NCBI GenBank assembly: GCA_016490735.1
Contig: JAEMWC010000079.1
Location: 275,001 to 339,000, forward strand
DNA length: 64,000 nt
Direction of reading: 5' to 3'
DNA from: Pachyseris speciosa
Lineage: Eukaryota > Cnidaria > Anthozoa > Scleractinia > Pachyseridae
A program made the position numbers and the translations under genes. Of this stretch, positions 1-64,000 are shown piece after piece. Under the pieces are notes generated by a model. The model did not search any database. It had not been told where the DNA came from and was given only the letters and a program-made list of their open reading frames with translations. Every line of letters starts with the position of its first letter. The stretch's first letter is position 1.

Positions 1-120
1 TATGCAAGATATTTCTATACATATACATAACAAGGCCAATTTAACACTTATCTTTTATTATTTACTTACTAAGACTGTTGTTTTGAGAATGATGTCTTCT
101 TCTCGGTTCTTCTCACACCT

Positions 121-365
121 TGTCCCTCTGGACGGTATGGTTTAGATTCCCATTTAAAAGAATACCGTCCAGAGGGACAGTCTCTTCATCAAGCAAGTAA
201 TTCCAGCTAAGATCGCAGCTTGGTTTGCAATTGAGTTTTGTGTTTTCCTATTCAGCCTAGCAGTAGTTCAGAATTGCTGGATATGTTATTATTTATTTTT
301 CTATCTTGTCCCTCTGGACGGTATGATTTAGATTCCTGTTTAAAAGAATACTGACCAGAGAGACA
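121..365. repeat. Two hairpin-bearing repeat units
   Basis: An 18-bp perfect inverted repeat (arms 121-138 and 162-179, arm TGTCCCTCTGGACGGTAT) recurs in a diverged copy at 306-323 and 348-365. The sequence after each hairpin is also shared (CAAGCAAGT..TTCCAGCT.. at 190-245, and at 382-399 continuing at 803-850), so the two units form an old tandem duplication. The second unit is interrupted by the MITE at 400-802. No coding potential is seen. Confidence 0.7.
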
Positions 366-399
366 GTCTTTTTTTTTTTTCAAGCAAGTTGTTCCAGCT

Positions 400-802
400 C
401 CCAGGGGGGTACTAAAAAAAATTTAATACGGGGAGGCTCCGCCCCGAGGTCCAACCCCTTACCCTTTTATATACCATTTTTGACAGAAAAGGTACCCCTT
501 TCGTATATCTTCCATTGACAAAAAGTAGCCCTTTCGTATATCTGAAACAGGAAGTCTTCTTGTCATTTTCACGTAGCGTTCAATTAATTAAAACAGTGCA
601 GTCATAAGGTACGTGTGTTCGAAATATTTTAATGAAAGGCCCTTTAAATACCCCAATGACAGATTTCCCTACCCTTTTATATACTTCCACTCGTGAAATC
701 CCTACCATTTCATATACCTGAAGCGTGAAAAAGGTACCCCTTTCAGGCGGAGCCTCCCCGTATAGGCCATTATAGGGAGTACTCTCCCCCCCCCCCCCCC
801 CG
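400..802. mobile_element. MITE with 9-bp target duplication
   Basis: The element interrupts the second hairpin unit and is flanked by a 9-bp direct repeat GTTCCAGCT (391-399 and 803-811). The neighbouring unit at 190-245 shows the uninterrupted sequence. The ends are inverted: GGGGGGTACT near 404, with GGGGAGGCTCCGCC further in, is mirrored by GGCGGAGCCTCCCC near 745 and AGTACTCTCCCCC at the right end. A 9-bp duplication fits Mutator-like elements. It has no ORF; the short ORF at 702-884 is a shadow. I recognise this as a common coral repeat by memory only. Confidence 0.7.
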
Positions 803-1499
803 GTTCCAGCTGAGGTTGCAGTTTGGTTTGCAGTTCATTTTCATGCCTTCGGTCAAGGCCGTAGGAGACAAAAATTGTTACCAAGGCAATGTATCTGTTT
901 GTTATTTACCATTATTTCTCTTCTAAGGTATGACCTCCTACAGGACCCTGGAAAGTTTGTATAGTTTCCTCTCTATTCTAAAACTGCTTTAAAATGACTG
1001 GATTTTTTTTATCAATATTGTTACATAGAAGCAACACATGTTCAATAAATTAGTGACTTGAATGTTTGCCATGGATTACTTTTTGAAATGCTACAATTTT
1101 ATTATGCAATTAGGAAGTACTCATTCTCAAAGAAACATAGTTGGCCGGATCTTACACATTGGCCTTGTAATATTTCTACCCACTCATCTCCCTAGCTTCT
1201 TATAGCCAGCGAACATAATACTGGATTCACACTAGGAGTACTCCATCTTATTTTGGGAGTCTTTTACCAGTTTGTTACCATTGTTAACAGCCTCCCTTTC
1301 CTTGTACTATTTTAAACAAGACGCTCTATGAGCGTTAACTCGGGATACTTTTGTGCTGCAGAAGCCGGACGCATGCTTTCTGATTCTCGAAACTATCCGG
1401 TTAGTGGTTTGCATTTTTTTGGGGTTCACATAAGGCCTTTTTGTTCACGTGCGAGAAAAGTTGAGAGTTGCCATCCATATTCGTTGTCAGCTGTTGTTG

Positions 1500-1745
1500 T
1501 TTACTTCTAAATTAAGTGGCAACATCTGGAGTTTTTCCTCTCTGCGAAGCTTGAAAACATTCGCATAGACTCTTCTCTTAACATATTGGATATTCAAAAC
1601 TCCAAAACAAAAGGCGAATCGTTTCCGTGTATGTGACATGTTTCTCAGAAGCAATCAGACGTCACGCATTGTAAAAAGAACTCGAAATTCAAACTGCTCT
1701 ATTTTCAAAACAAAGCGTGTTACTTGGCTTAAAATGTCATTTACC
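1500..1745 (-). mobile_element. Diverged copy of the 48.4-kb TIR element
   Basis: The stretch reads as the reverse complement of part of 48530-48780. Shared words include AAAACATTCGCATAGAC, CTTAACATATTG, CACGCATTGTAAAA and CTGCTCTATTTTCAAAACAA. Element ends are not visible here, so this is a partial or old copy. Confidence 0.55.
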
Positions 1746-1904
1746 TGATGAAGGTAAAAAATCTAAATGTTTAATTTTAGTTTTTTTTCTGACCTCACGT
1801 GAAAACCAAAAATTCGCAAACTTGTCTCTAAATATAGAACTGTCACAGCAATTGAGCTGTGGTATAATCCGGATCAAATTACATCAAAACAACTTAATAT
1901 AAAA

Positions 1905-2305
1905 CTGTCACAACGTTCAAATTCGAGTCGATACTCACAGCACGTGCGAGGCTTCCAACCTTGTCTTAAATAACCTTTTCACGCGGACAGTCTGTACTGT
2001 ATTAAAATCTAGCTTCACAACTTTACAAAGATATGTGAAGGGAAAATTTGTTCCGGCGGTCAAAGTGGATTATTTAACCTTGAGTGTTCACTTGCGGTCA
2101 CGTATTAAATGGAAGGTATCACATTACGAAAACAACTTTTTGCAAATCTGTAATTTTTCTGTCACAGCATTCGAATTCGACTTGTGATATCGATTAGCCG
2201 ATAAGCACTACACTTGCGAGGCTTCCAACGTTATCTTAACACTCAGCAAACCTTTTCACGGGGACAGACTGTGCTGTATTTTAAAAAATATCTAGCTTCA
2301 CAACT
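1905..2305. repeat. Degenerate direct repeat, period about 270 bp
   Basis: Two diverged copies follow each other. Both carry CTGTCACA..TTC.AATTCGA, then GCGAGGCTTCCAAC, then CCTTTTCACG.GGACAG.CTGT.CTGTATT and ATCTAGCTTCACAACT (first copy 1905-2030, second 2158-2303). There is no ORF. Confidence 0.5.
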
Positions 2306-2856
2306 CAAACACGATGAATTTGCATAACTTCAAAACAACCGTCGCATGATGTTAGCCTTTCGACCTTTGGACTATGTGGTTTGCTTTAACCAATGAACAC
2401 ACCGCCACGTGCCTGCTATTGTGCATTGGCCAATCCAAACACCGGAACGTAATTGTATTGTGCATTTTGCTGCACAGGAAAAAAAAAAGAGAGAGACTGA
2501 AATCTGACACATTTTATAACTCGGTATACCTACAGTATCCCGAGCAACAAGAACTGAAGGTTACAGATATTGGGGTCTGATCTTTTAAACACTTGTCTGA
2601 ACCTTTGAAGGATGTCTTTAATCATTAATCACAGTTCGTAACCATGCATAACTGATACAAATGAACTAATACTAACATATACAATCGAACAAAAATACAA
2701 AAATGGTTAACAGGACGGTAGTAGGGGGAAGACTGGTATCAAGACAGATGTGTAACATATGTGTGTAACATACATGGCTATTTTGACACATTTATTTTTT
2801 CCAGTTGTTTTTTTGTCATCTCTGATAGCTAAATCAGTTTATTGACAGTTTCTTAC

Positions 2857-3659
2857 TGTTAGATTCAAACGTGCTGTTTTACATTCCGTGCTTAGTCACG
2901 CGTATAAGGGCGCATTCTTTAGTTCACATGGGTTCGCAATTTAGGCTATGTCTACACTATGCCGGATAACATTTTATGCCGTTGTGAAAAATACTACGGC
3001 CTGGTGTGAACGGCAGTGGCCCAAAACCCAATTTTTGCTTCTCGTTGTTGATTTCCGTTTCGGTTCGATTCTTTGTTCACACTACTCCAGAAAGTGTCAC
3101 GAAAACCTATCCGATATGTGACGATTCACTTTCAAGACCGCAGCGGCCCAGCATCGCTCCGACGCAAAAATCGTGCCGAAATCATCGTTTTGAATGTGAA
3201 CAAAGGCCCTATCCGATATGGTTTTCGTGCCGGCACAAGAGCTATCCGGTATAGTGTAGACATAGCCTTAGAGTTTCGCGCCTCAACCTTTCAGTTGAGT
3301 CTTTTCAATCCGGCCGCAGTCAAGTCAACCAGAGTAGTCTGCTCATCAAAGCTCTAGTTCAAGTTCAAGCTCAGCGTTCAAGTTTTCGTTTCAAACTACT
3401 GCTAGGAAACATTTGTAAGTTCACGTGTTTAGCCACTTCCTTTTATTACCGTTCTCTTTCGCTTATCAGTGTTGTAATTTTTTCTCTTCTAGTCGAACCA
3501 TCTCAGTCTTCTCAATCATCTCAACAACGATTCAATCAAATCGACAAGTCTGTAAAATCATCAAGTCATTGTAATCAACGGAGTTGTACTCGGATGCGTT
3601 CGGAAAGATCGTAATAAAGTAGTTTCGGTGTGTAGTTTGGTCCAAGTTTGTGAGCTACA
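2857..3659 (+). mobile_element. Solo LTR of an LTR retrotransposon, with nested MITE
   Basis: The segment starts TGTTAG, ends CTACA and is flanked by a perfect 5-bp direct repeat CTTAC (2852-2856 and 3660-3664), the signature of LTR-retrotransposon integration. It has a TATA-like GTATAAGG near 2902 and a polyadenylation hexamer AATAAA near 3613, in LTR order. Removing the nested MITE (2944-3267 plus one TTA) leaves an LTR of about 476 bp. No gag-pol sequence or partner LTR is seen in the window, so it is a solo LTR formed by recombination. Gypsy-type is a guess. Confidence 0.7.
2944..3267. mobile_element. PIF/Harbinger-type MITE inside the LTR
   Basis: The 324-bp element has inverted ends of about 25 bp (GGCTATGTCTACACTAT followed by G or A, then CCGGATA) and a TTA target duplication (2941-2943 and 3268-3270). 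TTA duplications are typical of PIF/Harbinger elements. It has no transposase, and the two overlapping ORFs here (3006-3357) are shadows. Its insertion post-dates the LTR. Confidence 0.8.
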
Positions 3660-4108
3660 CTTACCTCAAGCCACTCTAGAGAACCTGGATGCTTTACTGG
3701 TTATTTTATTTATTTTGTTTTTATTTATCTATTTATTTTCTGTCCTTTTTTACTTTGGAACGGTTAACCACCTTCTTTTAAGGATCGGAGAAAGATAGTT
3801 AATCTTTATAGTGGCGAATCTCCCTTGATCAAATAATTGGAGCTTACATCATATTGCGTCATCGGGCTTGAAACACTGGTGCGAAACTGCCGGGAAATTC
3901 CACACTCGGGAGATTTTGTCTAGAAAGCACTCAAGTGTTCGTTTAGACAGTTCAGAAGCCACATTTTCGTTCGGATGGCAAATTAGCCAATCAGATTGCG
4001 AGATTACTAGCAATTGTGGTAAAAAGGTAAATCTCTTAAAGACACACTCGTCAGAGCGAAAATATAATTTTTTAGGCTCTAAAGGAGTCCCTGCAGGCCT
4101 GTCTCTTA

Positions 4109-4738
4109 AGGGGCCAATTACATGAGCCGGGCTGGCCCGGTTAAACAGGGTGGCTCGGTTTGCTGAGGTGAAGTTCAAACTCGGTATTACATAACTGTAA
4201 GACAAGCCATGGCCATCTCGGGGTGAGTTGGTAATGTCTCATGTCCTTCGCTTGATTCAACACCTCATGGCAGTAGTTCAGTTGACGGCGAACCGGGAGT
4301 ACTTCGTGGGCCAACGAAGTTTACGTCAATGGAGCTGTGCTTTCGGGTTGTCGCCACTCTCGGCGGGTTCGTCAGACTTTTTGACTTTGTCAGCATTAAA
4401 ATCCACGTTACGATACTCCATGTTACTTTTAAATTGTAAAAGCGAGCTCAAAAGATCGTCAACCATCCCATTCGCCCACTTAAATTTTGTTGCACTCGCT
4501 GCCATGTTTACAAACAAGGAAGAGAGCACCAGTGCGCATGAGTACCGTAGTTTGTTGGCTCAGGGAGCCGGGCTGTCCCGGTGAACGCGATTACATTAAT
4601 TCTCAGCCTGGTTAGCCGGAATCCTGGCATCGGGCTGGCCCGCTCGTCATGTAATCGCGAACTTAACTTTTGGTGTTTTTCTCAGACTTGCCGGGATCTT
4701 GGCTTAACGAGCCAGCCCGGCTCATGTAATCGGCCCCT
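4109..4738. mobile_element. 630-bp MITE with TA target duplication
   Basis: Inverted ends of about 30 bp read AGGGGCC, R, then ATTACATGAGCCGGGCTGG, and TA flanks both sides (4107-4108 and 4739-4740). The same GGGCTGGCCCG words recur inside near 4570-4640. The TA duplication suggests a Tc1/mariner-like mobiliser. Open frames of 118 codons here are not supported as genes. Confidence 0.8.
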
Positions 4739-4825
4739 TACTTCCTATCAAACTATAGGTTATTGCATGGAATAGCTTTGGTGTCAAGTCAGCTTTCGTT
4801 AAGAACAATACCAATTGATACACAT

Positions 4826-5190
4826 TTTGTTAGGGAAAGTTGTCTCCCCACTTTGTTCAGGTTTCAACAGTTTTAATCGTCATGGAAATATTATTGAAGG
4901 AGAGCATACACCGTGACTTACACGGAAAGTTGCCTATCCGCTTTTTCAAATAGGTTTTAACCGATTTAATCGTAATGGAAATATTTTTGGAGGAGTGTAT
5001 ACACATTTAAAGGAAAAGTTGCCTACCCATTTTGTTAAAGTTTAAACAGAATAATAATGAGGATATTTTTGATGGAGAAGGTACATAGATTTAGGGGAAG
5101 GTGTCTATCCACTTTTGTTTAAGTTCTAAGAGATTGGATCCCGATGTGAATACCTTTGAAGGAGAAGATAGTTACATAGTTTTATAATTA
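4826..5190. repeat. Degenerate tandem repeat, about 88-bp unit
   Basis: Four diverged units begin near 4831, 4921, 5009 and 5091. Each carries GGRAARKTGYCTMYCC followed by an ACTTTTGTT-like word, then a GGAAATATTTTTGRAGGAGA-like word about 60 bp later. Spacing shrinks slightly from unit to unit. Confidence 0.6.
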
Positions 5191-5939
5191 AGTTTAAGTT
5201 GATTAAAGTTTATACGTTGTGAATTATAGAAGCATTTTCATCACTATCAATTTGAAATTTATTTTAAATAAATAGCTTAAATCTGATTACATCTACCTTA
5301 TTTTACGAAGTGTTTGAGATATTAGGCTTAGGTATCTATAGAGTATCGTATAATAGGTGGGTTATTAGCAACGTTTTGGTATCGGTTTCAGGCGGAAGAT
5401 TGGATACAAAGAACAGGCGAGTCGAAGGCACGACTTTCACTCAAGTCACTAAGGTAAGACAGCCAATATTTTCTTTTTTATGTGCTGAACCTGAACACAC
5501 GCACCCATTTGCATTCACATAATACCAAGATCCATATAATTCTGAAGTAGTTTTGGTTATGACCCATTCGTTACATCCGACACAATGCTGATTTTACATG
5601 AACTCTGGCTCATCAAAATAAAAGTGGACTTCATCGTAAATTCGGTATATTGAAGGCCAGCTTTCTGCGGCACAAATGGAGATTGCAGCTTATTAAAGAG
5701 AATGGAGTTTTTAATGAAAGTACGAAGAACAGGTAAAGATTGACATTTTTTTTCGAGTAGACCAACGATCCCGGTTTGAGTTGAGTTTCGTCATTAGGTT
5801 CGGACGTCCCGCTATGCGGGACTTTTAATAGACGTCTTGGCCCCGGGGGCGGGACAATAAGCCGTTTTTTAACACTTGGTAAATGTTAAATTCCCCGCTA
5901 AGTCCCGGGGGTCGGGGTGCCGGGGTTTCAATTGACTGA

Positions 5940-6130
5940 TGCATTACTCCCCAGACCGTAATGTTTACATGTTGTAGTTGTATCTAATGTTCATTTATTG
6001 TTTTAAAAAATTGTCTAAATTATTCTGTGTATAGTCTGGCTTGCCGCGATTAGCTCTTCGCTATTTGCAAGCCAGCCTAGTAATAACTTAAGTGTCTGCT
6101 TTAAATAAATAAAACTTGAAAACTTGAAAA
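5940..6130 (+). mobile_element. Possible 3' tail of a non-LTR retroelement
   Basis: A hairpin-like stretch (CTGGCTTGCCGCG .. TTGCAAGCCAG, 6032-6077) is followed by an A-rich simple tail (AAATAAATAAAAC, then CTTGAAAA repeats). This arrangement is typical of LINE 3' ends and looks familiar from coral genomes. No reverse transcriptase is adjacent, so this is at best a 5'-truncated copy. Confidence 0.35.
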
Positions 6131-6134
6131 CTAA

Positions 6135-6810
6135 AAAAACGCCTACAATATGAGTGCAAAATTTCGGCAAATGGTTTTCAGAGTTAATCTAGGTTTACTT
6201 CATAACTTCACTTATCAGTTGTAACCTGTGCAGGCGATTGACTGGAAAAGCAAAACTCTGCTTCTTCGCATGTCGTTAGTTAATCGAAGCTATAAGTTTT
6301 CTGATAAAACAATTGCAACTATTTATTGACACTCTCTACGAAACATACAGCAAATCATTGCGGTTACAATTCAATAAGTTTGTCACAGAATTTCAAAATA
6401 AAAAACTTGCTTTGCAGGCTAATTTTTACATTCTTATTTTATTATTATTATTTTTTTTTTCACCTCATCTGGAATTGGCCGAAGCTTGTCTTGCTAATCT
6501 CTAAACTGCTGATCAGTGTCCTGACGCCAGGAAGTCACTTGTCCTAAGCTTCTGTTCCTTTCATCCTGGTCAGATTTTCCAAGCTGTAAAGACATCCAGT
6601 GAGGAATTGTTAGCATTACAGCGTGCAATAGAGAAACTACACCTAGTGAATGCGTTAGTTAACTCTGATACTACAAACGGGAACTTCTTTCATGCAGTGT
6701 TACTCGAGACGGCTGAAATTGATGGTGGTTCCGATGCTTTGCAGCAGCAGAAGAAGAAGGAGGAACAGGAGGAGGAGGAGGAAGAAGAGGAGGAGGAGGA
6801 GGAGGAAGAG

Positions 6811-6876
<66 letters not shown>

Positions 6877-6915
6877 AAGGAGGAGGAGGAAGAGGAGGAG
6901 GAGCAGGAGGAGGAG

Positions 6916-6954
<39 letters not shown>

Positions 6955-6978
6955 AAGGAGGAGGAGGAGGAGGAAGAG

Positions 6979-7047
<69 letters not shown>

Positions 7048-7089
7048 AAGGAGGAGGACAAGGAGGAGGAGGAGGAGGAAGAGGAGGAT
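6135..7089 (-). pseudogene. Left half of duplicated segment with dead copy of exon 10
   Basis: This stretch is a near copy of 40333 to about 40990. It includes the fourteen-exon coiled-coil gene's exon 10, copied here at 6464-6583 (-). The copied exon has an in-frame TAG at 6494-6496 (- strand) where the 40-kb copy has TTG, so it is not functional. The homology runs into a GAG/CAG microsatellite and is broken at 7090 by the helicase/recombinase element, resuming at 15374. The 174-aa plus-strand ORF here is the microsatellite read as poly-Glu. Confidence 0.8.
6748..7089. repeat. GAG/GAA microsatellite, left block
   Basis: About 340 bp of nearly pure GAG/GAA triplets with scattered AAG and CAG. 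In the paralogue at 40968-41010 the same site is a short CAG/GGA run, so this array expanded after the duplication. Poly-Glu, poly-Pro, poly-Ser and poly-Arg ORFs over it are artefacts. Confidence 0.9.
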
Positions 7090-7360
7090 CGTTTCCCAAA
7101 TGTCCCCGTTCCTTTTGCTATATTGCGTTAAATCTATTTAAGTCTTAGATATTATATCGCGCCATTGTTGATTCATCGCGTAAAAGGATTTAGAAGTTGA
7201 ACTGCAATTTTCCAATCAATATAAAATGGAAAAAGACGTCAACGTTGTTGGATTTTGAAACAAAGTTGAAAAATTAAAGGTAAACAGTCCAAAATGTTCT
7301 CTCAGAAGCAGGCACTTGACTGAGATATAGAAGGAAATGACTAAGTTAAATCTATCAATG

Positions 7361-7767
7361 TTTCAAAATCCGTGAAATCCGTCTTTTCCGCCGTGTTTAA
7401 TAAAAAGGTTAACTTAACTGCTCATCAGCACTGGAAGTTTCCACGGAATGTTTTTTCCTAATAATGGCGGAAAGGACGGATTTCGCGGATTTTGCGGATT
7501 TGTTTTTAATTTGTTTTAATTAATTCTTCTCTTTAAAACTGTAAGTAAAATATTATTATTAATATATTATAATATATTATTTATATTATACTTACAGTTT
7601 TAAAGAGAGGTTTTAAATCAAACTTAAAAATCCGCAAATTCCGTAAAATCCGTCCTTTCCGCCATAATTAGGAGAAACCTTCAATAGAAACTTCCAGTAC
7701 TGGGAGGCGGTTGGATGAAACTTTCTTCTAATCACGGCGGAAAGAACGGATTTCACGGATTTTGTGA
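7361..7767. repeat. 0.4-kb imperfect palindrome
   Basis: Two arms of about 200 bp mirror each other. The outer words are AAAATCCGTGAAATCCGTC and its reverse near 7745; then CCGCCGTG and CACGGCGG; then GGCGGAAAGGACGGATTT (from 7465) and AAATCCGTCCTTTCCGCC (ending 7665); and innermost CTTTAAAACTGTAAGTA and TACTTACAGTTTTAAAG around an AT-rich centre near 7565. It lies near the left end of the helicase/recombinase element. It could be a fold-back MITE inserted there or a hairpin belonging to the element. Confidence 0.75.
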
Positions 7768-8224
7768 AAACGTTCAGATTAATTTTGATATCTCTCTGTA
7801 AAACTTAACCATAACATTTTGCGCTTTCATCGATTGGCTTTGAAATACAAGATTTTACTTATCTCTGCTTTCTATATTCTGTTTCAACTGTTTTTATTGA
7901 ATCACATCCTACATTTGCGGTGACATAGAAGACGTTAAATCTTTCTTCAAAAATCAGTGACACTTTCACGTCACTTTTCTACCTTCCCCAACATCAAGAT
8001 GAGAACTGTCTCAGTTCATTTATTCTTGTTGGTTTTTTTTTAACATGAGTCGTGATAATTGTGTAATACACGATGAAAACACGCCGCTGTATATGACATT
8101 TTCTCAACTCTTTTCGCTTGCCCATTAGTTCTGGTTGATGTTGTTGTTAGCCCCTACTGGGACCATGTGTAGACAGTATTTCCTAAATTCCTCTCAAACG
8201 AATTTACCGTCATTGTGGCTTGTT

Positions 8225-8575
8225 AATCGAGTTTATTATTTGGTGTAAAATAGCTGTTGATTGCTGACCAGCTCAAATATTAATAGCAAAAATTAAATTC
8301 GGGAAAGTAACGGATGAGAAAATTCGTCTACAAAAGTAGCCGTAAATAGTCTGAGAACTGATTGCGTGTCGCAATTGGCTGATTAAAAATGTCACTGTTG
8401 CTTCGTTACCTACTTTATTGTTCGCTGTGAAAGAGCTGTTCATAGCTGACCAGTGCGACGAAAAATGGCATTCACATGAAAATTACGTAGCAAGAAAAGT
8501 CGTCTAGAAATTTCACTGGAGAGCACCTGCGAACTGATAGCGTGTCACAATTGGCCATTTAAAACAAACAACTAC
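8225..8575 (+). repeat. Degenerate direct repeat upstream of helicase gene
   Basis: Two diverged copies of about 180 bp (about 8225-8400 and 8405-8575) share TTTATT.TT.G.TGT, AGCTGTT...TGCTGACCAG, TCGTCTA.AAA and GAACTGAT.GCGTGTC.CAATTGGC. They lie directly before the first coding exon of the helicase gene, so they may hold its promoter or belong to the element's control region. That role is inference. Confidence 0.55.
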
Positions 8576-8681
8576 GTCTTCTGTTGATTGCATTTTGTGT
8601 GGTATAATTATTCCTGGGTACTTCACAAGTCTTCTCTCTATAAAAGAAAAACACGTTTCAGGGCTTACATTGTCGTTCAAG

Positions 8682-11600
8682 ATGCAGAGGGCTCGTTATC
8701 CATGCCGTCAACTAAACAGCAGGACGATAAAAAGCGCTGCGTTGTGCTACTTGAGCCCTGTAGTTTTGGGAAAATGTAGTATTATCAGTGCAAAGTGTGC
8801 TTGCAAGGTTCAGGAAGAAGGTTTTGAAAATGCGTGGAATGGCGTGTGTCGAACTAGAGATGCCTGTGATAAAGCTCTGCAAGGTTTGTTTATGTGTGTG
8901 CTGTTTAAAATTTCGAGCTTTTCTGTTGTTTGGGTGGAATTAATTGATGCAGATTCAGTGAATAATATAGCTTGTTTTGTCTATTTCGCAGGCATGAAGA
9001 ATGTCGCATTCTTTTTCAGCGCCATTAGCTCGCAAAGTCTAAAGAAAGAACGAAGCAGGAAAAGGGCGCATGTCGAGGAAGAGGGGAGCGATGATGCAGA
9101 CGAATTTCCGGATTCGAGTCAATACTGCCCCCCTAACGGCAATTCAACAAGCCAAGAATGGGTTGCAAGTCACGCCACAATCATAAATCAGAAGCTGTGC
9201 CCATGTGTGAGTTATTGGATCGCTCTGACCACGCCAAATGGTGCACCGTGTAGTCCTCTTGTTATCCACCGAGCCTTCCTGGAGTGCAACGTGGATGTCT
9301 TCGCAAATCAGGTAACAACTTTATTCCAATCGTAAAATTGACATAAGTAACACTAATCAGTGATAAAGTGTAATAATTCTTTTACTACCTTATGACAAGG
9401 CATTAAATTAAAAAAAAAATAGCAAAAGGCAGGCTTTAAAGTAAACGTGTAACTGCCCAAGATGATCCCAACGGTTAGATTCAACAACTTATAATTTCAA
9501 AGTACACTAACTTTGAATTTCCTCGGTACCGAAAATTACTGATCACTTGTTCACCAGCCGAATGCTGGTTATTATGAAAGAACCGGAATCAACTTGTTAA
9601 ATATTTCTCGATTTTAGGTCCCCTGCTACGAGGGTAAAGAGACTGGAGCGATGAAAGAGCTGTTCAAAGTCCTTAAAGACCACAAGAACCCGTTTATGGA
9701 GGACCTAGTGAGTTCGTCTTACAACTATTGCTTTCGTGATGAATTTGAAAGTTTCGTGGGGGACGCCGATTCAGTGGATCTCGACCAATGCGGCACGGAG
9801 AACGTAGTCCGGATCTGTCTGGTCGATCCATCGTTCTCTTCCAGTCTTTCGTGGGCTTTGAGAAAACTTGAAGATGTAAAACTGGTCATCGACCAGTTCG
9901 GCTTCCAATTAGACGGCTCGGCTGTTCCAAGAGAGAATGAAATCGTCAACGAACAGGCAAGATTGTCCGATAAACTAACAGTGCTTGTTAATGACATTGG
10001 CATCGCAATGAAAAGGCTCGGCTACGCTTTGTACGGTGGAAAAGTGTACAAGAAATGCGACAAGGCAAAGTACACCTATTCCTATAAGTGCGAGGTGGAG
10101 GCGTTCGTTAATAGTTTGGCGGCGAACGAGTCTTTCAAGGCGGGACTCCTAAAGGACATGAAGAAAGTCATCGATATCCTAGCCAACCCGCACTGCGAGG
10201 TCATTCGACCACTTTCTGTAGATTATAATTTGATTGAGGTAAACGACGGCAAGTGCTGGTCAATCAAGGAGCGTCGCTTCCTGGAGAATGTGATCGCGGA
10301 CAAGGACATTGGTCATGTTACACCACTTGCGTTTAGTTTGTAAGATCCAACCAGAGAGCCAGAACCGAAGTTTTTCAAAGAAATTTTGGAAAACAGCCTC
10401 ACAGAAGCTGAAATTGAGGAATTTTGCGAAGATTTCTTGAGGCTCTTGAATCACAATCAAAAGAGACACAAAGACAAAGTTCCTTGCCTTATTGGTGCCG
10501 CTAATAGTGGAAAGACGAGTTTATTTCAACCAATTCTAGGCCTGGTACATCATGGCAACATAGCGACTATCACTAAACAGCGCGTCTTCAATAAGGCCAT
10601 GATCAATCACTTCACAGAAGTAATCTTCGTGGACGAAGCGAGTCCTTCCACACTAGATATAGATGACTGGAAAATCCTAACGCAGGGCGGTTACACAGCC
10701 TGTGACATCAAGTATCAAACAGCTAAGTCATTCATTAACCGTTGTCCGATGCTTTTAACAGCGCAACAGAAACTTGAATTCGGGCCAGAGGACCAAGCAG
10801 CAATGGACCGTAGGCTAAAGAACTACGTCTTCAAGAGTTTGCCTAACCCGAGGAAGAAAGCAGCAGAGTGGCTCAGAAAACACTCCATGGATTGTGTGGG
10901 CCTCGACGAAAGCGCGTCCGACGACGGACCAAGAAGAAAGCTCCGACAGCAGCTTGGGAGAAGAACACATCGGTGACGGCGTTCTTAAAGACGAGGAGAA
11001 GGACGCTTTACGAACGCTGCCTCTCGCAGACGTCTGGACTGACACTCTTGACGAGACAGGCGAGACAACAGGCACAACAGCTGACGCTGGCAGTGACAAT
11101 ACAGTCGACTCGGATGACGACCAGTGCATTCGTAACTTGAGGAGAGCACTTGGGCTATCTTCCACAGGTTCCCTGCGACATAGACAAATTGCCAGCATCT
11201 TGCACACGCGCGTCAGAGAGAAGGAGGACGAGAATCGGCGGAGACGTGAACTACATAAGGCAAGACGATCTTTCCTGACAGAGAGGGGATCAGCAGCGAG
11301 ATTGCCGAACTGTTGCCAGAAGACCCCGACGCAGCGATGCCAAGTCAAATTCAAAGACAACTGCAGAAGCACTGCGACGAACAAGTAGCACTCAAAGAAC
11401 AAGAACGACGCTAGAAAGCTCGTCGAGCGTTCGAAGGCACCTGGATAAGAGCTACCGAGGTCGAGCTGAAGAACTGCTGCGACAAATATCAACGCAGTAG
11501 CGATCCCACGGTTCGCACTAACGTCAAAGAATGGATGAAGGTCCTGTGCGACAAGTTAAAAATGCATCACAAGTCCTTGGGCACTTTCAACACCGCCGAG

Positions 11601-12020
11601 GCTGTCCAAGAACGAAACAAGGTATGCACCGCTCTTGGACTGCTGAGGGAAGAGCAGCAGCACCTGGTCACAAGCGTTGCTGAAAGGCTGCCTGTGTTGC
11701 CTAGGCCTGTCCTCAGTTCGGAGACCGAGGGAGTACAGGAACATGTATCTGAGACGGATGAGGAAGGGAGTATTTTCATCACTCAGCAGTGTAATGGCGT
11801 AGATGAGACGGAAGACGTAGAGAGTATTTTCATGACTCCTCTTCCGAGCACAAGTGGTGCGTCTATGCCTCATTCAAGCTTCGACGACTCCGCAGTTTCT
11901 GCTGCACTACTTCGAGCTAGCACTACCAACAAGAAGAAGCGAAAGAGGCAATCCAGCAGTCAACGAGCAGTCAAAAAATCCCAGAACCTTCTAACTCGAT
12001 ACTTTACTAGTCAAAAGTAA
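8682..12020 (+). pseudogene. Superfamily 3 helicase gene, decayed
   Basis: An ATP-dependent replicative helicase of the SF3 class is inferred. Visible motifs: Walker A GAANSGKTS (10494-10520), Walker B VIFVDEA (10620-10640), a motif C position RCPMLLTAQ (10740-10766) and an Arg-finger-like MDRRLKNYVF soon after. Motif C normally ends in Asn; here the end is Ala-Gln. Likely introns are 8884-8991 (108 nt) and 9312-9617 (306 nt); both are GT-AG and keep the frame. The first exon is Cys-rich, and the region between it and the helicase core matches nothing I know. The C-terminal third is acidic then basic. Breaks: an in-frame TAA at 10341-10343, a frame change near 10925, a compensating one near 11265-11285, and a TAG at 11412-11414; the final stop ends at 12020. 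The start at 8682 is a choice (8595 is also in frame). The gene runs convergent to the recombinase. E1-, NS1- and polinton-like-virus helicases are the families to compare. Confidence 0.7.
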
Positions 12021-12584
12021 AAGCAGTTTTTTTTTTCTCGTAAGATAGGCCGTAATGTAGAGTGGTCGTTTCCAGTACTTTGCTACTTTCCCACATTAAG
12101 TAAATAGAATTAGGCAATCAGAACACTACATGTACCTATGAGAACTAGTTACAAGAATGGGCTTTTGCGTCCAGAAATTACAGTTTATTACAGTTTGATC
12201 ATTTATAAAACGCACTCCGTAGATCAGTGTGTTAACAAGCTAGCTGGTAGTCAAATTTTCATCATTAAATGGTTCAGTTTCCACTGCATTTTAGTTGGTG
12301 TGCATTTGTCGATTCTTTCTAGTTCAATTGCTAACCGAGCGGCATTTTCATTCAGGCCCTTTTGTTTAGAGAGTACATAATATATTACATTCATTAAACT
12401 CACGCTTTAATTTGTAAGAGAAAAATCATTATAGTTCTGTGGCAGTTCAGTTCAATGAATGGCAAGCATTTTGCTTAATCAATGACTGTTGTTGGTTTTT
12501 ACTTTAACGAGGAAGCACGACAAGCTTTCTTAGTAGTAGATATGCCAAAAACAACTTATCTCGGCGTTTAGAAAAGTGTTCAGT
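12021..12584. other. Intergenic gap between convergent element genes
   Basis: About 560 bp between the two stop codons. It is AT-rich, with no ORF worth calling (an 80-codon plus-strand frame is unconvincing) and no clear AATAAA for either gene. It presumably holds both 3' UTRs. Confidence 0.5.
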
Positions 12585-14285
12585 TCAGATGCATGACCCT
12601 GGTGAAAATTTGAGTCCAGCCCTTTTCTTTAGAGAGTCTGCCGTTCTGCCCTCTTGAAACGTGTACTCGGGATCTCTCAAAATAGCGGTCCATTGTCCAA
12701 ATCCGTGCTTAGCAATCCCTTCCTTGAGAAACTCGTCCTCGTATGCTGTAAATTTCAACGCCCGGCGCTGACTTCTTTGGATTCGCAATGGGTTTGTCGG
12801 TGGGGCATTCCTCTCAGGGGGCACTACGCTTTTCGATTCTGCGCTTTCAGCCAGTGCCGCAGAACTTGACGTTGAATCGCGAAATCTCGTATTCACCTCC
12901 TTATCCAGTTCGGAGCCTTTAGCACCTTGTAGCTTTTGCAGACACTCGTGAGCCTTCGCAGCAACTTCGCGCGACCTCTGCATTTGATAGTGAACTTTGG
13001 CGACGGCTGAGCTGTGTTTCTGATCTTCCGACAAAATCCTTTGCTCTTTGCTAGTGAGCTGATTGAGGCTTTGCGTTTCGACGATTTGGCGATAGCGCGT
13101 CGGGTGAATGTACTTTCCGATTGCGTCAAAGACTAGTTTGCTCATGACATCGCCCAATTTGCTGTGTTGTCCCCCATTTCTCGTCACCAGAACGAACTCG
13201 CACTGGGGTTTCAGCAATGGCCTTACGAAATCGATGTAGCCATCGAGCACCTGCATGCTTGCGTCGGTCAGAATCAACGAGTCAAATCCGTACTTGCCAG
13301 CAGTCTTGAACTTTTTCTGGTCGATAAATCCCCCGTTCTCCTTGGCTGTCTTAACCATGTCGACTGTCAAGTACTGATAAGTCATAGGGCGAGACCCCTT
13401 CACCTTGATGAACAAATACACCGCTACAAATTTCGTGGCAGATGTTAAGTCCGACGGGTTGACTTGACCCGGACTTGTCTTGCACGTCTTCACGGTGTTT
13501 TCGTAACGAGGCAAATGAAACGTCACCACTTGTAACAGTTTTTCCAGGGTTGCCCAGTGCCCCCTAGCATCCAGAGTTTCAATGTCTAGATCTTGTGTCC
13601 ACTGCAATCTCATCATCTTTGCCACCGTCTTGCGAGCTCTTTTCAGGCACAATTCTGTCGATGACAAGTTTCGGAGAACTCCGTCAGAGGCGCCATTTAT
13701 TTTTCTGAAGTCGATCATTTCAGAGATGGCATCAATGTAGCCCAATCGTCCACCGTGTCCTAGCTTGCATTCGTCCTGCAAGTGATCGATAAACTTGAAT
13801 AACAGACTGTGAGAACACAGGCTGAAGTCCAGCACTTCAAAACTCAATTCCTCCTCGTCTTCGCAGCAAAATTTGAGAAATTTGAAACACCTCTTGACAA
13901 TCTGCTGAGCTGCGCGATCTTTCTTGCAACCACCGCCACTTCCAGTCAACCATTTCGTGAATGATTCGCCAATTTGGCTGCAAACCGAAAATGATGGCAA
14001 TACTCTGGCAGGTGGTTTTGCGATTTCGCTCGTTTTATCGTCATCGGCAAGTTCTTTGGTACTTGCAACGGGCTTTTCGTCAAAGAAAAAGAACCAACTG
14101 TGCTTGGTGTTCACGTGCTTCCTGCAACCGCGTTGACTTTTAAATCCATCGTGATCACACACTTGTATTGGACAGTGATACAAGCTATCTGTTTCGTCCT
14201 TTTCCAAGTGAAGCCGTTTCGGTTTCGGTGATGAGCCATCGATTTTCGACCAGTCAACCTTGCCTTTCTTGTTCATCTCTGACAT
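12585..14285 (-). CDS. Tyrosine recombinase with C2H2 finger and Myb domain
   Basis: A 566-aa intact single-exon ORF, inferred to cut and rejoin DNA for the element. Residues 38-62 form a C2H2 finger (C38-x4-C43-x13-H57-x4-H62). Residues about 105-260 are helical and resemble the core-binding half of a tyrosine recombinase. The catalytic half is complete: Arg-I R299 (GSRPMTYQYLT), a Lys in the 324-331 stretch, H394-x-x-R397 (HPTRYRQ), H424 and Y433. The H-to-Y spacing of nine residues matches lambda Int and Cre. Residues 508-556 look like a telobox-type Myb/SANT domain (EDEFLKEGIAKHGFGQW ... RTADSLKKRAG). The start ATG (14283-14285) is followed by a lysine-rich tail. The order finger-recombinase-Myb is not one I know from Cryptons, DIRS or virophages, though Cryptons are the nearest transposon class. 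An intact frame beside a broken helicase gene suggests recent activity or mobilisation in trans. Confidence 0.85.
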   Translation of the reverse strand: MSEMNKKGKVDWSKIDGSSPKPKRLHLEKDETDSLYHCPIQVCDHDGFKSQRGCRKHVNTKHSWFFFFDEKPVASTKELADDDKTSEIAKPPARVLPSFSVCSQIGESFTKWLTGSGGGCKKDRAAQQIVKRCFKFLKFCCEDEEELSFEVLDFSLCSHSLLFKFIDHLQDECKLGHGGRLGYIDAISEMIDFRKINGASDGVLRNLSSTELCLKRARKTVAKMMRLQWTQDLDIETLDARGHWATLEKLLQVVTFHLPRYENTVKTCKTSPGQVNPSDLTSATKFVAVYLFIKVKGSRPMTYQYLTVDMVKTAKENGGFIDQKKFKTAGKYGFDSLILTDASMQVLDGYIDFVRPLLKPQCEFVLVTRNGGQHSKLGDVMSKLVFDAIGKYIHPTRYRQIVETQSLNQLTSKEQRILSEDQKHSSAVAKVHYQMQRSREVAAKAHECLQKLQGAKGSELDKEVNTRFRDSTSSSAALAESAESKSVVPPERNAPPTNPLRIQRSQRRALKFTAYEDEFLKEGIAKHGFGQWTAILRDPEYTFQEGRTADSLKKRAGLKFSPGSCI

Positions 14286-14651
14286 CTGTGTGATTCACAC
14301 AGTTTGTTCCACTTGCATAAATTGTGAACAAACTACAAATGTGACGGAAAAAAAGAATGGCTGCATTGTGCAACTTGCCCCAACTTGCCCCCGCTTGCTC
14401 AGGCGTGGCAGTGTGTGCTATTCGTAATTAAACTTGCAAATCTAAGGTGACATATGACGTTGGTGCGATGATGTTCAACCTTGTCCGGACAAGTCAATAA
14501 GCGCCTCGAAATGTATTTTAAAATATGTTATGGACTGTGTTTCGAGTTTTTCCAGCTTAAAACTATACACCAAACGTTTTACCATTTTAAAAGCAATAAA
14601 CTGACATAGATGGCAAGAAGAGAAGAATGTTTCTGTTGAACAACACGCACA

Positions 14652-15210
14652 AAGGAACTGCCGTTTTCTAAATAGGAACCATTGTGCACAAATAGGAACT
14701 GATGTTTAGGAACAAACTGTTCCACGTGCCCATAAAAAGGAACATTTCATTCAAAACGGAACCATTAATGGGAACAATTGTTCCTCAGATGAACGAAAAG
14801 GAACCAATTTTCAAAGCAGGAACGACGAAAGAAAGGAACAAACGTTCCTTTACAAGAAAAAGGAACGTAAGCATTTGGGAACGAAAGTTCCTCACGCCAG
14901 CATAAGGGAACAGCTACTCCAAAAGGGAACGCATTAATAGGAACAATTGTTCCTCAACTGCATAAAAAGGACCAAAATAATTAAAAGAGGAACAATACCA
15001 TAGGGAACACTTATTCATAAGTCACTCATTTGAGGAACAAAACGTTCCTTTCAATGTTAAAAATGCGGAACAAAAGGTTCTTTTAAGCTCTAAATGAACA
15101 CTTTGTTCCTATTTTTCACAGCAGTTTGTTCCTTTTGATGCTAAAAGGACCACTTCAAATAGGAACAATCGTCCCATGATGGGAACGTTCCCAAAGCTAA
15201 AACGGGAACA
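14652..15210. promoter_or_regulatory. Dense GGAAC/GTTCC word field
   Basis: In about 560 bp I count about 22 GGAAC and 9 GTTCC; two or so would be expected by chance. Seven places pair the words head to head with 0-5 bp between: 14709-14723, 14771-14784, 14835-14848, 14878-14891, 14940-14953, 15034-15048 and 15182-15191. The field lies upstream of the recombinase start and about 150 bp inside the right end of the element. It could be a binding-site array (recombinase, helicase loading or origin) or an inserted word-rich MITE; similar fields of other words occur elsewhere in this window. Confidence 0.8.
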
Positions 15211-15373
15211 GTGCTCAAAAATAAAATGTAATAAAAACGCCACTTAAGGGATGACAAAAACATACTAAAGCGTTTTAAGAATCTCCATGCTGAAAACATA
15301 CAACAGCCAAAATTTCATCGACCAAATCATGCTAAAACATGTTCAAATCCGGCAGTAAAAATTTTGGGAAACG

Positions 15374-15852
15374 TAGGAGAGGAGGAGGAAGAAGAGGAGG
15401 AGGAAGAGGAGGAGGAAGAGGAGGAGGAAGAGGAAGAGGAAGAGGAGGAGGAGAAGGAGGAAGAGGAGGAGGAGGAGGAGAAGCAGGATGAGGAGAAGGG
15501 GGAGAGGAGGAGGAGGAGGACAACTACTACTACTACTACAACTCAAGGGAAAAAAAGACGACTGGAAGCGGAAGTCACAGGAGGTGCTTTTTGTGGGAAA
15601 ACTTGAAGACTTAGCAACGGTACATTTTGATCAACTGCATTAAACCGTATGGGCATCAAAATGTAAAATGTTGGGTTAAAGGGTGTAGACTAGCGACTGG
15701 AGTTAACGCTACACTGTAGCTGCTTCACACTAAATTGTACTAACTTTAGAGTTCATCATGTGCTGCAGCTACATTGCACGGTTTACTCTATATGACTGTC
15801 TGTTAAATGTGTTGCTTATAGTGTGCAGTGCATGGTGATGAATTTTAAGAAT
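15374..15852. other. Right half of the duplicated segment
   Basis: After a GAG/GAA block (to about 15521) and a TAC run, the sequence matches about 41020-41432 closely (GACGACTGGAAGC, GAAGTCACAGGAGGTGC, TGGAGTTAACGCTACACTGTA). Homology stops after GAATTTTAAGAA. It lacks the 94-bp MITE present in the 41-kb copy. No gene is called: the plus-strand frames differ from the paralogue mostly by amino-acid-changing substitutions. Confidence 0.8.
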
Positions 15853-16272
15853 CATTCAAAATGCACTCTTTAGTTGTATAAACCCTTGAAAATCGAACAT
15901 TATATTGGTGCAACCAGCGAAGACTTTGTAAACTGACGGAAGTTTTGGACGCGGAGCAATGCCGGAGGCTCTTAGCAGAGCGATTTCAAGCGTGATTCCC
16001 TAAAAAAGACGTGTTATTATTAAAACGCATAGTATGCTGATTTTTAATAATGAAGTAAACACTTACGGCATAACAGAAGGCGAGAATTCATCGTATATTT
16101 TTCATATGTGCACGTTTTCAAATCTGAGACCCTGCGACAAGTGACCAGCGGCCTTTCGAGGTACAGTAGTCCCATTCTCCGTCCATTCTCCCCGATTCTC
16201 CTATGTGATCTCATCTTCTCAGCTCAGAAAGTCTTTTTCTCGACTCAAAGTTTGACTTTTACTCTCGTCGTT

Positions 16273-19200
16273 ATGGGTCGGAAGGATAAAAAGGTCCCCA
16301 CAGAGAGACAGGAAGCATGCCACAAACTGAATTTCTTGCACCAGGTGAGAAAAATAATTATTGTAAGCTGACAAAGTCATTTGCATATGCATATAAGCTT
16401 AAATTGGCGGACGTTTCGGTTTTTTTTTTGTTTTCTTTCCTTATGGCACAGGCGTCTCATGCCGTTCTAGCTATTAATCCAGAAAACGTGGAAATGTCCA
16501 GGTTTTACGCAAGTACTTTGAAAGAAATTGCTCAGAAACTGGTGTACAAGTTGTAAGTACAGTATATAATAAATAATATTTTGTTTCAATGAAGCTTTAC
16601 AATTAGGGACCGGTCATTATTTAGCGGGGGGGGGGGGGGGAAGGGGGGGTGCTACTAAACTGAGAAAAAAGTTTGGCCAAGAAGTTGTGGCCCTCCCTTC
16701 TAAAGGGTCCAAAAAAACTCTGACCCGCCCCTTACTCCATTAAAACAAAATTTTGACCCTCACTTAGGACAAAATAGTAAAACAGTTGTTCACAAATAAC
16801 ACCCAGAGTTTATTTTGGCAGTCAAACTTTAATTATACAGATATCTTGCTTTCCATGTCCTGCATGTTCTACCAGATTTGATTGTACACAGGATGTTGCT
16901 GATTTGTACTTCCTCGCTACAAACATTTATTTCGTCATCACTGTTATCATTATCTTCGTCGCTGACATCATCATCATCGTCATTGTCATTATCGTTGTCT
17001 TTGTTGTCCTCATAATGATTGTCATTGTCGCTTTCATTGTCACCCTCATGGTAATCTTCATCTGTTTCACTTTTTCTTCCAGTGTCTGTTGCTTCTTCCT
17101 GATCGCTGTCGTCACTAATTTCCTCAATTACTACATCATTTTCATGTTCTTCATCTGATTCTTCATCCTCGACATCATCTTTCTCATCGTTTATCATATC
17201 TACGTTAACTAAAGATCTCACGATGTGGGCAGTCAGCTCCAGAGGGTACTCCCTTATATGGGCTATATACCGGTAGGTATGTGCGGCCCTAAAGGGTATG
17301 GTGTTTTAGCCGTTTTGGTCTGAAATAGGGTATCGATTTTTACCATTTTGGTCTGAAATAGGGTATGATTTGTGCACTCCGGTCTTGAATTTGATATGTT
17401 TTTTCGAAGAAGGTACTTCTTCATCATTAGGTGATAAGACCATCAACAAAAGCCCTTCCTTTTTGTCTTTTAATTGTGGTTATGCCAACCATGTACGTGA
17501 AATAGGTCTAAAATTAGGTATCGAAGTTTTTGGTCAGGTCAGAAATAGGGTAGGGAAAATCGCAGATTTTGGTCTGAAATAGGGTAAGGGTTTTTGGAAG
17601 CGGCCGCACACCCCCACCCAATTTTTCTGGGAGTACCTCCCCCCCTCCCCCGGGATTTCAGCATGCTCCTTGAACATCTAATACCATGTTTGTCAAGGTA
17701 CAGATCAAGAAAGGAGACTTTCAACTTTCTGAGTTGCCCTTCCCTACACATTGAGATCCAGTTGAAGTCACCCTATACAGAAGGGAATAAATATAGTATG
17801 TGCAGCATACAAAAATTTCTACAGATATGGACCTCCTATCCCTAAGCGTTCATTAAAGAAAGCATTATGACTTATTTTGTAAGAAAAATCATTCCAATTT
17901 AATGAACGCGACTACTTGCAAATACACAGAACCGCCATGGGCACTAAAATGGTAGTAGCCTTTGCCAATCTTTTCATGGCGGAAACCGCTCGTTTGGAAA
18001 CGTTACATCGGTGACAAAATCTCCCTCTGGCACGCCAACAGAGATGTCGTCGACCAGTTCATTGAACAAGCAAATAAACACCACCCAACTATCAAATTTA
18101 CGGCTGAAATATGTACAGAAACGACTTTCTTAGACATCACTATTTACAAGGGCGAGAGATTCAACAAAGAGTCAGTTCTCGACAAGAGAACCCACTTAAA
18201 ACCTTCAGAGACATTCCAGTACACCAGGGGCACCCAAGGAGCCAAATCAACCATGAGCTGTAGAAAGGCATTTTTAAATACGTTAAGTCTGTTTAAAATT
18301 ATGTTTTCATAAGCTAGAAGAAGTTCATCTGTTCGGATTCCCTAGCAGAAATTTTAGTTGCCCGAAACTTTTAGGGAACAAAATTTTTCTTTGAGAAAAT
18401 GCACGCTGAGATGAACTTTTCATGAACTTTCTAGGGAACTATTTTCTTTCTGAAAGTGCTAGTAGTTTTGACTGCAAAAAAAAATAGCAATTATGACCTT
18501 TTCAAAAACCTCACGGGCTATGATTTCCCAACTGCGAATTTTTTAGGCCACGTTTTAATTATGAAAATCCGAGTGCACTCTTTAATCGACACCAAAAGCA
18601 CAAGGTGAATAAGCCTCTACCGAACAGATGTCGACTGAAACTTGTTGTTGGGTGCCCCTGAGTACACATTCTTCATAACGTGTCACCCGCCAGGAGTAAA
18701 GAAGGGCTTTATTAAAGGTGAAGTACTTAGACTCCTTAGGACAAACTCTACAAGGAAAACGTTTGAAGAAAACATTGACAAATTTAAAACACACCTAATG
18801 GAGAGAGGCTACCTGAGAAATTTTATTCAAAACCCACTCTCCGAAGTGAAATTTGAAGGAGGGAAACGGGCTCTGCTCCAACAGAACAATACAAAGAAAC
18901 AAATCTCGCCCTTCGTAACACAATACCACCCAGTGGTTCCAAACCTAAAACAAATCCTAATGAGTAAGTGGTACTTAATACAGCAACAACAAGTACTAAA
19001 CAAAATTTTCAAGGAGCCGCCCTGGCATAATATCATACAGAAAGGGGTGTTCACTTAAAGACATACTCATGAGAGCAAAATTATAATAAAGGCTGGAAAA
19101 CCAGAACACGTACTTTGAAGCCGTGTAGGCCTGTCAACACCAGTAAACACTAAATAAAAACGAAATAAATTAATGTGTTTGCAAAGAACCATTATCCTAA

Positions 19201-22200
19201 CTGATTTTTTCTGTACCACAATAATGGCCGCAGCCTTATTTGATATGTTGCTTTTAACCCTTTAAGCCCCGATAGTGCCATATGGCACAAGATGCAATTA
19301 CATGCTCAATATTCAGTCAATTTGCATGAAATTTGCACAAATAAAAGATCTTGGAAAGATCTCTACAATGAAGGCATAATATCATGCCCCCCTCCTATAC
19401 AAGACTTGATTTAGACCAATTTAATATCTGACAACAAGCAATGCACTGAGAGCTACAAATGATACTGCAATAAGCTATAGCTATGGTTAATTAGTGTGAA
19501 AATGCTTGCAACAACTTTCAACATTGTTAGCAGCCAGTGTCTCTTGGTTACAGTGGCAGTGTTCAAATGTTTCCAACGAGATCAATCAGGGTTGCTACTG
19601 ATGTCTTCCTCTCGTGTTTTCTGCCTAAAATGGGTACAGGCGATTCCAATGAAGAAAAATCTGAGTTCGAAGACTTGAGGTAAATACTTACAATCTAAAA
19701 AAATTGTAGCCCTCCCCTAAAAGGCATTTGTTTTAAAATGGCCCTCCCTAAAGTGACCCTCCCCCCAAATATAGTAGCCCTCCCCCCCTCGTTAAATAAT
19801 GACAGGTTCCTTAGTTTTAGTTCGTTTTGATTTAGGCAAAAATGTCCAAAAACTTTATGAAAATTCAGAACCTTAAGCTTAAAAAACACTCAGTGTAGTA
19901 ATAAATGGAGTAACTGCAGAATACCCATCCTCGGAGACCCAGGGGCAGAGAGTCGGGTTGGGACGAAGATTCAGGACGAGCGAAAGTTTACAAGACGGAC
20001 GGGAGAGCCCCTGGGAACATTTCTTTATCGGACTAGTTCCAGAAGCTATTCAAATCCAGTTTCCTGATTGGGCGGAAATTTTCTGGCAAGGAATTTTTTT
20101 CTGCCCAATCGGCGATCAGCTTATATATCGCACTCCTTTCGTGACTTCTTATACGGAGGGTCAAATGTCCAATCTGCTGTCAGCCATAGTTTCGATCGCT
20201 GTATCGACACTTCGAGAAAAGTTATGGTGGAAAGAGGCCCACAAAATCCAGATGTAGACAAATTCAACTTCTACTCAAGCAAAAATCACTTGTAAGGAAC
20301 TAGAAAAATCAAGATGAAGACCGATCGCAGGTATCGTAAACTTCACACGAAGAGTTGTTGCAGATTGTTGACAACTCGGCCACAATTGTTGTTGTTTGGT
20401 ATGAGCTTTTGTTTTTCTCTGGTGTACTCACAGGCAGTGGGCCGCTCCTGAAACTTTTCGGGGCGATGGAATTTCTGTTGCACAGGCCAGGCAAGTTCAC
20501 CGATCGCGCGAGTGAAACGCAGCCGTTGAATTTTGTTTTGCTCACGAAATCGAATCTTCCACTGCTTACAATCTACTCGAAGTCGCGTCTCAGATGAGCT
20601 CAGCTCAGTTTCGAGAGACCTTGAAATGGCCAGAGAAAATCCAGTTTAAAATAATTTACCTGTAGTCGTGGTTGTCTCTCCATCCGCTTATATTATGGCA
20701 ATCATGAAAGACCAGGTTAAGTGGTTAAGGTCATTGGGCTTGTAGGCTGCTTTTGTGTGAAAAAGTACGGAGGCCGAAATCACAAACCAATTTATCAAAT
20801 CAACATCAGTTTCCCAATACTCTGACATTCTCTTGCATACAGATGCCGTTTTGACGTTGATGTGAGTTCAGATTATGCTTTTGAAATAGGTGATTACCTT
20901 GGTTATAGAGTAAGACTCGAATAGAAACTACTCCAGTGTTTTGGGGGGAAAGGAATGGAAAATGGCATGTATTATGTTAAGATTAAAACATATTTTTACA
21001 AACATCATCACTCTCATGAGCATATAGACACTTAATGTTTTCCTTACTATTGGTAGAGTTAGCATAATTTTTTGAGACCTTAGCAGATTTGTGGCAGATG
21101 TTTTGCATGGTAATTGGGGTACGGTATTGACCTGATACCTTTTGTAGCATTACATGGCTTTCATAGCTCCTAAGAATTAGGCAGTGTGATATGGTATTGC
21201 TGAATATCTTGTGCAGTGCACTTGCTGTGATTAGCCTATTACAGGTGTTTCAGTGAATGATGATGGTAAAATGACTTGTGTTCAGGAAATTGTTTTTGTT
21301 TTGAGAAACTGTTTCATGTTAAGGGAAACTGATTTTTGTTTTGGTAAATTGATTTGTGATTGACCCTTTTGGGCCGCTGTAGAAAAGCAAAGTGAAAGAC
21401 CAACAGATAACAGATGGACAATTAAATTTTAAGAACAATTTTAAATTTTTTTGTACCCCCTCTGAAACTGAGGGTGTAATTTCATCTTGGGTATACTCAT
21501 TGAAAATTTCATTTAGTACTTGGTAGACTTCTCCTGAAGTGCTGGCAGCTGGCTAAAAAGTGGCGTCTTTAAATTTTGAGCTACCTGTTTGTCAATGAAT
21601 AGTTTCCAACGTTTTTTGAAGGCTGTTTAAATTCTCATCAACAAGCCACCTTCTGTTAGATTCCAGTCAGCTACTCTAAAACCTAATAAAAACTCTGAGG
21701 CCATAAGGTTTGTAACAAATAATCACTACAATATCCAACAGATTGCATTGAAAACTTGAATTTAAAGTTACATCTCACTATCAAGAAAACTTCTAAACAA
21801 ACAAAAACTAAATGAAATAACAATCCCTTCTAGTTTTATTTTGTTATTTTATTGTTTTTTTTGTTTCCACTTTATCTAAAGGGGATATCTTACTGAGTGA
21901 CCATGTTAACATATTTTGTAACTGTATTCAGGTTATGGGTATGGTTTGAAACTTACCTGAAAATAATTTAACTATACTTAGCCATACCATTGTGACCCAA
22001 TGTATCAGCCTGTTTGACTCAGTGAACTGCATAGTTGAGAATGATTTGTCAATAAGTGGTTATCAAGGGTCTTTCGGCACAAGACACATTTACACTATGT
22101 GAGGAACTGAAAACATAGTTCCTTAATTAACTGGAAGCACTCTCTCGTTTTAAAAATTGTCAAGGAAGAGGGCGGTGATAGGAAGAACCCATTCCAAAAT

Positions 22201-25200
22201 TGGTGTGGTCTCACAGGAGAAATCATGTCTTTTCCTGGTGTACCACTGGCTTAGCAATCACAGCAACTACAACCGTATCATGCAAAAATGGAATTTAATA
22301 ATTGTTATATTATGGATACACTTGAGCGTTTATAAAAACAAGAGTGCATACAAGACACTAAACATCCTGCATCAACTTGTAAACAACTTTATCTGAAACT
22401 TTGCTACCTAAAAGTTGCAGCACAGTCAACATAATGTAAATGTTTCCAGCAAGGTCCACTCTAAATCATGTTTTTAAAACTTTTAAAAACTAAATTTTTA
22501 ACTGAGCTTAGCACCACTGTGGTAAAAGAGTTCATGGAAAGCTTGTGCAAATAACCATGCATCTTACATGTTCACACAATTAGCAATTATCACAACTGCA
22601 AGGCAATCTGCAATATTTTTATGCACACCTTGGGAAGAAAAGCATATTGGCCAACTGATACCAGTCAAATTTATGAAAACCAAAACATTGCAATGTATCA
22701 CAGTGTAACTGTACACTTTCTCTAAGGCCTTTTTGTGGTCTCTCTCGAAATTGAGCTGAGACGGTCGATTGCAAGGTTCGATAACTTAAAACGCCGAGCT
22801 GTGTGCTTCTCGCCCGATCGGCAAACTTGTCCGGCCCGTGCAACAGAAATTTCATCGCCCCGAAGTGTTTCAGGAGCGGCCCACTGCCCGTAAGTAAACC
22901 AGAGAAAACAAGCCCAAACCAAACAACAATGATCCTAGCCACAGAAAGAGACCGAGTAACATGCTGTTCTTCGCGTGAAGTTTACGATGCCTGCGATTGA
23001 TCTTCATTTTGATTTTTCTAGTTCCTTGCAAGTGATTGTTGCTTGTTGTTTGTGGGTCCCTTGCCACCAAAATGTTCCTCGTAGGATAAATTTGTCGAAC
23101 GAACGAGACAAGTGGAACCACTAAAAATATGGTCGACAGCAGATTGACCGCTTACTTGTTGGTGTAAGGAGTCACGAAAGGAGTGCGATATATAAGCTGA
23201 TCGCCGATTGGGCAGAAAAAAATTCCTTGCCAGAAAATTTCCGCCCAATCACAAAGCTGGATTTCAATAGCTTCTGGAACGAGTCCGATAAAGAAATGTT
23301 CCCAGGGGCTCTCCCGACTGTCTTGTAAACTTTCGCTGGTCCCGAATCTTTGTCCCGTCCCGACTATCTGCCCCTGGGTCTCCGAGGATGCAGAATACCC
23401 TGCCACTATTGGTTATTTTGGAGTTGCGCCGGTAACTCGGGCAAGTTTCAAATTTCATGTAATAAATAAATAAATTGATGGTGTCAATTTATCAATTGGT
23501 CAAAATTTGAAACTCGCCCCAGTTCCCTGCGCAACTCTGAAATGGCGTATTGTTTACCTTGGTCGGCGTTCTTTGAAGAACAAGGAGAACACAATTTTCC
23601 TTAAACTGGCCCTAAGCCTATCACTCCCTTGTTTTTGTTTTGTTTTTGTTTTTGCTTCATACTTTCCGTTTTTAAGTTTCCCATCCCCCCCATCAGAACT
23701 TACAATGACCTTTTCTGGAGAGGGTAAAACTATTTCATAGTGGTACCATCATGTCATAAATTGCATGAAGAGCCAAATACCAGTTCTGTAGGCATCATGC
23801 ATCAATTGATTATCATTACATGTGTCAGACATCCTTGTTATTGGTTTACATTGTAGGGACCCCAATATCAAAAGAACAACTTGTAAGCATTGTCACGCTC
23901 TTCTTGTACCAGGAGTTACTGCAAAAGTTCGAGTAAGGCGTAAGTATCAGGCCAGGCCTCACTACTTCCAAGCAGACTCCTTGCAGTCCTCCTTTGCTAT
24001 CACGACACTTGTGCAATAAGCAATTCCTTTGAAATCATATCTTGTTTACTGAAAATAATTCAACATATTTTTGATGTAAAAAACAGTTTTCTGTCTTGCA
24101 TAAATCCTTGTTATTGGTTATCATTCCAGTTGGATGTTAATAATCCTGCCTACATGTAAACTTGGGGGAGGGGGTGGCGGGGGGAGAATCAGGGGAGGCA
24201 AGTGGTAAATACAGAGTCCAAGGCATTTTTAGGCTGGCAAAAACAATCAAGGCACTAAAATGGCCTCATTCAAGTTTTTGAGATTGTAATACAAGGTTTT
24301 GCATGATGATTATTTATTGAGTATTCATAGGATTACTGTAATAAATGCCTGCATGCACTTTGAACTTTGGAAACCTCTCTTGGAGCAATACTGTGTGGTT
24401 GGTTTATGTTCAGTAAAATTGTTACCATGGTAACAAAAGTTGGGTAGGTAGATTTCTCTCACAGTACCTTTCTCAATTTAGATCATTGCGTTCGACAAAG
24501 GAGAATGCTTTCTAACCTCTTGGTGTTGCTGTGGTTTCTTGGGTGTCCTGTAAACCAAAAGGGATCTTTGCAGAAATTCCTTTGGATGGGACAACCTTTT
24601 TGTCGCCATTTTGAATTCTTAAAATACTTGAAATGCCTGTGAGATAACTTCGCTATTTGCGGTTTAAAGATGTTTCATTTCGCGTTTAGATTCCCTCAAT
24701 TTCCAAAACACAACCTACAAAATTCCTAACTGTAGACTTAAGGGATGCTATAGGACTTTAAAATTTTAATTTGCTTTTTACGAATTGTTTGAGTGATGAT
24801 TTGAGCTGAAATAGTATATCTGTATTTTGGCCGGCTTGCAAATGTTTGCAAAACGGCACTATTTGCCATCCAACTGATCGTTTGCAGGGAGGCGAGGCAT
24901 GTAAGCTTACATGTGCACAGACAACATGTTTGCACGTACGCAAGAAAACTGAAAGCTATTTTGCTCCTATAAGCAAATTTAATGTTGATTTGAATACACT
25001 CTTGGTTGGAAGAACTTTTCGTCTTTGTTATTCATAGCTGTGATCGGTAAGCCAGAAGCGAAGATGTGTGTTGTGTTGAGCTGAATATTTGCATATGTAG
25101 TTGTAATGAGATACCCCAGTGGTTTCAAGATCAAAGGTTACTTGATCGGCAACCACAGCTTGTAAATTAATTTTACTTGCATCACTTCGAACACACTTTC

Positions 25201-25523
25201 TGAGCTTTGATTATTACTAGTTTTACTTAAAACATAGCTAGTAAATCTGTGTAATCAAATTCAATTGTATGAGCATGCTTCATATTCCTATTGTTCACAC
25301 TGATGATGTTAGTAAACAATTGCCTCAAGAAAAGAATTTCTCTGTGAGTGACCTACATGAAGGCATTTAGCAATCAACAATAAGGGAATCTGTCAGTGAA
25401 AAGTTAAACTAAACATGGTGAAATTTGATTTGATTTGATTTATTTAGAGTTGATTTGATTCAGTCTCCCCAATTAGTAGAGCATCTGTGCTCGGCTAGAT
25501 AGATTTGAGACTTAAATAAAGTG

Positions 25524-25572
<49 letters not shown>

Positions 25573-25927
25573 TTAAGAAACAAAATATTGAAGCAAGAAC
25601 ACAGTCTTGATGAACACATGCTTACACATGAACCAATTACTTGTTAAGTATGACTATTACTTTTGATCTCTTGTGGGGTCTAGAAGTGATCCTGCTTGCA
25701 ACGTTGCTTTTTTAGGAAGAAGAGAGAGGCACATAGTGGTGACATGTCTTGGTTGCAAGACACTGAGAAGATTCCTCTGCAGAGCTGGCCATGTTTTGTG
25801 GAGTGAACAAAATGTATCAACGAGTGATAACAAGCAAAACAGTAAAGACAACAAGGACACAGCAGAGGAAAAAGTGAACCAGGAACGGGAAAAAGCATCA
25901 AAGAAAAATAGTGAACACATAAGCTGA
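16273..25927 (+). CDS. RPP21: Ribonuclease P/MRP protein subunit p21
   Basis: Subunit of nuclear RNase P and RNase MRP, which process the 5' ends of precursor tRNAs and pre-rRNA. Four exons join in phase: 16273-16344, 16452-16552, 23857-23939 and 25716-25927, all with GT-AG introns (donors GTGAGA, GTAAGT, GTAAGT). The product is 155 aa; human RPP21 is about the same length. Recognisable blocks are KLNFLHQASHAVLA and RFYASTLKEIAQ near the N-terminus, RTTCKHCHALLVPGVT, and VVTCLGCKTLRRF followed by GHVLW. The zinc-ribbon cysteines are C67, C70, C96 and C99, all present. The last about 45 residues are a Lys/Glu/Ser-rich tail. Intron 2 is 7.3 kb and full of transposons; introns 1 and 3 are 107 bp and 1.8 kb. 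An alternative exon-3 donor at 23933 breaks the phase and is less likely. Identification is by family resemblance from memory. Confidence 0.92.
16829..17221 (-). pseudogene. Acidic C-terminal ORF fragment in transposon
   Basis: A 130-aa frame, mostly Asp/Glu/Asn/Ser from a GAT/AAT-rich stretch, ends in a more complex tail (ILCTIKSGRTCRTWKARYL) just inside the left end of the 16606-19810 element. The tail suggests the 3' end of a transposon gene whose upstream part has been replaced by later insertions. I do not recognise the family. It could also be chance reading of a simple repeat. Confidence 0.3.
17241..17652 (+). mobile_element. Coral-type MITE, copy A (plus orientation)
   Basis: About 410 bp with inverted ends (GAGGGTACTCCC and GGGAGTACCTCCC) and several internal TGAAATAGGGTA words. 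It matches 30262-30635 in reverse orientation across most of its length, including CCATCAACAAAAGCCCTTC. No ORF belongs to it. Confidence 0.8.
17830..19058 (+). pseudogene. Penelope-like reverse transcriptase remnant
   Basis: Fragments of one reverse transcriptase lie in order on +: a fingers/palm stretch around 17900-17980 (TAMGTKMVVAFANLFM, then a frame break), KRYIGDKISLWHANRD with FLDITIYKGERF (17990-18160), KPSETFQYTRG (18198-18230), then after an interruption CHPPGVKKGFIKGEVLRLL and the HLMERGY thumb (18672-18815), and a C-terminal part ending at 19058. The palm Asp-Asp motif reads GDK here. The FLD, the KP..T..Y and the CHPP..K..I blocks are those of Penelope-like elements. No GIY-YIG nuclease is seen. 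Frame breaks and about 330 bp of inserted or decayed sequence show it is dead. Confidence 0.75.
19927..23389. mobile_element. Mutator-like element with long inverted arms
   Basis: Inverted arms of about 0.7 kb (19927 to about 20640, and about 22715 to 23389) flank a 2.1 kb core. Ends read ATCCTCGGAGACCC. A perfect 11-bp direct repeat GCAGAATACCC flanks it (19916-19926 and 23390-23400). Long arms and a 9-11 bp duplication are the marks of Mutator-like elements. The core has no ORF above 80 codons, so it is non-autonomous. The 70-107-codon frames in the arms are mirror images of one another and are not genes. It sits in RPP21 intron 2. Confidence 0.8.
23422..23545. repeat. Short fold-back repeat
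   Basis: AGTTGCGCCGGTAACTCGGG with CAAGTTTCAAATTT is mirrored by AAATTTGAAACTCGCC with CCCTGCGCAACT about 60 bp later, around an AT-rich centre. Probably a small fold-back MITE next to the Mutator-like element; target duplication not seen. Confidence 0.6.
25420..25572 (+). mobile_element. SINE 3' end and ATT microsatellite
   Basis: GATTTGATTTGATTT is followed by AGTCTCCCCAATTAGTAGAGCATCTG, TTTGAGACTTAAATAAAG and an (ATT)n tail. It matches, in reverse, the SINE at 56388-56700, but the tRNA-like head is missing. A 5'-truncated copy in RPP21 intron 3. Confidence 0.75.
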
Positions 25928-26600
25928 CTGAACACCATAATGTTTAAACAAAAAATACAGTTGTGAGAGAACATTGTTGGGTAATATGTTTCAGTGCCAA
26001 CCAGGGACAATTTGAAATTTTGCCATTTTGTGAGCACTTTTACTTGTACAGTGAAAGTGCAGAGGTGCAAGCACCATTTTGAATTACCATATATTCTTCT
26101 CTCACACCCAACCATGCCTTATTAACATGCAGTGCAGTTTTTAGACCTACTTCAGTCCTGGAATGGCAGAGGTTACCACACAATATGACATTGTATCAGT
26201 ACACACATGCAAGGTATGTGAAAGTTATCATGCTGGCAGGCAGCAGGCAGCAGGCTATGAGGCGTAAATGTTAAGAAATGAAAACTGTCTACCTTGCAAC
26301 TGGTTTTATGGCGTCCAAGTTGCTAGCCTTAGTATCAGGCTTTCCTTAGAAGGGGAGGGGAAACGGGGATGATGGGCAGATAATCAGGCTACCAAGTGGC
26401 AGACACAATGCGCAGGTGGATATGGTTTAACTATTGGCCTGCAAGAGCAAACACTGTTTTTGGCCTTTGCTTTCACCTTCTGGGTGACTTTTTCTGGTGG
26501 GTGAAAGCTAGAGCTGGAGACATAAATAATCTCTGCTCTCACAAGTTACATGTATTTAGGAAACCAACTGTGAGTACTTTTACCGATTCTGGACGAAGAA

Positions 26601-26606
26601 AATAAA
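26601..26606 (+). terminator. Possible RPP21 polyadenylation signal
   Basis: First AATAAA on + after the RPP21 stop (about 670 bp downstream); further copies follow near 26655 and 26707. Distance is long but usable. No transcript evidence. Confidence 0.35.
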
Positions 26607-27451
26607 GCAAACTGGCCAGCTAAACTGATAAATTATTTAGAGCAAATTATTACAGAAAATAAAACAAGTGCGACCATCACTTTCTATTCTGTTTCCTGCA
26701 GTTTGAAATAAATGTTAATGTCACAAGTGTAAAACCATAACAACTTTATTCATAAATAAAAATTAATGTTAAATTTCCAAACATTCACTGTGGAACTGAA
26801 TGAAATAATAAATTACTCAAAAAAAAATACTCAATATAAAATTTCCTAAAGAAATATCAAGATGGGGAAGCACCTCAGGGTAAAAAAGCCTGTTATTTGA
26901 CTGCACTTTATTGCAAGTGTCTGTGAGTTACAACTTTTTTAGAATATCATTGGATAGCTGTAAATTGCTGTGTGACCAACTTCAGCTGTCCAATTTTGAA
27001 ATGAAAGTCACTTGCAAATCAGATTGTATGCAAATTTTCAAAATCATCATGTCTGTGGACATCATGGATTTCAGTCTACTCAGAATATGATCATGGAATA
27101 TAATATTGGAAGGGTTTCAAACTGATATTAAAAACGTAAAGTGACAACAGATCATTTAAATTTACTACTCTAATGTACCTTGTTCTATGGGGGTTCAATA
27201 CACTGACTGTCAGTATGCCAACGAAGAATAAAACGATTAGTTGGAAAGTTTTCGACTTTTTGGCACTGAAAGACGTAATCCACTTGAGTAGACAGCGATT
27301 CAACGACAAACAAACAGTTTTTTATCCCCATGACAGACTTGATCCAACAATGTCTGTTTTGTTCAAGATTGACAGTACTGCAGTAATCTGGGATGCGGGT
27401 GGCAAAGATGGTTTACTCGCAAACAATAAACGATTGTTAAAATTTTTTGTA

Positions 27452-27457
27452 TTTATT
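27452..27457 (-). terminator. Polyadenylation signal for membrane-protein gene
   Basis: AATAAA on the minus strand, about 70 bp after the stop codon at 27524. The spacing is normal for a short 3' UTR. Confidence 0.45.
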
Positions 27458-27523
27458 TTCCTTTTTTTAAATAGCTAGCGTCATGCCGATCTCCGAATCA
27501 GTGAAATGCAATTTTCAGTCTTC

Positions 27524-28192
27524 TTAGCATCGTTCCTCTCGAAGAGAAGTCCCTTGAAGGTGACTGGCTTCACTGCTAGTCACGTCGCTTTCGACTTCCT
27601 TTTCACTGTCAAAAGAGCGAGATGTTGGCCCACTTAACGCCACCGAATTTTTGTCCTCCGTATCTGCTAATGCGCTATCACCTTCCCCAAATCTTGAAGT
27701 CGTAGCGTCGCTAAAATCATCGCGGGAATATCCTCCTCTGCTTGCGACTATTTCTCTACAATTCGTGATTTGTGCGGCGTTTGTTCGTACAGTCACGCCA
27801 GTCGGATACAAATTCCCTCGTGGATATTCCGTAAACACGGGAACAGGGTAATGACCAACGATAGGGTATACATTATTTTGCGCAGCAATATTGTTAGCTC
27901 TTTGCGGAGTCGGCAAATATGCGTTTGCATTGGTCACAGTTTGAATCTCCTCCGCAAACTCGTATCCTCGAGGTGTGCCATATGCCACAGGCGTTGATGG
28001 CGCGTGGTATTCTGGAGGTTGCGTTGGTCTGTAAAATCGCCTGTTCGTTTGGTTGCTTCGCTGCTGCGACAAATAACCTCGGCGTTCTTTCCACCGATGC
28101 CGCGTCCAGGCACAACAGCACACAATCAAGATCACACCGAAAATCCCCACATAACAAAGCGTGGTAACCACAAGAAACTTGGATTCCACCAT
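27524..28192 (-). CDS. Single-pass membrane protein with PPxY tail
   Basis: A 222-aa single-exon ORF with an in-frame TGA just before the ATG, so the start is firm. Residues 7-28 form one membrane helix (VTTLCYVGIFGVILIVCCCA), with no cleavable signal peptide. The basic stretch after it (RHRWKERR) puts the C-terminus in the cytoplasm. The CCC at the inner face is a possible palmitoylation site. The tail is Pro/Tyr/Asn-rich with a WW-domain ligand motif PPEY, and ends in an acidic Ser-rich stretch. A membrane helix, juxtamembrane Cys and PPxY recall Shisa/WBP1-like adaptors, but the luminal Cys-rich domain of that group is absent. I do not recognise the gene. It is convergent with RPP21. A plausible AATAAA lies 70 bp downstream. 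Confidence 0.75.
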   Translation of the reverse strand: MVESKFLVVTTLCYVGIFGVILIVCCCAWTRHRWKERRGYLSQQRSNQTNRRFYRPTQPPEYHAPSTPVAYGTPRGYEFAEEIQTVTNANAYLPTPQRANNIAAQNNVYPIVGHYPVPVFTEYPRGNLYPTGVTVRTNAAQITNCREIVASRGGYSRDDFSDATTSRFGEGDSALADTEDKNSVALSGPTSRSFDSEKEVESDVTSSEASHLQGTSLREERC

Positions 28193-28755
28193 TGTTGATC
28201 AAAGAGTGCTAAGCCATTTGATATGTGTTGAAGTTTGACAAGTTATAAAATCGCTGGTGTTTCACACTCCTATCCGAGAGCTAATCGTCTTTAGTGGCGC
28301 TCACCAAGACATTCATGAATTTTGTTCTAAACAAACAATCTTGTTTCCCGTTATCCTAATTCCTTTTCCTGTAAGAAAGTCTAAGAATGCTGTCAAAGAA
28401 AAAATGATAAAAAAAATTTGACACACGATTAGATTTCACGGATGCATCTGTGATCAAGCCGGAAAGTAAGTAACATGGCGAGTCAAAAGCAACACCCAGT
28501 ATTGTGCTGTCTGCTTTACCTCCGCCAACCGCTCATGAATAAAAATACTCCACTTAAGTTCAGCCGATCAAAAGAAAGGCACCACTGTATTTAATAGAAA
28601 AAATTTAATCTTGCAAATGTAACAGGATGGGGTTAAGTAGACAATGAAATGAGCCACCAAACACAACAAAGAATTCTCAGCGGATACTTTTTAAACTTAC
28701 CCCCAGTAGGGAGGGGGTTGACTTCTGCATTTGTCGTTTCTGTAGCGCGGCAATA

Positions 28756-28966
28756 GGGAGTTTAAGCAAGGCCGTTTTTTAGCGGCATACGTCAACCGGA
28801 AGTGGGCATTTCTCATATTTGTGCAATGGTTGTACACACAGTTTCAAATAAATCGTCTCTATTAGAATAAAGATAGTTAGCAATACAAATCTGGCAGCGC
28901 CAAGACGAGTCAGAAATTAAGACCGGTTGACGTACGTCGCTCAAAAACGGCTTTGCTTAAACTCCC
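28756..28966. mobile_element. 211-bp MITE with TA duplication
   Basis: Ends GGGAGTTTAAGCAAGGCCG and (reverse) GGGAGTTTAAGCAAAGCCG continue into CGTCAACCGG on both sides. TA flanks the element (28754-28755 and 28967-28968). Confidence 0.85.
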
Positions 28967-28971
28967 TAATC

Positions 28972-29321
28972 TCGTACCCAGAGTCCTGGCTCTTTGACCA
29001 GCAGTTAGTCACCAAGAGAGACTCTGGGATAATGGAAAAATCAAATTTTTTGATTGGCTGACCCGCAACGGCTTCCATTGATTTACCCTAGATTTTCTGG
29101 GAAAATGGCGGTCCATTATCCCAGAGTCTCGGACGTCACCTACCCTCTAACCTGCGATCAGGCCCAATTGAAGCATCGCTCTTATGTCCTCTTATGTCGG
29201 CGCTCGCTACAATGTTGTTTCGCCTTTCCCGCGGGAAAGGTTTACCATCGAAACGAAAATATACCTACCCTCTTTGGGCGTCCACCCGCTGACCACACAG
29301 CTCGAGGACTCTGGGTACGAG
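28972..29321. mobile_element. 350-bp MITE, CTCGTACCCAGAGTCC ends
   Basis: Inverted ends of about 18 bp (CTCGTACCCAGAGTCCT) lie at 28972 and, reversed, at 29321. Internal words ACTCTGGGATAATGG and CCATTATCCCAGAGT form a second inverted pair. It abuts the MITE at 28756-28966. The 126-codon ORF starting at 29054 is not supported as a gene. Confidence 0.7.
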
Positions 29322-30261
29322 AACCGAGCGAGCGAGCCTACCACAAGGTCATCGTGACATCACACCCTGTCAAACCCGGAATTGCTCACTTTTTTGCTAG
29401 CTTTAATTCCCGTTTCTGCGGTCTTAATTTCTAGCATTTTCGTCTTAAATTCTCGATACACTCCAGACATTCTTGACAACTACGAAACAATAACTTTTTT
29501 TTCGCGCACTGTACGTATTTCAGATCAATCTTTCTTCGTCGTTTAGAATATTTTTGAAAAAGGAAAGAGCTGGGTGGAGATCTGCCGTTATCATGAACGC
29601 TCCAAGAGGCCAGTTACGTGGTTCAGGGCCAATTTCACGAGCTTTGTTTATATTGCTGATTTTTACACAGATTTTTACAATTTGTTCCAGTTGTCTCAAC
29701 AAATTCTGTTTCTGTATCGCTTTAATTTCCCTTATTTTAAATTTTTAGCACCTCTTTCGAGTTAATTTCCTTTATTGGGAAGTAATTTTCCCTTCAATTC
29801 GCGTTAATTTCGAATTTCCCTTAATTAACACGGGCATAAATTTCCTATAATGTAACTATCAATCGGCCAGTGGTCAGAAAAGCAATGTTAACACCAAGGG
29901 CTGTCAGATATAATTGTTTTTCATCGTTTGGCTGAGACATTACACAAGAAAACTATATATGAAATTCGTGCACTCATTTCATTTAAAGTTGAGCTCTTCC
30001 CATTTGCGCTTGTCTGACGGGCGTACCGCCATCGCGCCCTCAGACATGCCTTCTCCCCTGCACTCCCCTCGCTTGCTCGTTTTCCCCCTTCCTTTCTTGC
30101 GCCTGCCACGCAGGCTAACATTCTTGATGTCCTTGTCGTGGTTGGCGATCACCTTCGTCTCTCCTCCCTTCACCCTGTCCACCAGGTCTCCCTCTCTGCT
30201 GTCTCTTGATCTGCCACAGTTGTAAAAGCCATGGTAACAATTCCGCCAACGGCGAAACCCC
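29322..30261. other. No gene seen; short repeat piece
   Basis: AT-rich sequence without convincing ORFs. Around 30050-30120 a C/T-rich stretch ends in CGCCTGCCACGCAGGCTAAC. A similar piece recurs near 62155-62215, so it is a dispersed repeat. Confidence 0.4.
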
Positions 30262-30635
30262 GGGGGTACTCCCAGAAAAATTTGGTGGGGGTGTATCGCC
30301 CGCTTCCTGAAACCCTTACCCTATTTCAGACCAAAATCTGCGATTTTCCCTACCCTATTTCAGACCTGATACCTATTTTAGACTTATTTCGCGTACACGG
30401 TTGGCATAAACATAATTAAAAGACCAAAAAGAAGGGCTTTTGTTGATGGTCTCACCGCCAAATGATGAGGAAGTAGCTTCATCTAAAAAAAACATACCCA
30501 ATTCAAGACTAGAGTGCACAAACTATACCCTATTTCAGACCAAAATGGTCAAAATCGATACCAAAACGGCTGAAAAACCATACCAGCTTTGGGGCCGCAC
30601 ATACCTATATAGACGAGGAGGGGGGGCGCTCCCAC
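30262..30635 (-). mobile_element. Coral-type MITE, copy B (minus orientation)
   Basis: Reverse-orientation copy of 17241-17652: GGGGGTACTCCCAGAAAAAT start, repeated TACCCTATTTCAGACC, GAAGGGCTTTTGTTGATGG. The two copies differ by small indels, so they are independent insertions of one family. Confidence 0.8.
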
Positions 30636-31408
30636 TATGACACAACGTTTCTCCAACAGCTGTGTAAGGATATGGGACGAACGCACTCCGAAATTTATTT
30701 ATTACTGTTTAGTAACCATGAACGATGGCCGGGGAGACATTATCTGACTTATTATATGGCTAGTGTTTGTAGCCGATATAACGCGCGCTTTGACTGGCTA
30801 AGCGCAGCTAAGCGCTTGGGCATTAATCTCCCGTAATGTCCGTAATGCCCACAGGCCGCTTACGGATTATGCAAATTAGGAGGAAAAAACACAATAGATT
30901 ATCCAAACGCAACATTTGTTTCATTTACATTGAAAATTGTTGCGACTTAAGACGCAATGAACACTCGGAGAGTGAATTCTATTACCCTGACATGCTTGAA
31001 TTTCGGCGAAAAAATGAAAATTGCGAACGAAGGCGAAGGAAACAGGGCTAAGGTTTTATTTTCTTCATAACCGTTTTGTCAGCCTACAATAACAATAAGC
31101 TTACAATACTTTATTATTAATTCTCCCCAAGGGCTTCTCAGAGTTAATTTACAATGTGTATATATAATATAAATAAGACTAATGATGTATAAAATATAAT
31201 AACTTACATGAACTTGATATATAAATAACAACTTAAAATGAATAGTACTAAAAATAACAATAATAACAACTAACACTGTATAATAAACTTAATAGCCAAA
31301 TATAAACTTAATAACCTCAACCGTTGGGTCTAAAACCTCGGTCAATAATGCAATGTCTTTGAGATTTTCCCGTAAGGACCTCGCTTTCGATTATTCAATA
31401 ACTATAGT
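30636..31408. other. No gene seen
   Basis: AT-rich. No ORF longer than about 70 codons, no repeat pair recognised and no splice-linked exon seen. Confidence 0.4.
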
Positions 31409-31410
31409 TA

Positions 31411-31807
31411 CCGTAAAAGCTCTTTTAAGTCCGCCTCCCTTTCTAATAAGCCCCCCATTTTGGAGTCGGTTTTTGTAATAAGCCCCCCCCCCCCCCCCCA
31501 CCCCTTTTTTGGAAAGGAGATTTTGCAATCATTCCCTCCTATTCCCTCTTACGAAATACACTTTATGCGGCGCAGTTGGTTTGTTTTTAAACAAATATAC
31601 AATAAAACAGACAATACTGTTTGCTGCTCGGTATTAAATAATTAAGTTTTACTGAAGTTTTTTGACAGTTGTACAGAAACCATTACAACACGAAAATGGC
31701 GTGTTGAAAGATTTGAAATAAGCCCCCTCTCCAATAAGCCCCCCCCCCCCCCCTTAATAAGGCCTGAAATTAAATAAGCCCTCGGGGGCTTGATAGAGCT
31801 TTTACGG
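31411..31807. mobile_element. 397-bp MITE with TA duplication
   Basis: Ends CCGTAAAAGCTCTTTTAAG and (reverse) CCGTAAAAGCTCTATCAAG, flanked by TA (31409-31410 and 31808-31809). It carries two C-runs and AATAAGCCCCC words that occur in both halves. Confidence 0.8.
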
Positions 31808-31809
31808 TA

Positions 31810-33340
31810 CTATAATTTATATACCAACGAAGACCTCTCCAACAAGTAAAAATTTCGTAAATGGAGTTACGTACATTATATACACACATATTTAGTATAA
31901 AGGAAACAACAGCAACGATGATGATAGCAATCGCTTCATCCAAACGCTAGAACTAATTCACTCAGTGATGAAAAACGTTTTTGGTTTTGTGATCGACTAC
32001 GTATGTTACATGTCGGTTAAGGTTGTGAAAGTCTACTATATCTGACATAAGCGCGGTTTACAATTAGATGTAAAAGAAAAATTGAACACTCCTAGTTCTG
32101 CACTGGTTGGGACTATGATTGATTCAAAGCCACAATTCCTGCAACTTGCTTTATCCAATTAGTTGAGCAAGTTTCCATGAGAAAGAGTGGTGTCTTCGCA
32201 GTTGGATCGAGATTGACAAAAGCCAATGTTTTTCTCTTTTGACAGTTCGAAGAAAAACGTCATTATCTGATTATAAGATGGCTAAATAAATACGTTGAAT
32301 CTCATGAATGAGACAAATTTGCTGGTACAGTTCGCAAGCACGTGGAACTGTTCTAAAAACGCTGTGGTACAAGGACTGCGCAGCATATTTTGTATTGGGG
32401 CGGCTAGCTCGTGCGAAGCGCGAGGCAACGAGCGCCGAAGGCGTGAGCTACTCTAGGGGGGTCCAGCGGCATGCTCCCTCGGAAAATTATGAAATTTTCA
32501 GTCTCTGAAATCGCTGGAAATGCCTCTAATTTTAATAATCACCAAAAAATATCATCTCATTTGTGTCTCAATTTTGTCAGTTTTTTTTAACACAACAATG
32601 AATGGGTGAAATAAGCAGATGCCACGCACCTCTCAGTAACCTCTTATTTCATTGGTTCTTATTACCACGCAGCTCCATTATTTCAGGGCTAGGGTCCATT
32701 GTTTCTGTTGTTTGTTTATTGTTTTCTCAGCCAATCCTGTGAACTGTTCCGAGAGCTGCGTGGCGCCTCGAAATAAGTTCCACAGATTCCTCTTTTTAGA
32801 AATATATATTTTTTTATAAAATACAATATTTTTGAAAAAATTATTGGGGCGGCTAGAGCCCTCCAGCTATCCCTGCTCCGCGGTCCCTGTGGTATCCGAC
32901 TATTAATGGCGCCATGATGCCTCCCAGTATTAAATATTTCTTTGGGATTCAATCCATTGTCAAGAAATTTGCAGCCACAGTGCCCTATGTAATGGATAAT
33001 ACCTCACATGAGTACTGCTCAGCAGCTTTCGTTTACGTGGTCACGCGTTTAGATTTCTGCCGCATCCACACCACTTTGAGCTAGGCTTGGCCTCCACGGT
33101 CTGGAAGAAGAGAGACCCTGGGAACGAGGTTGGAAACAAAGTAAGCTTTTGTAAGGTGGTGTGGCATTCTACGCGAACCGGCGCACACCTGAAAACATGC
33201 AAATATGTCCCCTGAATTTGAACAGACCCCACGGTACTGTGCGCATCTGTGCCTGCCCCATAAGTATACAAGGGTCAACGAAACTGGGATGAGACGCCAT
33301 TCTAAAACAAGTAAAACAGGTTTGCTACTGGCTTCTCTCG
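31810..33340. other. Repeat fragments, no gene
   Basis: Around 32395-32500 is a GC-rich repeat piece (GGGGCGGCTAGCTCGTGCG, GAGCGCCGAAGGCGTGAGC, then AGGGGGGTCC). Around 32845-32900 is another (GGGGCGGCTAGAGCCCTCC). Near 33110 GAGACCCTGGGAACGAGGTTGG looks like the end of a known type of MITE without a visible partner. No coding exon is supported. Confidence 0.4.
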
Positions 33341-33343
33341 ACG

Positions 33344-34105
33344 CTACTTTTTGCCTTTTTTCCTTTTCTTGTTTTTAGCACCGCGTCTACTCTCATCGTC
33401 GTCATCATCATCGTCGTCGTCATCATCATCATCGTCATCATCGTCCTCTTCATCATCATCATCATCATCTTCATCGTCGTCATCATCATCTTCCTCCTCT
33501 TCGTCATCGTCATCGTCATCATCTTCGCTGTCCCCAGCGTTCTTAGTAGCGGCTTTGCTGACAGACTGCTTGTGTTTTGGCGCAGGGGCTTCCTCCTCCT
33601 CTTTCTCCCTTTCCTCCTTTTTCTCCAGTAGCCTGTACCACGCTCTCTTGATAGCAAGCATTCGCGAGCACTGATAAACCCCCATCGGTTGATATCCAGC
33701 AGAGCCACTCGCATTCGTCCGACGCCGTCCACGCTTTTAGCCTTAGAAATGTTGGAGTTCCTCTTGTACTTGACGAATACGCGTCGGTGATCTTGCAGGT
33801 AAAACTGGATAATCTTATTTATGTCCCCCTCTATAAACGCATTTTCGTCACTCCGCTGAAAAGCAAGGATTTTAAACAGTGAAAATATATCGTGAAAGTT
33901 TTTCCCAAGTGAATGCAGCCGTGTCTCTCTGAGCTTGTTACCAGCGTCATAAACAAAAGACCCCAATTTTTTACCTCTTTTTTTTTTGTAACGCTAGTAA
34001 AGGCATGCTGTAAACAGCCCATTTGTAAATTTCACTCACTGCTCTGTCAGCGCTTTGCGAAAAAAAAAAAATTGTCTCTCGCAGCGTGAATCCTCCATGA
34101 TCCTA
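33344..34105 (-). pseudogene. Acidic-tailed gene, frame-broken
   Basis: From about 33852 down (a TTTTCAG acceptor lies just before), a frame reads RSDENAFIEGDINKIIQF, then VFVKYKRNSNISKAKSV, then GRMRVALLDINRWG. It then needs a one-base shift at a GGGGG run (about 33684) to continue as YQCSRMLAIKRAWYRLLEK, a Glu/Lys stretch, a long GAT/GAC-coded poly-Asp run and a KKRKKGKK end. A possible 5' exon lies at about 34050-34105 (ATGGAGGATTCACGC), but its phase does not join. I do not recognise the family. The complexity outside the poly-Asp run suggests a true gene or recent pseudogene rather than noise. An assembly error in the homopolymer is possible. Confidence 0.35.
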
Positions 34106-34109
34106 CAAG

Positions 34110-34860
34110 CGAGAGAGACGGCTGCATCACCTGGAGAGCGATGTGAATTGTTTGTGGACACCATGCAGCATCTAAGATGCCGACACGACTGACAACCAGG
34201 AGACTGTTCCAGGTTCTTCTACCATGGACAACGAAACGTAAAAAAATTCGCGGACCGAAACTAAATCAACCAGTAAAGACAAATCACGCGGGAACGACAG
34301 TTAATGAGCGTCCAAATTTTGTTCTCCTTTCAACGCGACATCCCTGCGTTTTCGTTTTATTATTATTATTATTTATTTTTTTTTTTTTGCCATAGAAAAA
34401 AGTCTAATTGCTTTATGCACAGAATGGTTTGTGCGCTCTTTTTTACTCTGCCACAGTTTCAAATTTCACTAAATCTCGAACTTTCTTTTTTTTATTAGCC
34501 GCAGCGTAAAGAAATGCGTGAAAAAGACACCTCAACGTCGAATAACCTGGAACAGTCTAAGGGAAGGTTGTAAAAGAGGATGTAAAGATCGAGGTGAGGA
34601 TAAGATGGTCTTCAGTTCCCTGCCTTCTCGTCCTCTTCCCATCTTCTACTACTCATTGTCAAACTAGAACAGTTAAACACACAGCACACTGATGGTTTGG
34701 GTACAAGGTTACTTCTTTTCAAAAGAATGGTTTAGGAGGATTCACTGTGGAGTTTCATGGGTATCTGTTTAGAAGTTTTGTGTGCGATTTTAATAATATT
34801 ACCTTTGGGAAATTAACATGTCTTCTCTGCGGTTTAAATTATTAAGAAGCTTAATTTATC
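34110..34860. other. No gene seen
   Basis: AT-rich, with T-runs near 34360-34390. Short ORFs only. Nothing recognised. Confidence 0.4.
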
Positions 34861-34992
34861 GACTAAGGCCCGTTTCAAACGTCGAACTTCTCATGTGCCG
34901 AATCTAATGCAAATGAGCGAAAACAATAGATTTTCCTCATTTGCATTAGATTCGGCACATGAGAAGTTCGACGTTTGAAACGGGCCTTAGTC
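34861..34992. repeat. Perfect 57-bp palindrome (fold-back MITE)
   Basis: Arms 34861-34917 and 34936-34992 are exact reverse complements over 57 bp, separated by 18 bp. Ends read GACTAAGGCCCGTTTCAAAC. The absence of any mismatch implies a young insertion or gene conversion between the arms. Confidence 0.85.
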
Positions 34993-36337
34993 ATTCTTTA
35001 TTTTAATTTGAATGGTCTTTGCTTTGGTCTTATTTTTGGCATCGACTGGGGAAGTCCGCTTTCAGCATTAACCATTGACAATATTACAGAATAAAGGAAC
35101 CACATTTTTTTCAAATCCCACTTGCTGAAAGTAAAGAGCTTTTAATACTAATTTATAATAGGTTAATTTGTACATTTAAACTATAAATCATCGGATGTAC
35201 CATCTTTCTTCCAACACAAAAACGCGCAGCATGCGCCCTCATCAGCTATTACGCGATAGAAATATCGAGCTCATAATCTACAGATTATTTAGCGTCAATC
35301 CCATTTATAAATCAGTATCAACGACAAGCTACACAACTTTAAACAAGGTAGTCATAATGCGTTTCAAATTTACAAGATTAAGAATAAATTTATCATTCAC
35401 ATTAACGATCATTACTTTTCGTACCCACTCTTAAATAAAAAATGAAATCCCTGTCAGTTAACGACGAATAGTTATTCTGACTCATAGTTAAGTAGATTCC
35501 TTTGTACATAACCCATGTAACTTCTCTGTTTAATTGTTTAGCGTTTTATAAAAATTTAGGACCTTCCCTTTGACACTTTAAAAAATACGAAATGAAGTTT
35601 GCAGCAGAATTAAAGCAACGTCAGCTTGAATAACGGATATAAAATAGGCACGATACATAGAAAAATGCTCCATTGGAGGGTTAACGCAACCTTCCAGTTT
35701 TTAACTGACTTTCATTGGATGAAGTTTTCAACTTTCGTTGGAACAAGAATTACAAGAGTTATTTTACTGGCCTTTATTCTTACGCGCGAACAAGGAGATC
35801 AATTTGACGTTAAGTACGTGGTTTAGAGAGCATTTTAACATTAAAACGATCAACACAAAGAACTTATGTCAGAAAATGTCAAAATTTCATAGTCATGTGA
35901 AACCTCGAAATTACTAATGAAGAAATACTGTAGCACGGCCAAGCGTCTCGTTAGTAATTTATTTTTCTTTAAACGAACACAGGGCGATAATCACACTATT
36001 GTCAATGAAAAGTTAGCGGTGGTAACGTCAACTGGATTTATTTGTCTTGTTTGGTTGTTAACACTCGATACTCACACTCGTTGATACTGTAGGGAGATTT
36101 TCTTTAACGACAAACTGAATTAGTTGACAGCGTTCAAATTTAACAGACAATCGTTCATTCTGAAGTTTGTGTAAAGCCACTTTTTTAGCTGGATTGTTTG
36201 ATATCATTCACATTTTTTAGAAGAGTTTATTATTTTATCCTGTTAGCAATCAATCTTTGCAAGGACACATAACAAGGGAACCAAAACATGGAGTGACAGT
36301 GACAGTAACAGAAGGAAAGAGGAACAGGTTGACGATA
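34993..36337. other. No gene seen
   Basis: AT-rich sequence with short ORFs only. A piece near 35255-35285 (CGATAGAAATATCGAGCTCATAATCT) recurs near 37725-37755, so a small dispersed repeat is present. Confidence 0.4.
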
Positions 36338-36615
36338 ACACCAACAAAGAAAACACTTCACAGACTCAAGCGTTACGTGACAACAGAAACAAAGAAAACA
36401 CTTCACAGACTCAAGCGTTACGTGACAACAGAAACAAAGAAAACACTTCACAGATTCAAGCTTACGTGACAACAGAAACAAAGAAAACACTTCACAGACT
36501 CAAGCGTTATGTGACAACAGAAACAAAGAAAACACTTCACAGACTCAAGCGTTACGTGACAACATAAACAAGAAAACACTTCACAGACTCAAGCGTTAGT
36601 GACTACAGAAACAAA
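36338..36615. repeat. 45-bp minisatellite
   Basis: About six copies of a 45-bp unit that starts GTGACAACAGAAACAAAG, continues AAAACACTTCACAG and ends ACTCAAGCGTTAC. First and last copies are partial; two copies carry 2-bp deletions. The 86-aa minus-strand ORF with a 15-aa repeat is this array read through. The array lies 3' of the last coiled-coil exon I could place. Confidence 0.9.
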
Positions 36616-37160
36616 GTTTGCACTTGAAATCTTTGCTTTGAAAAAGAAAACTGAAGGATTCAACAACTAACTAATCAGGTCTCGCGCTTAAATTTCCTGG
36701 GCTTATTCATAGTTGACATCACCCAGCAGAAGCGGTGCTAAGTCACATTCTATGTCGTGTTGTGTCCTGTGTCTTTGTTGAGTGGCGTTACAATTGAAAA
36801 ACTAAGCAAGTTTGCAACTCCTTTATGTCCACTTCTGCCACCAACAGATTGCTGTATTTCTTTACTCGTAACACCACGTACCTCTACGAGTCCTAAACTG
36901 TATGATAGCAATTATGCGTAACAATTTTAGGCCGAACGCTTTCGTACGTCCCCACTCATTCGAAGCCAATCTCGTGTCCAGAGCCCGCGTTACACTTATC
37001 CAGCGGAACCGGTATGTTCCTTGTTCAAAGCAAAGAAGTTGTCAAAGGAAAGTTGAAAAAAAAAATAAATAAATAAATAACAACACCGGGGAGAAAATGA
37101 GACATTTCAAAATACACACATCACCACACTGCACATGTTTTGAGTAAATGAGGGACATAC

Positions 37161-40100
37161 TGGACTTGATCTGCTCTAACTGCTCCCTCAGATCTGCAAT
37201 AGTATCGCCTCGCTGTGCAGGGTGTCAAAATGTCAGTTAGTAAACAACTATGGTTGCCAATATAACACTGGCTGATGTAGGTTTCTCTCATGGCCCCCCA
37301 TTACCAGTTGTCGAGTGAGTATATTCAGGAAGAACGAGTTGCTGGATATTCGAGTGAGAATGACTCACAGCGTATCTGTCTGACTATTGCCTTCTTAATT
37401 TGCTTTTAAAATGGCCAAACCATTTCCAAACGAAAAGATAAAATAACATGGCACCGACTGCCAACTTTTCTTCAATTCAATAACCTAGGTGAAGTATACC
37501 AAGTAAATTTAAAGCTTCTTTCTCAACGCATCTATTCTGTGATAGATAGTAAGTAGTGGCTGTTAACAAAATGGCGCCCGCTTCTTCGCGTTTTCGAACT
37601 GTCTGTGAGGAGAATTTTGATAATTTACTTGTTTAGTTTTGAACCACTAGTAGATTTATAATAAAACAATTAGATTATTCGCTCTCAATTTCTATGCGTG
37701 ATAGCTGATTCGGGCTGCGCCCTCACGCAATAGAAATCTCGAGCTCATAATCTAACTGTTAAGTAAAACACAAGTTGAGGAAATGACGACCCGAAGAATA
37801 TATATTCTGAAACAATTTTTTGTCTTTGTTTCAGTTACTTCTTGACTAAATGGACAACTTTCTCATTCATCGAAACCTGTTTGTAACATATTTCCAAAGT
37901 CACGGACAACTTGTCATCAAAGAGTTAAAATTTCGGAGCGACTACACCTGTTTCTCAGATGAATACATACGAGATAAATCCTGGGAAATTCTAATGAAGA
38001 TTTCCAGAAAACAACAATAGTGCTGTAAATAATTAACTACGCCTACGTGCCAATAAACTGAACAATAAATAAAGCCACAGAGTTGCCCGTTTATCTGTGT
38101 GACTATGATAGTCTGCGGCCAGTCACAAAGTTTGCCTCCTTATCGTTCTATAGAGCGGTTTTCAATTGAGTGTCGCTCAGTGATTGGTGGGCAAACTCGC
38201 GCCACTTCTAACCAATGAGAAGCAAAAGGAAACCCAATTGTGACTTACACGCGAATTTTCCCGCGCTTGGCGACGGCTACATGTAATTGCTTCGAATTCT
38301 GATTGGCTCATTGCATTGCTTACTTCTCCTGTGATTAGTCAGAGTAACTACTTTGGTTTAGGTTTTACGACACTCAGTTGAAAAGCGCTCCAAAAAAGTA
38401 TTTGCTTACGCCAAAAATAACTTAGAGTAGCCAGAGAAATAAATTAATCCATACTAATAACAACCTAATTCCTGCACTTACCGTTTGGGCCTCTGATTGT
38501 ATTTTTTGAGTCAATACTGTTCGTAGCGTTTCCACTGTGTTTTCCAGTTTAGCTACTTGAGATGACGTCTAAAAGAAACACCTCAATGTAAAATCACAGT
38601 TCTAGATTTAAAGGATACAAATAGCCCATTTTACAGTTGTGTATTCAGTGACCTGGCCTCTGAGTGGAAGCGAGGCTGGAGGTGACCTTGTCTTGATACA
38701 AACGTCTCTGTCTTTCTCATGCCAATGTGGACCAGTTAGCATAAGAACAACTTGATTTAAATATGAGAAAAACAGTGAGAAGGTCACCACCAGCCTCGTT
38801 TCCATTCATGGGCCAGGTCACTGAGCATGCAACTGTAAACTGGGCCATTGTCTGACTGGCTGCTACTTACTGTAAGAGAGACTCTTTGAGACGACTTCCA
38901 GTTGCCGGTAAACTCTAAATTTAGGTGCTTCACATTTTACAATTTCTATATACTTCATATTTGATTGAAGCGGTCAAGAGAGGATTAGGGCAAGGGGACA
39001 CTTTGTGATGTCACTCAGAAAGGAAATAAATGTGATTTTCGTTCACTTCTGGAGATATTTCAGGACTTACCTGCTGTACGTCCTCCTCCAGCTTGTTGAC
39101 TTTGTTCCGCAGGTCTTCAGTTTCTTCCCGTTCCTCCGCTGGACGCTCGGGCTCAGAATCAGGCTCAGGTTCCTGGACTGGAGGAGTGGGTGACCGCCTA
39201 AACACAAAATAAACTTTGATTCACCTTAACGCGTAGGAATCTTTTACAATAAAATCTGTATATATTATCAAAGCATCTATATTCATCTTTACTTTATGTG
39301 CTTTATGTGTTGGGTAACCTTCAAGAAAACTGGACCGTTATGGACCGTTTAAAAGATTCCAATACGCGATCAACATTGTTTCATCAATAGTTGGATGGAC
39401 GTTTGGTAAAAGTTGAAAGCGAAATGAACATTGTGTGAAAGGTGTTCAAACGGTTTCAAAATCCGCTCAACAACCTCAAAACGTTGATGACAAAAGAACT
39501 GGGAACAAGCTCTCAGTTCCCTTGAGAGGTTGCATTTGTTCAACAAATTAATGTTGACCAAAGAGATCAAACGGCTTCAACACGATTCAACATAGTCGTG
39601 AACAAAAGCATAAACCAATTAAAACCTGTTTAAACACGCTTTCAACGCGCTTTTAGCACTTTCCACACTATTAACAACGTTGGACGGCCTGTATAAACAG
39701 TTTCGACATTCAGTTTGATTCAACAAAATTTGGAAAGAATGTCCTATAGCTGTACAAACATCAAACTTTATCGTCCTTCCGGAGTCTGTTACTCGCTAGA
39801 ACTTACTTCTTCAAATTCCTGGATCATCATCAATATGAAAGACACAAGTGAATATCTTACTCTGCTGCTTTTCTTCTCTCTGTCTCCTCCTTGGCTTCAA
39901 GATCAGCCTTCAATGCTGCCAGTTGGCGCTGAAGTTCATTTATCTACAGAAACAGGAAAAATTTCAAATCAACTTGAATTTACGAACAGTAAAGTGGGGA
40001 GATATGCTCCCCAGCGCGCACTCCATGCATTCGCTAATTGTCATCGGTCAACTACTTTCCTTGGAAAAACCAGTACATTTCATACAGTTAATAGGATTTG

Positions 40101-43100
40101 CATTTTGTTTTACCCTTGCGATCGGTTAAGCCTGGTTTCCATTGAGCACAGACCGTGGGTTTTTTTTTTGGCAAGTGGAAACAAATGCAAGCGCAAACAC
40201 AAACACAAACATAAACACGAACACGAGAATATATTTGATGGATCGCAAAACCCAGGTTTTGTTTATTCACAGACGGAGCTAGCCGACACTATTTGTTCAA
40301 ATCGCTGAGTGAAACAGTACAGAAAAAAAACGAATACAAAATGAGTGCAAAATTTCGGCAAATGGTTTTCAGGGTTAATCTTGGTTTACTTCAAAAACGG
40401 CTGCCTCGAAACAATCCCATACCTTCACTAATCTGCTATCTGGTTTGACGTGCAGGGCGATTGACTGGAAAAGCAAAACTCTGCTTCTTCGCATGTCGTT
40501 AGTTAATCGAAGCTATAAGTTTTCTGATAAAACAATTGCAACTATTTATTGACACTCTTTACGAAACATACAGCAAATCATTGCGGTTACAATTCAATAA
40601 GTTTGTCACTGATAAAAAAGGAGAATTTTAAAATAAAAACTTGCTTTGCAGGCTAATTTTTACATTATTTTTTACACCTCATCTGGAATCGGCCGAAGCT
40701 TGTCTTGCAAATCTCTAAACTGCTGATCAGTGTCCTGACGCCAGGTAGTCACTTGTCCTAAGCTTCTGTTCCTTTCATCCTGGTCAGATTTTCCAAGCTG
40801 TAAAGACATGCAGTGAGGAATTGTTAGCATTACAGCGTGCAGTAGAGCAACTACACCTCGTGAATGCATTAGTTAACTCTGATACTAGAAATGGAAACTT
40901 CTTTCGTGCAGTGTTACTCGAGACGGCTGAAATTGAAGGTGGTTCATGTTTTGCCGGCAGCAGCAGCAGCAGCAGCAGGAGGAGGAGGAGGAGGAAGAGG
41001 TGGACAACAACAACAACTACTACTACTACTAGAACTCAAAAGGAAAAAAGACGACTGGAAGCAGAAGTCACAGGAGGTGCTTTTTGCGAGAAAACTTGAA
41101 GACTTAGCAACGGTACATTGTGATCAACTGCATTAACCCTTTCACCACCAAGGGGCACTTTATAGATTTTACTCTAGCTAACGCCAGACGATTTTACTCG
41201 CCAAAGGTAGGCCACTTGGTGGTGAAAGGGTTAAAGAGTTTGGGCATCAAAATGTTGGGGTTAAAGGGTACACTAGCGACTGGAGTTAACGCTACACTGT
41301 AGGTGCTTCACGCTAAATTGCACTAGCTCTAGAGTTCATCATGTGCTGCAGCTACATTTCACGGTTTATGCTCTTTGACTGTCTGTTAAATGTGTTGTTT
41401 ATAGTGTGCAGTGCATGGTGATGAATTTTAAGAAGATATTTTACCTTTTCATTAGGGCCAACATTCACGATCTAAACATCACATTTAACACAAACAGGTT
41501 CATTGTTAGTCATGCTTTTTATAATGTATTTTATTTCATTCTTCATTACGTTGGGTGTTCAAAAGGTCACAATGATTCGAGAATCCACGGAAATGGCATA
41601 TTCAGTTTCACTTCTCAGGAAAGTGATCAGGTGCTATCGAAAACGAAAAAACCTCAGTTCGCATTTCTCTAAGTATAATTACATTAATTTGTTGATTTAA
41701 CCGGCAAAGACAGCAAAGAATTAGGTTCAATAAATTTTGGAGACAAAACACGTCGACTACAGCGTAGAAAGTTTAGCAGGCTCAGAGAAATGCAGACAAA
41801 AACAAACTAAATAAATAAATTAGATTTATTTAGCGCTAAAATTATGAAATATTCTAAAGCACTTTACAATGTAAGTTCAAATCAATTCAAATCAAATGGA
41901 TTCAAATCCCATCTGGAACTCAGATTTTTTCTGAGTTTCCATTTGGGGTTTCATGCATTCCTATCATGTTGTAAGATTAAAATTATTAACAAAATCGATG
42001 TTGCAGAATCTCAAACAGGTTAAAAAAGATTTAGGTACATATCATTTCTGCAAGAATGAAACACGTACTTTTTGGAGTTTGCGTATGGCGTCTTCCATTT
42101 CTCCTAATCTCTTATTTAGCTTGCTTAGCCTCGTGTCCATATCAGCAAGTCCTTTAACCCCGGAGTTGCTATTCTTGTCCATCATTTCCTTCAATTCGTC
42201 CTTGGCCTGAAAGATGAACACATCACAATGTTTCTAACTGTTCTCTCCAAAACCTCAGCTCAGTACAGTATCTGCAAATTTATCCTACGCAACAACTCGA
42301 TAATAATAATAAAAATTATAACAACAATAACAACAAATCGATTAACGTGTCGTGTTATGTAGCTTACACAATACAATACAAACATTTGCTGCAAAAGATT
42401 TTCACTTTAAGTGTTGACTGCAATTAAACTTTACTTTAAGCGAAACATTTGATTCACAAAACGTTCTCAACGAGCGAGATGAAAACTTCGGTTAACCGCT
42501 AAATCCTGGGTTAAGGCAGTTCTGTTAGACTGTGGAATTGTTGTCTCGCAATGGCGTTGCGAGACAAGTTGCATGAGACATTGCACAGTGTAACAGCGCC
42601 TTTAGAACAACTGGGCCCTGTTTACTTGAATTACATAATGTACTTTAAATTACATTAAAATATTCAAGTTAGCAAATAAAAGTACCCTCTTCTTAAGAAT
42701 AACAATACATGTACAGGTTTCCAATGTCAGATGGGACGCAGGTGGCAATTCTTATAGTCCTCTGAGGTTATATCTTGGAGGTCTACCTTCCTGATTTTCT
42801 TCTTAAAAACATTAATCGATTTGGCCTCTTTTGACATCAGTTCTACTCAAAATGAAGAGAAGTTCGTAAAGTCAGGAATGTGAACCAATACCAGTTCCAT
42901 AACGTTTTTTTTTACTTCAGAGTTCGTTAGAAGTGTAGCTGATATCTGATCATAATTAAAAACAGACTACCTTCTCTACGCTGTCAGACACTTGCGAGTT
43001 GACGCCCGCCAAAGCTTGCTGCAATGTGCTGATAGCCATGTTTAATTTTTCTTGGAGCTGGTTGCATCTGCTGGACAATTTATCACTTTGGGACTGCCTG

Positions 43101-43327
43101 TAAATGACAAACGAAATGTAACACACAGTCACTTGGGGCTGTCATTAACCTTTGGAGACGTTCCAGTGAAAAGTAGCCACCAATGTGAGAATATTCCAAT
43201 TATTTGCCTATTTTATATCTATTTTGTATAGGTAATCACATGATTTCGAGTGCAATTTGGAATAAATAAGCACGAGTAATTTTTTTCAAAGACTCACAAA
43301 ATTTGTGGTCTTTGAAAAAAATTACAA

Positions 43328-43363
<36 letters not shown>

Positions 43364-46300
43364 GTGATTACTTATTAATAATATACATGAAAAAATTGCG
43401 AGATAGCTTCTTAACGTTGCAGAAGCAACGCAACGAAGATAAGGTGAACCAAAACAACAGTTTTCTCGATGTTTTTAAAGCGTTTTTAGCTGTAAAAACT
43501 GGCTAAACAATTACAGGCTATAGCTATAAGGCTACTTTGTTTGCTAAGTGTCTATCAAGCGCTGTAATTATTACCTTCAGGCTTTCTGGTTCGTTATCTT
43601 CGCCTTGTTTGTCCTTGTTTGTTTATTAATCTCGGCGTCACTCCATCAACGGACTCGTAATTCCAATTACGTCGGTAATTCCCTTCTCTGGACACCACTG
43701 TTTCCAAACAGACAGCTAACATACAGTGCTTTTCGCAGCCGTTTCTCCTTTTTCGAGCTGTTTTGCAGCTTCTCTGCTGTTATTGCGGTCACGAAGAAAG
43801 AAAACCTGCTCAAAAAGCCAGCCATTGTTTTGGCTCGCAGAGTCGCTTGCAGCTCTTCAGACTTTGCGCCATTCAGAGGCCGCGTTTGATTGGCTCAATC
43901 GCAGCGCCTTTGTTTATCAACAATCAGAATCCTCAGTTTTTTACCTTGTTTTGCACTGTATTTCCTTTTTTCTGCACCGAATATACCTTTTTTCTGCACC
44001 GGTGTTTCCTAACAACTGCATTTCTCTTAGCCAATCACAATCGAGAAATTTTTTCATGTATATTATTAGCAAAGGAACAGGCCTAAAACCTTTACTACAC
44101 TGGAAAAATAGCAGGAAAACGACGTATATTTTATCACTATTTTATAAAGCAATTCTATGCTTCTAAATTTAAAATAGGATTAAAATAATCTAAGTATTTT
44201 ACAAGCTATTTTTTGGTATGTCATGAGAAAATAGAGATAAAATACATCACTTCTTTTCGTGTATTTTTAAAATACATGTAGGGATAAAATACATGTAGAA
44301 GTAAAACACTTATAAAACAGACAATCTATTCTCCACATCAAGGAAAACAGTTATAACGTAGAACTCAGAAAAATAAAAATAGGGTTAAAATAGGTAATTT
44401 TCTAGCATTAAAACAGGCATAAAACAGAAATAAATTAGGTATGTTTTCCTTAGGGAAGTAATTACCTTGATGTGATTTCTGCATGTAGCACCTTTTCTAT
44501 TCCCTTCCTTCCCTCCTCCATCTGTCTCTCCAGTAACGATATGGACTCATTCAAACGAACAAGACTTTGATCTACCCTCGCCTGTGCCATCTTAAAAGAC
44601 AGTTTATGAATCAAGTTATATGACGAAAGTGCTGACATACCTGTATAATCATTTAGATTTAAGACTCATTGAGTTAAAAAATAACTTGTGTTAAAGGCCA
44701 AATGAACCGAAATTTCAACGTTTTTTTCTTAAGTCAATTTTTATTGAATTGTGTAGCTTAAGTAAGAAATAAACATATTCTGGAGTTTCAGAGTGATCGA
44801 ATATTGTATCCTAGAGATATTGGATGCTGAAAAGTGCTTCGTTTTGGCTTTCGTATTCGTAGAGCGGTCGGGTGAATTGTCGGGAATTTGTCAGAATTAA
44901 CAGTTGTGACGTCACTGTTGGCGAGATGAAAAATTGGGGAACATTAAAAATTACACTAGTGAGTCTTGAAATTAGTGTCGTTTTTTAGCGGAAAGCATTG
45001 TTTTGTGCTGCAATAAACTGCAGCAACAATTCTAAGTGTAAAGTAAGTACTTTCAAGTTTCCTGATGACCCAAAAATACGGAAGGAATGGCTCATAAGAC
45101 TGAAGAGGGAATCGCTTGCTTCTAGGAATGTTCACGCGTTTGTGCAGACCACTGTTTTGCATTTCACACCACACAGCTTCAAACATAATCTCGTGGCAAC
45201 GAGTTCGCTAGTTCCAGCTTTCAAAGGAAAACTGACTTGAAAGAGGATGCCGTACCAACTTTTTTCAAGAATAAAAACGTGGAATCCGAAACAAAAATTG
45301 GCCAGGAAAGAAGTAACACCGACAACAACCCTAGCCTGCCGAATAACGGGACGACTTCAAGCGGCAATTCCTAATCTATTCTTTCAGCTTGTGCAAAACG
45401 CAGAAGGCTAGAAGCAGGCATTTTCCATCTTGTTTGAAACAGCTGGAAGTAGAGTGATCCTTTTGTTCTCTCTGATAATTGTATCTTATATTAAGTTTGC
45501 TGGGATGTGAAGAGCTGAGACGTCCGTGCAAAACCATTGATATTCTTAGGATACTTCACAAATTAATGTGATTTGGTAAGCTGAAGCCACTCTAAAGGCA
45601 CTAAGGCCACATGGTAGCGGGCATTACCCCTTAAATCTACCAAAGCAAAGATTGAGCCCAAGCATTAGCAGCCATGGACAGCTGTTTCGGCATCAGCATG
45701 GCATAGCTAATGCTCAGGCTCAAGTACCCACATATCCATAAAACAAGCAGTGAAAACGTAAAGTTTGTGGGATGTGGCTGGAGTGACAAGGATACCTCAC
45801 AAATTAATGTGATTTGGTAAGCTGAAGCCACTCTAAAGGCACTAAGGCCTCACTGATGAGGCCTAACAAGGCCGAAACAGCTGTCCATGGCTGCTAATGC
45901 TTGGGCTCAATCTTTGCTTTGGCAGATTTAAGGGGTAATGCCCGCTACCATGTGGCCTTAGTGCCTTTAGAGTGGCTTCAGCTTACCAAATCACACTAAT
46001 TTGTGAGGTATCCTTGTCACTCCAGCCACATCCCACAAGCTTTACGTTTTCATATTGATATTCTTATCAGTGGCGTACAAATCGAATTTAAGTATGTACA
46101 GTAGCCGGAAATATATTTAGCCAGAGCTTTTCACTTCGCATCCTTTCGGCAAAGTAAGCGCTTGTTTACATTCAAGGAGGATGATCTTAGTGGTTGGATA
46201 ATAATATCCTAGAAAGCGGAGTAACTGTGTGTCCTCTTCATACGCCAACCTGGACGGGAGTTTGACGTCACGGGAACAAGTTGTCTCAGATTTACAAGCC

Positions 46301-49300
46301 AAAAGCTAGGCAATTGCTCAAAATTGAAAATTAAGTTTGTTGCCTTAGTATACGATAGATCGGCAAGAAGAACATCAATTCAACTTGTTCAAAACTGGTA
46401 ATGCGAGATAAAAGAACATCGCGAGTATTTTCAAAGCCGTCTTTGCATATCGGACGTGCTTAAAATCAGGTGCTATGTAATGTGATACTTAAGTTATAGT
46501 GCTAACATCGCAAATACCTCCATTGCGAGAAATGTAAACTGAGTTTTTTAAAAGAAATTAAACAAACCTTCGTCCATCCGTCCATTTTTGTGCACTGACA
46601 TTTGTGGTCAGTTACCTCGAGCGTTCCCGTCGCTAGTGTTTGACAATTTACGCTATTGAATAATCAAGGTGAATCATTAGTTTTATTCGCCCGCGCATGT
46701 GACAATTTCGCTCAAATCGAATCACGATGCAACGTTCTTGCTTTGTTTACAAACATTTGGTTATTTCGTAAGTCAAAAGTAAATAAGCTTGATAAAATGT
46801 GTTCCCTATACTTTTTCGGCTGTTTATTTATGCATGGTTTTTTGTTCTTGTCAGCTGCAACTTCGTTGTCGCTCCACATGCATTTCCTTCTGATGTTACT
46901 TTCAGTTTATGGTTGGTCTTTTACCAAGTGTTGCTGAGTTGGAGGTGCGTCTTATAGCCAAGTGCGCCTTATAACCGAAAAACTACGGTACTTTCACGTG
47001 GAAAGCTCTCTCTATTTTTTTTTTACCAAACAAGATGACAGCTTCTCATGTATCAAATAAGTATATTCCCTTTTGGCAACATATCTGTATGTTCGGACAG
47101 AAAAGAACATACTCAATCTATATATACCATACTCTGAAACCTTAAGTGACAAAATTTTCATAACCGTTTTCCTCATTTGGTACATAAAATTCTTGGTGTC
47201 ATGAATTATATACCCTCTGGAGGTATACTAGAAATACCTGCCGGTAGAGTGCCAACGAGTAAACACTGGCACAGTTGTGTGCGCAGAGAAGATTAAGAAG
47301 TAACCAGAGTACAGTCGATTTTTTTAAACTGAATCGTTGTTTAAAAAAGCAGTGCAAAACTCACATGTTTTTCTTTATTTTTTCAAATGTCTATAAGAAT
47401 TAAACTTGTAGGGTAGATTAGAGGTGAAATATGAGTCCCTTGCATTACTTGAGAGAGATGAAACCAACATTGTTGTTAGAAATGAGCATGAATTCAAATG
47501 TGACATGTTTGTGTTTTAACATGTTCTTCGAACGCAAATCCCATATGCTCTTGTTTTAAAATGTTTTTAAGAACAAAACTTGTAACGTAGATTACAAATG
47601 CACATCTAATATGGTCTTCTGATATCCACGTGAAAAATCGAAATTAGTCACACCACTATGGCCCTTACAATGATTTACGACTAACAACATACAGAATAGA
47701 AGAAGCATAATAAACTCTCGTGAGCTATTACTTCGATGCACGCACTTCAGCAAAGTGGACTTTGGACCTGAGCACTTCTGATCGGATAATTTTCAAACGA
47801 AGCTACAGCTGCAAGCCCCCTGAAATTTTGGAATAAGAAGACTATCCACATTGATTTGCTAAGTTCCCTCAAGCTTGACAGATAGTGGCTTTCTGGCAAA
47901 CAGAGTTTAGACTGTTTTTTGTGAACGCTAATGGATGAGCACAAACTAACAGCGACACGTCGTGAGACTCGTGACTTGATTGGAAAGAAGCTTTATATTC
48001 CCTCTGATTATGTTTATAGTGAATATATTTGAATATATTCAAGTGTTTTTTTTCCTTAGTTATAGCACGCTGGCCGATTTTGTAAACAATTGACTGTTGT
48101 ATTGGCAAGATTGCTGTTTTGGCACGCTCGCCGTGACTGTCAAATTTGTAATTTTGAGCACACTAGCTCGATAAAAGAAGAGGCTTTGTACGCCCTCTGA
48201 TTGAGTTATGTTCAAGTGGTTTTGTTTTTTGTTTCTTAAATGGCACGCTGGCCGATCTTGTCAAGGCAATTGACTGTTTTGGCAAGCTAGCCGTTTTCGA
48301 GCTGATTTCGATAACTCCCTCGCTGGGCGATTTTTCAGCCTGCTATGTGTTAGATTTGTGACACTCTGGCTCCCAAAAACACTAAATTAAAGTACACGCA
48401 AGAAGACAACGCTCACGAGTGAATAATATCAATTCTTGGCTTGCACGTGACGTCAGAAAAAACTAAAATTAAAAATTTTGAGGTTTTACCTCCATCAGGT
48501 TAAAGACGTTTTAAAGGTATATCTGTTTGCATGTTTTCAGCTCGGTAGCATGCTTTGTTTTGAAAATAGAGCAGTTTGAATTTAGATTTCTTTTACAATG
48601 CGTGACATCGTGGTTGCGTCTGAGAAACATATCACGTACATGAAAATATCGATTTACGTTGTGTTTTCGAGTTCTGAATAAACAATATGTTAAGAGAAGT
48701 GTCTATGCGAATGTTTTGAAGTTTAGTGGAGAGAAAAAATCGTTTGCGAGAGCAAAAGTGAGCTCCAGATGTTTCTAATGGATTTCCGGCCGCCATGTTG
48801 GGGTTCCTTAGAGGAACCCCAGCATGGCATTTCCATACTGAACACTATAATTTTGAGTGGTACCCTTTGGCAAATAACTCGAGTTCGGAATATCGCACAA
48901 CCCAGAAACTTTGATACGTTGTTTATTTATTACTCTTCTACACTATCTCAATTTCTTGACTTAATTTATTGAAAGATGAGCGATTTTATTTTTTATTTGC
49001 GTGATACTTGCGTGACGTGCAAGCCAAGAATATTTCCACTCACCTTTTCCTGCCTAAGCCCGCACCAGCCACCATGAGGTCAATGAGGTCAATGTGGTCA
49101 TGATCCTCCTGATGTGATTGGTTTAGAAAAAAATACCGCGACGCCATTGGCTAACTCGAAAACAATCACCGATGATGTCACTCTTACATTACCTTATGCT
49201 AACTTTTTTCATTCGAGATTTCGTCTCCCTGTACCAAAATCAACTCGCACAAATGCTGCCGCCTCGTCACCCTCGCGTCCTCGCGAGGGTGACTCGTTGG

Positions 49301-52300
49301 CAATAATATTTCATTTTACAGTCAAAGGACATAACTAGAAATACCTGCCGGTAGAGTGCCAACGAGTAAACACTGGCACAGTTGTGTGCGCAGAGAAGAT
49401 TAAGAAGTAACCAGAGTACAGTCGATTTTTTTAAACTGAATTGTTGTATAAAAAAGCAGTGCAAAACTCACATGTTTTTCTTTATTTTTTAAAATGTCTA
49501 TAAGAATTAAACTTGTAGGGTAGATTAGAGGTGAAATATGAGTCCCTTGCATTACTTGAGAGAGATGAAACCAACATTGTTGTTAGAAATGGGCATGAAT
49601 TCAAATATGACATGTTTGTGTTTTAACATGTTCTTAGAACGCAAATCCCACATGCTCTTGCTTTAACATGTTTTTAAGAACAAAACTTGTAACGTAGATT
49701 ACAAATGCACATCTAATATGGTCTTCTGATATCCACGTGAAAAATCGGAATTAGTCACACCACTATGGCCCTTACAATGATTTACGACTAACAACATACA
49801 GAATAGAAGAAGCATAATAAACTCTCGTGAGCTATTACTTCGATGCACGCACTTCAGCAAGTGGACTTTGGACCTGAGCACTTCTGATCGGATAATTTTC
49901 AAACGAAGCTACAGCTGCAAGCCCCCTGAAATTTTGGAATAAGAAGACTATCCAAATTGATTTGCTAAGTTCCCTCAAGCTTGACAGATAGTGGCTTTCT
50001 GGCAAACAGAGCTTAGACTGTTTTTTGTGAACGCTAATGGATGAGCACAAACTAACAGCGACACGTCGTGCGACTCGTGACTCGATTGGAAAGAGGCTTT
50101 ATATTCCCTCTGATTATGTTTATAGTGAATATATTTGAATATATTCAAGTGTTTTTTTTTCCTTAGTTATAGCACGCTGGCCGATTTTGTAAACAATTGA
50201 CTGTTGTTTTGGCAAGATTGCTGTTTTGGCACGCTCGCCGTGACTGTCAAATTTGTAATTTTGAGCACACTAGCTCGATAACAGAAGAGGCTTTATACGC
50301 CCTCTGATTGAGTTATGTTCAAGTGGTTTTGTTTTTTGTTTCTTAAATGGCATGCTGGCCGATCTTGTCAAGGCAATTGACTGTTTTGGCAAGCTAGCCG
50401 TTTTCGAGCTGATTTCGATAACTCCCTCGCTGGGCGATTTTAGCCTCGCTGGGCGATTTTTCAGCCTGCTAGGTGTTAGATTTGTGACACTCTGGCTCCC
50501 AAAAAGACTAAATTAAAGTACACGCAAGAAGACAACGCTCACGAGTGAATAATATCAATATTTCCGCTCACCTTTTCCTGCCTAAGCCCGCACCAGCCAC
50601 CATGAGGTCAATGAGGTCAATGATCCTCCTGATGTGATTGGTTTAGAAAAAAATTCCGCGATGCAATTGGCTAACTCGAAAACAATCACCGATGATGTCA
50701 CTCTTACATTACCTTATGCTAACTTTTTTCATTCGAGATTTCGTCTCCCTGTACCAAAATCAACTCGCACACACGGCTTTATAATGCTGCCGCCTCGTCA
50801 CCCTCGCGTCCTCGCGAGGGTGACTCGTTGGCAATAATTTCTCCTAAAGGAATGCTTGATTTGTTTTAGCAGCAGTTTATGGTGGTATGATAAATACATG
50901 TATCTGTACCAAATGGTACAAGTAGCCACATCTAGATTGGATGGAGTTTATGGGACAATGTATTATGTTAAATGTACATCATGCAAGTTATTGCAAGTAG
51001 TGTAATGATACATAAAGGTATAATAAAAGAATATATACCAAACGGAAAACTTTCAGAGAGGTTGTTAATAGACCTTTTTCATAATGGCGGACGATTTTAA
51101 TTATTCTTTTGTATATGTGTTAATTAGCCCTACTAACCTCACTTTAATGTAAAAATTCTATTGAATTTTGCACATGCTGACGAGGCTAGTAGGGCTCATT
51201 ATCATAAGTATAAAAGAATAATTTGTCGGGCGCCATTATGAAAAGGGTCTACGGCCATGAGATGTTTAACATCAGTGTGTATCCCACCCATTTACAACCT
51301 TGATCATTTCTAGACCAACTTATCACTATGCTCTTTTCCCTGGTTATTTCAATACTGACATAAACCAACTGTAGGTGAACTCCTTACAACAATCCCAAAA
51401 TCAGAAACCTTTTCCAGACACTTATACTTATGTTGGCGATGCGATGGGCTAACAAAAACTATGACAATGTTTACAAGCATACATATACATACTCATTTAG
51501 TGCCTTCATTTTCTAGATACTGGTTATACGTTATCTAAATAACAGCTGCATTTGTGCACACAGCAGTAAAATTCTCGTTGTCAGTAATACAGGATATGGA
51601 ATGTAGAATCTTATCAGATGACTTTGAGATTTCACGACAGCAGACACTTTCATGGGCACACAGTTTCCACAAATGCACCTGCACTTTAAGCTCAAGTCAA
51701 GATTGTAAAGAAAAGTAAACAATATATTAAAAAAGCATATAAGACTTAATTGGCCATGTTCTAAACGAGTAAGGGCCTGGGAACGGAAAAATCAATGGCA
51801 TTAAACTAAATCGATTTTCATATGAAAGGATATCTCAAAATAAGTGCTTTCAGCAAGTTTGAACATGTTTGGTCGAAAAGTCACCAGTTGACGTGCATTT
51901 AGATCTTTAAAAGATCCCATACAAATGTCTCTATTTTGGAAAGTTTGTCCCTCCAAACCATACAGTCTCTAATTTTCACAATTTTCAAAAGCTTTTGTTT
52001 CAGCTCCAATTCAACTGAACAGTGTCAAAGTTGGTTAGGTGACTATTTTTGAGATGCTCTTTCATGCAATGTAAACAATGTTTTTCTAATGTACATGTTA
52101 TCTAGCCTTTGGGATATTGTTCATGCAGTGAATGAAACGCAGTGAATGAAATCAGACTCACAAAAACAGCTGCATGGAAATTATGGTATTGCATAACAAT
52201 AAACAGTGAAAATGTACAAAAAACACAGGGAGCAGATAAAATGAGTGAAATGAAAGTGAACGGCATGCAGTTGTAATTCTATGGCAACCTTTTCATAGTT

Positions 52301-55300
52301 GTATGACGAACATCAATAAAGGAGAAACACGGATCAAAATAACAGCAGCACGTGGAGGTATGGCTTCACAGTATTCATTGAAAATACAATTAAACACCAC
52401 AGAGAACAAAGCAATAATTATTGATCGAGCTCCTCATCTACTCGCCAACAGTGACATTACAACAACACGTGCCATTTCCTCCATGTCAAGCGTGCGGCCA
52501 TTTCAGAAACGTTTTCGTTTGTACTTCGGATATTTCCGTACTCCCAGTTGTTTTACTCCCTTAATAATATACATGAAAAAATTTCTTGATTCTGATTGGC
52601 TAAGAGAAATGCAGTTTTTAGGAAACATGATGCAGAAAAAAGGTAATTCAGTGCAAAAAAGAGGTAAACAACAAAGGAACTGAAATTGAGCCAATCAATT
52701 TTTAGCCAATTTTTGTATAGGTAATCACATGATTTCGAGTGCAATTTGGAATAAATAAGCATGAGTAAATTTTTTCAAAGACACAAAATTGCACGAGCCC
52801 ATAGGGCGAGTGCAATTTGTGGTCTTTGAAAAAATTTACTCATGCTTATTTATTCCAAATTGCACTCGAAATCATGTGATTACCTATACTAAAAGCTCAG
52901 ATAGGACAAACTCTACGTTATTTTGTATTCAAGTAGTCCTTTTAAGTGTTCGTTTGCTTGGAAATGACACGAAGAAAAGGTTTCAAAATTTTGGTTCATT
53001 TGACCTTTAAATTCACTTCTATCATAAAATTTGACAAGTCATTAGATCACTGACGAAAGACACTCTCAGAATACCTTTTCAGACTGTCTTTGAGACTGTG
53101 CTTCTTCATCAACATAAGCTTTAAGTGACTGCCAACGTCTTTCCATTTCTTCTCTAATCGATCTCTCAAAAACCAATCTTGAAGCTTGTTCGTCACGTAA
53201 TTTCTGCATTTTCAACAACAAATAAATGGATAAATATATAGACAATTAAGTCAACAGCATTAGGCACTTAAACACTTTTTTTAAAATCAATAGCTACTGC
53301 AAGATGGTACCAACTTTTAGATCTGTGAAGAACATTCAAACAACTAAAAGTGGAAATACTTTGTGCAAGGATGTCTTACGGTTATGTAATACTATACTTT
53401 AAAGTGATTCTAACTTTAATGAGCCTGTTGGTAAAACTCTCACATTTGACCATGAAAGTCTTTGACACACCTTTTCTAAGAGAACAAACTTGGATTGAGC
53501 ATCCTCCCTGAGGCGGATCTCTTTCTGCAGCATCTTTTTGCTTTGTTCCTCAGAAAGTTCTGCCAGTTTGCTGGCAATCATGTTTCTCTCATTCTCAAGA
53601 AGATTTTCCCTCTCCTTGGAATTCAAGGCATTTGCATACATTTCTTCCTCTCTCTTGTGGTTTGTTTCCTGCACAACAGCCCTCAACTGCTCAAGACTAA
53701 AACAAACAAAATTATTATGGTCCTAATTGCTCAGTGGTTAGGGCACCACAACACAGAGTAAATTACATTGCAGTTCAAATCCCAAAAAGAACCCAAAACA
53801 AGTTCTTGATCATAGGATCACATTGACTTTGCTCATTATGTAGCCTGCATAGCAAGCATTTACATTGGTGATCAGCAAGTGCTTCTGGTGGATTTTCCAT
53901 ATTTTTCCATTATTTGACTACACAAGAACTGATTGCACATCACTATGACACAGTTCATAATGTTGCTTGCTTACTTGAGTTGGTTCTGTTGGTTTGCCAC
54001 CCTTCTCTCATTCTCCTCTGCTTCAATTCGTCTTCTTAGTTCAATAGTTATCTCTTTCATGTCTGCTAATCTGAATGGTGACAAGTACAACCTTACTGTA
54101 TTATTTTTAGAAAGCCACAAGCTGAAACCACCAGATTGACTAGTGGTGTGATGACAACATTATTTTTACTGTTTTTTTCAGTGTTTAAATTTTGTGGTTG
54201 TCAGTCAATAGCGCAAGGATGAGAGAAAATGCTAACCAATAAGCATTTTCCTTCCTTACTTTTTGGATATGAAATGAAGGAGGCTTAAGCTGGACAAACA
54301 GTGTCTTGTTATTGAATTGAAATTCCTCTCCCTGTCAGAGCAACCTCAAGGGAGCTACATAAGGCTGTAATCATTACCAACGAAAAAGGGAGAAATCTCT
54401 ACTTGCAGTTAACTTGCACTTATCATTAATAAATGTAGGATGGTCGAGCTCTTTCAAGAATGAATCATGTGAACTTCACAACTGATGATCCAAAGTAAAA
54501 TACCAAACAAGTGTAGCCGAACCTATAGTCTCATAAATGGACACTTTTGGGACAAACTTGGGTGTCCAGTTTCATGAGATTAAAAATGGAGAAATTGCTG
54601 GGACTGTGGTTTGTTGGTGTTTGTTGGTGTATGCTTATTGGAGGCAACCACAAGCGGAGGTTTGATTGTAACTGGCAAAATACCAGCTGATCTGGTTTCC
54701 CCTCAGGATGGCACAGATCAGGATGCACTAAACAACAATAACTGGAACCAAATACTACGCACCTGGCATCAATGGTATTCTTGAACTGAAAAGTATTTGC
54801 TTCTTTTGTATCTTGATCATCTCGATGTTTACTTAATGAAGACAACTGAAAAATACACGCATAATAGTTCATGATATTTAACATGCATATGATGGAGGAC
54901 CAAAATGCAGGCCTGTGCAATTCAGGGAAAAAGCCTGCCAGCCTATCTAGTCAATAAAGCAAATTTATGCAGCAAGGGTATTGTTTAATTTGAATCAATG
55001 TGGAATCCAAATTGATGGATAAATACATTATATAAAATAAAACACCAGTACAGTATGTTCCCAGTAAAAGTTTGTTTCCTGTGGTGTGACTGAGTCACTC
55101 AGTAGTGACAACTAACCCTGCCTGAGACTACGTTATTACAGGAAATTAACAATGCATGTTGACAACATGACAAAAATTTACATTACACACAATTAATGTG
55201 AATTTTCCAAAGTTAGGTTTACATACATCAAATTAATGTGAAATATTCCAAAACAATGTGCATCTCAGCCTAGTTCCTAGGCGTTCCCTCTTTCCCCCTT

Positions 55301-56425
55301 GTCAGCACAAAGTCTGGGAAGGAGTGGGTGAAAGAACGCCTAGCAAATACTGCCAAAATACCCCTGATTTTAGCGCAAAAATACCCCTGGTTGGAATTTA
55401 CTTGTTTCCACGCCGTATTGTGTGAAAGCTTCCCACCAATGCGACAATACAGGATAATGGAAGTGTCCACAAATGACAGTAAGTTCTAACTTTGTGGAAT
55501 AACCTTTTTTGTCCATTCTTTTGCGTTGCTTTTCCATTCAAAGTTCTGTCATGTTCATATTAAAGTTAGATGTACTTCATCGCACATTTTTTATCGTGAG
55601 CATAAGTTTTGTAGATTCAGAGTGGGAGACCGAGTGCGATGCGGAGCTTGCCACCCATCCTTTGTGTAGCAACCTGACATGCCATTATTGTAATGTACGA
55701 TCTCGTGCATATTTCAGTGTTGTTTATGGTGGATCTGGCAGTATTTGCTAGACGTTCTCGGCGAGTCTCTCTCGGTGATGTCACCACTGACAGTTGGGTT
55801 TGACCAAGTCGAGAACGCCTGGGGACTACACCGTAACTTAATTTTATGCAAATTTGCTGCAATACAAACGTCTCGACATACATATCTTAAAGAAAAAACA
55901 GCAGCACAGAAAATTTAAGGATCAATACAAAGACCAGTCGAAAGACATTTTGAACTCAATTTTATAATAAAAAGAACTGTCAGATGATGACTCCAAGGCA
56001 TTGATAGAGGAGCTATGAGCAGACGAGGTTTTTTTTTATCAAGATAAAAGTGCTGTAAAACAACAATGATGTGAAATAGTGTGATTTAAATTAAGATGCA
56101 TTAAATTGGTGCAATTTTTTTTAAATATTTGTGTTAATAAAGTACATTGTTAATTTCCTATTTTAATAACCTTATTATAGGAAATTAACTGCCTCCTCCT
56201 ATCAAGACCTTTAAGAAGCAGTTTATTAATAACCATGGGGCTGCAGGCAAATGCACTTACATGACATGTAAGACTTTCATTGAATGAATAGATGTTATGA
56301 CTATTTTATTTAATCGGCAACATATCAAGGACACATTGATGGTGAAAGATGCAGCTGAATGTATTTCATGGCATCTTGCCTTTGAAAATAATAATAATAA
56401 TAATAATAACAACAACAACAACAAC

Positions 56426-56458
<33 letters not shown>

Positions 56459-59227
56459 TTTATTTAAGTCTCAAATCTTTCTAGTGGAGTGCAGATGCTC
56501 TACTAATGGAGGAGACTAAATCAAATCAAATCAAATGTTGGTTTTTGGGGAGAGGGGAAAGGTGAAGTACCCAGAGAAAAACCTCTCGGAGCAGAGTAGA
56601 GAACCAAGAAACTCAGACCACTTATGATGCTGAGTCCGGGAACACATTGGTGGAAGGCAGGCACTCTCACCACTGCGCCAACCCTGCTCACCATGCAAGA
56701 TTTGGGGATATCCTTTAAATACCTCACTTAATATAGGTTTCTAAATAGGTTTTTGCGAGCTTGTGTAAGATTCATACGATTTATCCTGAGAAGGATTCAA
56801 TGAGATTATCACCATTTAGGATGCTGGATCAAGGAAAGATCCTACAGGACTATAATACTTACAGCAGTGTTAGTGTCACCCTCAATCTTTTTAATTCTCT
56901 GTCTAATTTCTTGTACCACTGTCCCAAACTGAACAACCTGCACTTCATGTTTACTCTTCATTGTTCTTACGTCATCCGTCAGAGCTCTCATGTTTTTCTG
57001 AAGCTGTTCGTAACTTTCTCTCATGTCCTCCATATCGTCCCTCATACGTTCAATATGCACAGTAATCTGTTCTCGTCGACTCAGCAACTGCTGTTGATTT
57101 CCCATGAGAGCCTGTTCTACTTGTTTTGTGTGATTAACAAGTGACCCAACAGTATTGCGTTCAGATTCAATTTTCTCTTCAGCACGTGCCATGCGCATCA
57201 TCATTTGCGTGTATAAATTATTTGCTGCTTGAATCTTTTCTGCCAGTATAAGTCTTTCTTCTCTTTCCTCTCTTAAAGTGTCCTCGTTGCGCCTTATACT
57301 CCCTTTAAGTTCTCCTTGTAATCGGACAAGTTCCTCTAGAAGTGCTTTGTTTGACTGTTCACCTAAGTTTACTCTTCCTTCAAGATGTCTAATACGCCCT
57401 CCCTCATGGGCTGGGCTGTTTCGGCGTCCCAACCTTTCTGATGAATCTGTTATTGAAGGTAATGGATACCCCTGTGGTACTCCACTAGGCCTGTAAAAAA
57501 GCATCATTTGTAATATTAATATTTGACAGCAACTTTGATTCCTAGATGCTCTTTCACACAGAGGAATTTGTTAATTTTGTGCCCCATCAGAAGTCAGATT
57601 TCAGAGTTCATTTATACTGCCTACAAGAAACACAGAAGCATTACCAGGTTTTCAAGGACCTAATGCTTAGTACTGTATGGGGGTGGCCAATGGTAAATTG
57701 AGACTTTACAGGACAACAAGACCTCCACTTTTTCCATGAGCCCCAGGTTAATTATCACTTATTTTTGGAGTATGTGGCCCTTGTATGTAAATGGCAGGCA
57801 AGTTTATGGAGCACCAAAGGCGTTCCCCTCTTGGGGATTTGGGGAAAAGTGACATGCTCCCCAAGAAAATGTTGAAATTTAAATGCTCTGAAATAACATT
57901 TTCAGCCATCTTCAAGTAACTTTTTCTCTAAAATTCTACTAGACACAGAGTGAAACAAGAGGCTATGAGTAGCCTTTACCCATAACGTTTCAGTCCAAAT
58001 CCAGTTGACAGGTGGCAAGTATAATATTTGGTTTGGCCACACTGTCATTTGGCAACCACTTTGGATAGTGCTACATTTTTTTATTGTGCGTATATAAGGT
58101 ACCTTCTGCTAGACACTACTGTACAATCACTTTGTGGTCACCTGAAATCTATCAATGAAGCTATGGACAACAGGAAAGGTATTACAGATATATTATTTCT
58201 TTGGATAACGGGTCTTTAGCAGTGTATGCATTTTTCAGAAAAACATCAACTCTTCCAAACCACAGCCCAGCAGAGTACCCGGCAAAGATAATAAAGTAGG
58301 TGACAATTTTCTCTGATAGCCAGCAACTCTTAACAACCCTGATGAGCCCATGGCATTTTTAGGCTTTCGAAAGAATTTGAAAAGCTGGGATGGCTTCATG
58401 CAAGAAATATTTGAGTGCAAAACGTGTAAAATTTGGATAAAATTTTGTACTTTGGAAACACAATTCATCACCTCTTAGTTTCTGAGAGCTGAAATCTCCA
58501 CAGATTTACTCCATGTGAATTGTTGAGTTATACATCCAAGCAGTGCACAGAGCAATTTCAGAATACCCTGCCGCTTCATTTACATGTGTCAGAAGAGAAC
58601 AATGCGAATAACAATGGAAATATTGAGTCATTCATAACTACTAAACATTTCTTGGTACTAGGCTGGACTACAGCATGATACATGAATGCTTTACAGAACA
58701 ATAATGAGAACCTACAATAGATACAAAAACAAAGGATTCAACACTGAGAGTTACAGTGTGTATTTGTATGCTTAAGAATTTATGCTTGCCATTGGCAATT
58801 CAGGCTTAAGCTAATGTGTACTGAAGGGACGTAGAAACTTGTTTGTTATTAAAAATTTTAACAGTGCTGTTCTATATTGTGTTTTTAGCTACACTAGTTG
58901 TAAACGATTTTAATTAACTCAACTCAAAGCCCTTATTTTTAATGTCCATGGGGCGGTAGTATAGATTTAATTAATGAAGTTTATCTTTTGAGTAGAGATC
59001 TCCGCTCAAGTTACAAGTGTTAACCTGATTTGTGAGGAAATACACTAAAATCCGAGAAACTTAATATTATTTTTAAGCTTTAGCTTGTATTTGACAAAAA
59101 CAGGCAGTACTTCATGCAAGAACTACTTCGCAAACCGAGATTCGCTCATGACATAAGGTGAGAAAAATAAATGAGAGGTTTAAAGCGCTGATTTTAGCGA
59201 CTAAGAGGAGCCGTACCTTAAATCCAT
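37161..59227 (-). CDS. Long coiled-coil protein, CCDC154-like candidate
   Basis: Fourteen exons, all GT-AG and in phase: 59227-59217 (ATG), 57490-56863, 54845-54763, 54070-53975, 53696-53471, 53203-53075, 44590-44466, 43097-42971, 42206-42069, 40797-40678, 39943-39861, 39197-39071, 38568-38482 and 37212-37161. They give about 677 aa. The donor after the last exon (GTATGT) implies one more 3' exon that I could not place; without splicing the frame runs to a stop near 37022. The protein starts MDLRPSGVPQ and is then almost entirely heptad-rich coiled coil (for example RIRHLEGRVNLGEQSNKALL). A Pro/Glu-rich linker (PVQEPEPDSEPERPAEE) lies in exon 12. There is no membrane segment or enzyme motif. 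Length and the single long coiled coil suggest the CCDC154 family, but this is from memory and weak; FAM81- or myosin-tail-like proteins are alternatives. Intron 6 (8.5 kb) holds the Kolobok-like composite. Confidence 0.85.
39300..39730. repeat. TTCAAC/GTTGA word field
   Basis: Around ten TCAAC/GTTGA words, plus repeated AAACGGTTT-like and ACATTGT words, fall within about 400 bp in both orientations. No clear inverted ends were found. Lies in the intron between exons 11 and 12 of the coiled-coil gene. Resembles in style the GGAAC field at 14652-15210. Confidence 0.4.
40333..41432. repeat. Source copy of the 1.1-kb duplicated segment
   Basis: Matches 6135-7089 plus 15374-15852 in the same orientation. 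It contains exon 10 of the coiled-coil gene (40678-40797, intact here), part of the flanking introns and a short CAG/GGA/CAA/CTA microsatellite (40968-41030) at the point where the helicase/recombinase element sits in the other copy. Since the working gene is here, this is taken as the parent copy. Confidence 0.85.
41137..41230. mobile_element. 94-bp MITE with TTAA duplication
   Basis: Ends CCCTTTCACCACCAAG and its reverse are near perfect, with TTAA on both sides (41133-41136 and 41231-41234). The paralogue at about 15636-15645 shows the empty site with a single TTAA. TTAA duplications are made by piggyBac and Kolobok transposases. Confidence 0.9.
41805..41885 (-). mobile_element. Possible LINE/SINE 3' tail
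   Basis: Read on -, CATTGTAAAGTGCTTTAGAA .. TTTTAGCGCTAAATAAATC ends in an AT-simple tail. The pattern resembles 3' ends of non-LTR elements. Partial only; in the intron between exons 9 and 10. Confidence 0.35.
43227..43376. mobile_element. Fold-back MITE, TATAGGTAATCACATG family, copy A
   Basis: Arms TATAGGTAATCACATGATTT and CAATTTGGAATAAATAAGCA are mirrored by TGCTTATTTATTCCAAATTG and AAATCATGTGATTAC. Same family as 52716-52888. Intronic. Confidence 0.8.
43376..44069. mobile_element. TIR element, TAATAATATACATGAAAAAATT ends
   Basis: Inverted ends TAATAATATACATGAAAAAA (43376 onward) and TTTTTTCATGTATATTATTA (ending 44068). About 695 bp, directly abutting the fold-back MITE. Open frames of 107-146 codons inside are not supported as genes. 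The same left end occurs at 52564. Confidence 0.65.
44090..44460. repeat. TAAAATA/TATTTTA word field
   Basis: A cluster of TAAAATA, TAAAACA, AAAATACATGTA and their reverses, roughly one every 25 bp, in the intron next to exon 7. The sequence is AT-rich, so part of the enrichment is compositional. Confidence 0.35.
44986..45372 (+). pseudogene. THAP-domain remnant
   Basis: A frame reads CAAINCSNNSKCKV and TFKFPDDPKIRKEWL (the start of a C2CH THAP zinc finger). The C-x2-H half (VCADH) is found only in another frame, and HFTPHSF returns to the first frame. LKEDAVPTFF, the typical end of a THAP domain, follows in a third position after a TGA. At least two small indels have broken it. THAP domains bind DNA in Kolobok and P-element transposases and in host factors; the position inside a TTAA element favours Kolobok. 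No catalytic domain is seen downstream. Confidence 0.65.
45540..46072. repeat. Fold-back repeat, 0.5 kb
   Basis: CTGAAGCCACTCTAAAGGCA, ACTAAGGCCACATGGTAGCG and GGGCATTACCCCTTAA (45581-45635) are mirrored at 45925-45985, and GCCATGGACAGCTGTTTCGG near 45670 by its reverse near 45875. A further direct copy of the first words lies near 45820. Probably two members of one repeat family inserted head to head. No gene. Confidence 0.75.
47231..49307. repeat. Tandem duplication, first copy
   Basis: Copies 47231-49307 and 49333-50841 are closely similar from ACTAGAAATACCTGCCGG to GGGTGACTCGTTGGCAATAAT. Each has weak inverted ends GTGCCAACGAGT / ACTCGTTGGCA, so the unit may itself be a transposon. The first copy is longer because it carries the insertion at 48435-49030. 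ORFs here repeat in both copies and carry stops; none is called. Confidence 0.85.
48435..49030. mobile_element. 0.6-kb TIR element present in only one tandem copy
   Basis: Ends TCTTGGCTTGCACGTGACG and (reverse) TCTTGGCTTGCACGTCACG. The second tandem copy (about 50555) gives the empty site AATATCAATATTTCC, implying a 2-bp duplication. Inside is a short hairpin GTTCCTTAGAGGAAC (48803-48817) with longer flanking complementarity. A diverged relative lies at 1500-1745. Confidence 0.85.
49333..50841. repeat. Tandem duplication, second copy
   Basis: Second copy of 47231-49307, lacking the 0.6-kb insertion and carrying a short internal repeat (CGCTGGGCGATTTTAGCCT near 50430-50450). The few base differences between copies suggest a fairly recent event. 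Confidence 0.85.
51071..51249. mobile_element. 179-bp MITE with TA duplication
   Basis: Ends GACCTTTTTCATAATGGCG and (reverse) GACCCTTTTCATAATGGCG, with TA on both sides (51069-51070 and 51250-51251). Internal AGCCCTACTA words are also inverted. Within the Kolobok-like composite. Confidence 0.85.
52564..52888. mobile_element. MITE pair, TATAGGTAATCACATG family copy B
   Basis: 52716-52888 is a palindrome with arms as in 43227-43376. It is preceded by TAATAATATACATGAAAAAATT at 52564, the end seen at 43376. The two modules therefore occur next to each other twice in this window, in different order, and may be parts of one larger family. Confidence 0.7.
55271..55828. mobile_element. 0.55-kb MITE, TA-flanked
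   Basis: Ends GTTCCTAGGCGTTC and (reverse) GTCCCCAGGCGTTCTC, flanked by TA (55271-55272 and 55827-55828). Lies in intron 2 of the coiled-coil gene. ORFs of 66-88 codons inside are not supported. Confidence 0.6.
56388..56700 (-). mobile_element. SINE with tRNA-like head, minus strand
   Basis: Read on -: GGTTGGCGCAGTGGTGAGAG (A-box-like), then a degenerate B box around TCCCGGACTCAGCATC, a body with GAGAGGTTTTTCTCTGGGTA, CATTTGATTTGATTTGATTT, TTTGAGACTTAAATAAAG and an (ATT)n/(GTT)n tail at 56388-56456. It is the full-length relative of the fragment at 25420-25572. In intron 2 of the coiled-coil gene. Confidence 0.85.
57491..59216. other. Intron 1 of coiled-coil gene, no other gene
   Basis: AT-rich intron between the short ATG exon and exon 2. 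No conserved ORF, no TIR pair or SINE recognised. Confidence 0.5.
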
Positions 59228-60667
59228 CTTAACACTGAAGTTCATTGACTATCCGTGACACTATTTAGGGCACAAGTCATAAGTTTACGAGGCAAGAAGG
59301 CATCGAAAATCTCCTCGGTAAAGCACAGAGCCCATCTAATCCGCCGCCATGTTTGTTTGTCATGAAAGGCCTGTTATGATTGGCTCCTCGCTCCGGTTGC
59401 CCTCGATACCAAGATTTGTTTGGCGGTAAAAAGGCCTCCAGGAAAATCATAAAATTCACGTTTTTGTATAGCACGATTTTATACAACGCACGGGTTCTGC
59501 GTTGTCTACGGTAATTTTAGCGTAAATTTGAAATTTCTTTCGATTATCATGAATAATTGTGCACCTGCAGCTCTCAAAGAAGTCGACTCATTTTACTCAT
59601 GATTTATTTATGACTTTATTTTTTACAACTCATTTAATATATACTTTGAATTTTAAACACTTCACACTTCTTCACTTAAACAACGTAGCTTCATATTTCT
59701 AAAATATCCACAACGATTTCAAACGAACTTTAAATAGACTTACATAATTAACTTCAAAATCGTCATTAAACTTAGTACATTTCCAATAGATATAGTTTAT
59801 TTCAATTTCAGCACCCTTTTAAAGGGACGTGCCATTATATTTCTAACTGAGGCGGGAAGGGTTAGGAAAAAATTGTTCAAAGTTCTGAATGCAAGCAGGT
59901 GAATATCCAGTGTATCAAAAAAAGTATTCCGGTACTTTTACCCGTTTTCCCCTAACAGTTCTTGTAAACTTATATTTCACTGTGTGATATTACTTAAGCT
60001 CAAGTTGCTGCGGTTGCTGTTGATCCTCCACTGTTAATCATGGCCTAAAGCTATTTACCGTGTACGCTTCAGTTACTGGACCACCGTCGTCCAGGGACTT
60101 CGGTTATAACTTTGAGATTATCAAGTTCAGCTAGTTCTATGAACCTGCTTTGCAAAGGCCCCTGACTCTAGTGTTCTTGTCCTGTTTTCACATTGTTATA
60201 GTTGATTATTCAAAAGTTGCACTGTTCTCCTGTTCTCTTAGTTTGGTTCGCTCTATCTACTTTTATAAAAGCAGATAGTCGCTCCGCAAAATTAATCCAA
60301 TGCCATGCCCGGCCCTCTACTTAATCCCATTTGCTATGGACAAAAAGATCATTCCACTGCCCAATCCTTGATTTTCAGATTTGACCTTGAAATTATTTCG
60401 CATTTCCGAAGACAAACTTCATTCAATAACTTCAATAATTCAATAACTTCATTCAATAACTGTTCATGCTTTGTGGACAGAAATATGCATTAAGGTACCG
60501 GTGCCAAAAAACTATTTTCTCCCGACTTCCCGGCGAAAAGTGTCTCTCCGGAAATAAAGAAACTAAATGCATGTTTCAACTTAATCAGTTCCCGGCCCAC
60601 TAATCGCTGTTCAAAGTCTACAAAAACCGCTGCTAGCTAGTGACTTCCTAGAATATCACGAGTATTG
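59228..60667. other. Upstream region of coiled-coil gene
   Basis: Presumed 5' UTR and promoter of the minus-strand coiled-coil gene begin at 59228. No TATA box is evident. A GCCGCCATG word lies near 59343. Beyond it there is no supported gene; a short direct repeat (TTCAATAACTTCAATAATTC) occurs near 60425. Confidence 0.4.
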
Positions 60668-60776
60668 TACCCTGCGAGCAGAGTCTCTTTCGATCTTCCT
60701 AGAAAAATCGGGAAGACTCTTCCCGATTTTTCTAGGAAGATCGAAGGAGACTCTGCTTGCAGGGTACGAGTATTGA
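60668..60776. mobile_element. 109-bp palindromic MITE with 9-bp duplication
   Basis: Arms TACCCTGCGAGCAGAGTCTC and GATCTTCCTAGAAAAATCGG mirror each other almost perfectly around 60717. CGAGTATTG is repeated on both sides (60659-60667 and 60777-60785). The 9-bp duplication suggests mobilisation by a Mutator-like transposase. Confidence 0.85.
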
Positions 60777-60794
60777 GGCTCTATAGAAAACTAG

Positions 60795-61025
60795 CTTGAA
60801 GATCATGAGGTGAATGATCACCGTATAGTTATGAACACTATAAGCAGTAGTGAAAATAAAGCCTGGAAAAACTTCAGGCTTGTACGGGAGTCGAACCCAT
60901 AACCTCTGCGATACCGGTGCAGTGCTCTACCAACTGAGCTAACAAGCCAACTGTGAGCTGGTCATTTTCGCTTCGATGATCATTCACATCTTCACTCTTT
61001 AATCCGCAGTTCAAATATATGATTT
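60795..61025 (-). mobile_element. tRNA-derived SINE with Thr-type tRNA module
   Basis: 60877-60948 (-) folds as a 72-nt tRNA: acceptor GGCTTGT/ACAAGCC, D arm GCTCAGTTGGTAGAGC, T arm GGGTTCGACTCCC. The anticodon position reads GGT (Thr). Position 33 is C instead of the near-universal T and pair 31-39 is A-C, so it is unlikely to be a working tRNA. Flanks of about 80 bp on each side (GATCATTCAC words on both) belong to the same repeat, which I recall as common in corals. Confidence 0.8.
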
Positions 61026-61385
61026 TCTTATGCTCTCGCATATAGAAAATTTGTTAGCCTGCCAGTGTCTACCTGTATAATTTGATATACGTATTCCTAT
61101 TTCAAATAAACTCAGCGCTCGCTTTGGTTTTCACTCCCTCTAGAACGTAATCAGTGATGAAGCCGTTATGGCATCCCAGTGTGTTACTGATCTGATAAGA
61201 GTTGTAATATCGATCATAACTCGTGGGAACTAAAAAAGATAAGGGTTCAGACCGCTAAACAAAATGGCTGAATTTTTCAGCTGCTAGTTATATGACCCTT
61301 TACACCAATGAAGAGATTCATCATTTCACTTGAATTTGGACACTTATTCCGGCAGTTCCCGTATGTTAATGGGTTGTGGCCAAAT
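61026..61385. other. No gene seen
   Basis: Short AT-rich stretch between the SINE and the next MITE; nothing recognised. Confidence 0.4.
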
Positions 61386-61715
61386 AGTGAGGCCTTCCAA
61401 GGGGTAGAAGCGACAAGCGACATGGCTCCGAAAACAGGCGACAATTTTCTCCCAAAACACCCGTGATAACCGACAGAAATTGACAGAAAACGCGCGACAA
61501 TTTGCGACGGTGACAATTCACTTTCCATTCCTCTTTGGTTTCTTTGCGACAGCGACATTTGTCCCTGACGAAACAAGCGACAGACGGAGTCGTAAACGAG
61601 CGACAAAGCGACACCAGACCACCCCTTGTAAAATTTTTGTGTTTCCCTACCCACCGACGCAGCACCACAGTTTCTGTAGAAACTAATCCCCTTCACCCCT
61701 TGGAAGGCCTCATTA
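61386..61715. mobile_element. MITE with internal GCGACA word field
   Basis: Ends AGTGAGGCCTTCCAAGGGGT (from 61386) and reverse AATGAGGCCTTCCAAGGGGT (ending about 61714). Between 61405 and 61620 GCGAC occurs ten times on +, with CCGACA, TTGACA and GTGACA variants between. The 94-139-codon ORFs across it on both strands are shadows of this repeat. Confidence 0.65.
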
Positions 61716-63479
61716 GTGACACTAAGGAGATGATGTCGAACATTTACCCAGTGACTGAGATTCCCACTCTTTTAATTGGGAGGGAATATATTATGCTGAA
61801 AACAAAAAGGATTAGATAACACGTCAAAACTAAATCCGAACAGCTCTCGGCAACTAAAACGTAACTGCAAAATGTAACCTCTCCGGTGTTCGAGATCTGG
61901 GCCAGTTGTTTAAAACACAGTTAAACAAGCTAACCTTAGGTATAAATGAGAAATTTCGTCCCACTTAAATTGCTAACGAATGTGTGCTAGGGTTTTCAAA
62001 AAGCATCTTGTTCTTGAGCCATTTCATAAGTTGTAGCCAGCTTTTAAAAAAAGCTTTTAAAAACCCTTTTCATTAAGCGCCGGATGAGAACCTCGATTAA
62101 TTAACTTTTAATCGCAGTGCAGATGATCAATGATGCTAATCAGCTTTAGCCTCTCCCTTTTCCCTCTCTCTCCCCGCCCCCTCCCCTCCCTTTTCAACGC
62201 CTGTCACGCAGGCTAAATCAGCTTTCGTATGCAACCTTTCCCTATAGTACTATACAGTAAGTAGTACCAATTCACTACTGAGAAATTTAACTCAACTCTT
62301 GATCCGTAAAATTAACGGTACGACCTCCAGCCCCATCACATTTGTGCGGTGATACCCGCGGCCCTGGTGGTCAATTTTCTTGACCTGAAGAGCTCTGAGC
62401 GAAATTTGTTGCCATGTACCGAATATAAATTTTTCCGTGGGCTGCAACCCATCGGTAGTCGCATTTTACAACGGAGTTTCATGCATGATCAACATGTAAC
62501 CTTCTCTATAGCATGATCTAACGAGCTGCAGAAACCCATTAATTCAATTGAATTCAATTCAACTCTCACAAGGACAATTTTTCGAAAGAATATACATAAG
62601 AATGCATGGTGGCTTAAAATAAGACTGATTCAATTGCAAAACTTTTCCCGTTCGATACATGATCCTCACCTTAACAACCTGTCTTACTAACATAAGTTGA
62701 TGTTTTCAGTAGCTGATAAAAAATATATAAGCTGTGATGATCGTATGAAAATCGCAAGTCGATCGCTCTTATATAAAATTAAGTTAGCTTCTTGTAACTA
62801 GCTTTTCTCAGACAGTATTCTTTTGTAATGCCACCTACGGTGCATGAAGTCACAAAGTATCTAGAATTAACAAAACACTGACAATATAATCTCTCATTAT
62901 ATTCTTTGCGGAGATGTTGCGGCTTAGGTGTTCCGGTTATTTTCAGCGTTTATTCTGTTATTTTTTATGTTTGCTTATTAAAAAACGTGAGAAATGCGCT
63001 GTAAAACTGTAATCTATAAAGAAAACTGCCTAAAAGGAAATAAATTTTACATGAGCGCAACACATAAACATCTTCAAGAGAATCTTAGCGGTAAATATTG
63101 AGCTGCCTAGAGCAATATTTTTCTTCTTTTCGTTTTACCGAGAAAAGATATTTTACATTTGAAGTACCTCAACATTTCTCAATTTAATTTTATGCTTTCT
63201 TTCAGTAATATTTAGTGATTGGCATTGTCCAGCGAAAGCTCTTCTCTGCTAAATTGAATGATATTTTTTAAGCCCGCTAAAGCATTGCGCGGATTAAGCC
63301 ACTACGCGTAGAGCAATAGAAAGCTGAATCTAAATTTATATTTAGAAATTGTACCTTTAACCTTTCAGCGGACTTCTTTCGCGGTAAACAAAGATATTAT
63401 AAAAAGAAAAAGTGAGTGCAAAAACCGAATTACAACCGGGACAAAGAGAAACACATAGACAAATACCTTTTTCGCGCAT
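61716..63479. other. No gene seen
   Basis: AT-rich with short ORFs only. Near 62155-62215 a C/T-rich stretch ending CGCCTGTCACGCAGGCTAAA recalls the piece near 30060-30118. No exons or element ends recognised. Confidence 0.4.
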
Positions 63480-63839
63480 ATGGAATTGAATTTGATGTGG
63501 GCTGCACGGCTCCCTTATTCCACGGGGGATTTGCCATATTGCGACAGCTTCATACGGTTTGAACTCTGCTTGGAAACGGAAAAAAACATTGAAGATTTCT
63601 CACTTTTGAGCCCGCCGAAAGGGGACACTCGTGATTACTTCTTGTCGAAACTAACCCTTTCACAAAGACTGCCAAATGACATGAGCAAATTATACTTCGC
63701 TTCTCAGTCTGCCTATGTAAATTACAGGGCCGTCAATAAAGTGGTTTCTGTGGCATTGCCATGGCAACGACGCGAGCTCTCACGATCCATGAGTAAACTG
63801 AAAAAAAATAGATTTAACAATGTCATGTCCAATCGTTGA
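63480..63839 (+). CDS. Orphan ORF, 119 aa
   Basis: An unbroken frame of normal amino-acid complexity (MELNLMWAARLPYSTGDL, then SLLSPPKGDTRDYFLSKL) ends in a basic stretch (SKLKKNRFNNVMSNR). No domain, signal peptide or membrane helix is recognised. It stands in an AT-rich region where stops are frequent, which makes its length mildly notable. It could be a real small gene, a first exon of a gene continuing beyond the window, or chance. Confidence 0.25.
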   Translation: MELNLMWAARLPYSTGDLPYCDSFIRFELCLETEKNIEDFSLLSPPKGDTRDYFLSKLTLSQRLPNDMSKLYFASQSAYVNYRAVNKVVSVALPWQRRELSRSMSKLKKNRFNNVMSNR

Positions 63840-64000
63840 TATTTTGGTTCCGACATAAAGGCAACGATTTGATATCGTAAGGACGTTAAAAGCCTTTGAA
63901 TATTCTGTAATTTGTTAACAGAAAGTTCTCATTGCTGTCAAATTTTCACCGACCAAAGCCGTGCTTTTTTAATAAGCACTTCCCTTCTTTTGTTTCGTAT

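Follow-up and report, generated by a model that had tools for sequence, protein, structure and literature searches.

We identified a two-gene mobile element in a 64,000-bp stretch of Pachyseris speciosa DNA (hereafter, the window). Its sequence makes it likely that the encoded tyrosine recombinase (YR) circularizes and integrates the element by acting on a lox-like site and that the element's own SF3-type helicase probably copies the circle. The best reading is a capsid-less integrating element that would circularize by YR and would probably be self-replicating with its own helicase. A first-pass annotation of the same DNA had proposed either a circularizing or replicating transposon or a reduced relative of a virus; we retain the circularizing and probably replicating parts of that interpretation and find the viral part so far unsupported. 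The lox-like junctions, the arrays, the preference for purine repeats and the empty site described below are additions to that annotation. The combination of YR and SF3 helicase, which it could not place, matched no named family in the searches made.

Boundaries, gene content and copies of the element

The first-pass annotation had described 7090-15373 as a unit with 11-bp inverted ends, an SF3-type helicase gene on the + strand and a convergent YR gene on the - strand, and this arrangement was confirmed. The facing ends, CGTTTCCCAAA, were exact at 7090-7100 (+) and 15363-15373 (-). A search tolerating one mismatch found CGTTTCCCAAA twice in the window compared with 1.82 matches expected from shuffles; thus, the pair in the window sequence alone is little proof. 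The boundaries were settled by other copies, which have different flanks and share both end points; chance pairing of the inverted ends was rejected. For the inserted unit, 7088-15379 fits best and corrects the earlier 7090-15373; in silico excision of this segment left an unbroken (AGG)n tract, and the same window contains an unoccupied paralogue of the insertion site.

7088..15379, + strand: whole inserted unit, AT + 7090-15373 + TAGGAG, 8292 bp, in an (AGG)n tract (flank comparison, target reading AGG^AGG, paralogous empty site)
7090..7100, + strand: left terminal arm CGTTTCCCAAA, half of the putative lox-like site (exact match, shared by other copies)
15363..15373, - strand: right terminal arm CGTTTCCCAAA, TAGGAG just outside (exact match, flank comparison)
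40324..41434, + strand: insertion-site paralogue without the element, a natural empty site (85% to 6133-6731, 93% to 15521-15646, 89% to 15640-15851)
14640..15221, no strand: 31 GGAAC/GTTCC sites in an array (582-bp stretches in the rest of the window have 0.79 on average and 6 at most)

Subfamily-1 copies in which both ends were read have the 11-bp inverted ends; the right arm in subfamily 2 carried one change (L027) or two (L041). GTTCC stands at base 19 of the window element and at base 18-19 in all five left ends counted, and TANNAG was absent from one of 10 right flank rows (C1431). In about 1 kb of each of the four other right ends counted, GGAAC/GTTCC sites numbered 33 (L025), 33 (L022), 21 (L027) and 18 (L041). 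The array may be a candidate replication origin or an accessory recombinase-binding region.

The longest leftover ORF was 225 aa and antisense to the helicase, in line with the earlier statement of no other coding sequence. The first-pass annotation had set its proposal against loci in which the two genes never share ends and complete copies with capsid genes; we found both genes between shared ends in other copies, and frame listing in five complete copies revealed no further gene-like frame, capsid-like ones included. Both genes were open in some other copies.

The assembly itself held at least 78 YR rows and at least 58 helicase-exon rows. Among the matches listed, a convergent YR lay within 3 kb of 34 of the 58 helicase rows (two of the 34, in C178, are pieces beside one YR), and none was divergent or on the same strand; on these counts, two unrelated neighboring genes were rejected. 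The remaining 24 had no YR partner among the matches listed, and one of them (C1431:159358) does adjoin a YR module. Some copies whose YR halves are 99% identical have helicases that are just 50% identical; therefore, modules have been exchanged.

The recombinase and helicase genes

12585..14285, - strand: tyrosine recombinase, 566-aa open frame (ORF, motif spacing, dN/dS)
8682..8883, + strand: helicase gene, predicted exon 1, donor GT 8884-8885 (amino-acid identity to L022 and L027; splice bases read)
8992..9311, + strand: helicase gene, predicted exon 2, acceptor AG 8990-8991, donor GT 9312-9313 (amino-acid identity 53% to L025, 44% to L022, 28% to L027)
9618..12020, + strand: helicase gene, exon 3, with the SF3-type ATPase at about 10344-10973 (frames, profiles, open relatives)

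YR contains a C2H2-like finger at about 38-62 (by eye), a catalytic region at about 291-440 and a Myb/SANT domain at 511-555. The catalytic residues are R299, K327, H394-x-x-R397, H424 and Y433; these residues and their spacing bear out the earlier call of a recombinase with a full active site, convergent on the - strand. The HxxR motif and the 9-residue H-to-Y distance are the same as in lambda Int and Cre, and the other distances are similar but unequal. The pattern R..HxxR..[HW]x8Y, picked after the protein was seen, was found in 16 of 2000 shuffles. No recombinase profile in the HMM libraries used (Pfam and PHROGs among them) matched YR, and no DUF3504-like or Crypton-type Pfam match appeared up to E 10. 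When YR was compared by profile (hhalign) to XerC, XerD, lambda Int and Cre, no match reached significance; the best of them (E 0.079) fell where the core-binding region is expected and is only suggestive. Single-sequence fold prediction of the window YR reached a mean pLDDT of 34, and the model was set aside. Motifs together with weak profile evidence point to the assignment as a YR.

Predicted exon 1 of the helicase gene matched L022 with 53% amino-acid identity across 68 aa (E 7e-27) and L027 with 37% across 60 aa, and a single continuous ORF of L027 matches exons 1 and 2 as well as the beginning of exon 3. By the usual definitions of helicase motifs, the frame at 10386-10973 contains Walker A (GAANSGKT), Walker B (EVIFVDEA), the sensor-like sequence TAQQ (sensor/motif C) and an RRL arginine finger. 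These motifs support the SF3-type helicase annotated earlier on the + strand. The gene is broken in the window copy: a stop codon interrupts the frame at 10341-10343, and the frame breaks at least once more, near 10970. Intact helicase copies, which had been suggested as something to look for, do exist as open frames elsewhere: exon 3 is open over 790 aa in L025, over 650 aa, running to the end of the stretch, in L030, and over 832 aa, counting some residues before the splice site, in L022. The C-terminus of exon 3 holds a basic stretch and a PIP-box-like QNLLTRYF, which may contact PCNA; the PIP-like motif is present in three of the four helicase types.

In Pfam, the window helicase piece matched DUF5906 (E 3.2e-5, below its cut-off), Parvo_NS1 (E 3.6e-4, 20.1 bits against a cut-off of 20) and also the GTPase profile MMR_HSR1 (E 0.001). 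Overall, helicase matches went down to 7e-6 for DUF5906 and about 4e-4 for Parvo_NS1, with PPV_E1_C at 0.0015; among SF3-type profiles, only Parvo_NS1 with the window piece reached a curated cut-off. The L022 and L027 helicase types had no SF3-type Pfam match at E 1. A P4-type primase profile matched the helicase at E 0.0047, below cut-off, and PHROGs gave weak primase matches to the helicase piece (best E 0.0035); no primase or polymerase domain was detected in the frames scanned by profiles. PDB sequence search returned, for the helicase piece, only weak GTPase and other chains and, for the 790-aa exon, one chance chain; the GTPase chains and the GTPase profile share the Walker A match. The fold model of the window piece (single-sequence prediction, mean pLDDT 37.5) was set aside. 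We assign the helicase to SF3 from its motifs and weak profile matches.

The first-pass annotation also raised the possibility of a reduced virus relative with only replication and integration left; the element would then descend from a DNA virus, such as a polinton-like virus, a virophage or a parvo- or adoma-like virus, and would have lost the virion genes while keeping those for replication and integration. Polinton-like viruses and virophages include some that combine an OLV11-like YR with S3H and integrate in eukaryotes, according to the available text of PMC4642659; the element is likewise eukaryotic and integrating and pairs YR with an SF3 helicase, itself weakly like Parvo_NS1 and PPV_E1_C. 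However, those viruses hold capsid and packaging ATPase genes, and neither was seen here in the frames of five copies or by Pfam on six window ORFs, so that membership in this group was rejected. Four IMG/VR queries (single proteins and alignments) found no relative, the viral SF3 likeness is weak, and the scanned frames lack a primase or polymerase domain. We consider a viral derivation quite improbable.

YR had a dN/dS of 0.10 against subfamily 2 (dS 0.92); the close pair of the window and L022 gave 0.41, on few changes. Residues 291-440 were 94% identical between subfamilies, and other parts 49-86%. Between helicase types, synonymous sites were saturated (pS 0.82-1.0), pN was 0.21-0.47, and the ATPase motif positions were invariant across all four types. 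These comparisons indicate that YR is under selection and that the helicase is conserved. They bear on a further explanation, namely a Crypton-like YR transposon that moves by excision and integration only, with the helicase as a passenger or an excision/repair factor. YR alone would suffice for the sites, arrays and repeat targeting, and most of the helicase region is missing from C305, which keeps YR and both ends, and from C130, which keeps YR and the sequence from the left end to where the contig stops. Nevertheless, 46 of the 58 listed helicase rows have no internal stops, nonsynonymous change in the helicase is well below synonymous change, complete copies have swapped the helicase for other helicases instead of losing it, and the helicase-deleted copies could move in trans. 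We consider this explanation unlikely.

Lox-like junctions, arrays and targets

We searched the genome for two perfect facing 11-bp arms with 4-12 bp between them. There were 33 such junctions on 26 contigs, and the reversed pattern was found 0 times. The spacer was 8 bp at all 33, with TANNAGAT in the 31 shown, where its letters were TAATAGAT in 24, TAGGAGAT in five and TAGAAGAT in two. YR sites are described in PMC3212892, in the part available, as arms of 11-13 bp around a 6-8 bp spacer, and the junctions have this form of inverted arms and spacer. The joined ends TTTGGGAAACG-TANNAGAT-CGTTTCCCAAA thus have, by their sequence, the form of a lox/FRT site.

Copies were found in head-to-tail arrays. 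Mixed arrays in C1431 and C322 connect subfamily-1 with subfamily-2 copies through such junctions, and C917 is a mixed array by coordinates alone. Ordinary insertions that undergo tandem duplication and unequal crossing-over could build arrays with no circle; the array units of C1785 are 100% identical over 9374 bp, which could stem from unequal exchange or assembly, and those of C1184 each have their own microsatellite tract. However, block duplication would bring flanking repeat between units, as in C1184, whereas the 33 junctions have exactly 8 bp, and arrays connect different subfamilies. A purely duplicative origin of the arrays was rejected on the uniform 8-bp junctions and mixed arrays, and we regard array formation with no circle as very improbable.

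The targets are purine-rich repeats (GA, AGG and GAA tracts). In the outer flanks, 15 of 23 rows were at or above 0.85 purine (mean 0.886) and eight fell below it, the lowest at 0.66; in the control, 82 of 9138 window 38-mers reached 0.85 on either strand.

Related systems and proposed mechanism

Cre-lox (P1 plasmid) and Flp-FRT (yeast 2-micron) share with the element inverted arms flanking an 8-bp spacer and, on the proposed reading, circular DNA; the element differs in its 11-bp perfect arms and its place in chromosomal microsatellites. SaPI/PICI belong to a class of prokaryotic integrative elements that have YR and sometimes S3H. Thaumarchaeal integrative elements also integrate by YR, reuse one site to form arrays and in some cases carry their own S3H (PMC6563490, in part). 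Unlike prokaryotic integrative elements, ours lies in a eukaryotic genome, has introns and microsatellite targets, and has no detected primase domain.

Cryptons (CryptonF/S/A/I) likewise use YR for mobility, and no reverse transcriptase match was found here. A circular intermediate has been proposed for them, and in the available text of PMC3212892 animal Cryptons are reported without terminal repeats or a C-terminal domain; the word "helicase" is absent from its main text. In contrast, our element is bounded by 11-bp inverted ends and encodes an SF3-type helicase, and its YR has a C-terminal Myb domain; the terminal inverted repeats depart from the Crypton pattern. DIRS/Ngaro YR retrotransposons were rejected, since Pfam found no reverse transcriptase or RNase H in the six window ORFs. 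Endogenous nimaviruses have a telomere-repeat-specific YR with a C2H2 finger, target one microsatellite class and are suggested to form concatemers (PMC10871703, available text). The finger and insertion into one microsatellite class are shared with our element; however, nimaviruses are large viruses that encode a capsid, a polymerase and more, and their target is (TAACC)n (same source), whereas the element has two genes in 8-9 kb and GA/AGG/GAA targets. On gene number and size, an endogenous nimavirus was rejected.

We propose that YR, acting on the joined ends, releases the element as a circle and inserts this circle. The point of entry would be a G^A step within purine-rich repeats, and insertion beside a resident copy would yield the head-to-tail arrays. 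The SF3-type helicase would probably copy the circle using a host polymerase, recruited partly via the C-terminal PIP-box-like motif, and replication may start in the GGAAC-repeat region as origin. In its widest form, which we regard as an even call, the element would integrate into an animal genome and replicate itself there, in effect as a chromosomal plasmid. It would leave the chromosome through a lox-like site, copy its circle by a PCNA-tied SF3 helicase, re-integrate into purine microsatellites and beside resident copies as arrays, and swap replication modules behind a common recombinase; it would resemble bacterial phage-inducible islands, with no capsid partner known.

Most known animal DNA transposons multiply through host replication timing or repair. 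If the proposed reading is true, an element with its own replicative helicase and a lox-like site for circle formation would correspond, in eukaryotes, to integrative plasmids and satellite islands, and a natural multi-copy site-specific recombination system would be working in a large eukaryotic genome. The element may also link transposons with SF3-encoding DNA viruses, and its module exchange would offer a direct test of how mobile DNA combines replication and integration genes.

Gene content of the window copy

The copy in the window, which lies in an assembly of 984 Mb, carries an SF3-type helicase gene and a tyrosine recombinase (YR) gene, as follows.

7090 to 15373: element with 11-bp inverted ends CGTTTCCCAAA
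8682 to 8883, 8992 to 9311 and 9618 to 12020, + strand: helicase gene, three predicted exons
− strand, convergent to the helicase gene: YR open frame of 566 aa

Exon 3 of this copy is disrupted by an in-frame stop and a second frame break, and its parts were analysed separately. The exon joins are backed by L027, a subfamily 2 stretch (the window copy belongs to subfamily 1), where exons 1 and 2 and the beginning of exon 3 are all matched by a single unbroken frame. Because the subfamily 2 helicase gene (L027, 6505–7095) does not have the window gene's first two introns and its frames are split at other places, the element family appears to have undergone changes in intron position. A palindromic repeat (7364–7770; arms of 43–50 nt, 84–90% complementary) lies within the element's non-coding left portion; it is also present in other copies with the same helicase type and resembles a large hairpin or a nested insertion of MITE type. 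Elsewhere in the window, a 45-bp unit is repeated in tandem at 36343–36616 (6.2 copies, 94% matches).

Four helicase types were compared, among them those of the window, L022 and L027. SF3-kind profiles matched one common stretch in two of them, with scores of 7e-6 to 1e-4 for DUF5906, 4e-4 to 0.012 for Parvo_NS1 and 0.0015 for PPV_E1_C. The sole match of the L022 type was an NCBIfam model, P4-type primase C-terminal (0.0047), and the L027 type matched no SF3-kind profile in Pfam and NCBIfam scans. The window Parvo_NS1 match reached 20.1 bits against a cut-off of 20, every other SF3-kind match fell below its curated cut-off, and the Walker A stretch was also matched by a GTPase profile. The Walker A, Walker B, sensor and arginine-finger positions are unchanged across the four types. 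The C-terminus has a basic stretch and, in three of four types, a Q-x-x-hydrophobic-x-x-aromatic-aromatic motif (QNLLTRYF, QNTITKYF, QTRVTRFF), recognised by eye, which we take to be a PIP box; the fourth type has PNTLLNYF at this position.

In the YR, R299, K327, H394, R397, H424 and Y433, checked as letters in the sequence, match catalytic residues of lambda Int and Cre, and the HxxR and H/W-to-Y spacing is identical to that of both enzymes; the pattern arose in 16 of 2000 shuffles of the YR. Searches of profile libraries gave no recombinase match, and profile–profile comparison with known recombinases gave scores that were not significant. Between subfamilies, residues 291–440 are 94.0% identical, compared with 48.6–85.5% across the remaining parts, and dN/dS is 0.10 (dS 0.92). 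A C2H2-like finger was read by eye at the N end, and the C-terminal end carries a Myb/SANT domain (PF00249, E 5e-5, slightly below cut-off; closest PDB chains TRF2 Myb domains, E 0.02).

Copies and pairing of the two genes

The window YR query gave at least 78 rows in the assembly, from the best 77 of 878 first-look candidates scored and with one copy, on contig C352, counted as two rows; 51 of the 78 had no internal stop. The subfamily 2 YR, 82% identical to it in amino acids, gave at least 77 rows, 25 of them at places already among the window-YR rows, and the merged lists hold at least 130 rows. The exon-3 helicase query from L025 gave at least 58 rows (best 57 of 805 candidates scored), 46 of which were stop-free. 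A listed YR lay within 3 kb, on the opposite strand and 3' end to 3' end, in 34 of the 58, including two C178 pieces that adjoin one YR; no listed YR was a divergent or same-strand neighbour of the 58 listed helicase rows. The other 24 had no YR partner among the matches listed, although one of them, C1431:159358, does adjoin a YR module absent from those matches. On C998 and C97, two divergent YR genes lie about 4 kb apart with near-equal spacing on both contigs, possibly a head-to-head product.

Complete copies with both ends present and with frames listed (at least 80, 100 or 110 aa, depending on the copy)
C327: 8687 bp
C1785: 9366 bp, the first 1.8 kb read from an identical neighbouring unit
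C945: 8238 bp
C1431: 8676 bp, subfamily 2
C14: about 8.63 kb, subfamily 2

The extra frames in these five copies, classed from frame listings rather than family-library matches, overlap the two genes; the subfamily 2 copies also have frames of low complexity, none longer than 180 aa. C1431 and C14 are 97.5% identical along the full 8.7 kb, with different flanks. As expected for non-autonomous members, C305 retains the YR and both ends without helicase exons, and C130, also without them, retains the YR and the left end as far as the contig end. C1184 (L032) contains three units with left ends at 3198, 5473 and 7734, spaced about 2.27 kb apart and each with its own GAA tract, which represent a short non-autonomous derivative inside a duplicated block. 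C1918, C440 and C339 (L037, L038 and L039) share one insertion site with equal flanks, and the helicase is internally deleted in each; they are either haplotype copies or segmental duplications.

Junctions, insertion target and module exchange

Neighbouring copies in an array are joined right end to left end as TTTGGGAAACG-8 bp-CGTTTCCCAAA. We searched the assembly for this pattern with perfect arms and 4–12 bp spacing permitted, and found 33 places on 26 contigs, with a spacer of 8 bp in all 33; the reversed arm pattern occurred at none in the same search. In the 31 junctions displayed, the spacer was TAATAGAT (24), TAGGAGAT (5) or TAGAAGAT (2). A tyrosine-recombinase site is defined as two inverted arms around a short spacer (PMC3212892), and the junction has this form.

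GAT precedes CGTTT in 13 of 13 outer left ends, and TANNAG comes first in nine of ten outer right ends, the exception being the C1431 right flank; the spacer is therefore split between the element's two ends, with target entry at G^A. Removing 7088–15379 from the window leaves AGG^AGG. At about 1480–1500 of C751 (L020), GA repeats and a G run are followed by TAATAGAT directly before the left end, which looks like the spacer from a lost right end, and this left end is possibly an excision or deletion scar.

The junctions on C1431 and C322 link copies from different subfamilies, as does that on C917, judged by coordinates. Plain duplication does not readily yield such cross-subfamily junctions, whereas integration of a putative circle beside a resident copy would produce them.

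Outer flanks consist of (GA)n, (AGG)n, (GAA)n or similar repeats. Their purine content averaged 0.886 in 23 rows (13 left and 10 right, excluding array-internal junctions and the GAA tract to the right of C14), and 15 of the 23 were at 0.85 or above; in the window background, 82 of 9138 38-mers reached this value on either strand. Independent sites number fewer than 23, as C1918, C440 and C339 are one site, the two C1184 rows are adjacent and the left flanks of C945 and C1918 are 96% alike. The eight rows below 0.85 are three left flanks (C1918, C339 and C945, each 0.84) and the right flanks of C305 (0.76), C327 (0.71) and the C1918/C440/C339 site (0.66). At window 40324–41434, a paralogue of the insertion site is free of the element and contains a short CAG/AGG tract.

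The YR halves of C1785 and C327 share 99.3% DNA identity (YR dS 0.02), whereas their helicases share 50% protein identity with synonymous sites saturated; similarity breaks at about window 12356–12374, between the two genes. The window right end has 31 GGAAC/GTTCC sites in 582 bp, compared with 0.79 on average and 6 at most in the rest of the window, and four other right ends counted have 18–33 per about 1 kb. GTTCC also occurs at base 18–19 of the left end in all five counted, and the left parts have 12 in 1500 bp in L022 and 1–3 in the others. We infer that the right-end array is a candidate origin or accessory recombinase site.

Relation to known elements

The element is not assigned to the Cryptons, polinton-like viruses (PLVs), nimaviruses or DIRS elements, because it departs from a defining feature tested for each. 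YR DNA transposons and integrating elements with a YR plus an SF3 helicase are already known separately. The literature searched, mainly open literature without Repbase, brought up PLVs, virophages, archaeal elements and nimaviruses (PMC10871703, PMC4642659, PMC11071296, PMC6563490), but no title or abstract in it concerned a capsid-less eukaryotic YR-plus-SF3 element. From its sequence features, the element appears to work like a lox-type integrating circle that carries its own replication helicase, and the evidence on mechanism is its main point of interest.
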